DNA from: Planctomycetota bacterium
GTDB lineage: Bacteria > Planctomycetota > UBA8742 > JACQVU01 > JANLHZ01
NCBI GenBank assembly: GCA_024653775.1
Contig: JANLHZ010000162.1
Span: forward strand, 1-46,348
Direction of reading: 5' to 3'
DNA: 46,348 nucleotides
Shown here: one piece after another, positions 1 through 46,348 of the stretch
Layout: the number at the start of each line of letters is the position of its first letter
How positions within the stretch are numbered: the first letter of the stretch is position 1
Position numbers and translations under genes: made by a program
Notes under the pieces: model-generated
What the model saw: only the letters and a program-made list of their open reading frames with translations
Databases searched by the model: none
Told to the model about the DNA's origin: nothing

Positions 1-411
1 GGAATGATGACTACAGCAGCGGGAAATTAAATTTCAGTTCCTACGGTGAATAACACGGGTTGAAGGAATTTGTATCGCTTTCATTTATGCAACAAAGCCG
101 TATAGCGGTATAGTTCTGTAAGCGAATACTATAGAGGAGAAGCGGCGCCGGTAATACTCTCTATCACAACAGCGATGGCGATAACATCGGCGTTTCATTA
201 TTGAGAGTCAAATGTTTATGCATACACATATTCAGATCAAAGTGAAAAAACGGATCCACGCTGTCAGCAACTGAGGGATTGAGATAAGGAAGCTGACTGA
301 GCGTGGATCCGTCTTGTAGTTAAACTACTCGGATACGATAATGGTTCGAATAAAATTGTCTGCGGCTCGATTTTTGTTTAAATCGTGTCAATAGTCATTA
401 ACAAAGAACAG
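1..411. other. Non-coding stretch downstream of the DUF444 gene
   Basis: I see no gene here. The stretch contains a terminator hairpin (listed separately) and a small cluster of TATAG words: TATAG at 101-105, GGTATAGT at 107-114 and CTATAG at 129-134. The same word recurs in the spacer on the other side of the DUF444 gene. A short inverted repeat (ATAGAG near 131 and CTCTAT near 158) surrounds a GGCGCC core. No tRNA-like cloverleaf was recognised. Confidence 0.5.
245..312 (-). terminator. Rho-independent terminator of the DUF444 gene
   Basis: ACGGATCCACGCT (250-262) pairs perfectly with AGCGTGGATCCGT (300-312). GTCAGC (263-268) pairs with GCTGAC (292-297) across a 2-nt bulge. Read on the minus strand, the long stem is followed at once by six T (complement of 245-250). 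It lies about 100 nt past the stop codon of the minus-strand gene ending at 412, the right place and direction for its terminator. The 23-nt apical loop is larger than usual, so a second role as a structured 3' end is possible. Confidence 0.75.
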
Positions 412-1521
412 TTACTTGCCTTTTCCGAGGAATTCCTTGATCGACCCGAGTATGTGATCCTTGTCGTGAATGTCGCTCGTAATCACTTTCTCGTGGTGGA
501 GTCCGAATGCCTCGTCCAGATCGCTCTTGAATTTGCCGGAGCCGTATACCGATCGTACCTGGCCGTAGCAGAACATATTGGAAACAGGTATCAAATCGGC
601 GCTGAGAAGATCGATGCACTTTTCCGTGTCGTCCGTGCTCCAGTTGTCTCCATCGGAAAAATGGAACGGGTATATGTTCCAGTCGCCAGCAGGGTATTCC
701 TTGTGAATAATGTTGTGGCATAGTTCGTATGCGCTAGAAATCTTGGTGCCACCACTTTCTCTCAGGTGATAGAATGTGTACTCATCGACTTCTTTCGCGG
801 TGGCGTCGTGAACGATGTACCTTACATCGAGGTGTTTGTACTGGGACCGAAGCCAGGTGTCGATCCAGAAAGTCTCGATGCGGACCATTTCCTTTTGTTC
901 GTCGCCCATAGACCCCGAAACGTCCATCATGTAAACAGTTACAGCGTTGTACTCGGGTTTCTCCTTTACCGTCCATGCCCGATACCGCCTGTCCTCGCGG
1001 ATCGGGATAACGGATGGATTCATCGCGTCGTAGGTTCCCGCAGCGATCTGGCGTTTGAGCGCCTGTTTGAATGTCCGCTTGAAATGACGGAGCGATTCGG
1101 GTCCGACCGGACGGATGCCTGTGTATTTGTCGGTTTCCGCGGTGATGTTCTTACGTCCCTTCGGCTGAATATTCGGGAGTTCGAGTTCTTCCCCAAGGAT
1201 TTTCGCAAGCTCCTCCAGCGTGAATTCGACTTCCAGCGCGTGGTCGCCCGGTCCTTCCCCGGCGTGGCCGTGACCATCGCCATCGTCCGGATTGCCGAGA
1301 AGATCGCCAACCTCGCCTTCGCCCATTCCGACGCCGCCTTTATCCTTGGAGCCGTATTTGAACTTCGGGATGTCGATCTGCGGGATGGGAATGGAGATGC
1401 TTTTCTCGCCTCGCCTTGTTACGATGTCGCTTCTTGAGATATATTTTCTCAGGTTCTCGCGCACGGCGCCGCGGACGATGTCGCGGAATCTGGAATGATC
1501 GTTGTCGATTCGGTGAACCAT
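412..1521 (-). CDS. DUF444 family protein (YhbH/YeaH-like, von Willebrand A-type fold)
   Basis: 369-residue cytoplasmic protein of the DUF444/UPF0229 family (YhbH in Bacillus, YeaH in E. coli). The N terminus ([18 protein letters not shown]) and the following [19 protein letters not shown] segment are family hallmarks. A Gly/Asp/His-rich linker spans about residues 60-95. The C-terminal half is von Willebrand A-like, with the metal-binding DVSGS motif at 200-204 and a conserved RESGGT segment. The start is supported by a strong ribosome site, AAAGGAG, seven bases before the ATG (minus strand). In most genomes this gene sits with prkA (serine kinase) and spoVR in a stress/starvation module. 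Neither is within 1.5 kb on the downstream-gene side, and the sequence upstream of the window start cannot be seen. It has its own terminator. The family is certain; its biochemical role is not established. Confidence 0.95.
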
Positions 1522-2136
1522 CTAACTTCTCCTTTCAGCCTCGTTATATTCTAACACGGCTCTGGAATCTAAAGAAAACTTGGAGTGAAAATATAGACTG
1601 GCACGAAGGCGATAAGATGGAAAAGTCGAGGATGTTGAAAACCACCGAGGTCAGGAAGTCGGCTCGACGGGTGTCGGCGGGGATGAACCCACGTCATTCA
1701 GAAATTGAAAAGCGGAACTTTTTCGCGAAATTCAGTGCCATCACCGAAGGAGTGCACCGACTGGACATCCCGGCAGAGTTCGTCATTAACGGAGGCTCAT
1801 TTCGGTTAAACAAAACCGAGAAGACTGGAAAGCTCGGTAAGCGGGCATTGGAAGCAGAGTGTTTACCAGCGCAATTACTGGATATGCGAGTAAGTTCTTA
1901 TATTTTTTCGTAGGGCGTAGAATGATAAATATTGCCTCGGACGCTATAGTGCAGCACAGACTACATAGAAAATTGCCGGCTATAGCAACTTGCGACGATA
2001 CTATAGGTGAAAGCAAGTCGGAGGTGATTGATTTTAAGTGCAAACCAATACCGACCATGGTCAAATTTGTGATATTACCTGGCTATCTCGCCGCTATAGT
2101 AGCCGGTATAGTACAAGGACGAAGAAAGGTATAGCT
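1522..2136. other. 615-bp spacer rich in CTATAG words
   Basis: This is a divergent spacer between the DUF444 gene (minus) and the ABC ATPase gene (plus). CTATAG occurs at 1944-1949, 1980-1985, 2001-2006 and 2094-2099, with GGTATAGT at 2105-2112, GGTATAG at 2129-2134 and a further CTATAG just inside the next gene (2162-2167). The word resembles a sigma-70 -10 hexamer (TATAGT), but I found no matching -35 boxes at regular spacing. On the DUF444 side, TAGAAT (complement of 1548-1553) could be a -10 element. One weak short ORF is listed separately. Confidence 0.5.
1617..1913 (+). CDS. Possible small basic protein, unrecognised
   Basis: An open frame of 98 codons starts at an ATG preceded by GAAGG at a suitable distance. 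The product is Lys/Arg-rich (MEKSRMLKTTEVRKSARRVS...) with no signal peptide, membrane segment or motif I recognise. The frame extends upstream without a better start, antisense to the DUF444 gene. Codon use is unlike the neighbouring genes, so this may be a chance ORF. Confidence 0.2.
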   Translation: MEKSRMLKTTEVRKSARRVSAGMNPRHSEIEKRNFFAKFSAITEGVHRLDIPAEFVINGGSFRLNKTEKTGKLGKRALEAECLPAQLLDMRVSSYIFS

Positions 2137-3072
2137 GTGAATAGAGAAACAATACTCAAAACTATAGATTTGTCTAAAAGCTTTGGAAAATTCAAGGCGG
2201 TTGAAAACATAAATCTGAATATACTTCGCGGCGACATCTACGGCTTTCTTGGCCTGAATGGCGCTGGAAAAACGACAACGATCAGAATGCTTCTCGGATT
2301 GCTGCGGCCTTCTTCTGGATCGGTTACGGTTTTCGAAAAGGATTTTGCCGAACATTCTCTTGAGATTAAATCCCGTGTCGGCGCCGTCGTTGAAATACCC
2401 GCGTTCTATCCTGAATTATCTGGAATGGACAATCTTTCGCTTCTTGCGTCCCTTGATTCGAATTCGAAAAATGGAGGCGTCGAGGAAGCGCTCAAGGAAG
2501 TCGGACTATCAAACCGGGCAAAGGACAAGGTCGGAACTTATTCCCAGGGTATGAGGCAACGACTCGGGATAGCGTCCGCGATAATGTCTCAGCCCGAACT
2601 CGTCATCCTCGACGAGCCTACAAATGGACTCGATCCAAGGGGAATTCTCGACGTTCGAGCGCTGATAAAAAAACTTGCCCGCGAGAGAGGGATGACGTTT
2701 CTGTTTTCATCGCACATTCTTTCGGAGGTCGAGCTACTTTGCAATCGCGTTGGAATCATCGATCGCGGTAAAATGATATTTGAAGGAACCACGTCGTCTC
2801 TTATCGAGCGGGGCGAGGGCAGGTACAAATTTGTTGTCGATGACGCCAAGAAAGCTTGTTCGATGTTTGCGCCCGGCTGGTGCGAGTGTAGAATTCTATC
2901 TGAAAACGAGTTTGAGGTAAATCTCGACAAGTCAGCCGTTCCGGAGGTCGCGAAGACTCTCGTGACGGGAGAAGTCAAGGTTTACGAAATAGCCCACGCC
3001 AAAATGACACTCGAGGACCTGTTTTTCACGCTTACGGAAGAACAACCGGCGGGAGTATCGAACGGAGCTTGA
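2137..3072 (+). CDS. ABC transporter ATP-binding protein (ABC-2/drug-export type)
   Basis: 311-residue ATPase. I chose the GTG at 2137 because it follows GAAAGG by seven bases and gives the normal family N terminus; an in-frame extension to 2038 has no family match. Walker A GLNGAGKTT is at 39-47, the signature YSQGMRQR at 135-142, and Walker B LVILDEP with Asp159/Glu160. A D-loop (GLDP) and a switch His (SSHIL) follow. The C-terminal roughly 90 residues are the small accessory domain typical of ABC-2 exporter ATPases (CcmA/DrrA-like). Such ATPases normally pair with a six-helix permease. Here the next gene overlaps the stop codon by four bases but is soluble and not a permease, so the membrane partner is missing or encoded elsewhere. 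Confidence 0.9.
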   Translation: MNRETILKTIDLSKSFGKFKAVENINLNILRGDIYGFLGLNGAGKTTTIRMLLGLLRPSSGSVTVFEKDFAEHSLEIKSRVGAVVEIPAFYPELSGMDNLSLLASLDSNSKNGGVEEALKEVGLSNRAKDKVGTYSQGMRQRLGIASAIMSQPELVILDEPTNGLDPRGILDVRALIKKLARERGMTFLFSSHILSEVELLCNRVGIIDRGKMIFEGTTSSLIERGEGRYKFVVDDAKKACSMFAPGWCECRILSENEFEVNLDKSAVPEVAKTLVTGEVKVYEIAHAKMTLEDLFFTLTEEQPAGVSNGA

Positions 3073-4196
3073 TTTTGGGCGCTTCACGCATCGACATCCT
3101 TTTATCGAGAATCAAAGCAGAGAGAGGGTACAGTTTGCCCGCGGAGCTTGTAGAGCTTTACCGGGCGGAGTTCGTTCCGTCGCTTATGCACTTTCAGTTA
3201 TACCCACTCGAGTGGCTCACCAGCATCGATTCCCACTTCGAAGGGATACCGACCGCCGCAATGCCATTTGCGTCGGATGGAACTAACGTGACGTATTGTC
3301 TCTATTACGATCCGTGCTATTATTCAGAAGCTCCTGCTAAGGAGAGGCTTTTCGTCATCGCTTACTTCCCTCAGACTAGGTGCGTCGTACCGCTCACTTC
3401 AAAAGTGGATACGTTTCTCAAAATGATGGTTCTTAGCCACGGTATTCTAACAGTGACAAGACCTGAGTATACGACAAGTCACACGACAATAACTCAGTTC
3501 GCCAGACTGATAAATTTTATCGATTATATAGACTACGTGGACGAATTGTGCGATGAGGAGTCTTTTCACGACTATATTCTGTCTGATGATTCATACGCAC
3601 CGTACAGTTTTATGGCTCAAACGGTGAAGGAATCGGGCGACGATGATGAACTGGCGGAAGCGATGATCGCAGACTTTTGCAGACAGACGCCGTTTTACGC
3701 GCCGGGGCATCTTGCGCTTGCGAAGCGGCTACTTGCCCGTGGCGACTATTCCGGCGCGGCGGAGTGTTATTTCAGGGCTGCCGGTAGTCTGATTTCCACC
3801 CTGCTTCCGGCGCAGATCAGCGGTATCGCGGCGTTTCCGACGCTCCGTACCAACCGAATGTCTCTCTTCACGTTTGCGGATACGCTGCGGAAGTTTGAAG
3901 AACACCTGCCTGAGCCATCGCATTACTTGAAGCTGCAGGCGATGGCGTTCACTAGTGCGGACGTTTCCCAGCCTGAGACCTGGCTCGAGATGGTCAGGGA
4001 TCTTCTGCGAGCGGGGATCTATGAATCGGCTGCGAGGCAGGTCGAGAATGCGAGGTTCTTTTGTGCGGAGGATCCGATGATGCTCCATGTGACCCTTAGT
4101 CTAGGCCTCGATGCTCGAACGCTGCTCCTAGACGATCTTCAGGCGTCTCTGCTGCACGGCCAGATCAAGAGCCTCGGCTATCTGCCTGGGACGTGA
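3069..4196 (+). CDS. Hypothetical two-part protein: SMI1/KNR4(SUKH)-like N half, TPR-like C half
   Basis: Up to 375 residues. The first possible start is a TTG at 3069 overlapping the ABC stop codon. A TTG at 3075 sits better behind CGGAG (3063-3067). Either start implies translational coupling to the ATPase. The N half begins with YSLPAELVELYRAEF, then an aromatic, acidic segment (YCLYYDPCYYSE); this pattern recalls SMI1/KNR4 (SUKH) domains, but that is my reading and not a firm assignment. The C half (about residues 200-370) is helical, with repeats such as APGHLALAKRLLARGDYSGAAECYFRAA, typical of TPR-like helical hairpins. No signal peptide or membrane helix is visible, so it should be cytoplasmic. 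It may be a regulator or adaptor of the ATPase. Confidence 0.7.
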   Translation: MILGASRIDILLSRIKAERGYSLPAELVELYRAEFVPSLMHFQLYPLEWLTSIDSHFEGIPTAAMPFASDGTNVTYCLYYDPCYYSEAPAKERLFVIAYFPQTRCVVPLTSKVDTFLKMMVLSHGILTVTRPEYTTSHTTITQFARLINFIDYIDYVDELCDEESFHDYILSDDSYAPYSFMAQTVKESGDDDELAEAMIADFCRQTPFYAPGHLALAKRLLARGDYSGAAECYFRAAGSLISTLLPAQISGIAAFPTLRTNRMSLFTFADTLRKFEEHLPEPSHYLKLQAMAFTSADVSQPETWLEMVRDLLRAGIYESAARQVENARFFCAEDPMMLHVTLSLGLDARTLLLDDLQASLLHGQIKSLGYLPGT

Positions 4197-4789
4197 TCGT
4201 GTCAGACTTTCGGCTGGAAGTGAAACACTGCACACCGTGTGTAAGCAGAGTTACATGAGGGCACTGTTAATAATTGTTGCACAGGCTTGTAGAGTCGTTA
4301 TGTGCAAAGTATAAAAGAAGAATCGCAATGGACGCAGTGGCTTTAGATCATTCGGCGTCAGTGGTTTGGGAACCGATTTATTATTTTGCCATAACTTAGC
4401 TCATCCGTAGGACTTATGTCTCCTCATCCCGCGCGGTAATTATGCGGGTGGAGCGGCTCCGCGCATAACGCATCTCAAAAATCTGAAGCTCATTTCGAGA
4501 GAATCTTAGGAGGATTTTTAGTTGAGAAAATTTAGTTTTACACCCCGAATTTGTCGGTCCCGAGTCCTGGTCCGGACCCGGTGTAGTCAAAATGACATCA
4601 CTGCTTGCTTGCATGAGCGCATTCAAAGAAAATAATCTGACGACCTTGAGAAACATGTCCCACCCGATCTTCAGGGTGTCTGGCATACCGAACAGAAAAA
4701 TTTAACCGCAAGAGATAAGTTTCATTTCAAGAGGAATAACTATGACGATTTTACATCCCGAAGTTGATAATGGCGCAAAGGAGGGGAAT
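4197..4789. other. 590-bp leader region of the giant lipoprotein gene
   Basis: I see no convincing gene here. A minus-strand ORF (4414-4686, 90 residues) has no recognisable features and I leave it out. A hairpin lies at 4440-4468 (listed separately). AT-richer sequence around 4300-4400 could hold a promoter, but I could not pair a -35 with a -10 box. Two competing translation starts for the next gene lie at 4742 (behind AGAGGA) and 4790 (behind AAAGGAGGGG). Confidence 0.4.
4440..4468. repeat. Hairpin in the leader of the giant gene
   Basis: TTATGCG (4440-4446) pairs with CGCATAA (4462-4468). Inside it GGAG (4450-4453) can pair with CTCC (4457-4460). No T tract follows on the plus strand, so it is not a classical terminator. 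It could be an mRNA leader structure or an operator-like palindrome about 300 bp upstream of the giant ORF. Confidence 0.4.
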
Positions 4790-7700
4790 GTGAGACCGCT
4801 ATTTCGATCTCTAATTTCATTTAGCTTCCTGTTTCTGATTTCGTTTGCATTCACCGCTTGCTCTGAGGACGACAAGGTTATCAATCTAACGAGCGCGCCA
4901 CCGTCTGAAGCCGACACGGCAGCGGAAGAGGGGAAGGACGTCGATGCGGTCATCGAGGAAGGCGACGTCAGCGTCCCTGCTGCAAATGTCGGAAACCTTT
5001 CCACGCAGCTCGCGGCTGGCAGTCGTGTAAATATCCGCACGGTGCAGACTCTGACGCAGAACCCTTCGTTCCAGAGCAGCGTGCAGGGGATCGACACGTT
5101 CTCCGATACAGTGCAGATCAAAGTTCTCACCAGCGACGGCGCGGACATATCCACCCAGACTCTGGCAGAGCCGGCGATCGTCAGGGTGAAGTACAATAAA
5201 ACGGCGATCACCGCGTCCGGAATAGCGGTCGAGAGTCTGATTCTTTATCAGCAGAAGGAAAGCGGAACGCTTGTTCCTCTCGTTTACGTTGCGCCCGGCG
5301 AGGACGACGTTCTTGCGAATCTGGTTGCCAACACGAATTTCACACTCGATGAAGAGAACGAATACGCGGTTTGCAAGGTGACTTCGTTCTCGTCATTCGT
5401 GCTCGGTTCCGCGCCGGAGATTGCGGCGTTTTCGGTCGAGTCGGTGTCGGTGACTCCGTCCATAGTCAACCAGGGTCAGAACGGCGTGACGGTCGACGTC
5501 AAGGTTAAGAACGTCGGAGGGGGAACGGTTCTTCTCGGCTCGAATCCGGTCAGCTTCGGTTTCGCAGCGACTACAGGCGCCACCGTCAGCGGAATCTCGC
5601 CGACGGCGGTGAGTACGAACCCGACTTCGATCAATCCCGACAAGACTCAGACTCTCAAGTATACGTTCAATTTCGCGAGCGACGCGACGGCTGGAGCGAT
5701 TCAGGTCGACGTCGATTCCATTACCGGAACTGACAAGTTCAGGCAGCAGATCGGCGCGATCACGCAGACAGTAACTTCGACCGATGGCGCCACTACGCCG
5801 GGTCAGGTCGACGTCCGAATTCCGGTGACGCTTACCGTCACTGCGGTTGAGGTCGGAAGCGGCTTCACGGCGACAGCCAACCAGGGCGACGGCATCGACA
5901 ACACCAGTTCTCTCAAGCTCACGGTCTACGTCAGAAACGACGGAACGAATTCCGCCAATACTCCCGCCGCGACGTTCACGTTCACGCTTGACGCGGGCGG
6001 TTCGAATGAGGCGGACGTAACGAGCAGCTACACCGTTACCGCGCAGTCGGTTGGCGCGATGCTCTTCCCTGGAGTCACGACTCCCCTCGTTTACAACGCT
6101 ACGGTTTCCCGCACGGCCCGCAAGGGTTCGGTGACGGTGAATGCGGCTGTCACCGCAAACGACGGCCTCGACAACTCGCAGAAAACCGCGAACTCGACCT
6201 CCCTCGCGGCTGGTACGACCAAGCCGCTTCTTACGATCGCTTCGACGACCGGCGCGAACGTCGGAAGTCTTTCCGCGAGCTCGATGGTCAAGGGCCAAAG
6301 CTCCCATAGTGCGACGTTCTCGGTAGACGTGAACTCGAACTACGACAGCATCACCATCGCTGACGCTAACGCGTTCAGCGCTTCCTTTGCGGTCGGAAGC
6401 TCCGATGCGAGCAGCCTTTTCACGGGAGTCACTTTTGCGCGCGCGTCCGGAAGTTTCCCGGTCACGATTACCGCGGGATCGAGCGAAAACTTCACGGTCA
6501 CGTTCGCCCCTTCCGTGAGCGTCGTTTCGGGCGCGACCTACACCATTTCGGTCGCACTCAATACTTTCAAGAACTCCGCGAACGATGACGTGCTCTCCGG
6601 CATGGGCGACTCGTCGAACTTCTCGGTGACGTCGCCTTCGATCTCCGCCGCGACGAGGACAAACGTCCCCGGAGATACGGTTCTTGGCGGCGCGGTGGTT
6701 TCGGGGGAACCGATTCAGGTGAGCTTCAGCGGTTTCAAACTGAGCGGAACCACGGACAACACAGTCAGCAATTACAGCATCACTTTCGGCGGTAGCGCGT
6801 CGTTCAATCCCTCTTCGGTCGACTCGGGCGCCGGCACGCTTACGTTTAACGCCCCGGCGGACACTGGAACCGGCGCGATCGTCATCGTTTACACCGGCGA
6901 CGGCACTCAGACCGCGACCTCCAGCGCTAACGTCACGGGACTGATCGTTCCGACGATTTCGAGCGTCGTCAGCACGTCCCGGTCGAACGCAGACGTAACT
7001 AGCACGGGAGGAGCGTCCGCTGTTGGCGAGACCCTGAGGATCACCCTCACTAACTTCCCCGGACTTTCCGGACTTTCGAGCGCCGCGAATTTCCTCGCGA
7101 ACGGATCGATCACCGTCGGCACGTACACCGTCGTCAGCGGAGACATCACGGGATTCAGCGCGTCGAGCGGAACGATTGACGTTCTGCTTTCGAGCAGCTT
7201 CGTTGCTACCACGCCTACTCTTCTCGTTACTCTCTACAGCCAGACCACAGGCGTGTCGCTTTCGTCGATTACAAGTCCCGCGATCTCCACTGTGCAGACC
7301 GTCGGCCGCGGCGCAAGCTCGACCGCGTTCAACTCGGGTTCGGACGTCGACGCGACCACCAACGCGGTAGGCGTCGGCGAAAAGCTACTCGTTACGCTCA
7401 ATACCAGCGCGTTCCAGGGCGTTTCTAGCGCGACCGCGAGCGATTACACCGTCACTCTCGGAACGGTTTCAGTAACCGCGTCGTCGGTAAGCGCCACCGG
7501 ATTCAACGTCACCGTGCCAGCGAGCACGACGAGCAACGTCCTTTCAGTCACTCTCTTAGGTCAGACGGGCACCGCGACTCTCAGCAGCATCACTAATCCG
7601 GTAGGCGGGATCACGCTCCGCACGCTCGACCGCGGTTCCGTGACGGACGTGTTCGAAACGAACGACGTCGACGCAACTTCGAACCCGGTCGGAGTCGGCG

Positions 7701-10700
7701 AAGAAATCGAAGTAGTCCTGAATTCCGCGAATTTCTCCGGAGTTAACGGCGCGACCGCGGCGAACTACACTGTAACGATCGGCTCCGCGTCGGTTACGCC
7801 GACGGTGAGTTCGACCGGATTCAAATTCACCCTGCCGGCGAGCGCGGCAGGTTCGGCGGTTTCGTTCAGCGTCAATCTTTTCGGACAGGCCGAATCCACT
7901 TCGTTTAACACGATTACGTCTCCTGCGAGCGGCATTTCCTTCGTCAGAACCATTATCAGAGGTTCGAGTTCGACGGCGTTCAACGTCGACGCGGACGTCA
8001 GCGCTCTCGCGAATCCGATCGGCGAAGGGGAGACGGTCAGCGTCATCCTGAACACGTCTCTGTTCCAGGGCGTCACAAGCGCGAATGCCGGCAATTACAC
8101 CGTTACCTTCGGTGGCACCACGGCGACTGTTACCGCGACCACGACCGGGTTCACCTGCGCCATTCCGACTGGAGCGACGACGTCGGCGACAAACGAGCTG
8201 TCGGTCAATCTGTTCGGACAAACCGCGACCGCGACCCTTTACCAGATCACCGACCCAGCGTCGGGAACGCCGACTGTGACGACTACGGGTCGCACGACGA
8301 ACGTCGACGCGTCTTCGAACGCCGTTGGCATCGGCGAGTCGATTTCGGTCGTCCTTTCGACCTCGGCTTTCCAGGGTCTTTCGGTCGGAACGAGCGCGGG
8401 TTACACCGTCACCATTGGCGGCCAGACCGCGACCGTCACTGCCACCACGACCGGATTCACGACGACGATCCCGTCTGGCGCTTCGTCGACTTCGATGTCC
8501 ATTTCCTTCAACGGTCAAAGCGACACGTTCACGTTCAGCAGCATCACCACCGCTGGTGCAGGAACCTCGACTGTAACGACAGCAAGGGGTTCTGACGCGC
8601 TCACCACCGCGACCGGGCAAGGCGAAACCGTCTCCGTCGTCCTCGATACTTCGCTATGGTCCGGCGTGAACGGAGCCGCAAGTTCGAACTACACAGTCAC
8701 CATCGGAACCGTTTCGGTAAGCGTCACGGCGACGACCACCGGATTCACTGCCGTGGTCCCGACCGGAACTTCGAGCAATGTGGTCGCGATCAATCTTTTC
8801 GGTCAGTCGTCGTCGATTACCTTGAGCGGCATCGTCGATCCGACGGGCGGAGTCACCTCGGTTATGACCACGGGCAGAAATACAAGTGTCAGCGCAGCCG
8901 CGAATCCGGTTGGCGTTGGCGAGACTCTCACCGTAGTCCTTAATACCGCGAACTTCCAGGGAGTAGCGACCGCGATCGCCTCGAATTACACAGTCACGCT
9001 CGGCGGAGTCAGCGTCACCGTTACTCCCGATGCGACGGGCTTCACCTTCGTCGTGCCCTCTGGAACATCCGGAACGACGCTTTCCGTCAATCTCCACGGT
9101 CAGACGGCTACGTTCAGCTTCAACGTAATCCAGACTCCGACCGGTGGCGTTTCCACCGTTCGCACTCTCAACAGAGGTGCGACCGCAGGCACGTTCGACC
9201 CCGGAACGGACGTCAGCGCGCTTTCGAACGCGGTCGGCGAGGGCGAAGTTCTTGACGTCACTCTCAGCACGTCGAATTTCGCGGGAGTGAGCACCGCGGT
9301 AGCCGGCGATTACACCGTCACGGTTGGCGGTCAGTCCGCCACGGTCACCGCGACCGCCACCGGATTCACTTGCCCGGTGCCGGACGGAACAACGAGCACG
9401 ACCCTTAGCGTCAATCTTTACGGTCAGACCGCGACGGCGACTCTGAACCAGATCACCGACCCGTCAAGCGGCGTCCAGACGGTTCGCACCATCGATCGCG
9501 GCTCGGTGACGGGCGTCTACGATACAGGCGACGTCAACGCGGCATCAGCCGCGGTGGGCAAGACCGAGAATATCGAAGTCGTTCTCGATACTTCGAGGTT
9601 CCAGGGAGTCAGCCTTGCCAGCGCGTCAAACTATACCGTCACCATTGGCGGCACCGCGGTCGTAGTAACGAAGACCTCCACCGGATTCACTACTCAGGTT
9701 CCCGCGTCTACTTCAGATTCGATCCTGAGCGTGAATCTCTCTGGTCAGCTCGATTCGTTCACTTTCTTCAGCATCGTCAATCCCGACTCCGGGATTTCGA
9801 CAGTCAGGACCCTCGGACGAGGCGCCAGTGCGACCGCGTACAACTCCGGCGTGGGCGAAGATGTCGACGCGACAGGAGCTTCCGTGGGCGAAGGAGAAAG
9901 CATCGAAGTCGTCCTCGACACGAACGAGTTCGCGGGCGTGGCGAGCGCTATCGCCGCGAATTACACGGTGACCACCTCGGGCGTCTCGGTGAGCAATCTC
10001 GCTGCGACCACCACCGGGTTTACGTTCACGGTTCCATCGGGCGCCGCGGCGGCATTCGGCGGCAACCAGAATCTCTCGGTGACTCTGTTCGGACAGACCG
10101 ACGCGATCGCGCTGAGCGGAATCACGAATCCGACCGGCGGCGTCACCTCGGTCAACACCACCGGAAGAACCGCCAACGTAGACGCGACAGCAAACGCGAC
10201 GGGTGTCGGCGAGACTTTCCAGGTCGTTCTTAACACCGGCAATTTCCAGGGAGTCGCGACCGCGATCGCCTCGAATTACACAGTTACGTTAGGCGGAGTC
10301 AGCGTGACAGTCACCGCGGACGCCACCGGCTTTACCGCCACGGTCCCGTCCGGAACTAGCAGCACGACCCTCAGCGTCAATCTCTTCGGACAGGTTGCTA
10401 CGACGACTTTCAATTCGATCACGAATCCCAGCGGCGGAGTGACTACGGTCCGCACAATCGCTCGCGGCACCAACGTCGGATCTTTTGATTCGGGCAAGGA
10501 CGTCAACGCACTCACGACCGCGGTCGGCGAAGGCGAAAGCATACAGGTCGTCCTTGACACCGCGAAGTTCAGCGGCGTCAACGGAGCGGTGGTTGGCGAT
10601 TACACCGTCACCATCGGCGGACAGGCCGCGACGGTTACACCGGACGCGACGGGCTTCACTTGCCCGATTCCGGATTCCACTTCGAACGTAACGCTTTCCA

Positions 10701-13700
10701 TCAATCTCTTCGGCCAGACTGCGAGCGCGACTCTCGCGTCGATAACCGATCCTGACGCCGGCGGCTCCGAGGGTCTTGCGAGCGCTTACACAATCGCTCG
10801 CGGATCGAACGCTTCGTTGTTCGATAACGGACTCGACGTCACAACCTCCGGAAACGCCATCGGCATCGGGGAATCCATTCGCGTTGAACTCGACACCGGC
10901 AAATTCCAGGGTGTCGCGAGCGCGCTTGCCGCCAACTACAGCGTCAAAGTCGGCGGCTCGGCTGGAACCGACGTCACCGGACTTGCGGTAACGAGCAACG
11001 GATTCACAGCGACTATCCCCGCTGGAACAAGCGGCCAGACAGATCTGTACGTCAGTCTTTACGGTCAGACTGCCACGAATACCGTATTCAATTCGATCAC
11101 CGACCCAGGCGACAGCGGCGTTTCCGCGGTCGCGGACACCAGTTCCGGCGGTGACGACCTGAGCGGAGCCGGCGTGGGCATCGGAGAAAGCGTTTCGGTT
11201 ACAATCGACACCGCGAAGATGCAAACCGCCAGCGCGTCCAGTTCGAACTTCAGCGTCACCATCGGAGGCAGCGCAGCGACAGTCACCGCGTGGTCCTCCC
11301 CGACGCTCACCGTCACGGTTCCGACTCCCAGCGCGGGAACGGATCTTGTGGTCGCGGTGTACGGTCAGAGCGATACATTCACGCTTAACAGCATCACCGA
11401 TCCGGGCGCAAGCGGCATCACAGCGGCGGCGGATGTCAACTCCGGAACAGACGACCTTAGCGGAGCGGGAGCGGGTATAGGCGAGAGTATTACTCTCACC
11501 CTCGACGTCGCTAAGTTCAACGTCCACGGCGGCACCGTCTTCGGCGATTTCACCGTCACCATCGGCGGCGCCGCGGCGACGGAGACCGCGTGGGTTTCCC
11601 CGAACCTCACCGTTACTGTCCCGACGCCTTCGGCAGGAACGGACGCGGTGGTAACAGTTTATGGTCAGACCGACACCTTCACGCTCAATTCCATCACCGA
11701 TCCGGGCGCGAGCGGAATCACCGGAATCGTCGATACGCAGTCCGGCGGGGACAACCTCGGCTCGAACGAAGTTGGCGTCGGCGAAAGCGTCGACGTCACT
11801 CTCGACGTCGCTAAGTTCCAGGTCCACGGCGGAACCGTCTTCGGCGACTTCACCGTCACCGTCGGCGGCGCTTCCGCGACCACCACCGCGTGGGTCAGTC
11901 CGACGCTCACCGTCACCGTTCCGACGCCTTCCTCTGGAAGCGACGTTGTAGTTTCGGTTTACGGTCAGAGCGACACGTTTACACTCAACGGAATAACGAA
12001 CCCGGGGTCGAATGGCGTTTCCGCGGTTCTCGATAAGAATTCCGGTTCCCACAACCTGGCTTCGAACGCGGTCGCGCTCGGCGAGTCTGCGAATATCACT
12101 ATCGATATTGGTAAGTTCCAGGTTTCCCCGGCGACTGTCGCGGGCGACTTCACCGTCACCGTCGATTCGCAGGCTGCGACCGTCAGTTCCTGGACGCAGC
12201 CGACGCTCGAAATCGTAGTTCCGCTTGCCGCAACCGCGGGAGCGAGCAAAACACTCAGCGTCACGATCTACGGCCAGAACGACACATTCACGCTCAGCTC
12301 CATCGTCGATCCGGGCGACACCGGAATCACGGCTGTCGTCGACGTCAACACGGGAGGCGATGATCTGGTCGCGGCTAACGACGCGTCGATCGGCGAAAGC
12401 GTCAAGGCTACTTTAGACGTCGCCAAGTTCATGGTCACGGGCGCAGCGATGGGCAACTTCACGGTTACCATCGATGGAAACGTCGCGACGGTTACCGCGT
12501 GGAGTTCACCTGACCTAACGGTCACGGTTCCCGCGGGGAGCGCGGGGAGCGCGGACCTCATTGTCACCATCTGGGGACAGACGGACACCGTTACCCTGAG
12601 CAACATCGTTACTCCGGCGATTGCGGGAGCGGTCGACGTCAACTCCGGCGGAGACGATCTCGCCGCGAACAACGCCGCCATTGGCGAGAGCATCAACGTC
12701 ACGTTCACGAACTTCCAGTTCTCCACCGCCGAAGTCTTCGGCGATTTCACCGTCACCATCGGCGGCGCCGCGGCGACCACCACCGCGTGGGATGGAACGA
12801 CGCTCACAGTCACGGTTCCGACTCCCACCGCGGGTTCGACCCTCAGCGTCTCGATCCACGGTCAGACCGCGACGCTTGCGCTTAACGGCATCTCCGATCC
12901 GGGCGCCACTGGAATTACCGGAGTGGTCGACGTCAATTCCGGCGGCAACGACCTCTCGTCGAACGGCGTCGGTATCGGCGAAAGCATCAACGTCACGCTT
13001 GACGTCGCGAAGTTCCTCGTCCACGGAGGCACAGTATTCGGCGATTTCACCGTCACCATCGGCGGCGCGGCAGCGACTGCCACCGCGTGGGTTTCACCGA
13101 CTCTCACCGTTACGGTTCCGACTCCGTCGTCCGGTAGCAACCTTATAGTCACCGTGTACGGCCAGACCGATACATTCGCTCTTAGCTCAGTAACCGATCC
13201 AGGCGCAAGCGGCGTCTCAGCGGTCGCGGACAAGAACTCCGGCGCGGGCAACCTCGCTTCGACCGCGGTCGCGCTCGGCGAGTCGATAAACATCACCATC
13301 GACGTCACCAAGTTCCAGGTTCACGGCGGAACCGTGATGGGCGATTTTACCGTCACCATCGATTCGCAGGCCGCAACAGTTAGCGCGTGGTCCTCGCCGA
13401 CGCTCGAAGTCGTCGTCCCCGCCGCGGCGACAGCGGGCGCGAGCAAATCTCTCAGCGTCACGGTATATGGACAGAACGACACGTTCACTCTCAGTTCGAT
13501 CACCGATCCGGGAGATAGCGGCATTACCCTCGTCGCCGACGTCAACACGGGAACCAGCAACCTCAGCCTGGTGGGAATCGACACTCTCCAGGGCGAAACG
13601 ATCAGGTTTACCCTCGACACCGCCAAGTTCCAGCTTACGGGTGCGGTATTCGGCAACTTTACCGTCAGCTTCGACGACGGCAGCGCCTCCAACGGCACGA

Positions 13701-16700
13701 CAACCGCGTTCACCTTCGGCACCGGCGCTCTCGACGTCGTAGTTCCGAGTGACGCTTTAGGCCCGACTACCGTAAGTGTCACCATCTGGGGTCAGACGGA
13801 CTCGATAACGCTTGATGAAGTGGTCGCGCCAACGCTGACGGTTACCGACGTCGATACGTTGTCGAGGTCGACAAATGTGGATATCGCGATGGGCACCGGC
13901 AACGAAGCGGTCGAAGGCGAAAAGCTCCAAATCACCGTCGATTCGACGGGCTTCCTCGATCTCACCGCGGCGGACACCGTCCAGGTCATCTTCTCCGATG
14001 ACAACACCTTCACCGACGCGATAGATATCACAATGACTGGCACTGCGCTTACCGCGAGCACGCTTTCGGTGTATGCGCCGCCAGGAACCGGGGATTCAAC
14101 CCAGGGATACATCCAACTCAAGGTCGTTGAAGGCGTTGATACCTACACCGACGATCAGCAGATCGAACCCATCGTCGCGCCGAATGTTACGGGTGTCACC
14201 GCTCCGAATCGCTCGGGCGCTCCTTCCGTCCTCGGCGGTGGCATCGGCGTCGGCGAGTCCATAAACGTCACGATCGACTCGACATTCGATTCGGGCGCGA
14301 CGGGATTCGCAACTTCTGGCTACGCGCAGTCTGATCTGAAGGTCGTTCTGCAGACGCAAACCGTTGTCCTTACGGGTACGCCCGCCGACGCGGAGACCGT
14401 TGTACTGAATTACAGCGGTCAGACGCAGGAGACGTATACCTTCGACGCGACACCCGCCGCGGCGAATGACGTCGATACGTCGAGCGCTTCCGCAGCGACC
14501 ATCGGAAACGTCCTTGCGGCGCGCATCAACGGCAATTCGGTCTTCGCCTGGGCACGTTCCGACGGAGCCGGCACTGTGAGGGTTTTCGTACGCGCTTCGA
14601 TCATTTCAGGATCGAACGTTCTCGCGATCACTTCCACGGGCAACACCAACTTCACCACGACGTCTTACGCCGTGAACGCGACTGTGAACAGCCTTTCAAG
14701 CGGCGTAGTCAACTTCACCGCTCCCACTCCCGCGAGCGGCGGTTCGACCTACTCCATCGTGCAGTACGTGCGCGAGCAGGTCGTCGCGTCCGCGAACACA
14801 ACCACGCTCATCACGCCGATCGCCTACCAGATCCAGACTTTGAAACGCGGAACCACGAGCACCGCGGCGGAATCCACGGGCGTAAGGGAAACCGCGACGA
14901 TGACAATCGCCGCCAGCACCGCGCCGACGGATGCCGAAACTTTTGCCATCACGGACTCCGTCTCGTCAACCACGTACACTTTCGAGTTCGACGTTTCCGG
15001 TAACGGAGTGACCTCTGGAAACATTTCCATCGACGCGTCTTCGAGCCCGACAGGAACCACTCTCCGGGACCTCATCATAAGCTCGATCAATAATGACGCT
15101 GGCGCGAAGAAGATCTTCTACGCGTACTCGGCGTCCACTACAACCCTCGTCGTAACTACCGTGAGCACGTCGACCGCCCAGACCGGCGCTCTCGCCGAAT
15201 CTTCGGGAGCCATCGCTTCCTGGAGCGTCGCGAACTTCGTCGATACCGCGGACGGCATCCACACCGACGACGTTTTCGCAGTGCAGCAGACCCAGGCCGG
15301 TTCCAACTCTGGCGCAGTCAACGGCTCCCGCAGGGTCGCGCAGGGCATCGCAGTCGGCGAAATCGTCGAGTTCGTCCTTTACGGAATGCAGGGAGTCATC
15401 TCCGGTACTGGAACCCCGAGCGTCACCTTTGGCGGCATCGCGGCGTCGGTGCAGGTTACGCAGGCGACGACTTCGAACATCGCAAAGGTCAAAGCCACGG
15501 TACCTGTTGGATCGCAAGGTAACGACGTAGCAGTCGTCCTTTCGCTTAACGGACAGAGCGTATCGAGCATCACTTTCGATACCATCACGGTCCCGACGAT
15601 TCTCTCCACGGAAATCACGACCGGCCTGAACGTCGGAAGCGACGCAACCACCGCGCTCGTCAGTAAGGGCGGCGTGGTCAGACTACTCGTTTCCGGTTTC
15701 AACTTCAGCGTCACCGGCGCTACGAACGCCACCGCGACTATCACCACGGACACGTTCGCGAACCTTACCGACACCGAGACCTTCGTCCTTTACGACGGCG
15801 TTGCGGGCAAAAGTTATACCTTCGAAATCGACAAGGCAGGCGACGGCGTTACTGCCGGACGCGTGCAGGTCAATATTTCGGCGGATACAACCGCGGCGGA
15901 CGTCAGCGCCAGAATCACCACCGCAATTAATTCTGGCGTCGGTTCTACTGGTGACACCCCCTCGACGGCGTTCAGCGCCACCGACGGCGCGGGCACCGTG
16001 ACTGTGACCACCCTCTCGCAGGGTTCCGAGACCAACACCACGTCACAAAACACCGAGGCTTCCGCGGCCGGCGCGTTTGCGATCACTCAGTTCGCTTCGG
16101 GTTCCGGAGCGTTCACAGGTTTCACCGTCGGCGGCGGCGCGGACGCAGACTACGAGGGCGACGCGGTCAACCTCACAAACGTCAACGGAGCGCAGATTAC
16201 CACTGTAGACGCCGCGGCGACTACAAGTACGCCTAACTCGTACTATATCGACCTCACGATGCCGTCGTCGACGTCGGGCGTCAACCTCCCGCTTAACCTC
16301 ATAATCTTCGGGCAGAGCGCGGCGATCACTATCTTCGGCATCAACTCCAATCCAACCATCGCGACTCTTCGTACACTGTCCCGCGGAACCAACGCGACCA
16401 CGTTCGACTCGGGCGAGAGCGATTCGAGCACCAACGATATCAACCTCTCCGATTCGAACACAGTTTGCCCCGGTGAGCTGATCCAGATCACCGTCGCTGA
16501 CTTCGATAACCAGGGCGCGGCGCTTACGCTGAACAACTGGACGATGACCATCGGCGGCTGGAACAACGGAGGCAACAACAACTTCACCCAGCTCGAGGCC
16601 GACGACATCATCGATGTCGAGGACGCGGGCGGCACCGCTATAGCGCTCAACATCTACCTGGTCATCCCGTCAAACGATGCCGCGCTGATCAGTCAGAGCA

Positions 16701-19700
16701 ACCTCGACATCACGATTCAGGAGACAGGCGCGAGCCAAAGCGCGGTCGCCAATTTCGGAGACACCTCGGCGCTGCTTTCAGTGACTTCAATCACCGACAA
16801 ACTCAACGGAGCCGATGTCACAGCAGCGGCGACTGGATTTGCTCACGTCTGGGAGGTCGTCTTCGGCGGAGTGCAGGGAGTCGCAAGCACCGGTACTTCC
16901 ACCACGGGCGGCGCGGTCAGCACCGGATTCCCGGTTATCTGGCTCGACCACGATAACGCGGACCAGGACTTGACCGACGCCACGGAACAGCTTGTTTCGA
17001 CGACCGATACCGTTGTTTCCAGCATAACCGCTCAATCTGCCGGGACGTACAGGTTCCACCTGGACGAGGCGGACGCGGACCTTCTCGCGGGCGGTTTCAA
17101 TGCCACCGCGAACGCGGTCGGAATCGCGTTCGAGTTCAACAAGGGTACGAACACGTTCGACAACAATGCCCTCACCTGGGGAATAAACCGTCTTTCCGCG
17201 GTGACGGATTTTGCAAACTCGGATGAAGACGCGGTAATCAACGACATCAACTACGCGCCTTACATCACGAGCATCGAAGTTCTCGACGAGACCGACGGGG
17301 ATGGACTTCTTCCGATGACGGAAACGATTTCCACAACTACCGCTGATACAACTATCACCGCCGACGCGACCAACAAGATCGCGGAAGGCGAATACATCAA
17401 GGTCGGAGTCCGCGGTTTCCTGGATCAGACCAATGGCGGTAACTGGGTCGTAGCGAACCTCGACGTCTTCTTCGACGGCGTTGCAATCGACGCGGTGGCA
17501 TCTCCTGCTCCCGCAACGAGCGCCACGATCGACGCCACGGCCTACGTATACGCGATCATAAGCGCAACCTGCACGGTCACTCAGGCTGAGGACATCACGG
17601 ACATCGAAGTTCGGGATACCAACGCTACTCAGGACACCGGTGACAACAGCATCACCTACCACGTTAACGGTCTCGCGCCGAGCTTCACGTTCGACACGCT
17701 GACACGCGGTACGTCCGCCACCACGATGGATAACACAGGTCAGACCTGGGGCGACCTCGACGACGATACGACCGGAACGCTCGCGATAGGCGAGAAGATC
17801 CAGGTGGATCTGACAGACTTCCAGTTTACGTCTACGGGCGCGACCAATAATTTCACCGCGGCCGCGACGCCGTTCTTCAACATCAGGATCAACAATATCG
17901 ACGTTGACGCGTCCGCCACGGACGAGGCTTACGCCACAAACGCGATCACATTCACGATTCCAGATCTTACCACGATAGAGGGTACGAGCGTTGCGTTCGA
18001 CATCCAGTACGATCGTAGCGGCGAAGGCGCGGGAACTCCTGGGTATCAGACCGCGACAAGAACCGTCAATATCGTTCGTCCGTCGATCGCGTACCTGAGA
18101 ACCCTGGAGCGTGGTCAGGCCGCGCTTACGGCGGACGATATGGCCGGTAATCCGGCGGCGCCAGCTACCTGCACGATCACCGTCGACACGTTTGCTAACC
18201 TGGGAGACGGTGAGAACGTCGTTCTGCACGATCTGCTCTACGCTCGGGACTACGGCATCGAAATCGATAAGGCCGGAGACGGAGTGACCGCGGGGTTCGT
18301 CGACGCCGACATTGTCGGACTCACGACGAATCTTGAAGTTGCAGCGGCTGTGACTACTGCAATCAACACTCTTGCCGCGTCCGACGGAGAGCGTCCTTCA
18401 GACGTCTTCATCGCGACCGACAACCTCGACGGCACGATCACCGTCACGCACAGGCGTCTCGGCACACCGCTCAACACCGCCGGCGAGAACACGGAAACCC
18501 TTGGAGGCGCGGGCGCGATCACCGATTTCGCCGGCGGCGAGGGATTCAGCACCGCTTCCGGCGGAGACGTCGGCGCACTCGTCGGGTACGATTCGACGAC
18601 GCCGCCGAGCGTTCAGAAGGTCTACCTCGGTGAGACTTTCGTGCTTTCTCTCAGCAACTTCCCGGGATTCGATTCGACGCTCGATCCAACCAGCGCCGCG
18701 ATCGATACGAGGCTCGTGCCGCAGATCGTCATCCGCGACGTCACGGGAACCGATTACCTCCCGATACCCCGTCATAATATTCGCTACTCGGGCGGCAACA
18801 TCATCTTTACCGTGCCGAACGATACCAGCATCACCGACGGCGGCGGATTGAACCAGCTTTCGGTATTCTTGTTCGACACCGCGAACCAGACAAGTTCGCT
18901 GACGAACACCACTGTATCGAGGTTCGATCTCGATCAGTTCAGCATCACTCTTGCTGACGTCAATTCCGGAGCCGGCGATTCGTCCAATTTCAACGCCAAC
19001 GAGCTTGTCAACCTCACGTTCCCCGCCGCGGGAGTGGACGCGTTCCTGGACATCGATTCCAACACTAACGCCACCCAGGCCGCGGAAGCGCAGTTCTGGG
19101 TTGGCGACGCGAACAGCTACGGCGTGGCTGTTGACAAGAACACCTACGCCCTCACCGCCGACGGCACGAGGACCGAGATGCGTCTCGATCTCCCGCACGG
19201 GATCGCCGCTTCCGGCGCTGGTTACCTCTGGGTGAACTGGAGGGGCATTGTCGGTCGTAGCGCGACTCAGCCGAACGTCAGAACGTTCAGCGCGTTCAGC
19301 GAATTCAGCTTCACCACCGCGGCGAACGATTTCGGTTATGGCAGCACGGTTTACGTGCGGGTTGGCACGGGCTGGACCGATCTGACAACCGCAGGCGCGG
19401 ACGATATTCGCGTAACGTGGGACGGTCAGACCTACACTAACGCCGGTATCACCGTGATTGACGCGGATGATTTCAGTTTCGTCACGAACAGCGCCGATGC
19501 GAACGGTCCGATCATCGTCGAGGTCGATTCCTCCACCGATCAGGACTTCGACAGCGGCGAAGCCGTGGAATGGGCCGTTTCAAGGAGGTTCTACACCTGC
19601 CTTTCCACGACGGCCGATTACGACGGCGCGGTCGCAACCGGGGGCTTCAGCCTCGACGGAACTGGCGGCACGCCAACAACCGACGTCAACGATGAGGACG

Positions 19701-21082
19701 TTGCAGCGGTCTTCAACCCGACTACGGGCATGACCACGCTCTTCTGGATCGACGACGACGCCAACCAGCTAATGGCGCTCAGGGTTTCACCGGCGTCGGA
19801 CGTTTCGAGGGTCACGAGGGACGCGAGCGACGCGACCTTCTTCCTGAAGAATGTCGACTCCGCCGCTACAGCGATCGCCTCCGCAGCCGCCTACACGGGT
19901 CACCCGACCGAAGCGCTTACCCAGCTTAGCTTCACCGAGGCGCCCACCGGACGTCTCGTCGAGGCCGCGCTGAACGTCGATAACCAGACGATTCTCGTCG
20001 TGTGGGTCGAAGCCGCTACAGGCGACATCGAGGGTGTGCTTCTTAGCGAAGACGGAACTGCGATTGCCGACACGGCTCCGCAGACCGTGGTCGATTACAG
20101 CAGCGCCAATATGGGAACGTACGACGGAACCTATGCCGCGGGTGAGAACTCGCTCAAGGTCGTGACGACGTTCACGCTCTACGACGGAACCGCGAACGAC
20201 GCGAGCAACGCCCGCGTAGCCGCGAGCGGTAACAGCTTCCTTGTCACTTACAACAAAGCCGGGAGCAACGCAGTGTTCGGCACCGCCTACAGCGCGGATT
20301 CCGCCGATATGCTCAGCAACAACACTGATACCATCACAACACAGTGGGATCTGAACGCGCGCACGCCTTCGACGATTCTAAGCGACACAGCAGTCGGCTT
20401 CGACGAAGGCACGGCGCAGACGAATCTCGACATCGTGGGAGCTCTCGGCACCGAGAAGTACATCGTCATCTTCCGTGAAGAAACGGGACCGGACAAAGTC
20501 GAAGCCGCGTTCGTGCTCGATCCTTCCGCCTGGACTGCGCCCACGGACGCGCTCAGCGAACTCACTATCTACACCAGCACGGATGCTTCGTACACGCCGA
20601 CGGTTTACGTCGGATATATGGACATCACCGACGATCACTTCCTGGTTTTCGTTGACGATGATTCCCAGGCCCAGGCCGGCAACCAGAACCAGGGAATCTT
20701 CGCGATTTCCGTCGCCGCTGGAACCGTGAGCGCTTCCGTCGCAGACGTGAGCGCGAGCGATACATCCTTTGCGGTGATCGGAATAGCGGGAAGCCAGGAC
20801 ATCAGCGCCAACGCCGACGGAATTATCTGCCTGCTCGTTCACAACGCCACGCAGGTGAAGGGTTCTCTGTGGGAGTTCCGCACCGGAAACACCATCGCCG
20901 GCCAGCCGGTCGAAGAGGTTAACGGCACGCTTTCGTGGGACAACTTCGCGGGTGGAACGGCCGACACGATCCGCTTCGTGTCCGACCAGAACGGCCAGTT
21001 CACCGCGGTCGCGTCTGGCGGTCTTACGAACACTGTCAACCTCCTCCACTGGACCGCTCGAAATCTGAACGGCGCCGATTGA
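4790..21082 (+). CDS. Giant repetitive Ig-like surface lipoprotein (about 5430 residues)
   Basis: I prefer the GTG at 4790: it follows AAAGGAGGGG by three to four bases and puts a classic lipoprotein signal at the N terminus (basic VRPLFRS, hydrophobic stretch, lipobox FTAC, then SEDD). An ATG at 4742 with AGAGGA upstream would add 16 residues. The mature N-terminal 600 residues contain several beta-rich domains, including NVGGGTV/RNDGTNS segments resembling CARDB-like adhesive folds. Positions 6692-14242 encode 24 tandem domains with the pattern GVGES..V.L....F..V.....NYTVTIGG..ATVT......VP.......V.L.GQT, which I read as an IPT/TIG-like Ig fold. A mosaic region (14243-19600) follows with four copies of a second module. 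The last 480 residues carry blade-like repeats (FLVTYNKAG, YIVIFREET, HFLVFVDDD) suggesting a beta-propeller. The protein is rich in Thr, Ser, Val, Asp and very poor in Cys. It is probably an outer-membrane-anchored adhesin or stalk protein; its ligand is unknown. It is monocistronic, with its own terminator. Confidence 0.93.
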   Translation: MRPLFRSLISFSFLFLISFAFTACSEDDKVINLTSAPPSEADTAAEEGKDVDAVIEEGDVSVPAANVGNLSTQLAAGSRVNIRTVQTLTQNPSFQSSVQGIDTFSDTVQIKVLTSDGADISTQTLAEPAIVRVKYNKTAITASGIAVESLILYQQKESGTLVPLVYVAPGEDDVLANLVANTNFTLDEENEYAVCKVTSFSSFVLGSAPEIAAFSVESVSVTPSIVNQGQNGVTVDVKVKNVGGGTVLLGSNPVSFGFAATTGATVSGISPTAVSTNPTSINPDKTQTLKYTFNFASDATAGAIQVDVDSITGTDKFRQQIGAITQTVTSTDGATTPGQVDVRIPVTLTVTAVEVGSGFTATANQGDGIDNTSSLKLTVYVRNDGTNSANTPAATFTFTLDAGGSNEADVTSSYTVTAQSVGAMLFPGVTTPLVYNATVSRTARKGSVTVNAAVTANDGLDNSQKTANSTSLAAGTTKPLLTIASTTGANVGSLSASSMVKGQSSHSATFSVDVNSNYDSITIADANAFSASFAVGSSDASSLFTGVTFARASGSFPVTITAGSSENFTVTFAPSVSVVSGATYTISVALNTFKNSANDDVLSGMGDSSNFSVTSPSISAATRTNVPGDTVLGGAVVSGEPIQVSFSGFKLSGTTDNTVSNYSITFGGSASFNPSSVDSGAGTLTFNAPADTGTGAIVIVYTGDGTQTATSSANVTGLIVPTISSVVSTSRSNADVTSTGGASAVGETLRITLTNFPGLSGLSSAANFLANGSITVGTYTVVSGDITGFSASSGTIDVLLSSSFVATTPTLLVTLYSQTTGVSLSSITSPAISTVQTVGRGASSTAFNSGSDVDATTNAVGVGEKLLVTLNTSAFQGVSSATASDYTVTLGTVSVTASSVSATGFNVTVPASTTSNVLSVTLLGQTGTATLSSITNPVGGITLRTLDRGSVTDVFETNDVDATSNPVGVGEEIEVVLNSANFSGVNGATAANYTVTIGSASVTPTVSSTGFKFTLPASAAGSAVSFSVNLFGQAESTSFNTITSPASGISFVRTIIRGSSSTAFNVDADVSALANPIGEGETVSVILNTSLFQGVTSANAGNYTVTFGGTTATVTATTTGFTCAIPTGATTSATNELSVNLFGQTATATLYQITDPASGTPTVTTTGRTTNVDASSNAVGIGESISVVLSTSAFQGLSVGTSAGYTVTIGGQTATVTATTTGFTTTIPSGASSTSMSISFNGQSDTFTFSSITTAGAGTSTVTTARGSDALTTATGQGETVSVVLDTSLWSGVNGAASSNYTVTIGTVSVSVTATTTGFTAVVPTGTSSNVVAINLFGQSSSITLSGIVDPTGGVTSVMTTGRNTSVSAAANPVGVGETLTVVLNTANFQGVATAIASNYTVTLGGVSVTVTPDATGFTFVVPSGTSGTTLSVNLHGQTATFSFNVIQTPTGGVSTVRTLNRGATAGTFDPGTDVSALSNAVGEGEVLDVTLSTSNFAGVSTAVAGDYTVTVGGQSATVTATATGFTCPVPDGTTSTTLSVNLYGQTATATLNQITDPSSGVQTVRTIDRGSVTGVYDTGDVNAASAAVGKTENIEVVLDTSRFQGVSLASASNYTVTIGGTAVVVTKTSTGFTTQVPASTSDSILSVNLSGQLDSFTFFSIVNPDSGISTVRTLGRGASATAYNSGVGEDVDATGASVGEGESIEVVLDTNEFAGVASAIAANYTVTTSGVSVSNLAATTTGFTFTVPSGAAAAFGGNQNLSVTLFGQTDAIALSGITNPTGGVTSVNTTGRTANVDATANATGVGETFQVVLNTGNFQGVATAIASNYTVTLGGVSVTVTADATGFTATVPSGTSSTTLSVNLFGQVATTTFNSITNPSGGVTTVRTIARGTNVGSFDSGKDVNALTTAVGEGESIQVVLDTAKFSGVNGAVVGDYTVTIGGQAATVTPDATGFTCPIPDSTSNVTLSINLFGQTASATLASITDPDAGGSEGLASAYTIARGSNASLFDNGLDVTTSGNAIGIGESIRVELDTGKFQGVASALAANYSVKVGGSAGTDVTGLAVTSNGFTATIPAGTSGQTDLYVSLYGQTATNTVFNSITDPGDSGVSAVADTSSGGDDLSGAGVGIGESVSVTIDTAKMQTASASSSNFSVTIGGSAATVTAWSSPTLTVTVPTPSAGTDLVVAVYGQSDTFTLNSITDPGASGITAAADVNSGTDDLSGAGAGIGESITLTLDVAKFNVHGGTVFGDFTVTIGGAAATETAWVSPNLTVTVPTPSAGTDAVVTVYGQTDTFTLNSITDPGASGITGIVDTQSGGDNLGSNEVGVGESVDVTLDVAKFQVHGGTVFGDFTVTVGGASATTTAWVSPTLTVTVPTPSSGSDVVVSVYGQSDTFTLNGITNPGSNGVSAVLDKNSGSHNLASNAVALGESANITIDIGKFQVSPATVAGDFTVTVDSQAATVSSWTQPTLEIVVPLAATAGASKTLSVTIYGQNDTFTLSSIVDPGDTGITAVVDVNTGGDDLVAANDASIGESVKATLDVAKFMVTGAAMGNFTVTIDGNVATVTAWSSPDLTVTVPAGSAGSADLIVTIWGQTDTVTLSNIVTPAIAGAVDVNSGGDDLAANNAAIGESINVTFTNFQFSTAEVFGDFTVTIGGAAATTTAWDGTTLTVTVPTPTAGSTLSVSIHGQTATLALNGISDPGATGITGVVDVNSGGNDLSSNGVGIGESINVTLDVAKFLVHGGTVFGDFTVTIGGAAATATAWVSPTLTVTVPTPSSGSNLIVTVYGQTDTFALSSVTDPGASGVSAVADKNSGAGNLASTAVALGESINITIDVTKFQVHGGTVMGDFTVTIDSQAATVSAWSSPTLEVVVPAAATAGASKSLSVTVYGQNDTFTLSSITDPGDSGITLVADVNTGTSNLSLVGIDTLQGETIRFTLDTAKFQLTGAVFGNFTVSFDDGSASNGTTTAFTFGTGALDVVVPSDALGPTTVSVTIWGQTDSITLDEVVAPTLTVTDVDTLSRSTNVDIAMGTGNEAVEGEKLQITVDSTGFLDLTAADTVQVIFSDDNTFTDAIDITMTGTALTASTLSVYAPPGTGDSTQGYIQLKVVEGVDTYTDDQQIEPIVAPNVTGVTAPNRSGAPSVLGGGIGVGESINVTIDSTFDSGATGFATSGYAQSDLKVVLQTQTVVLTGTPADAETVVLNYSGQTQETYTFDATPAAANDVDTSSASAATIGNVLAARINGNSVFAWARSDGAGTVRVFVRASIISGSNVLAITSTGNTNFTTTSYAVNATVNSLSSGVVNFTAPTPASGGSTYSIVQYVREQVVASANTTTLITPIAYQIQTLKRGTTSTAAESTGVRETATMTIAASTAPTDAETFAITDSVSSTTYTFEFDVSGNGVTSGNISIDASSSPTGTTLRDLIISSINNDAGAKKIFYAYSASTTTLVVTTVSTSTAQTGALAESSGAIASWSVANFVDTADGIHTDDVFAVQQTQAGSNSGAVNGSRRVAQGIAVGEIVEFVLYGMQGVISGTGTPSVTFGGIAASVQVTQATTSNIAKVKATVPVGSQGNDVAVVLSLNGQSVSSITFDTITVPTILSTEITTGLNVGSDATTALVSKGGVVRLLVSGFNFSVTGATNATATITTDTFANLTDTETFVLYDGVAGKSYTFEIDKAGDGVTAGRVQVNISADTTAADVSARITTAINSGVGSTGDTPSTAFSATDGAGTVTVTTLSQGSETNTTSQNTEASAAGAFAITQFASGSGAFTGFTVGGGADADYEGDAVNLTNVNGAQITTVDAAATTSTPNSYYIDLTMPSSTSGVNLPLNLIIFGQSAAITIFGINSNPTIATLRTLSRGTNATTFDSGESDSSTNDINLSDSNTVCPGELIQITVADFDNQGAALTLNNWTMTIGGWNNGGNNNFTQLEADDIIDVEDAGGTAIALNIYLVIPSNDAALISQSNLDITIQETGASQSAVANFGDTSALLSVTSITDKLNGADVTAAATGFAHVWEVVFGGVQGVASTGTSTTGGAVSTGFPVIWLDHDNADQDLTDATEQLVSTTDTVVSSITAQSAGTYRFHLDEADADLLAGGFNATANAVGIAFEFNKGTNTFDNNALTWGINRLSAVTDFANSDEDAVINDINYAPYITSIEVLDETDGDGLLPMTETISTTTADTTITADATNKIAEGEYIKVGVRGFLDQTNGGNWVVANLDVFFDGVAIDAVASPAPATSATIDATAYVYAIISATCTVTQAEDITDIEVRDTNATQDTGDNSITYHVNGLAPSFTFDTLTRGTSATTMDNTGQTWGDLDDDTTGTLAIGEKIQVDLTDFQFTSTGATNNFTAAATPFFNIRINNIDVDASATDEAYATNAITFTIPDLTTIEGTSVAFDIQYDRSGEGAGTPGYQTATRTVNIVRPSIAYLRTLERGQAALTADDMAGNPAAPATCTITVDTFANLGDGENVVLHDLLYARDYGIEIDKAGDGVTAGFVDADIVGLTTNLEVAAAVTTAINTLAASDGERPSDVFIATDNLDGTITVTHRRLGTPLNTAGENTETLGGAGAITDFAGGEGFSTASGGDVGALVGYDSTTPPSVQKVYLGETFVLSLSNFPGFDSTLDPTSAAIDTRLVPQIVIRDVTGTDYLPIPRHNIRYSGGNIIFTVPNDTSITDGGGLNQLSVFLFDTANQTSSLTNTTVSRFDLDQFSITLADVNSGAGDSSNFNANELVNLTFPAAGVDAFLDIDSNTNATQAAEAQFWVGDANSYGVAVDKNTYALTADGTRTEMRLDLPHGIAASGAGYLWVNWRGIVGRSATQPNVRTFSAFSEFSFTTAANDFGYGSTVYVRVGTGWTDLTTAGADDIRVTWDGQTYTNAGITVIDADDFSFVTNSADANGPIIVEVDSSTDQDFDSGEAVEWAVSRRFYTCLSTTADYDGAVATGGFSLDGTGGTPTTDVNDEDVAAVFNPTTGMTTLFWIDDDANQLMALRVSPASDVSRVTRDASDATFFLKNVDSAATAIASAAAYTGHPTEALTQLSFTEAPTGRLVEAALNVDNQTILVVWVEAATGDIEGVLLSEDGTAIADTAPQTVVDYSSANMGTYDGTYAAGENSLKVVTTFTLYDGTANDASNARVAASGNSFLVTYNKAGSNAVFGTAYSADSADMLSNNTDTITTQWDLNARTPSTILSDTAVGFDEGTAQTNLDIVGALGTEKYIVIFREETGPDKVEAAFVLDPSAWTAPTDALSELTIYTSTDASYTPTVYVGYMDITDDHFLVFVDDDSQAQAGNQNQGIFAISVAAGTVSASVADVSASDTSFAVIGIAGSQDISANADGIICLLVHNATQVKGSLWEFRTGNTIAGQPVEEVNGTLSWDNFAGGTADTIRFVSDQNGQFTAVASGGLTNTVNLLHWTARNLNGAD
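6692..14242 (+). repeat. Array of 24 tandem Ig/IPT-like domain repeats inside the giant gene
   Basis: I segmented the protein at each G-V/I-G-E-S/T motif and counted 24 units averaging 105 codons. Units 3-14 share a linker of the type RTLGRG...DVDATSNAVG and the word SNYTVTIGG. Units 15-22 are about 100 codons each, with the words DFTVTIGGAAAT, TAW, VTVPTPS and DPGASGI. A Cys in GFTC occurs only in units 5, 9 and 13 (Cys codons at 8156, 9371 and 10661), exposing a four-unit super-period. Units 17-18-19 likewise match units 21-22-23 in order. Confidence 0.85.
14363..14692 (+). repeat. Second-type module, copy A (within the giant gene)
   Basis: It encodes about 110 residues beginning VVLTGTPADAETVVLNYSG and shares the outline of copies B-D: a D-A-E-T-hydrophobic start, a Y-T-F strand, a helical AARINGN segment, then a DGAGTVRVFVRA strand. 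The flanking sequence (GESINVTIDS before, VVNFTAPTPASGG after) reads as the two halves of one Ig-like domain, so the module appears inserted inside a domain. Confidence 0.65.
14897..15259 (+). repeat. Second-type module, copy B (within the giant gene)
   Basis: It encodes TMTIAASTAPTDAETFAIT, then YTFEFDVSGNGVTSGNISID, a helical LIISSINND segment and a TTLVVTTVSTST strand. This is the same layout as copies A, C and D. It sits between the linker KRGTTSTAAESTG and the next Ig-like domain (GIAVGEIVEF). Confidence 0.65.
15734..16114 (+). repeat. Second-type module, copy C (within the giant gene)
   Basis: It encodes ATITTDTFANLTDTETFVL, then YTFEIDKAGDGVTAGRVQV, a helical ARITTAIN segment and TDGAGTVTVTTLSQG. 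It matches copy D very closely (DTFANL, EIDKAGDGVTAG, TTAIN, N-T-E near the end). It interrupts an Ig-like domain whose first half is VVRLLVSGFNFSVTG and whose second half ends LPLNLIIFGQSAAITIFGI. Confidence 0.75.
18170..18547 (+). repeat. Second-type module, copy D (within the giant gene)
   Basis: It encodes CTITVDTFANLGDGENVVL, then YGIEIDKAGDGVTAGFVDA, a helical VAAAVTTAINTL segment and NLDGTITVTHRRLG, ending GAITDFAGGEGF. It is the closest relative of copy C, about 2.4 kb away. The two share DTFANL and IDKAGDGVTAG exactly, which suggests recent intragenic duplication. Confidence 0.75.
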
Positions 21083-21106
21083 TCGACGCAGATTTGCTAA
21101 ATCACG

Positions 21107-21134
21107 AAGGGCGGGTTAATCCCCGCCCTTTTTT
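21107..21134 (+). terminator. Rho-independent terminator of the giant gene
   Basis: AAGGGCGGG (21107-21115) pairs with CCCGCCCTT (21122-21130) around a 6-nt loop, followed by further T residues to 21134. It begins 24 bases after the stop codon of the giant gene and isolates it from the next operon. Confidence 0.93.
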
Positions 21135-21223
21135 ATTTGGTGACGGTCTTTGGCCTAATGCTCCATTGGAAACAAAAGCCTTGATATGCCGGTGGTTTGG
21201 CTTAATGTGAAAGCGAACCCTCT

Positions 21224-22618
21224 TTGGATGAAATTCATTTGTCGACCGCGTCTACAGTCACCAAGCGAGTAAGCGCAGCGGGATTCAACCTGAAGGTGCT
21301 GATCGCGGTTTGCGTCCTTCAACTAATGGCGATGGTTTTTCTTGGCGCGAGGACCATCGGCTTTGGACGGGACGGCGCGCTTGTTTACGATTCGCGCTAT
21401 GGCGACCCCGTCGCGCACGCATTCGACCGGAGTCTGGCGCACCTCACTTATTCCGCCGTGGCGAATCTGGCGATCGCGGAAAACGTCCCGTGGGCGCTTA
21501 CTATTCTTTCCGCCGCGCTTGTTTCGTTTTCGACATTCGCGGCTTTGTTTATGTTCCGCGCGCAACTTGGGAGGTTCGAATTTGCCGCGATCGCGTCGCT
21601 CCTCGGCTTTTCGTTTCCGGTTCTGATGACGGGACTGCGCTATTCGGTCGACGCGCCGCTGATGCTTCTTGCGATTCTCGGCTACTTCGGCCTGCGCAGA
21701 TTCGAGAGTTCCGGCGGAATCGTCTGGCTATTCGCAGGAGCGCTGTCACTTATGTTCGCGGTGGAGGAAGACATCCTGACTTTGCCGGTTGCGGGAATTT
21801 TTATCGGCTCCGCGCTACTTTCGCTGGTGAGGAGCAGGCGGCACGTCGGGATGGGTTTCGCGCTCGTTTTTGCGGCCATCGCGTTTGCGTTTACTTTTTC
21901 CGCGTCTGTGTACATTCTTGGCCAAAAATCGGAGAGTAGCGTCGATACCGTAGTCAGCGGGTCTATGGACCTCGGTTTCGCGGAAATGATTTTCGCCAGG
22001 CAGCTTCCAGCGGTTCATCAGGCTCTCGCGGCAGGTGAATCGCCTTTTTCCTTCGCGAGCGTTTCGATGATTGCATGGCTTTTCGTCATCGCGCTTCCGG
22101 CTGCGTTAGTAGCGCTTGCAGTTACTTTGCCACGAGTTGGGAAGAGCGCCGCCGGATCTGGAATTCTGCTCGCTGCGATACTTTTTCTCGTATTGCGGTT
22201 CATCCTGCGTTTTGGAGACGAAATAGTCGATCCGCTGCTGTTCGCGTTCTCGGTTATATTCTGCTCGCAGATCGTTTCCGACCGCGCGATACCTGCTCCT
22301 GGATTTTCGAAATTTCTTGCGGTCGCGTGGGCCGCGACGCTTGCGGTTCATCTTGCGCTCGGATTCCCGACGAAAGTACAGGCGCTCTTCGAAGGTATTG
22401 CGCGCGAAAGAAGCCGGAGCGATGTCGCGGGTTACAGCGCGCGCAGCGATCTGTTTTCCACCTTAAGGTTTCGTGATGGATATGTTTCGAGTTACTACCG
22501 TTCGTGTGTCGAAAACGGGATCGAACCCCTGGTGGAGCCGGACTCTGGGACGAGGTGGATGCTAATGTGGTACAAGGAGCTTCACAGGATGCCGGAGGAT
22601 TCTGATGACGGCGGATGA
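21224..22618 (+). CDS. Polytopic membrane protein, possibly GT-C glycosyltransferase-like
   Basis: Up to 464 residues with about nine hydrophobic helices, starting with LKVLIAVCVLQLMAMVFLG. A loop after the first helix contains YDSRYGDPVAHAFDRS. Its acidic position and placement recall the first periplasmic loop of GT-C (lipid-linked sugar) transferases, but I see no diagnostic motif. The start is uncertain: TTG at 21224 has no ribosome site, while TTG at 21239 has GGATGA upstream. Its stop overlaps the next gene by 14 bases, so the two are one operon. With a Kdo-kinase-like partner, a role in lipid A/core or other envelope glycan assembly is a reasonable inference. Confidence 0.75.
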   Translation: MDEIHLSTASTVTKRVSAAGFNLKVLIAVCVLQLMAMVFLGARTIGFGRDGALVYDSRYGDPVAHAFDRSLAHLTYSAVANLAIAENVPWALTILSAALVSFSTFAALFMFRAQLGRFEFAAIASLLGFSFPVLMTGLRYSVDAPLMLLAILGYFGLRRFESSGGIVWLFAGALSLMFAVEEDILTLPVAGIFIGSALLSLVRSRRHVGMGFALVFAAIAFAFTFSASVYILGQKSESSVDTVVSGSMDLGFAEMIFARQLPAVHQALAAGESPFSFASVSMIAWLFVIALPAALVALAVTLPRVGKSAAGSGILLAAILFLVLRFILRFGDEIVDPLLFAFSVIFCSQIVSDRAIPAPGFSKFLAVAWAATLAVHLALGFPTKVQALFEGIARERSRSDVAGYSARSDLFSTLRFRDGYVSSYYRSCVENGIEPLVEPDSGTRWMLMWYKELHRMPEDSDDGG

Positions 22619-23267
22619 CGGCTTCGAGATAACGCTCGCGTCGAACGATTTCAGCAGGGAGGAAATCGAGGAATACGCGCGCGGCGCGAGCGAGACGGGC
22701 GAGGTCGTCAAGATAGGAAAGCGTTCCACCTGCGTTTTGCTACAAGTCGGGCGCAAGCCGCTTATGCTGAAGTATTATTTGAGATCGCCCTGGTTCCTGC
22801 CCGCGCGCTGGACGCGGGAACGTCGCGCGCGGAGGGCCTTCGAAAACGCGCTCGAAGTGCAGAAACGCGGCGTTGGCTGCGCGAAGCCCGTCGCGCTTCT
22901 GATCGGAGGTTCGATCTCCTCGGCGATATTCGAGTTCATAAGCGCTCCCGACTTTTGTTCGCAGCTTAGGGGGCTTAACGCGGAAGGCCATAGCAGCGCG
23001 AGTCCGCTCGTTTCGAGCTTTGGGGCGTATCTGAAGCGAATGATGGACTGCGGCGTCTTTGTGCGCGATACGAAGCTTTCGAACTTCATCGCGAAGAACG
23101 ATGGCGACGGCTGGAATTTTTTCCTCGTCGATTTCGACGGTGTGAAGATCAGGAAGAAAATTTCTGAAAAAGAGCGGATACAAGCCGTCGAAAGGGTCTG
23201 CCGGGATCTTCGAGAGATTTCAGGTGGGCGTGAAATCGTAGACGCATTCACGTCGTCCGCGCGATAG
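22605..23267 (+). CDS. Kdo/WaaP-like (lipopolysaccharide kinase family) protein
   Basis: 220 residues with the layout of Kdo-kinase/InaA-type small kinases. A possible ATP-binding Lys56 lies in LMLKYYLRSPW. An ARRAFENALEVQKRGVG segment matches the alpha-C region. The catalytic-loop equivalent is RDTKLSN (Asp155, Lys157, Asn160), and VDFDG carries the metal Asp (176/178). The usual His-Gly before the catalytic Asp is replaced by Val-Arg, which is a deviation although Asp and Asn remain. Start ATG 22605 is preceded by GGAGG at six bases and lies inside the end of the upstream gene, showing translational coupling. Likely role: phosphorylation of a sugar in the outer-membrane glycolipid. Confidence 0.75.
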   Translation: MTADDGFEITLASNDFSREEIEEYARGASETGEVVKIGKRSTCVLLQVGRKPLMLKYYLRSPWFLPARWTRERRARRAFENALEVQKRGVGCAKPVALLIGGSISSAIFEFISAPDFCSQLRGLNAEGHSSASPLVSSFGAYLKRMMDCGVFVRDTKLSNFIAKNDGDGWNFFLVDFDGVKIRKKISEKERIQAVERVCRDLREISGGREIVDAFTSSAR

Positions 23268-23290
23268 CTGACGAAAGTGTTTTTGACTTA

Positions 23291-23470
23291 GGACTCGTAA
23301 AACAATAAGTCGTACAAAATCGCGCTCAGAGTTGCGTTAGGTTCGCATTGCGCGAGGAAGCCAAACCGGAGGCATAGCTGTAGTTCCGGTGAGGATTTGG
23401 CGACCAAGAGCGATGCGAAGATGGCGTGAATATGGGATGCGAGATGTATTACTTATTGTTTTTCGAGTCC
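23291..23470 (+). mobile_element. 180-bp MITE-like element, copy 1
   Basis: Terminal inverted repeats of 26 bp (23291-23316 and 23445-23470) match at 22 of 26 positions by eye. They begin GGACTCG and contain AAACAATAAGT. The element is bordered on both sides by TTA in the same orientation, as expected for a 3-bp target duplication. It encodes no protein I can support. A clearly related copy lies in opposite orientation at 25226-25405. Both contain the shared words CGTACAAAATCGCGCTCAGA and TAGTTCCGGTGAGGATTT. Confidence 0.7.
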
Positions 23471-23531
23471 TTAAGCCTGAATTGTGTTAGAAAGAAAGTC
23501 TCGAATTCGCAACAGATTTACAGGACGAACA

Positions 23532-24464
23532 ATGAAACACCGGGTACTGCATGCATCGGCAATTCTTTTCGCTGTGGCGATTACAGGTTGCAAGCCGGAC
23601 ATGAAGGAATACGACGACAAGATGGCGGCGCTGGACGCGAAGGTCGCGGAGGAGGCGCGGAATCGCGAGAGTTCGGTCGGCGCGCTTACAGAGGACGTCG
23701 CGCAGCTTCCAAACAAGGACGATCTCAGCGCGGTTTCGTCTTCCGCGGCAAACGCGATGGGCAGCGTAGAGAACCTTCGACAGGACGTGTCCCGGCTGCG
23801 GCGCGAGCTTGACGATGCGCTCCGCACGCTGGACGCTTCGCAGAAAGAAGCATCGGAACTCGCGGATAGGCTGACGACGGCGACGAACGACCTCGCGATG
23901 CTCAGGCAGCAGATGACGCAGGTCGCAAGCAGGCTGAGTTCCGGTGGCGCGCAGGCCGGGCGAGGCAATCCGGGAGGCGGGAACCAGAGCGGCGGGAATC
24001 AAAACCAGGGCGGCGACGGGCAATGGAAGCCGGAATCCATCGAGGAAGTGAGGACCGCGCTCGGACTCACGCAGGAGCAGATCGATCTCTTCGAGGACGT
24101 CGTTTTCGATCATCAGTCGGAATTTGCGGAAGCGCTTTCGAAAGCGCCGCCGGGGCAGGAGCCGATGGTCGATCAGATTCTGCGGCTAATGTACACGCAG
24201 CAGCCGGCCGGCGCGGCTCCGGCGGGAGAAACGCTTGGTCGTCTTTTGACAGAGAACACGGTCCCGGGCACGACGAAAACGTTCAGCGAGTACCTGGGCG
24301 AACTCGAGCAGACGACTTACGCGCGGTTCTCGGACTTCCTTTCGCCCGAGCAGGTGACGACGCTCCGCACGCGGAGAATCGATCTTCCGGCTGTTCCAGT
24401 GAAGGATTCTCCGACGCAGAAACTTTTTGGAGAGTCCATCGCGCGGATCACCAGCGGCGGTTGA
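23532..24464 (+). CDS. Coiled-coil lipoprotein with Gly/Asn/Gln-rich linker
   Basis: 310 residues from ATG 23532, chosen because it gives a textbook lipoprotein signal (MKHRVLHASAILFAVAITGC, lipid-attachment Cys20) and follows AGGA. An upstream in-frame start at 23484 would bury the signal. Mature residues 25-135 form a long heptad-patterned coiled coil (VENLRQDVSRLRRELDDALR). A GGGNQSGGNQNQGG linker follows, then a globular helical domain of about 150 residues that I do not recognise. The design (anchor, coil, domain) resembles periplasmic spacer or Lpp-like proteins. It converges on another coiled-coil lipoprotein gene 24 bases away, and the pair is bracketed by two MITE-like copies. Confidence 0.85.
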   Translation: MKHRVLHASAILFAVAITGCKPDMKEYDDKMAALDAKVAEEARNRESSVGALTEDVAQLPNKDDLSAVSSSAANAMGSVENLRQDVSRLRRELDDALRTLDASQKEASELADRLTTATNDLAMLRQQMTQVASRLSSGGAQAGRGNPGGGNQSGGNQNQGGDGQWKPESIEEVRTALGLTQEQIDLFEDVVFDHQSEFAEALSKAPPGQEPMVDQILRLMYTQQPAGAAPAGETLGRLLTENTVPGTTKTFSEYLGELEQTTYARFSDFLSPEQVTTLRTRRIDLPAVPVKDSPTQKLFGESIARITSGG

Positions 24465-24488
24465 CATTCCGGGCGGCTGACTTTCCGG

Positions 24489-25052
24489 TTACGGGCGGAC
24501 GGGACGACCGCTTCGGGTCGGGGTCTGCTGAGGCGCGCTATTCTGGAAGAAGTCGATCGTCTCCTCGTATTCGTCCGCGCGTTCGGAAAGGGTCTGCGAA
24601 AGTTCGTCGAACTTAGCCGAAATCTCCGCCGCGATTTCGGCGGATTCCCTCAGCTTTCGGTCGTCGAGGTTGCTTTGCAGGTTCGCCTGATCGTTCTGGA
24701 CTTCGTCTCTCAGCGTGTCGATTTCGACGGTCGAGCGGGAGAAGAATTCCTCGAGGATGTCCGTCTGAATTTTGTCCGTCAGGTACTGTGCCGCGGGGAA
24801 GGCGGGCTTATTCCTCGCGACGTCGAGCTGAGTCTGCATGTTCTGATTCTGCGTCGTCAGGTTGTCGATGCGGGACATCAGCTCGGCTATCTGCCGCTGG
24901 GTTTCGGTTTCCTGAGGCGACGGGGCGGGGGGCTGTTCCGCAGTCGGTTCCGACGGTGGTGGCGGTTCCTCTCCGCCGAAGCCGAGGAGTGAGCAGCCGG
25001 CTAACTGAGTGGCGGCGATAGACAAAATGAGAGCAAAGATGATTTTGTTCAT
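24489..25052 (-). CDS. Coiled-coil lipoprotein, proline-rich after the anchor
   Basis: 187 residues from the ATG at 25052, where a clear signal peptide and lipobox begin (MNKIIFALILSIAATQLAGC, Cys20). The frame is open further upstream, but that part has no signal character. After the anchor come a GFGGEEPPPPSEP/PPAPSP spacer, then heptad-rich coil (QIAELMSRIDNLTTQNQNMQ) and a second coil near the C terminus (EISAKFDELSQTLSERADEY). No family was recognised. It has the same overall plan as the convergent lipoprotein at 23532-24464 but no obvious sequence identity. Ribosome site is weak. Confidence 0.8.
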   Translation of the reverse strand: MNKIIFALILSIAATQLAGCSLLGFGGEEPPPPSEPTAEQPPAPSPQETETQRQIAELMSRIDNLTTQNQNMQTQLDVARNKPAFPAAQYLTDKIQTDILEEFFSRSTVEIDTLRDEVQNDQANLQSNLDDRKLRESAEIAAEISAKFDELSQTLSERADEYEETIDFFQNSAPQQTPTRSGRPVRP

Positions 25053-25478
25053 AGTTCGACTGATCTTGGTTTGAATTGGCTGATGGATATTTGAAGCGCC
25101 CATGGAATCAAAAAGATTGGACAATAGCCCGCATTTTATTCCGCCCATCATGCTTTTTTGAAGATGCAAATTGAAGTCAAAAGCAAGTAATTTGAAGGCG
25201 ACGGTCTTTGGCGTCTGCCGGATAAGGGGCCTCAAAATAATAAGTCATACATCTCGCATCTCGTCTTTACGCCATCTTCACTCCGCACTCAGTCGCAAAA
25301 TCCTCACCGGAACTATAGCTACGCCTTCGGTTTTGCTTCTTCGTGCAGAGCGAACCTGACGAAAATCTGAGCGCGATTTTGTACGACTTATCACTTTGAG
25401 TCCCCTAAAGCGTGGAGACGATCAGATTGCAAAGCAATGATCGCTTCTCGCGGGCGTCCATCGACTTTTGTCTCAGTT
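25053..25478. other. Spacer between a lipoprotein gene and the toxin-antitoxin remnant
   Basis: The stretch holds the second MITE-like copy (25226-25405) and the presumed promoter region of the minus-strand lipoprotein gene. An 87-residue minus-strand ORF (25391-25654) is a frame shadow of the small antitoxin gene and is rejected. Confidence 0.4.
25226..25405 (-). mobile_element. 180-bp MITE-like element, copy 2 (inverted relative to copy 1)
   Basis: Read on the minus strand it begins GGGGACTC and ends GAGGCCCC, with inner arms ATAAGTCGTACA / TGTATGACTTAT. Its length equals copy 1, and long identical blocks (CGTACAAAATCGCGCTCAGA; TAGTTCCGGTGAGGATTT) make the relationship certain. The direct flanks are TAA on both sides in plus orientation (TTA on the minus strand), the same apparent target duplication as copy 1. 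It lacks coding capacity. Confidence 0.7.
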
Positions 25479-25658
25479 CTATTTGGGGTCTTTTGAAATC
25501 TGCGGCACTCTTCGTTTTCTTGGTTTCGAAACGAGTTTTCGCGTGGATTTTGCTTCAGCTTCCCTGATTGCGGCAATAATTGCATCCAAGTTGTTGCCAT
25601 ATTTTTTTGAAAGAGCTTCCCGATTTCTCCAGACTTCTCTAATGATTTCGTCACTCAT
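25479..25658 (-). CDS. Small antitoxin-like protein (partner of the PIN gene)
   Basis: 59 residues starting MSDEIIREVWRNREALS and ending RRVPQISKDPK, rich in Lys/Arg at the C terminus. Its ATG (25656-25658) overlaps the end of the restored PIN reading frame by eight bases (ATGAGTGA). That is the usual arrangement of small helical genes next to PIN toxins with the YIETSI N terminus. An N-terminal helix (EIIREVWRNREAL) followed by an ALSKKYGNNLDAIIAAIREAE helix fits a compact antitoxin or accessory protein. The gene itself looks intact although its toxin is frameshifted. Confidence 0.6.
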   Translation of the reverse strand: MSDEIIREVWRNREALSKKYGNNLDAIIAAIREAEAKSTRKLVSKPRKRRVPQISKDPK

Positions 25659-26135
25659 CGTTCTCCCCCATCAATTCTTCAGGAGTACATATTTCCGGAA
25701 GTCGATGTCCTAAACTATAACACAATTCTCTCACTTTTGGTTTTGTAGACGGATTATTGATGTGCTTGCAATTCCACGTCAGGAGTAAATCCATTTCATA
25801 CACCGAAGCTATGGCGAGATGAAGGCAGTCGTATTCCGCATTGACGGGTAGAATTTATCGGCGAGTAACATAGAGGCGAGTTTTCTAGCGTCTTCGTTTA
25901 ACGATAGTGACGGGATTCCTTCCAACAACTCTAAGCGTCGCTTCGCGACAGCATTATCGCCTTGCAGACATTCCAAGGATACTATCTCTGAAGTGAATAG
26001 TTCGTATTCGTCCTTGTGATTTTTCCAGAATTGATTCGTTTTTGCCTGCGCCGCCGCTGCCCAAATATCCTTCGATGGTCTCGCCGCGAGGTAGCTGATA
26101 ATCGATGTCTCGATGTAAATGCTTTGCTTGTCCAT
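25651..26135 (-). pseudogene. PIN-domain toxin, frameshifted
   Basis: The first 97 residues (MDKQSIYIETSIISYLAARP...) are a PIN-domain ribonuclease N terminus, with acidic Glu9 and ECLQGD. The frame then runs into a stop after ADKFYP. One frame over, without a gap, it continues VNAEYDCLHLAIASVYEMD, then LLLTWNCKHINNP and ICTPEEL, the expected PIN C terminus with the third acidic residue (AEYD), ending at 25651. A one-base loss near 25850 (TACCCGTC) explains the break. The toxin start codon directly abuts the nuoD stop codon (TAGATG), so it is read with nuoD. The break could be true decay, which would silence a toxin, or a sequencing error. Confidence 0.8.
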
Positions 26136-27344
26136 CTATCGATCAAGCTCGCCCGCGATGACGTTGATGCTAGAAAGGCACGCGATCACATCACTGATCA
26201 TGTGGCCTTCCACCATCCTGTGGAACGCCTGGTAGTTAAGAAGGCTCGGCGGGCGGACGCGGACGCGGTAGGGGACCGCGGTGCCGTCGCTGATCAGGTA
26301 GAATCCAAGCTCGCCGTTCGGGGCTTCCGTCGCGACGTAAGCCTCTCCCTTCGACGGCACCGGACCATGACCCGGCATGACTCCCTTGAAGTGATGGATC
26401 AGTTCCTCCATCCTCGTGTAGACGAGTTCCTTGTCCGGAAGGGTCATCTTGAAGTCGTCCAGCAACACTGGTCCGGGCTTCAGCCTCGATAGAGCCTGTA
26501 GAACGATTTCGAGGCTCTGCCTCATCTCCTCGATCCGGACTTTGTAGCGCGAATAGACGTCGCCTTCCTCGCGTGTCGGGATTTTGAAATCGAAAGTTTC
26601 GTATCCCATGTACGGGAAGTCTTTGCGGACGTCGTAGTCGACTCCCGAGGCGCGCGCGACGGGGCCGGTGATTCCCCAGCGCTTGATGTCTTCCTTCGTG
26701 AGCACTGAAATCCCGCGGGTGCGATCGAGGAAGATGCGGTTCTTTGTGAGCATGTACTCGACTTCGTCGAGCTTCGCGGGTAGGTCGGCGCACCACTGGA
26801 TGATTTCCTTGTCCATGCCCTCCGGCATGTCGAACGCAACTCCTCCTACGCGGGTCCAACTCGTGGTGAGCCGCGCGCCGCAGAGGGCTTCGAACATGTC
26901 GTAGAGCCTTTCGCGCATCTCGAAGGCCCACAGGAAGACGCTGAACGCGCCCAGGTCCATTCCCTGGAGTCCGACGCAGACGATGTGGTCGGCGATGCGC
27001 GTCAGCTCGCAGAAGATCACGCGGAGCAGCGTCGCGCGTTCCGGCGCTTCGATTCCGTATATCTTCTCCGCGGCGAGCGAGAACGCGACGTTGTTGCATA
27101 TCGGGCTGAGGTAGTTCATCCTGTCGGTAACGGTAACGAACTGGTTGTAGCTGCGGTGCTCGCCGAGTTTCTCGAAACCCGTGTGCAGGTATCCGATTTC
27201 GGGATCGACGCTGACGACAGTCTCGCCGTCGAGCTTGATCCGGAGGCGCAGCGTCCCGTGGGTTGCTGGATGCTGCGGCCCGATGTTGATCTCCATCAGG
27301 TGTTCGCCGGAAGCCTTTGTCGGGATGAGTGTGCTTGTGGTCAT
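26136..27344 (-). CDS. nuoD: NADH-quinone oxidoreductase subunit D (49-kDa subunit)
   Basis: 402 residues, full family length. This peripheral-arm subunit of respiratory complex I lines the quinone pocket next to cluster N2. The conserved GPQHPATHG carries His25 and His29, and DRMNYLSP carries Tyr78, matching the quinone-head His and Tyr of the Thermus enzyme. Later landmarks TSWTRVGGVAFDMPEG and the C-terminal SINVIAGELDR are also present. The start at 27344 has only a weak ribosome site. The gene stands alone: obg lies upstream and a PIN gene abuts its stop, with no nuoC, nuoE or other nuo gene in the window. The product is surely NuoD; the other subunits must be encoded elsewhere. Confidence 0.97.
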   Translation of the reverse strand: MTTSTLIPTKASGEHLMEINIGPQHPATHGTLRLRIKLDGETVVSVDPEIGYLHTGFEKLGEHRSYNQFVTVTDRMNYLSPICNNVAFSLAAEKIYGIEAPERATLLRVIFCELTRIADHIVCVGLQGMDLGAFSVFLWAFEMRERLYDMFEALCGARLTTSWTRVGGVAFDMPEGMDKEIIQWCADLPAKLDEVEYMLTKNRIFLDRTRGISVLTKEDIKRWGITGPVARASGVDYDVRKDFPYMGYETFDFKIPTREEGDVYSRYKVRIEEMRQSLEIVLQALSRLKPGPVLLDDFKMTLPDKELVYTRMEELIHHFKGVMPGHGPVPSKGEAYVATEAPNGELGFYLISDGTAVPYRVRVRPPSLLNYQAFHRMVEGHMISDVIACLSSINVIAGELDR

Positions 27345-27506
27345 AGTCGGAGTCAGGGTTTTTAGGTTTTCGGATTAGCGATTGGTTTCGATTTTTCTGG
27401 AATTTGACTATCGAAACAGCCGACTTGAAACGTTGTTCGAGCCATCGCAGGGGCGGAACTCGATTATCGTTCCGCGGCTTGCGGCCTTCGACACAAAAAT
27501 GAAAAT

Positions 27507-28523
27507 TCACTCTTCGGAAGGAGCTTCGTCCTCCTCGATTTTCCTGAGTCTGGTTACGAGCAGCCGAATAAGGTCCGTGAAGCCCTCGCCGGTGAGAGCC
27601 GAAATCGGAAGAGCCTTTTTTCCTGTGATTTCTTCGAAACGCGCGAGCGCGTCCATCGAACCCGGCTCGTCGACTTTATTAACCACAAGCAGCGTAGGTT
27701 TATTCGCAAGAGTTTCGGAATGCATCGCAAGTTCGCGCTTGATCTGAAAATAGTTCTCCGCCGGGTCGCTTCCGTCGAGTGTTACGAGTTCCACGAGGTG
27801 CACGAGTATGCGCGTCCTTTCGACGTGGCGGAGGAACTTGTCTCCGAGTCCCCTGCCTTCGTGGGCGCCTTCGATAAGTCCGGGGATGTCCGCGATAACG
27901 AACGTGAAGTCGTCTCCCGCGTCGACGATTCCAAGCACTGGTGAAAGCGTCGTGAAAGGATAGTCCGCGATTTTCGGTCTCGCGGCGCTCAGCCTCGACA
28001 GCAGCGTCGACTTGCCAGCGTTCGGTTTTCCGATAAGCCCGACGTCGGCGATGAGACGAAGCTCGAGGCGGATTCTTCGGCTTTCGCCGTTTCCTCCGTC
28101 GGTTTTGTGTCTCGGGGTCTGGCGGGTCGGCGACGCGTAACTCTTGTTGCCGCGCCCGCCAGCGCCGCCCTCCGCTACTACGCATTCGTCGCGATCGAGT
28201 TTCAGGTCGCGCAGAATCAGGTTCGTGTCGGCGTCGAAAACGATCGTTCCGACCGGGACCGGGATTACGATGTCCTCGCCTTTGCGACCGTCGCGATCGT
28301 TCGACTCCCCCGGCTTTCCGGGCTTTGCCTTGTAGTGCCTTCCGTCGTTCAATTTGATCAGGGTCCGAAGGCCTCGCTGCGCGCAAAGGATCACGCTTCC
28401 GCCGTGCCCGCCGTTTCCGCCGTCGGGACCACCTTTCGGCTTGAACGCATCCCTTCGGAGGGAAGAGCATCCGCTGCCGCCCTTTCCGCCGGAGACTGTA
28501 ATAGTTAGTTCGTCCTTAAACAC
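27507..28523 (-). CDS. obg: GTPase Obg (ribosome assembly)
   Basis: 338 residues from the GTG at 28523. An in-frame TTG at 28571 is also open, but Obg proteins begin at the F-x-D-E motif, here VFKDELTITV. The glycine-rich Obg fold (GGKGGSGCSSLRR, GGPDGGNGGHGG, GGAGGRGNKSY) comes first. The G domain follows: P-loop GKPNAGKSTL, switch region DYPFTTL, G3 DIPGLIEGAH, G4 NKVD, G5 SALTGEG. The protein ends soon after the G domain with an acidic tail, so the optional C-terminal OCT domain is missing, as in many bacteria. Obg acts in 50S ribosome maturation and stress response. It is often next to rpmA/rplU, which are not here. Confidence 0.96.
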   Translation of the reverse strand: MFKDELTITVSGGKGGSGCSSLRRDAFKPKGGPDGGNGGHGGSVILCAQRGLRTLIKLNDGRHYKAKPGKPGESNDRDGRKGEDIVIPVPVGTIVFDADTNLILRDLKLDRDECVVAEGGAGGRGNKSYASPTRQTPRHKTDGGNGESRRIRLELRLIADVGLIGKPNAGKSTLLSRLSAARPKIADYPFTTLSPVLGIVDAGDDFTFVIADIPGLIEGAHEGRGLGDKFLRHVERTRILVHLVELVTLDGSDPAENYFQIKRELAMHSETLANKPTLLVVNKVDEPGSMDALARFEEITGKKALPISALTGEGFTDLIRLLVTRLRKIEEDEAPSEE

Positions 28524-28585
28524 GCGAGGATTCCAAGAGACCAGAAATGAAGTCTGAAATCGTCGCGGCAATTAGAATAAGTCGA

Positions 28586-29665
28586 TCAGAGTTTGGACAG
28601 GAGCTTCTTGAATTCTTTCAAATCCTTGGATTGTCCAATAAACCTCTGGACTTTGTGAACGGTTTCAACATCGCGTATTTCTCTGATTTTCTGAATGAGT
28701 TCGTCCGCGTCCGGACCGAATCTGAGATTTATGGAAAAAACCAGCCCGTTCAGTTCGCCTTCGAGTTCGCCTTCGAGCTTGCCTTCGAGCTTGCCTTCGA
28801 GCTTGCCTTCGAGCTTGCCTTCGAGCTTGCCTTCGAGTTTGCCCTCGAGCAATCCCTTCGCGTATCGTTCGTCGAGTTCCTTTTCGAACCAGGTCTTTGC
28901 CATATTTCGTCCTTCTCCAGGAATTTTATCCTCGATGATCCGCACAAGGTCGCGTTTTGCCATCCTCATCCCTTGAACTGAGTATATCATGGGAGTTTTG
29001 AACTCATGTTCAAGTTCGTCGCCGGTCATTTTTTCGATTTCTTTTTCGAATTCGCCCAGTGTCAAATTCCAGGCGATTTCCAGATCCTGCTTGTTTCCGG
29101 CTTTGAGCAGTCTAAGTCCGAGCCTGAGCGGCAGAATGCCTTTGATCGATTGAAACGAGTCGCGGACGAGGTCGACCACCTTGTACCTAAAATTCACGCC
29201 GAATTCGCGAAGGAACTCCATTCCCGGCGGAACGGCTATCAGGTCTATCAGATTAGTCGGTATGTCCCACTCCGTTTTCCCGTGATAGACGATCGCCGGG
29301 ATGACAAGCTCTGCCTTGTCACCCTCTTTTTTCACTCCTTCGGAGAGTTTCCAGTATATCGGAGCGAGATAGTTCAGAATCTGGAACGGCGCACGACGGG
29401 ACTTGCCGCTTTTATGCTCGAGTAGAAGATAAACGAACACTGAAAGGTCTTGCAGCCTTATCCGGAAGAAGGAATCCGATTTTCTGCCTTTCAGATCGTC
29501 TCCGGAGAGAACCGTGTCGAGAGGAATCGCTTCGATCTTCACGTCGGCGGACTTGAACTCGAGGTATTCGACAAGAAAACTGATAACACACGCGATTCTG
29601 GAAAATATCCATCTGAAGTACGCGTCGTGGGGATGTGTGAGAATCGAGACTTCGTCGTTCTTCAT
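28586..29665 (-). CDS. Rpn/YhgA-like PD-(D/E)XK nuclease family protein
   Basis: 359 residues. The N-terminal HDAYFRWIF (13-21), PIVLYHG-like VIPAIVYHGKTEW and an Asp64...Glu83-x-Lys85 core (LLEHKS) mark the Rpn (recombination-promoting nuclease/transposase_31) family, whose members cut DNA in a RecA-independent way. A helical middle is followed by a run of L-E-G-K/E tetrapeptides encoded by a 12-bp tandem repeat (28760-28843), then a short C-terminal domain. The gene starts 10 bases after the CcmH-like gene, behind GGAG with short spacing, so the two are likely co-transcribed. Copy-number change in the 12-bp repeat would lengthen or shorten a helical linker without breaking the frame. Confidence 0.88.
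   Translation of the reverse strand: MKNDEVSILTHPHDAYFRWIFSRIACVISFLVEYLEFKSADVKIEAIPLDTVLSGDDLKGRKSDSFFRIRLQDLSVFVYLLLEHKSGKSRRAPFQILNYLAPIYWKLSEGVKKEGDKAELVIPAIVYHGKTEWDIPTNLIDLIAVPPGMEFLREFGVNFRYKVVDLVRDSFQSIKGILPLRLGLRLLKAGNKQDLEIAWNLTLGEFEKEIEKMTGDELEHEFKTPMIYSVQGMRMAKRDLVRIIEDKIPGEGRNMAKTWFEKELDERYAKGLLEGKLEGKLEGKLEGKLEGKLEGKLEGELEGELNGLVFSINLRFGPDADELIQKIREIRDVETVHKVQRFIGQSKDLKEFKKLLSKL
28760..28843 (-). repeat. 12-bp tandem repeat encoding L-E-G-K units
   Basis: There are seven consecutive 12-bp units. Five identical copies of TTCGAGCTTGCC (plus strand) lie at 28772-28831, flanked by one variant on each side. They encode (K-L-E-G)n on the minus strand. Since 12 is a multiple of three, slippage keeps the frame. 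Confidence 0.9.
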
Positions 29666-29675
29666 TTCTCCGTCT

Positions 29676-30332
29676 TCATTCCATTTTCTTCAGCGCGGCG
29701 TCGATGATGTCGTCCACTCTGGATTTATCCTGCGCGGGCTTTGCGCTCGAATGCGGTTCGACGTCGTGTGCGATGACCTGTGCGGGCTTAACGAGCATCT
29801 TGTAAACGAAGAAAACTCCCGTCAACACCAGACCGAGCGCGACGACGGCGATCATGACCACAGTCGACGCGGGCGTGTCCCTTATGACGATCGTTGCGCC
29901 GAACCCGCCGAGCAGCCCGCGTCGGACTTCCATCTCGTTGGTATCGCCGCGGATGTTGTACTTCGCGAGCCAGGCGTCGACTTCGGGCGCGCTTTCGCTA
30001 TCGAGGCCGAATTCGATGGCGTGTTTCACCTGATCGTCGTCATAGCTCTTCCCGCGGAGGAAAGTCACCGCGTATTTGACCGTGTCTCGCGCGGTGCAGT
30101 AGTGCGGGCAGCTACCGACCGGAGAACAAGTGCAAAGGCACTGGAAATCATAAAAGATCGGATCTTGCATCAAATCCGGGTTCTGAAGCTCCACCTTACC
30201 GGACGCTGCGTGATCGTGACCTGTATGATCTTCGTGTGTTTCCGAGTCAGTCCCCGCTTGTTGTGCGACAAGCGAAGGCGAAACTGCGAACGAAATCGCT
30301 AAAATCGAAATGACGATGCCGAGACTTTTCAT
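29676..30332 (-). CDS. Secreted, membrane-anchored Cys/His-rich protein, CcmH-like
   Basis: 218 residues. A signal peptide (cleavage near VAQQ, residue 24) is followed by a His-rich segment HEDHTGHDH that could bind metal. A cysteine cluster then follows: FQCLCTCSPVGSCPHYC (Cys65, 67, 69, 75, 79). A helical domain including LRGKSYDDDQVKHAIEFG and a transmembrane helix (about 159-182) with a cytoplasmic tail complete it. The order signal peptide, Cys motif, G-K-S-D/Y-x-x-x-V helix and TM anchor is that of CcmH/NrfF-type cytochrome c maturation proteins, but the Cys spacing is divergent. The start is good (GGAGG seven bases upstream of ATG). No other ccm gene is nearby, so the function is only suggested. 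Confidence 0.7.
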   Translation of the reverse strand: MKSLGIVISILAISFAVSPSLVAQQAGTDSETHEDHTGHDHAASGKVELQNPDLMQDPIFYDFQCLCTCSPVGSCPHYCTARDTVKYAVTFLRGKSYDDDQVKHAIEFGLDSESAPEVDAWLAKYNIRGDTNEMEVRRGLLGGFGATIVIRDTPASTVVMIAVVALGLVLTGVFFVYKMLVKPAQVIAHDVEPHSSAKPAQDKSRVDDIIDAALKKME

Positions 30333-30648
30333 ATTAACCCTCCACGTTCTTCGTTAACTTTAACAGCAGCCGCCCGAAATTTCATCCGACGGGACAATTT
30401 TGTGGTCCGATGGTTGCGCTTCCGAAAAGCAACTGCGCATTAGGTTGTCGTTTCCTTTCATACTTGGAAAGTGTCCCTGCGCCAGTTATACTTAGAAACT
30501 ATCGTGGGCGCCTGGGACCGCGGACGTCCTCGTCCGCAAAAGCCGTCAAACGTCTCATTTGACGGCTCCGAATTATCGATGTCGTTCGCTTGAGATAGTT
30601 TCTTAACCCCTCGTCACCACCTTCATAAGTCCTTCCCGAAAATCGTAA
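30333..30648. other. Divergent spacer before the type III restriction-modification operon
   Basis: This 316-bp spacer between two divergent units holds a TTA-flanked palindromic element (30495-30602, listed separately). The remainder should contain the promoters of the CcmH-like gene and of mod, but I could not identify boxes with confidence. Confidence 0.4.
30495..30602. mobile_element. 108-bp TTA-flanked palindromic (MITE-like) element
   Basis: Terminal repeats GAAACTATC (30495-30503) and GATAGTTTC (30594-30602) are exact inverses. Both ends are bordered by TTA in the same direction (30492-30494 and 30603-30605). Inside are two perfect hairpins: GCGGACG/CGTCCGC (30520-30526, 30531-30537) and AGCCGTCAAA/TTTGACGGCT (30541-30550, 30558-30567). 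The word GGGACCGCGGACG (30514-30526) recurs, inverted, at the edge of the palindromic repeat near 46175. No coding capacity. Confidence 0.6.
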
Positions 30649-32253
30649 ATGCCGACACTCGACTGGATTGGTAAAAAAGCGGTGGTTGGGCACCACAGGC
30701 AAGTACCTTATCACCTGCTGCGCTGCGACCGGGAGCTATCCGCCGGCGATGCCGACGCCGGCAACCTGCTGGTGCAGGGGGATAACCTGCTGGCACTCAA
30801 GGCCCTGCTGCCCTACTACGCCGGCAAGGTCAAGTGCATCTACATTGATCCGCCCTACAACACGGGGAACGAAGGGTGGGTCTACAACGACAACGTGAAC
30901 AGCCCGGAAATCCGCCAGTGGATCAGGGCGACGGTCGGCAAGGAAGGCGAAGACCTGTCCAGGCATGACAAGTGGCTGTGTATGATGTACCCGCGCCTGG
31001 CCCTGCTGCGCGCCTTCCTAGCCGAAGACGGGTTGATCTTTGTCAATCTCGATGACACTGAAGCTGCAAGCGCGCGCCTTGTATTGAATGAGCTTTTCGG
31101 GGCGCGGAACTTCCTGGCGGCAATTTCATGGGAGAAGCGGTACACGCGCAGCAACAACGCAAAGCTCTTTTACTCGCTCAAAGACACGATCCTTGTCTAT
31201 CGACGGACAGAGGCGGTGCGTGAGTTGAAGGAGCCAAGAACAGACAAAGCCAACTCGATATACAAGAACCCGGACACTGATCCGCGTGGACCATGGACAT
31301 CATCTTCCTACGTCAATCCTGCAACGAAGGCCAAACGGCCAAACCTTGTCTACCCCATCACTAACCCGAATACAGGCAAGCCCGTTGAACACCCGACGCA
31401 CGCATGGAAGTATGAATACGCAGAGCATCAGCGCCATGTTGCGGAAGGCCTGCTTTGGTGGGGCAAGAAGGGCAATGCAAAGTTTCCGCGCCTCAAGAAC
31501 TTCCTTCCTCCCGGCGAGTCCGGGGGACTGGTGCCCGTAGATATTTGGTCCCACGGCGAGAGCGGAACGACAGATGAAGGCGGCAACGAACTGAAGGACA
31601 TCTTCGGTAGTGCCGTGTTTGATAATCCCAAACCAACGCGGTTAATCCGACGCGTGATACAGCTTGCGGCCAATGAGAATTCGATCATCCTGGACAGTTT
31701 TGCCGGGAGCGGTACAACGGCCCATGCAGTGCTCGCACAGAACAAGGCCGACGGCGGGAAGCGCCGATTCATCCTTGTAGAAATGGACGAAACGATATGC
31801 CGGGACGTGACGGCCCAGCGCATCCGCAAGGCGATTGAAGGCTACGGGGACACGGCTGGCCTGGGCGGCGGTTTCCGTTTCTGCAAGCTTGGCGCGGCGC
31901 TGTTTGACCCTTCCGGGGACATTGCCGGCGAAGTGCGCTTCCCCGACCTTGCCGCCCACGTCTTCTTCACCGAAACCGGCAACCCGCTCCCCAAGCGTTC
32001 CGACGGCAAGACGCCGCTGCTCGGCGTGCATCAAGGCAAGGCGGTGTATCTGCTGTTCAACGGTGTGCTGGGCGACAAGCGGCCCACCGGCGGCAACGTG
32101 CTGACGCACAGCGTGGCGGCGAATATTCCCGAGCATCCTTCGGGCGGAGGTCTGCGGGTAGTGTACGGAGAGGCCTGCAAACTTGGCGCGAAGTCTCTCG
32201 AAGGTTATGGTATCGTATTTCGGCAGATTCCTTACCAGCTTAAGGTGGACTGA
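30649..32253 (+). CDS. mod: Type III restriction-modification system, DNA methyltransferase (Mod)
   Basis: 534 residues. Mod methylates an adenine in a short asymmetric site and also gives the complex its sequence specificity. Motif IV DPPY is at 67-70 (IDPPYNTG) and the AdoMet motif I FAGSGTT at 351-357. Motif IV before motif I is the beta-class order expected of Mod subunits. The variable part between (about 160-300) should be the target-recognition domain. The gene lies two bases upstream of res. Its codon choices (many CTG, GCC, GGC) differ from the neighbouring genes and from res, hinting at a different origin. Confidence 0.93.
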   Translation: MPTLDWIGKKAVVGHHRQVPYHLLRCDRELSAGDADAGNLLVQGDNLLALKALLPYYAGKVKCIYIDPPYNTGNEGWVYNDNVNSPEIRQWIRATVGKEGEDLSRHDKWLCMMYPRLALLRAFLAEDGLIFVNLDDTEAASARLVLNELFGARNFLAAISWEKRYTRSNNAKLFYSLKDTILVYRRTEAVRELKEPRTDKANSIYKNPDTDPRGPWTSSSYVNPATKAKRPNLVYPITNPNTGKPVEHPTHAWKYEYAEHQRHVAEGLLWWGKKGNAKFPRLKNFLPPGESGGLVPVDIWSHGESGTTDEGGNELKDIFGSAVFDNPKPTRLIRRVIQLAANENSIILDSFAGSGTTAHAVLAQNKADGGKRRFILVEMDETICRDVTAQRIRKAIEGYGDTAGLGGGFRFCKLGAALFDPSGDIAGEVRFPDLAAHVFFTETGNPLPKRSDGKTPLLGVHQGKAVYLLFNGVLGDKRPTGGNVLTHSVAANIPEHPSGGGLRVVYGEACKLGAKSLEGYGIVFRQIPYQLKVD

Positions 32254-32255
32254 TT

Positions 32256-34931
32256 ATGGCGGAACTTACGTTAAAGGAATACCAGCAGGAATCGCTCGAC
32301 GCTATCGCGCGGTTTTGCCAGTCGGTGAAAAAACATGTGGACGCTGGGTCCAGCCAGCCCGTTCACGAGGCGTACTTTGAAGAAACGGGCAGACAGTACC
32401 ATGAAATCCCGCAACTTTCCGGAGTTCCATACTTTTGCTTGCGCGTGCCGACCGGGGGCGGAAAGACGCTGGTCGCCGCGCACGCGATCGGCGTAATTGC
32501 GAGGCATCTCGGACAAAGCGAGTACCCGCTTTGTCTTTGGGTGACGCCTTCAACCACCATTCGGGACCAGACGCTTCGCGGACTTAGGAACCGGGAACAT
32601 CCGCTGTACGCGGGACTCAGGGAAAGCCTTGGGGCGTCGATTGGCGTCTCTATCCTCACGCTGGAGGAAGCGCTTTCGGCAAGCCGCGCGATGCTTTCGA
32701 ACAGTGCCACGATTGTCGTAACGACAATACAGAGCTACCGTATTCGCAACGAAAAGGGCGAGGAAGACAAGTCCACACGCAAGGTTTACGAGGACAACGG
32801 CTACCTTATGGATCACTTCGCCAACCTGTCTGCGTTGGCCAGCGAACAGCTCGCGGATGGTACCGAGCGCACGGTTACGCGCTCTCTTGCGAACGCGATG
32901 AGTTTAAGGGGACCTATCGTAATCATGGACGAAGCGCATAACGCAAGGACGCGGGTTTCGTTCGATTCTCTCTCGCGTTTCGGACCTCTCGCGGTACTGG
33001 AGCTTACCGCGACTCCAAGTCAAAGGCATGATCCGTCGAACGACGAATACGCAAGCAACGTGCTGCACGCGGTTTCCGCGCTGCAACTAAGCCGCGAGGG
33101 GATGATAAAACTGCCGATAGAACTCGAATCCCGTGGCGACTGGATCGACGTTCTTGCGACGACGGTGGAGCGGCGGACCGCGCTCGAAAAACGCGCGCGG
33201 GAGTGGGAGGCCATCGGCGGCAGATTCATCCGTCCCATCGCTCTCATTCAGGCGCAGTCAAGGAACAAGAACCGCGAAACGCACACGGTTGACGCAATAA
33301 AAACAGCGCTGGTGGAACAACTGAAGGTTCCATCGGAGCGCGTTCGAATCGCGACAGGCGACCAGGACGAACTTGGCAATGAGGATCTTGGCTCGAAAGA
33401 CTGTGTGGTCGAGTACATCGTCACCGTGGAGAAGCTGCGTGAAGGATGGGACTGTCCGTTCGCCTACGTTCTCGGCTCCGTTGGAAACGTCGCCACTGCC
33501 ACCGCGGTGGAACAATTGCTTGGCCGCGTACTCAGAATGCCGAATGCAACCCCGACCGGCGTCGTCGAACTCGACCGGGCGTATGCGATAGTTCAAAGCA
33601 AGGACGTCGCCGAAACCGCGAGAAGCCTTGGAGACACGATGGTGAAAAACTGCGGCTTCGACGCAAATTCCGTCCGCGATGCTCTGCGCGTCCACAGCGA
33701 TGAAAAGACCCAGGCGAAGATTTTTCCGATCGGCGCGATCCCACTCTCGAATCCGCTGGCATTCGGCCTTCTTCCCACCTCGCTTGAAAACAAGTTGAAG
33801 TACAACGAGGAAGCGGAATCGCTCCATATTGTAGAGGAATTGACCCGCGAGGAAACAATTATCCTTCGCGACTCGCTTCCTGAACAGAAAAGCAGGGACG
33901 CGGTGGAAGATTATTTCGCCAACTCGCGCGCGGTAGGCGTTTCGCCAAAGTCCATAGACAACTATGCCCAGCCGATTCGAATGCCGCAACTTATCGTTCG
34001 CGATAACGACAGAAATTATCTTTTCGAACCGCAGGAACTGGATGAGTTCGTGTGGAATCTCGGCGGATGTGATTTCCGGTTGAAGGAATCCGAATTTTCC
34101 TCGGAACCAGGCGTTGGAAAAAAAATCACCTTGGGTATTTCCCGTCAGGGCGGAATGCTTTATGGCGGAGTCGAAGCGGTGAGATCAAGACAATTGACGC
34201 TCGCTTTCGAAAACCGGGACTGGTCAAAAACCGAGGTAGCGAAGTGGCTGGACACGGAACTCAGGAAAGGCGGCTCGTTCATTGGGTTGACCAAATCCGA
34301 GTCGCAACCCTGGTTTCTTCGCGTAGTCGATTTCCTTATCGCGGAGCGCGGCGTGGATATCAGCGTGATTGTTCGAAAACGCAATGAACTTGCAAACGTG
34401 CTTCGCGATAGGCTCGCCTCGCACGGCCGCGCGCAAATTCGAGCGGCCACCGAATCGCTTTTTGGCAACCTCTCTCCGCGCATAATCGAAACTTCGTGGG
34501 AATTTCCTGTCTTGCTTGAGGAAGAAAAATACGCGCCTTATTCAAGGTACAAAGGCAATTTCACCTTCAAAAAACACGCTTTCGACGCGATTGGCTCGTT
34601 GAACGGCGAAGAAGAGCTTTGCGCCAAACACATCGACGATCATCAAAGCGTCACGCGTTGGCTGCGCAACATAGAGTCGGAAAGCGCCGGCGGTTTCAGC
34701 CTGCCGCTTTCACCTAGGCGATTTTTCCCAGATTTTTTGGTGGAGCTTTTGGGTAATCGCGTCGCGATCGTCGAGTACAAAGGCCGGCATCTGGCCGAAA
34801 ATTCTGAAGAACTCCACAAAAAGGAAACTGGTGAACTATGGGCATCCCGTTCGAATGGCTCTTGCGTTTTCGGGTGGATCGTCGATAAGAACTGGCGCGA
34901 ACTGGACGAGTTTCTTCGGTTCAGATGTTGA
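32256..34931 (+). CDS. res: Type III restriction-modification system, restriction/helicase subunit (Res)
   Basis: 891 residues. Res is the ATP-driven translocating nuclease that cuts when Mod finds unmodified sites. Walker A PTGGGKT is at 65-71, the DEAH box at 225-228, motif III LTATPSQ follows, and motif VI is in EQLLGRVLRMP. The C-terminal PD-(D/E)XK nuclease is complete: PDFLVELL (Asp826) then VEYKGRHL (Glu840, Lys842). The ATG follows AAGGTGGA and lies two bases after the mod stop. The system therefore looks intact. Codon usage is closer to the chromosome average than that of mod. No terminator was seen after it. Confidence 0.93.
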   Translation: MAELTLKEYQQESLDAIARFCQSVKKHVDAGSSQPVHEAYFEETGRQYHEIPQLSGVPYFCLRVPTGGGKTLVAAHAIGVIARHLGQSEYPLCLWVTPSTTIRDQTLRGLRNREHPLYAGLRESLGASIGVSILTLEEALSASRAMLSNSATIVVTTIQSYRIRNEKGEEDKSTRKVYEDNGYLMDHFANLSALASEQLADGTERTVTRSLANAMSLRGPIVIMDEAHNARTRVSFDSLSRFGPLAVLELTATPSQRHDPSNDEYASNVLHAVSALQLSREGMIKLPIELESRGDWIDVLATTVERRTALEKRAREWEAIGGRFIRPIALIQAQSRNKNRETHTVDAIKTALVEQLKVPSERVRIATGDQDELGNEDLGSKDCVVEYIVTVEKLREGWDCPFAYVLGSVGNVATATAVEQLLGRVLRMPNATPTGVVELDRAYAIVQSKDVAETARSLGDTMVKNCGFDANSVRDALRVHSDEKTQAKIFPIGAIPLSNPLAFGLLPTSLENKLKYNEEAESLHIVEELTREETIILRDSLPEQKSRDAVEDYFANSRAVGVSPKSIDNYAQPIRMPQLIVRDNDRNYLFEPQELDEFVWNLGGCDFRLKESEFSSEPGVGKKITLGISRQGGMLYGGVEAVRSRQLTLAFENRDWSKTEVAKWLDTELRKGGSFIGLTKSESQPWFLRVVDFLIAERGVDISVIVRKRNELANVLRDRLASHGRAQIRAATESLFGNLSPRIIETSWEFPVLLEEEKYAPYSRYKGNFTFKKHAFDAIGSLNGEEELCAKHIDDHQSVTRWLRNIESESAGGFSLPLSPRRFFPDFLVELLGNRVAIVEYKGRHLAENSEELHKKETGELWASRSNGSCVFGWIVDKNWRELDEFLRFRC

Positions 34932-34987
34932 TCTCTCGAAGTAGAGGAAGCGCGAACCAGCCTCGTCAGTGAATGTGTACTTCCGCC

Positions 34988-35016
34988 TTTGCACTTCCAT
35001 CGGGTTGTGTTATGAT
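34988..35016 (+). promoter_or_regulatory. oppA: Possible sigma-70-type promoter of the opp operon
   Basis: TTTGCA (34988-34993) and TATGAT (35011-35016) are separated by 17 bases, each one or two mismatches from consensus. They lie about 75 bases upstream of the oppA ATG in the short spacer after res. Confidence 0.4.
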
Positions 35017-35089
35017 CCCGTGAACGTTTCGTGAATTTCCACGCCCCTTTTTCAAATAACAGCTCGATCGTCTTCTGAGAGGACCTTCA

Positions 35090-37324
35090 ATGTTCAAATC
35101 GTTACAGCTTCTCGGCGCGATGATAATAATTCCGCTCGCCGGGTTTTTCGCGCTTTTCGGCGGGCAGGAAGAGGAGCGCGAAAGCTTCGTCTACGCCGAG
35201 ATGCAGAGCCTCGAAACCCTCGACCCGGCGATGATGACGGGCGTCGCGGAAGGAAGAGTCGCGCAGGCCGTGTTCGAGGGACTGACGACGTACCATCCGG
35301 AGACGCTTGCGCCGCTTCCCGGGATGGCGACGTCCTGGGACGTCAGCGAGGACGAGCTTACGTACACCTTCCATCTTCGAAACGATCAGGTCTGGACGTG
35401 CAGGGGATACGATCCCGCCAATGGTTCGGCGGAGGGGTTTCCCGCGGGCACTGGCGATCCCGTGGTTGCGGGGGATTTCATTTTTGCGCTCGAGCGAGTC
35501 CTCGATCCGGAAACCGCGTCGCAGTACTCGTACATGCTCTATGCTATCAAGAACGCGATAAATTACAACACGATGAAGATGGAGATCGAGTTCGCCGAAG
35601 TGCATCGAAGTGGAAGCGAGGCGGTAATTTCGAAGGCGGACCTTCTCGCCAAGTTTCCACCGGGAGGTGACGTCGACGCGGGTGACGAAAACGCCCTCCG
35701 CGAGTTCCTGAAAAAGAAGGCGACTAATCTCCCAGGCGACGCGCTTCTAAAAGCCGACCCTGCGTCCAACGAAAGCGCCGCGGAAGAAAACTCTGCGGAA
35801 GAAGCGACCGCGGAAGAGATTGCGCCCGCAGCGGTGTTCGATCCGATTTCGTGGGACGAACACGGAAACCTCCACATTCGGCTGGCCGACGACAAAAGCC
35901 TCGCGGTCAAGTTCCTGAAGCTCGGCCTCGATGCTCCGGACGACTACACACTTGTGATCCATCTCGACGCGGTGACGCCTTACTTCCTCGACATCACGAG
36001 TTTCTCGACCTGGCTTCCCGTGAATAAAAAGTGCGTCGATACGTACGGAGACAAATGGGCGATCGTGAACAACATCGTCACCAACGGTTCGTACCTCTTA
36101 GCCGAGGACTTCTTCCAGAACAAGATGGTTCTGAAGCGAAACGAGCTTTACTGGGACAAGGAGCACGTCCGCAGCGAAAGCATCGGCGTGCGGATAATCG
36201 AAGGCGAATCGACGCAGGTAAACCTTTACTGCGCCGGGGAGATCGACTGGCTGAACAGTCTGCCGCAGGCGCAGGTGCCGGTGTTCATCGCGGCTGGCAG
36301 GGATACGGCGTACGCTGGCGCGACGAGGCCTTCGAAAGACGATGTGCCGGAGACTCCGGAATTCAGGAATCCTCTGGACCCCGGACTCGATACGAATCCG
36401 AACTATGAGGGATTCATGCGCACGCCTTACCTCGGAACGTACTACTATCGCTTTAACGTCACGCGCAGGCCATTCGCGACGAATCACGAGAATTCGAAGG
36501 AGATCGGACGGCTGCTTCGCATCGCGTTCTGCCACGCGATCGACAAGAAGATGCTATGCGAGGACATTCTGAAGGGCGGGCAGATTCCAGCGGACACCTA
36601 CGTTCCGTCGGGGATGCCCGGATACACGCGGCCAGCGGGGATAGGCGTCGAGTTCAACACAGCGAAGGCGAGGCAGTATCTGAAAGAGGCGCGCGATCTC
36701 GGGTTCCGCGACGACGAGATGCCCGTGCTTAACATCCTTTACAACACAAGCGAAGGTCACCGTCAGATCGCGGCGTTCATACAGGATCAGATCAAGCAGA
36801 ACCTCGGCTTCGACGTCGAGCTGCAGAACCAGGAGTGGCGCGTCTATCTCGACAGCACGCAGAAGCTCGACTACGACCTGTGCCGCGCGGGGTGGATCGG
36901 GGACTACACTGACCCGAACACCTTCCTCGACATGTTCGTCACCGACGGCGGAAACAACAATACTGGCTGGTCGAACGAGCTTTACGACAAGTTTATATTG
37001 ACCTACGCGCGCGATCCGCGGAGGTCGCTCGCAGATGAAAGTCTTCGAGCGCAGCTAATCGCCGACTGCCAGAGCCAGGGAATCGACGTTCGCGAAATTG
37101 TCGAAGATTACCTCGCGCAGCCTACCGCGCAGAAAGTCGCGCAGATCCGGATGAAGGTGTTCGAGTCGGCGGAAACGCTGCTTATGCACGACGTCCCGAT
37201 ACTTCCGCTTTACTTCTACGTGTCGATGAATACCATCGCGTACGGCACGCACGGCATTACCGGAAACATCAGAAATATCGTCCCGCTGAAGTGGGTCTGG
37301 GTGGATCGGAGCCTTTATCCATGA
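35090..37324 (+). CDS. oppA: Peptide ABC transporter substrate-binding protein (SBP family 5, OppA-like)
   Basis: 744 residues, longer than the usual 530-600. A hydrophobic N-terminal segment (LLGAMIIIPLAGFFALFGG) without lipobox Cys suggests a signal peptide or membrane anchor. The family-5 start ETLDPAMMTGVAEGRVAQAV, VFEGLTTY, TFHLRNDQVW and DFIFALERVLDPETASQYSY are diagnostic. The C-terminal part (AFCHAIDKKML, GWIGDYTDPNTFLDMF) closes the fold. Between about residues 165 and 270 lies an extra segment containing an Ala/Glu-rich linker (ASNESAAEENSAEEATAEE) not expected in the family. The ATG follows AGAGGA. It is the first gene of an oppABC operon; its stop overlaps the oppB start (ATGA). 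Confidence 0.93.
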   Translation: MFKSLQLLGAMIIIPLAGFFALFGGQEEERESFVYAEMQSLETLDPAMMTGVAEGRVAQAVFEGLTTYHPETLAPLPGMATSWDVSEDELTYTFHLRNDQVWTCRGYDPANGSAEGFPAGTGDPVVAGDFIFALERVLDPETASQYSYMLYAIKNAINYNTMKMEIEFAEVHRSGSEAVISKADLLAKFPPGGDVDAGDENALREFLKKKATNLPGDALLKADPASNESAAEENSAEEATAEEIAPAAVFDPISWDEHGNLHIRLADDKSLAVKFLKLGLDAPDDYTLVIHLDAVTPYFLDITSFSTWLPVNKKCVDTYGDKWAIVNNIVTNGSYLLAEDFFQNKMVLKRNELYWDKEHVRSESIGVRIIEGESTQVNLYCAGEIDWLNSLPQAQVPVFIAAGRDTAYAGATRPSKDDVPETPEFRNPLDPGLDTNPNYEGFMRTPYLGTYYYRFNVTRRPFATNHENSKEIGRLLRIAFCHAIDKKMLCEDILKGGQIPADTYVPSGMPGYTRPAGIGVEFNTAKARQYLKEARDLGFRDDEMPVLNILYNTSEGHRQIAAFIQDQIKQNLGFDVELQNQEWRVYLDSTQKLDYDLCRAGWIGDYTDPNTFLDMFVTDGGNNNTGWSNELYDKFILTYARDPRRSLADESLRAQLIADCQSQGIDVREIVEDYLAQPTAQKVAQIRMKVFESAETLLMHDVPILPLYFYVSMNTIAYGTHGITGNIRNIVPLKWVWVDRSLYP

Positions 37325-38250
37325 TGCTATTCATTCTGAAGCGCATAGGCTGGCTTTTCGTGTCGCTGTTCATCGTGATCACGATCTGCTTCTTCGTAAT
37401 GAAGATCGTGCCGGGCGATCCGTTCTCTAGCGAGAAGGCGCCTAGCGAGGAAGTGAAGGCGCAGTTAATGAAGAAATACGGGCAGGATCTATCCTGGCCT
37501 GAGCAGTACGTGCGCTACCTCGGTGGAGTCGTTGTCGGCGATCTCGGTCCGTCGATCAAATACAAAGGCAACGACGTCACTACGATCATCGCGGACACGC
37601 TTCCGGTGAGCGCCGCGCTCGGACTTATCGCGCTCGTCATCGCGCTGATCTTTGGACTGATCGCGGGGATCGTTTCCGGCGTGCGGCAGAATACCTTCTG
37701 GGACTACTCGCTTATGAGCGCGGCGATCATGGGCATCAGCATTCCGAGCTTCGTCATCGCGATGGCGCTGATCGCCATATTCGTTTTCTGGTGGCCGCTG
37801 CTTCCGATCGCGGGGTGGGGGTCGATTTCGCAGCTCATAATGCCCGCGCTTGCTCTCGGACTTCCGTACGCCGCGTACGTCGCGAGGATGACGAGGGTCG
37901 GGATGATCGAAATCATCCGGCAGGACTTCATCCGCACCGCCCGCGCGAAGGGTCTCGCGGAGAAGAGCGTCGTCATGAAGCACGCGCTCAAACACGCTCT
38001 GCTTCCGGTGGTCAGCTTCCTCGGACCCGCGACGGCGGGCATCCTGACGGGGAGTCTTGTCGTCGAGAAGATATTCGCGATCCCCGGCATCGGGACCATG
38101 TTCGTCAACAGCGCAACGAACCGCGACTATTTCGTGGTGCTCGGTACGCTCATCGTGTACAGCACTCTTTTGATTGTATTCAACCTCATCGTGGACGTGC
38201 TTTACACCTTCCTCGATCCGAGGGTTCAGATGGAAAAGACAAACGCGTGA
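37321..38250 (+). CDS. oppB: Peptide ABC transporter permease (OppB/DppB-like)
   Basis: 309 residues from the ATG overlapping the oppA stop codon in ATGA; GGAG lies nine bases upstream. The N-terminal helix LFILKRIGWLFVSLFIVI with VPGDPF is the classic OppB start. The EAA-type cytoplasmic loop that contacts the ATPase is RTARAKGLAEKSVVMKHALKHALLP. The C-terminal segment VEKIFAIPGIGTMFVNS is also conserved. Six membrane helices are expected. It forms the inner-membrane channel with OppC. Confidence 0.95.
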   Translation: MMLFILKRIGWLFVSLFIVITICFFVMKIVPGDPFSSEKAPSEEVKAQLMKKYGQDLSWPEQYVRYLGGVVVGDLGPSIKYKGNDVTTIIADTLPVSAALGLIALVIALIFGLIAGIVSGVRQNTFWDYSLMSAAIMGISIPSFVIAMALIAIFVFWWPLLPIAGWGSISQLIMPALALGLPYAAYVARMTRVGMIEIIRQDFIRTARAKGLAEKSVVMKHALKHALLPVVSFLGPATAGILTGSLVVEKIFAIPGIGTMFVNSATNRDYFVVLGTLIVYSTLLIVFNLIVDVLYTFLDPRVQMEKTNA

Positions 38251-38252
38251 GC

Positions 38253-38280
38253 AATTACGAATTACGAATTACGAATTACG
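38253..38280. repeat. Heptamer tandem repeat (AATTACG)4
   Basis: Four perfect copies of AATTACG begin two bases after the oppB stop codon. The same heptamer occurs in inverted orientation at 40204-40222, just before cysD, so oppC is flanked by inverted arrays. Confidence 0.9.
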
Positions 38281-38302
38281 AATGAAGAAATTAGAATTGC
38301 TT

Positions 38303-38321
38303 CCTCTCCTTCCGGGAGAGG
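38303..38321. repeat. Hairpin between oppB and oppC
   Basis: CCTCTCC (38303-38309) pairs with GGAGAGG (38315-38321) around TTCCG, within a GA/GC-rich segment (GGGCGTGGGCGAGGGC follows). There is no T tract. It may reduce or stabilise the downstream oppC message. Confidence 0.5.
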
Positions 38322-38345
38322 GCGTGGGCGAGGGCTAAACTGAAG

Positions 38346-40145
38346 ATGTCGAACGGAGAAAACGAAATCAAGATAAAGAAGTCCCGCGGACTCTGGGGCG
38401 ACGCCATGCGACGGGTTATGAAAAACCGGCTTGCCGTGGTCTGTCTCGCGATATTCATCTTCACGACGGCGCTTTGCGTCGTGGGGCTTTTCATCGCGAT
38501 CAAGGTTCCGACGCAGGGCGAGTGCCGGGTTCTTGTAGACGCGCATTATCTCGCGGAAGTCGCGGATGTCGATTTCGCCGACCTCGTCAAACGCGCGCAG
38601 TTTCTGCGTAGAGAACTCGATCAAATGAACGCCGAACGGAACGATCAGAAGCGGAAGATCGAGCTTGCGCAAGCGGCGCTGGACAAGGCTACCGAGTCGC
38701 TCTCGAATCTCTCATCGAGTTTCGACGAGGAGTCGTCCACCGCCGATGAGGAACTCATGGCGGACGAGGCGGACGAAGAATCTTCCGCGGAATCCGGAAA
38801 CGAGGAATCCGCGCAGTCGCAGGAGCCGCCCGGACAGTCAGGAACCGAGGAAGAGCCGCCCGCGATCGTATCCGACCTTATCGGCTCGATGGCGTTCGAA
38901 GTGTCCCTCGAAGTTCAGCGGATAGAGATCCACCCGTATATCCTTGCGCTCGATGTCTTCGTTTCCGGATTCAACGAGCCTTCGACTTTCGAAGCCGCGC
39001 GCAAGAAAGACCTCGCCCGGTTCGTCGTGGACGCGCGGAATATCGAGCTGGTTTCGAAGTCCGCTACGAAGGAACTCGACTCCGCGGCGTTCGTGCTCAT
39101 TGCTCTTTCGAAGGTGTTCCAGGCGGACCTCGCAATGCAGATCGACCACGACGCGCGGTTTTACGATGCCCTCACGAAAGAGCTTGAAGCTCAGAAAAAG
39201 AAGTTTATCGAGCAGGACGGAGGCTCGGAAGACAAGTTCGTCTTCATCACGCGGAACATTACGAACTCGCTGCAGCTTATGGTTCCCGCCTGGCGGAGGC
39301 ACTACACCGATCAGAATGCGAAGTTCACGTACCGCGGACCGTCGTGGACGGGCGCCGGCGACGAGCAGAAAATCGAGGAAGGCGCAGAGCAGCTAGAAAG
39401 ACCGTACTCGCTCTGCGGCACCGACGACCTTGGTCGAGACATTTTCTCGCGAACTCTCGCGGGGGGGCGCGTCAGTCTCCTGATCGGACTCTGCGCCACG
39501 TTCGTCTCCGTCCTGATAGGCGTGCTCATCGGAAGCCTTTCCGGATACAAAGGCGGCTGGATCGACAACCTCATAATGCGCGGCGTCGACGTTCTCTACG
39601 GCATTCCGTTCCTCTTCCTCATTATACTTATAATGTCGATCGTAAACGATCTTCGGAGCACGAACGAGTTCGCGTTATTAGGTTTGCGCGACTTCGTGCA
39701 GCAGATCGGGCCGTTCCCGATAATCTTCGTCGTCATAGGCGCGTTCAACTGGATGACGCTCGCCCGCATCGCGCGCGGACAGGTGCTCAGCATCCGCGAA
39801 AACGATTACGTCCTCGCCGCGAGGGCGCTCGGGGCGGGAACGCCAAGGATTCTGCTTAAGCACATCATTCCGAATCTGCTCGGTCCGATAATCGTGTACA
39901 CGACGCTCACCGTTCCGAGCATCATCCTGCTCGAGAGTTTCCTTTCGTTCCTGGGACTCGGAATTCAGGAGCCGCACTGCTCTTGGGGATCGCTCGCGAA
40001 CGGCGGCTTTATCGCGCTCAGCGTCGTGAAGAGTCATTGGTGGCTTTTGTTCTTCCCCTGCGCTATGATGGCTGCGAGTTTGTTTTCGCTCAACATCATC
40101 GGCGACGGTCTCCGTGACGCGCTCGACCCGAGGATGAAAAAATAA
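38346..40145 (+). CDS. oppC: Peptide ABC transporter permease (OppC-like) with a large periplasmic insert
   Basis: 599 residues, about twice the usual 300. TM1 (about 29-52, LAVVCLAIFIFTTALCVVG) is followed by about 300 extra residues before the permease core resumes at LCGTDDLGRDIFSRTLAGG (about 355). By topology the insert is outside the membrane. It contains a coiled coil (LRRELDQMNAERNDQKRKIE), an acidic low-complexity linker (EESSAESGNEESAQSQEPP) and a folded part. The core is normal: five further helices and the ATPase-contact loop NDYVLAARALGAGTPRILLK. OppC families have a short periplasmic segment here, so this is a strong expansion. No oppD/oppF ATPase genes are in the window. Confidence 0.93.
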   Translation: MSNGENEIKIKKSRGLWGDAMRRVMKNRLAVVCLAIFIFTTALCVVGLFIAIKVPTQGECRVLVDAHYLAEVADVDFADLVKRAQFLRRELDQMNAERNDQKRKIELAQAALDKATESLSNLSSSFDEESSTADEELMADEADEESSAESGNEESAQSQEPPGQSGTEEEPPAIVSDLIGSMAFEVSLEVQRIEIHPYILALDVFVSGFNEPSTFEAARKKDLARFVVDARNIELVSKSATKELDSAAFVLIALSKVFQADLAMQIDHDARFYDALTKELEAQKKKFIEQDGGSEDKFVFITRNITNSLQLMVPAWRRHYTDQNAKFTYRGPSWTGAGDEQKIEEGAEQLERPYSLCGTDDLGRDIFSRTLAGGRVSLLIGLCATFVSVLIGVLIGSLSGYKGGWIDNLIMRGVDVLYGIPFLFLIILIMSIVNDLRSTNEFALLGLRDFVQQIGPFPIIFVVIGAFNWMTLARIARGQVLSIRENDYVLAARALGAGTPRILLKHIIPNLLGPIIVYTTLTVPSIILLESFLSFLGLGIQEPHCSWGSLANGGFIALSVVKSHWWLLFFPCAMMAASLFSLNIIGDGLRDALDPRMKK

Positions 40146-40146
40146 G

Positions 40147-40172
40147 TAGGGGTAGGGGGTTAGGGGGTTAGG
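40147..40172. repeat. G-rich tandem repeat after oppC (TAGGGGGT type)
   Basis: It starts one base after the oppC stop codon: TAGGGG, then two copies of TAGGGGGT, then TAGG. Runs of four, five and five G separated by TA or TTA give a G-quadruplex-like, telomere-like pattern on the plus strand. Confidence 0.75.
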
Positions 40173-40203
40173 AATGAATGTAAATATAGGTCGTCTGTGT
40201 TTC

Positions 40204-40222
40204 ATTCGTAATTCGTAATTCG
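40204..40222. repeat. Heptamer repeat ATTCGTA (inverse of the array at 38253)
   Basis: There are two full copies of ATTCGTA plus ATTCG, the reverse complement (rotated) of the AATTACG heptamer after oppB. It ends six bases before the cysD start codon, so it forms part of that gene's leader. Confidence 0.8.
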
Positions 40223-40228
40223 AGAGCT

Positions 40229-41029
40229 ATGGACCATCTCGCTAAATTAGAAAATCAAAGCGTCTACATCCTTCGGGAGGCTCGGAAGAAGTTCAAGAAC
40301 CTCGCGATGCTCTGGAGCATCGGCAAGGACTCGACCGTGCTCGCGCATCTCGCGCGGAAGGCGTTTTTCGGGCACATTCCTTTCCCGCTCGTGCATGTGG
40401 ACACCACGATGAAAATGAACGGGATGATCGACTATCGAAACCGTAAGGCGAAGGAGTGGGGGGTCGAACTCGTCACCTCGACCAATCGCAAGGCGCTCGC
40501 GGAGGGCATGGGTCCGGAGAAGGGGAAGGTCGTCTGCTGCACCGCGCTTAAACGCGATCCGCTGCAGATGATTCTCGACGAGAAGGGTTACACCGGAATC
40601 ATCGTCGGCATTCGCAGGGACGAGGAGCCGACGCGGGCGAAGGAGCGGTATTTCTCGCCGCGGGACGCGCAGATGGAATGGCATATGACCGATCAGCCGC
40701 CGGAGTTGTGGGATCAGTTCAACACGGATTTCGAGTCCGGAACCCACGTTCGCATCCATCCGCTGCTCCACTGGACGGAAGTCAACATCTGGGAATACAT
40801 CGAACGCGAGCAGATCGAAGTCATCGATCTCTACTTCGCGAAGGACGGCAAGCGTTTCCGCTCTCTTGGCTGCTGGCCTTGCACGAACGGCATCATGTCG
40901 AACGCGACTTCGCCTGCGGAGATCATCGAGGAGCTGAAACGCACCTCGACGCCGGAGCGGGCGGGCAGGGCGCAGGATCAGGAAAGCGAGGACGCGTTCG
41001 AGTCGCTCCGCCGTGACGGGTACATGTGA
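40229..41029 (+). CDS. cysD: Sulfate adenylyltransferase subunit 2 (CysD), PAPS-reductase fold
   Basis: 266 residues, slightly shorter than E. coli CysD (302). CysD makes adenosine 5'-phosphosulfate from ATP and sulfate, normally driven by the GTPase CysN. The PP-loop SIGKDS is at 30-35. CysD landmarks [57 protein letters not shown] and [11 protein letters not shown] are present, with the C-terminal [10 protein letters not shown]...ERAGRAQD. No cysN or cysC is adjacent, which is unusual because cysD and cysN are normally neighbours. The protein might work with a distant CysN or serve another sulfur-activation task. GAGAG precedes the ATG. Confidence 0.88.
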
Positions 41030-41034
41030 CGCTG

Positions 41035-41055
41035 GAGTTAAGAGTTAAGAGTTAA
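41035..41055. repeat. Heptamer tandem repeat (GAGTTAA)3
   Basis: Three perfect copies of GAGTTAA followed by a degenerate GAATT lie in the spacer between the convergent cysD and purQ genes, six bases after the cysD stop codon. Confidence 0.85.
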
Positions 41056-41124
41056 GAATTGGGGATTAGGAATTCCGCGAGCCTTTGCGTTCTCCTCGCT
41101 GAAGATTTGCGCGCTCGATGGGTT

Positions 41125-41916
41125 TTAGAGGAGTCCCTGCAAATAGCGTATCGCGCCGCGGAAGATCGGGAAGCAGGTCTCTTCGATCTCAGGTTCGCGC
41201 CTTGTCCACGTCGGATGCTGGAACGGAAATCTGAAACGCTCCGGATGCGGCATAAGTCCGAGCACTCTGCCGCTGACGTCGAGGATACCCGCGATGTTCA
41301 TCGTCGTGCCGCTCGGGTTCGACGGATAACTGACGCTCGTCCCGTTGCCAACTGGAAGGTATCGGAATGCGATCTGATCGTTTACGCAGATCGACTTCAG
41401 GGTTTCGTCGTTCTCCGGGACGAGTTTGCCTTCGCCGTGAGCGACGGGCATTTCGATCACGTCCGGAAGCTCCGCGAGAAACGGGCTGCGTCTGGTCGCG
41501 ACTTCGAGCTTCGTCCATCTACATTCGTAGTGCCCGGAGTCGTTCGACGTTAGCGTGACTTTCCGCGGGACGCCGCTTTCGTCAAGACCCGGAAGCAGCC
41601 CGGCTTTCACTAGCACCTGGAAGCCGTTGCAGATGCCGAGGATCAGCCTTCCGCGCTCGATATGCTTCTTGATCGGTATTTCGAGATGCGTGCGAAGAAT
41701 GCTCGCTAAAACCGCGCCCGCGTGGATGTCGTCTCCGAAGCTGAATCCGCCCGGCACCACGATCAGGTCGGCTGCTTCGAGGATGCCCGGATCCTCGATA
41801 ATGCGGTTTATATGGATCGCCTCCGTCAGCGCTGGCAGGTCCGAGAACGCGCGGCGCGTTTCCACGTCGCAGTTGATTCCGGGCGCCCTTAGAACGAGTA
41901 CGTTGATCTTTCTCAT
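41125..41916 (-). CDS. purQ: Phosphoribosylformylglycinamidine synthase, glutaminase subunit (PurQ)
   Basis: 263 residues. PurQ releases ammonia from glutamine for the fourth step of purine synthesis, in complex with PurL and PurS. It is a class I amidotransferase with nucleophile Cys96 in GICNGFQ and the His224/Glu226 pair in MPHPER. VVPGGFSFGDDIHAGAV and APGINCDVET are PurQ hallmarks. The length fits the PurQ branch with a slightly extended C terminus. The gene is alone and convergent to cysD; purL and purS are not in the window. Confidence 0.96.
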   Translation of the reverse strand: MRKINVLVLRAPGINCDVETRRAFSDLPALTEAIHINRIIEDPGILEAADLIVVPGGFSFGDDIHAGAVLASILRTHLEIPIKKHIERGRLILGICNGFQVLVKAGLLPGLDESGVPRKVTLTSNDSGHYECRWTKLEVATRRSPFLAELPDVIEMPVAHGEGKLVPENDETLKSICVNDQIAFRYLPVGNGTSVSYPSNPSGTTMNIAGILDVSGRVLGLMPHPERFRFPFQHPTWTRREPEIEETCFPIFRGAIRYLQGLL

Positions 41917-42012
41917 CTTGCTTCTCTGAATCTTCTGAATGAACCATATCAGCGAGAGCCGCGGTATTCAACTGAGGCCTTGAGTTTCTGCGGTTTCATG
42001 GGAAAATGCATG

Positions 42013-42047
42013 GAGTAGGGAATAGGGAGTAGGGAGTAGGGAGTAGG
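42013..42047 (+). repeat. Heptamer tandem repeat (GAGTAGG)5 with G-quadruplex pattern
   Basis: Five heptamers (GAGTAGG, one GAATAGG variant) end nine bases before the ATG of the next gene. The GGG runs recur every seven bases, giving five G-tracts with four-base loops, the standard intramolecular quadruplex pattern. It lies in what should be the 5' untranslated leader. Confidence 0.85.
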
Positions 42048-42056
42048 GGAAAAGAG

Positions 42057-43304
42057 ATGCGCGCCGCGGAAGAGAGCATAACACATCCAGGCGAGGAAGA
42101 AGACCTCTGGCACGTCATCTACGATAACGTGCAGCGCGGGCCGGTTTCGTATGAGGTCGTGCTCGGGCTGATAGTCGAAGGAAAAGCCGGAGCAGGCGAT
42201 TTCGTTTGGACGCCGGGCTATCCCGACTGGAAGAAAATCGGAAGCACGCGAGAGTTCGCGCAATACGTCGGCGCGTTGTCCGGCGAAAGGACTTCGTCCC
42301 GTCCGGATTTCCGTGGAGGCGAACCCGTCCGTCAGTTCTGCCAGTACTGCGGCGCGAAGAACCTCGCGGAAGCGACGTTCTGCAGCAGGTGCGGCATCTC
42401 GCTCGAACAAGAGGAAGCGATTCTCGTTAGCGCGGAAGCGGAGCCGGGGCCGTCGTACTCGTATTACGCGCGCCGCGGACTTCTGCGCGGACCGAGCCAT
42501 GTGATGGCGTTCCTCGGCGGGCTTCTGATGTTCGTTTCGCTGTTCTGTCCGTGGCTCGAACTTGGTGGAAGCGTCCAGACCATCCTCGATTCCGAGGGCG
42601 GCCAGGGAATTTTTGCGCTGACGTGCCTCGTATTCCTTTTCGGGCTTTCGAACCTGCGCAAGGTCGGTCGCAAGCGAAGCCTCGCGGTGGCGTTTCTGAG
42701 CGTGTTCCTCGTGATTCTTTTCTACTTCTTCGCGATCAGTGTGAAGGATAATGCGGACTACTTCGCCAAGACTCTCGCGCCGATGCACCAGGGCGAGGTG
42801 CCCGTGCGTTCGATAGGCGCCTTGGACGAGTTCGAGCAGAGCGAAGGCGTACGCAAGCTCGGCGGGATCGGGATGGCGCTGTTCGCCGCTGGACTCGTGG
42901 TTGCGCTGCTGTTCTCGATGTGGGGGACGCTCCGGGAACTTGTCACGAGGCCGGTGTCCTCGCTCATTCTTTTCGTCATCGTGTCGATCGTCTGCGGCAG
43001 CGCGATAATGATGCAGCGGGGCTATCTTTACGACCGGCTCCTCGAAGCGAGATTCTATTTCGCGGGGTTCGAGGTAAAGTCGATGGAAAAGATCGAGGCG
43101 AGTCTCACGAGCGAGGAACCTTTGAAAAGAGACGCGGAGAAGGAACTCGTCACGGGTTACGCGTTCGAAGTATCGAAGGATGGCGCGAGCTATTCCGGGC
43201 AGGTCGTGATTTTCAAGGGATCGTTCGATGTGGTCGTGGATATGATTTTCGGTCGGCCCGTGCAGGACTCCGGAATTATTCTTGTGAAAAATTCCGGGCC
43301 GTGA
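42057..43304 (+). CDS. Membrane protein with GYF_2 (DUF4339) domain and zinc ribbon
   Basis: 415 residues. An N-terminal GYF_2 domain (WHVIYDNVQRGPVSYEVV...DWKKI, about 18-61) resembles domains thought to bind peptides. A zinc ribbon follows with Cys95, Cys98, Cys109 and Cys112 (FCQYCGAKN, FCSRCGISL). Five or so hydrophobic helices come next (from VMAFLGGLLMFVSLFCPW on), and then a C-terminal domain of about 110 residues probably on the same side. The start is marked by a weak AAAAGAG just after a G-rich heptamer array. It is 64 bases upstream of the transglutaminase gene in the same direction, so the two may be co-transcribed. The exact role is unknown. Confidence 0.82.
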   Translation: MRAAEESITHPGEEEDLWHVIYDNVQRGPVSYEVVLGLIVEGKAGAGDFVWTPGYPDWKKIGSTREFAQYVGALSGERTSSRPDFRGGEPVRQFCQYCGAKNLAEATFCSRCGISLEQEEAILVSAEAEPGPSYSYYARRGLLRGPSHVMAFLGGLLMFVSLFCPWLELGGSVQTILDSEGGQGIFALTCLVFLFGLSNLRKVGRKRSLAVAFLSVFLVILFYFFAISVKDNADYFAKTLAPMHQGEVPVRSIGALDEFEQSEGVRKLGGIGMALFAAGLVVALLFSMWGTLRELVTRPVSSLILFVIVSIVCGSAIMMQRGYLYDRLLEARFYFAGFEVKSMEKIEASLTSEEPLKRDAEKELVTGYAFEVSKDGASYSGQVVIFKGSFDVVVDMIFGRPVQDSGIILVKNSGP

Positions 43305-43320
43305 GTTGGGGTGAATACGT

Positions 43321-43326
43321 TATAAT
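43321..43326 (+). promoter_or_regulatory. Perfect -10 hexamer before the transglutaminase gene
   Basis: TATAAT lies 43 bases upstream of the ATG at 43369, in the 64-base spacer. I see no good -35 box at 16-18 bases, so this is a candidate only. Confidence 0.3.
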
Positions 43327-43368
43327 ACTGTGGACCCGCCCGAAGAAGATTCGCGAAGGAAGCCCTGA

Positions 43369-46110
43369 ATGCCGGTAGCTGTCGCTCAGCAGAAGGTTCT
43401 GAACCCGAAACTCGCGCGCCTTGGCGTGGTTTCGATCTGGTATAGCGCGTCGTATCTCGCGATGGCGATTCTTTCCATGATGATTCTCGGAATCGGACTC
43501 GCGGCTTCCGCGAGTTCGGCGGCGCTCGCGTTCGTGGCGCATGAGTGCGTGACCGCCATGCGGAAATGGATTTACAGGAAGCACAAGGATGAGAAGGCGA
43601 AACATCGAGCGGAGAAGCTGCGGAGCCTCGACATGTTTCTCCCAGCGTTTTTCGTCGTGCCGCTTCTGATTTTCGGGATCATGATCGCGTGGGAAGCGAT
43701 CCGGTCGGGGACGGTCCCGCCGGCGCCACTACTCGCGATCTGCCTGATTTCGTACGCTTTCGCGGGAAGGCCGCTCGGGGTCAGGTTCGCGACGCTGCTA
43801 ATAAGTTTTTCATTCGTCTACGGCATCGCGACGAATTTTTCGCTCTCGGCGTTCCTGATCGGGTTCGGGCTGTTCTCCGCGATGCTGATAACGAGCGGCA
43901 CCTTCGAATTCGAGCAGCGGGCCTTCAGCGAATTCGAACGCGGGGTGAGGCTGCGGATCGTCATGGCGCTCGCAATGGGAGCGGTCGCGTTTATGTTCGC
44001 TGTCATTCTGATCCTTGCCTCGCCGCTGTTCGCGGGGATGGTTTCAAGCGATACGGAGACAAAGATCGAGAGCGAAAGCGCGCTCCGGACGAATGAAAAC
44101 GAAAGGTCCGGAGGCGATGGTTTTCGCGGGGGGAGAGGCGACGGGACAGGTGACGACGGGCAGAGGTTCTCTCCCGTATCTGATGGGCCGCTAGATTTCG
44201 CGGAGGACCTTCGATTCAACGCGACGGAATCCCAGGCTGGAACTCCGGAAGTTCCGATGATGATGGTGCAGCTTTACGAAAAGCGGGGCGTGATGTCGAG
44301 GCTGCTTGAAGACAGACGCATCTACGTGCGCACCCGCGTTCTGACGAATTACTCCGGCAATCGCTGGTTCACCGAATTCGGCAAGATGGAGACGCTCAGA
44401 GCGACCGATTCAGATTCCGACACTCCGGGCGTAATTATCGAGGACGAGAGCGATCTGCCAGTGTTCGCGTCGTATCGCGGGACCTACCTCGTGCTCGCGG
44501 GCACGGTGTTCGAACTGCCGACGGTGGGGGAGGCTTCGAAAATCTATCTGGACGAAGTCGAACGGGACGTTTCGACCGGACTTTTCTTTGTTCCGGAGGG
44601 ACGGTACGCGCCTTATCGCTACGAGGCGAGCACGTTCGAGAAGGACGCGTCGCCTAACAGGTTGCTCGGACGTCGGTCGATTCCTCCGGAGGGCGGCTCA
44701 CAGCAGAAGATCGAGAACGTCAGCCGCGGGTCGGAGTATTTTGCGATCGCGCAGAAAATCAGGCAGCGCGCGAACTCAAACGCGCGTGGCACGGATGTCT
44801 CGTCCGTGAACCCCCACGGTCAGGATGACCGTGCCACGATCTCGGACTACGAACTCGCTATCGCGACGCTCCGATATTTCCATGACGAGAATTTCGTGTA
44901 TTCGATCGATGTCCGCAAACCCGATGGCGGTCTCGATCCGACGCTCGATTTCCTGCAGAACACGAAGAAGGGCTACTGCCAGCATTTTGCGTCCGCGACG
45001 ACGCTGATCCTTCGGAGCCTTGGCCTCACTGCGCGGGTCGCGGTCGGGTTTGCGGGAGATCAGTTCGACCCGGAGACGCAGGCGTTCGTGCTTACGTCGA
45101 AAGACTGCCACGCGTGGGTCGAGGTGCATTTCGCCGGGGCGGGGTGGGTGAGGTTCGATCCGGTGAACGGCATTCCCGTCGAAAGTTCGCTGGGACGCGA
45201 CGGAGGCGAGGGCGGTCAACCCGGTAGCGACGTCTATTCCGTCCGCTCGGAGCAGAACCGGCAGGCGATGGACTCGAGACGGGGCGCAACCGGCGAAAAT
45301 CGCGGAGGCGGCGGAATCGGAGGATCCGAGACGATACTAGATCCGGACGAGGGTCCGGGTCAAGGCCGCGGGAACCTCGAGAATTCTGGAAACGGAGGGA
45401 TCGGCATTTCCGGAAGGCCGCGGCACCCTGCGTTCGACGGTCTTACCGAGGTCTGGGAGAAGGAGAGCATCGCCGAGCGGCCGATTAGGCAGCGCGCGCG
45501 GGAGGAGTCGATGAATTTTGACGACCTCGGCGTGGATAGATCCTCCGCGGACGAAAACGAATCGCGGCAGGAGCAGCTAACGGACGGGATAGAGTCGATG
45601 GATGTCGAACTTCCTCCGGAGCGCGACGCTCCCGCGCCGAATTCCACTGCCGCGGTGCGGGAGGAGATCGCCGGCGCGGCGTACAACTTCGGGAACGCGC
45701 TGGCAATCCTTGCAATAGTCGCGGCTTTGGCTTTCATCGCGGTGAAGTTCATGCACTATCGAAAGGCTAAGCAGCGTTCCGGTGAATCCGGAAATCCGGA
45801 CGAGCAGACCTTCCTTGAATTTCTCAAACTCGGTATCGCACCAAAGCTCGCAAGGGCCGAAACCCACCGTGAGTTCATAATTCAGGAGTACGGCTCGATG
45901 CTCGATAGGCTCGCGAAATCGGAGATGCCGAAGGAGGCTCACGAGACTCCGTGGGATTACGCGCGGAGGCTGATGGATTCCGGCTTCGATAGAGAGCGCG
46001 TCTACGAAATCACGTCGATCTTTGCGGACGCGAAGTACGGCGAAATCGAGTTCTCGCAGGCCGATCTGGTTAAGTTCAGGAAGCTTGCCCAAGGCGTGAA
46101 CGTTCTGTGA
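43369..46110 (+). CDS. TgpA-like membrane transglutaminase (transglut_core plus DUF4129)
   Basis: 913 residues. About six N-terminal helices (to about 225) precede a long extracytoplasmic region, as in the TgpA/DUF3488 family. The transglutaminase core has the full triad: Cys537 in GYCQHFASA, His581 in DCHAWVEVHF and Asp597 in RFDPVNG. A Gly-rich linker follows, then a last TM (NALAILAIVAALAFIAV) and a C-terminal DUF4129-type domain (HREFIIQEYGSML...PWDYARRL). AAGGAAG lies seven bases before the ATG. These proteins usually sit with MoxR ATPase and DUF58 genes, which are not in view. Codons 473-490 are encoded by a 54-bp palindromic repeat that seems to be an in-frame insertion. Confidence 0.93.
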   Translation: MPVAVAQQKVLNPKLARLGVVSIWYSASYLAMAILSMMILGIGLAASASSAALAFVAHECVTAMRKWIYRKHKDEKAKHRAEKLRSLDMFLPAFFVVPLLIFGIMIAWEAIRSGTVPPAPLLAICLISYAFAGRPLGVRFATLLISFSFVYGIATNFSLSAFLIGFGLFSAMLITSGTFEFEQRAFSEFERGVRLRIVMALAMGAVAFMFAVILILASPLFAGMVSSDTETKIESESALRTNENERSGGDGFRGGRGDGTGDDGQRFSPVSDGPLDFAEDLRFNATESQAGTPEVPMMMVQLYEKRGVMSRLLEDRRIYVRTRVLTNYSGNRWFTEFGKMETLRATDSDSDTPGVIIEDESDLPVFASYRGTYLVLAGTVFELPTVGEASKIYLDEVERDVSTGLFFVPEGRYAPYRYEASTFEKDASPNRLLGRRSIPPEGGSQQKIENVSRGSEYFAIAQKIRQRANSNARGTDVSSVNPHGQDDRATISDYELAIATLRYFHDENFVYSIDVRKPDGGLDPTLDFLQNTKKGYCQHFASATTLILRSLGLTARVAVGFAGDQFDPETQAFVLTSKDCHAWVEVHFAGAGWVRFDPVNGIPVESSLGRDGGEGGQPGSDVYSVRSEQNRQAMDSRRGATGENRGGGGIGGSETILDPDEGPGQGRGNLENSGNGGIGISGRPRHPAFDGLTEVWEKESIAERPIRQRAREESMNFDDLGVDRSSADENESRQEQLTDGIESMDVELPPERDAPAPNSTAAVREEIAGAAYNFGNALAILAIVAALAFIAVKFMHYRKAKQRSGESGNPDEQTFLEFLKLGIAPKLARAETHREFIIQEYGSMLDRLAKSEMPKEAHETPWDYARRLMDSGFDRERVYEITSIFADAKYGEIEFSQADLVKFRKLAQGVNVL
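44785..44838. repeat. 54-bp palindromic repeat inserted in frame in the transglutaminase gene
   Basis: Ends CGTGGCACGG (44785-44794) and CCGTGCCACG (44829-44838) are perfect inverses. Inside are CACGGA/TCCGTG (44790-44795, 44803-44808) and CACGGTC/GACCGTG (44815-44821, 44827-44833). It is exactly 18 codons long and in register, encoding RGTDVSSVNPHGQDDRAT just upstream of the catalytic core. A relative with the same CGTGGCACG/CGTGCCACG ends lies right after this gene (46115-46175). Confidence 0.75.
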
Positions 46111-46114
46111 ATTC

Positions 46115-46175
46115 CGTGGCACGTCCGCCATCGTCCGTGGGAAACAATACTCACGGGCAAGATGCCCGTGCCACG
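46115..46175. repeat. 61-bp palindromic repeat after the transglutaminase stop codon
   Basis: CGTGGCACG (46115-46123) and CGTGCCACG (46167-46175) form the ends. A perfect inner hairpin CACGGGCA/TGCCCGTG (46152-46159, 46163-46170) has a 3-nt loop. It begins four bases after the stop codon, so it may protect the mRNA 3' end or help termination. The adjoining GTCCGCGGTCCC is the inverse of a word in the element at 30514-30526. Confidence 0.75.
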
Positions 46176-46348
46176 TCCGCGGTCCCGGCAGCGAAATCGG
46201 GCGCGAAAAAAATCCGTAAACAAATGCGCTGTAGTATAGTGCTTCAACAAAGTATTGTTGCAACAAGAAGAAGCAGGGATTGGAGGTTCGGGATCGCGCA
46301 AAAACAGGTAAGTCCGGAGTGCGGTATAAACTAACGCAGGCTGGTTCT

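Follow-up and report, generated by a model that had tools for sequence, protein, structure and literature searches.

How does a palindromic repeat come to lie in frame within a protein-coding gene, and does the peptide it adds serve the host protein? This question is raised by a 54-bp element at positions 44785-44838 of a 46,348-nt stretch of DNA from a Planctomycetota bacterium (GenBank assembly GCA_024653775.1, contig JANLHZ010000162.1), here referred to as the window. An initial annotation described the element as domesticated within a transglutaminase gene and drew a parallel to the palindromic elements of Rickettsia. We consider it very likely that the element is a REPIN moved by a RAYT transposase, that such insertions are mostly blind and subsequently selected for frame, and that the copy in the transglutaminase is probably neutral.

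The insert in the transglutaminase gene

The host gene (43369..46110, forward strand) encodes a protein of 913 aa in which Pfam places a Transglut_core domain at residues 494-598 and a C-terminal DUF4129 domain, both above cut-off, a layout typical of TgpA-like transglutaminases. As initially annotated, the 54 bp have perfect 10-bp inverted ends (CGTGGCACGG/CCGTGCCACG) and make up exactly 18 codons in register (44785..44838, forward strand), corresponding to residues 473-490 (RGTDVSSVNPHGQDDRAT) of the 913-codon open reading frame; in this copy three of the six reading frames are open. The proposed proximity to the catalytic core was also borne out: the insert is located at the N-terminal edge of Transglut_core, 47 residues ahead of Cys537 (codon 44977..44979, forward strand), which is present together with the other two catalytic residues, His581 and Asp597. 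An example of a predicted peptide spanning host and REP-encoded residues is RGTDVSSVNPHGQDDR.

The initial annotation had suggested orthologue alignment as a test of insertion. This comparison turned out to be only weakly decisive for the transglutaminase, whose nearest homologues in relatives reach no more than about 45% identity across the core, and clean for the transposase insertions in AlaRS described below. Removal of the insert raised the Transglut_core score from 73.1 to 75.0 bits (+1.9) and moved the profile start from 15 to 7. As the MAFFT alignment of the relatives was ambiguous around the insert, a sliding deletion against a profile of 27 homologues was used in its place; the best start of an 18-residue deletion was residue 474, one residue off the insert, and 18 residues was the best of all deletion lengths tested, with a small gain from 139.9 to 143.4 bits. 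A nucleotide-level empty site was not found among near relatives. The chief proof of insertion in the transglutaminase comes from the repeat family itself.

The element as a REPIN: structure and copy number

REPs and REPINs are recognized by a GT[AG]G foot, a hairpin and an inverted doublet, which define them (PMC3116915, PMC8266576, PMC6006769); together with the RAYT transposases, REPINs have been described by Bertels and Rainey in 2011 (PMC3116915). The conserved part of the window element comprises 52 bp (44786-44837), to which an outer C and G are added to give 54, and consists not of one simple palindrome but of two back-to-back, inverted, GTGG-tagged hairpins. The left REP (44786..44808, forward strand) carries the GTGG foot and the hairpin CACGGAT-GTCTC-GTCCGTG; it is followed by a 6-nt spacer, AACCCC (44809..44814, forward strand), and by the inverted right REP (44815..44837), which on the reverse strand has the GTGG foot and the hairpin CACGGTC-ATCCT-GACCGTG. 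Thus, two inverted REPs with 7-bp stems are separated by a short spacer. The sister copy reported in the initial annotation does lie just past the stop codon: a second REPIN of 59 bp, whose left arm belongs to the degenerate CGTCCGCCATCGTCCGTG subfamily, starts 5 bases after the transglutaminase stop (46116..46174, forward strand; taken as 46115-46175, 4 bases past the stop).

A search of the genome of the window (5.4 Mb, 331 contigs, 96% complete) with a strict-ends pattern identified 65 copies, with none for the reversed control, and a covariance model based on 31 copies placed the element at at least 147 distinct positions among the matches listed, so that the copy number is high, dispersed and above chance. 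In the stems, 22 cells were changed on both sides compared to 5.0 expected in shuffles, and paired cells amounted to 95.9% as opposed to at most 38.6% in slid controls, which shows that the stems carry compensatory changes. GTGG is invariant in the aligned copies because it was fixed by the search pattern, and copies found later by the model mostly keep it. DNA folding of the 54 bp was better than that of 200 out of 200 dinucleotide shuffles (z -3.75). The copy number relative to the control, the folding shuffles and the stem covariation rule out a chance palindrome. Exact target-site duplications of 1-3 bp were not found above the level of shuffles.

Of the 147 copies, 61 are housed in a larger repeat that has terminal inverted repeats of 20 bp and the ends GTGAACGTTCGGTGAACCAC and GTGGTTCACCGAACGTTCAC (L002, L009, L012, L053 and some 57 other places in the genome of the window); therefore, about 85 copies were treated as independent insertions. 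As expected for REPINs, most of these are extragenic, and about 14 of the approximately 85 reside within genes.

In-frame copies in other genes and other phyla

The genome-wide search proposed in the initial annotation yielded about 13 further genes with the element in frame. Based on codon usage on both flanks and on Pfam, 14 in-gene copies are credible, and the hosts are, in addition to the transglutaminase, DNA polymerase I (polA), a pyridine-nucleotide disulphide oxidoreductase, an M61 peptidase, RarA/MgsA, a fused methylmalonyl-CoA mutase, ThrRS (thrS), ValRS (valS), an AcrB-type transporter, a 2-oxoacid dehydrogenase E2, a NicO-type protein, an Ig-like protein, a TPR protein and a radical-SAM protein. 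Two candidates were dropped, one (C199:24694) because it lies reversed within the larger repeat, the other (C196:9967) because its open reading frame has only 87 aa. The frame was kept in all eleven insertions with coding DNA on both sides (p ~6e-6, the best frame being picked independently per side); two readings that indicated a shift were antisense readings of the transglutaminase and RarA copies. One reading phase, phase 1, was used in 11 of the 14 copies (p 7e-4). This phase yields xGT(GILPV/DVSSV/GVPPV)...HGQDARAT, though the consensus is open in all six frames. Frame and phase bias thus point to selection on frame and peptide after insertion, from which a function does not follow. Enrichment of lengths of 1 mod 3 among in-gene compared to other copies was not significant (Fisher p 0.39). 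Hairpins are intact in most in-gene copies. Without the insert, the Anticodon_1 score of ValRS rose from 120.4 to 135 bits (a gain of 14.6); RarA gives no clean empty-site answer, because there the insert apparently takes the place of a variable loop. The earlier proposal of an inserted repeat that is likely to be read in frame is supported.

The same architecture with a 6-nt spacer also occurs in acidobacterial, opitutaceal and planctomycete MAGs. A planctomycete FabD is interrupted in the same phase by CGTGVPPVDEHGQDGRAT directly before its GLSLGEYTA motif, and its acyltransferase score increased from 80.4 to 88.8 bits without the insert; an acidobacterial DNA methylase harbors two in-frame copies. 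In the openly licensed papers searched, no match to the REPIN DNA or to the peptide strings was found.

RAYT transposases and the mobilization of the element

TnpA-REP has been demonstrated to recognize the GT[AG]G foot plus hairpin, with a GTGG foot redirecting cleavage to CC (PMC8266576). In a genome of the same class as that of the window (G004), a RAYT within alaS lies between GTGGCACGGGCGTCCCGCCCGTG on its upstream side, which is read as SGTGVPPV, and CACGGGCGAGACGCCCGTGCCAC on its downstream side. The flanking REP is GTGGCACGGGC, a REP of the window's family, and an identical arm is present in the genome of the window. Thus, the ends of the REPIN correspond to those of REP-RAYT-REP, a short spacer replacing the transposase, and we infer that the window REPIN is mobilized by an alaS-type RAYT. 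A RAYT flanked by the same REP was observed in this same-class genome only; beside the RAYTs first inspected in other genomes, GTGG REPs turned up as weak cases at most. The window's own genome has five Y1_Tnp matches, and a search there for a RAYT with a GTGG REP on each side gave no hit; four RAYT candidates, when scanned alone, fell short of the NCBIfam RAYT cut-off. A stand-alone RAYT (L018 1140-1990) is bordered by a palindrome of its own, AATTCGTGCCGTCTACGAATT, and has a one-sided GTGG REPIN 44 nt past its stop. Palindromes similar to that of L018, TTCGTGCCGTCTACGAA, are also located near other REPIN copies.

A further RAYT of this genome resides within purH (L019 1-3234; L171, G000:C288:13721-16954), and the only purH found is this 781-codon frame with the RAYT inside. 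The order REP-RAYT-three inverted REPs, GGGACC-tagged with a GCGGACGTCCTCGTCCGC core, is situated between the IMPCH (IMP cyclohydrolase) and AICARFT (AICAR transformylase) parts, so that four REPs are in frame alongside the RAYT. The open reading frame passes the NCBIfam purH cut-offs and its RAYT part is just above the RAYT cut-off (80.6 vs 80). The core of this second REP family, GGGACC-GCGGACGTCCTCGTCCGC, has 143 exact matches in the genome, including one at 30520-30537 of the window, and GSADVSSA-like remnants of the family adjoin the REPIN in thrS and E2. A short tandem repeat of the GGGAACA/GGGAGTA type also occurs in frame in purH (L019), where it reads REQGTGNG, and at 42012-42050 of the window, upstream of the open reading frame at 42057.

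Based on these data, the RAYT, an HUH-tyrosine transposase, would cut and paste single-stranded REPIN DNA by means of the GTGG foot and the hairpin. Insertion would be roughly blind to genes, and selection would purge insertions that break the frame or the fold. Survivors would have a net length that is a multiple of three and a loop or linker site, mostly in the phase giving the small polar peptide xGT...HGQDARAT. Its effect in the transglutaminase would be a longer loop between two helices ahead of the catalytic core.

It might be argued that the element is a MITE moved by another transposase and that its resemblance to REPs (the GTGGCACGG REP) is convergent, since 61 of the 147 copies reside in the larger element with its terminal inverted repeats and no RAYT bearing GTGG REPs on both sides was found in the genome. 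However, the larger element carries the REPIN, yet most other copies are outside of it, foot, hairpin and inverted doublet are hallmarks of REPs, and within the class a RAYT is bordered by exactly this REP; we therefore regard a MITE as very unlikely. That the transglutaminase gene was simply broken, the kept frame being an accident of recent insertion, might be proposed given the location of the insert near the catalytic core. This is very improbable, as the 913-codon frame is intact, the catalytic Cys, His and Asp are present, both domains score above cut-off, and the genome-wide retention of frame in eleven of eleven cases is not accidental.

Strict domestication, in which the 18-residue peptide, or a hairpin in the coding part of the RNA, is under selection for a function, would be in accordance with the intact hairpins of most in-gene copies, with the strong reading-phase bias and with the recurrence of near-identical peptides in unrelated proteins of several phyla. 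Recent insertion would, however, account for intact hairpins just as well, and the phase bias may require only selection against harmful peptides. The copies occur in unrelated proteins, at linkers or loops, which is the pattern of tolerated insertions. We consider such co-option very unlikely. The peptide is probably neutral in the transglutaminase, and 'tolerated' describes the insert better than the 'domesticated' of the initial annotation.

Relation to known palindromic elements

With the REPINs of Pseudomonas (PMC3116915), the window element shares the GTGG-type foot, the hairpin, the inverted doublet, the short spacer, a size of about 50 bp, many dispersed copies and RAYTs in the genome. 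In contrast to Pseudomonas REPs, which are almost all extragenic (PMC3116915), about one sixth of the independent copies are in genes and in frame. The Rickettsia palindromic elements (RPEs; Ogata 2000, reviewed in PMC2229807 and PMC10969869) were described as Rickettsia-specific and measure 105-150 bp; the one tested RPE-bearing protein, Gmk, stayed active with changed substrate affinity (PMC2229807, PMC10969869). A palindrome read in frame in conserved genes appears, judged from open frames and domains, to be common to both systems, and as a way of working the parallel drawn in the initial annotation is apt. In descent it is not: going by their descriptions, RPEs are unrelated in sequence, and the window element, which at 52 bp is GTGG-tagged, present in non-rickettsial phyla and set apart from RPEs by their description, was rejected as a member and very probably belongs to a RAYT system as a REPIN.

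The suggestion that such insertion was new outside Rickettsia did not hold, as in-frame REP dimers (GTAG/CGTC) adding 20-30 residues to known proteins have been reported by Di Nocera in 2013 from several phyla including Verrucomicrobia (PMC3733652), polA being among the hosts as in our study. Our analysis differs from that work in giving figures for frame retention and phase preference, in concerning another repeat family and another peptide, and in finding the same peptide across phyla. Similarly, TnpA-Y1 subclass 2.4 RAYTs have GT[AG]G double-foot REPs and frame-keeping REP insertions, there inside the RAYT gene (PMC6006769). As intragenic in-frame REPs are known (PMC3733652, PMC6006769), the window element joins a known kind. 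A single curiosity becomes a testable system, in which a mobile palindrome adds a recurring peptide to unrelated proteins and frame retention serves as the signature of selection.

Whole RAYTs in frame inside genes of relatives

More surprising than the window insert are in-frame RAYTs in essential genes. With the purH RAYT as query, 60 relatives gave many matches in long open frames, twelve of which were read: three in AlaRS (L312, L314, L315; three genomes), six in FabZ (L316-L321; six genomes, same site), and the remaining three (L310, L311, L313) in a salicylyl-CoA 5-hydroxylase/oxidoreductase and two DNA methylases. For seven of the twelve, hosts were assigned by Pfam or NCBIfam, and for four FabZ cases and one AlaRS case by flanking sequence alone. 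Including purH the total is 13, which, since long frames were picked for reading, is a count and not a rate. The sister genomes have an empty AlaRS site, KVRVLTMG-(2 aa)-FSKELCGGTHV, with the transposase at the same point in the others. In G004 and G005 the single AlaRS match is the interrupted one; AlaRS of G008 is spread over two frames, so that this copy may be broken or misassembled. A predicted peptide spanning host and REP-encoded residues is RVLTMGSGTGVPPV in AlaRS. The genomes are mostly draft assemblies and single cases could be chimaeras, an explanation weakened by the recurrence of in-gene RAYTs in several genomes.

The in-gene RAYTs retain the HUH (NHVH) and Tyr motifs. In the tree, which has moderate support, the RAYTs in AlaRS are not set apart from those in FabZ as distinct clades, suggesting that RAYTs may have repeatedly entered, or been exchanged at, the same sites. 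Whereas frame-keeping REP insertions were previously seen inside the RAYT gene (PMC6006769), here the whole RAYT together with its REPs is in frame inside other, essential genes. No report of whole RAYTs in frame inside AlaRS, FabZ or PurH was found in the openly licensed papers searched; at least one survey excluded RAYT proteins that were longer than expected, taking them for fusions or annotation errors (PMC6006769). Tentatively, and with rather less than even confidence, it might be speculated that a clade of RAYTs with its REPINs is resident in the open reading frames of essential genes, REP-RAYT-REP forming a translated domain in the interior of AlaRS, FabZ, PurH and others, intein-like without splicing, with repeated entry at the same sites and conserved catalytic motifs, and that window-type REPINs would be its internally deleted 18-codon offspring. 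This raises the questions of how sole-copy AlaRS and PurH work with a transposase of 180-250 residues inside and whether the transposase is made in step with the housekeeping protein. Lineage-specific in-frame extra stretches of about 60-95 residues are also present at one point in the N-terminal half of AlaRS of G007, G003 and G016 (L332, L333, L335).
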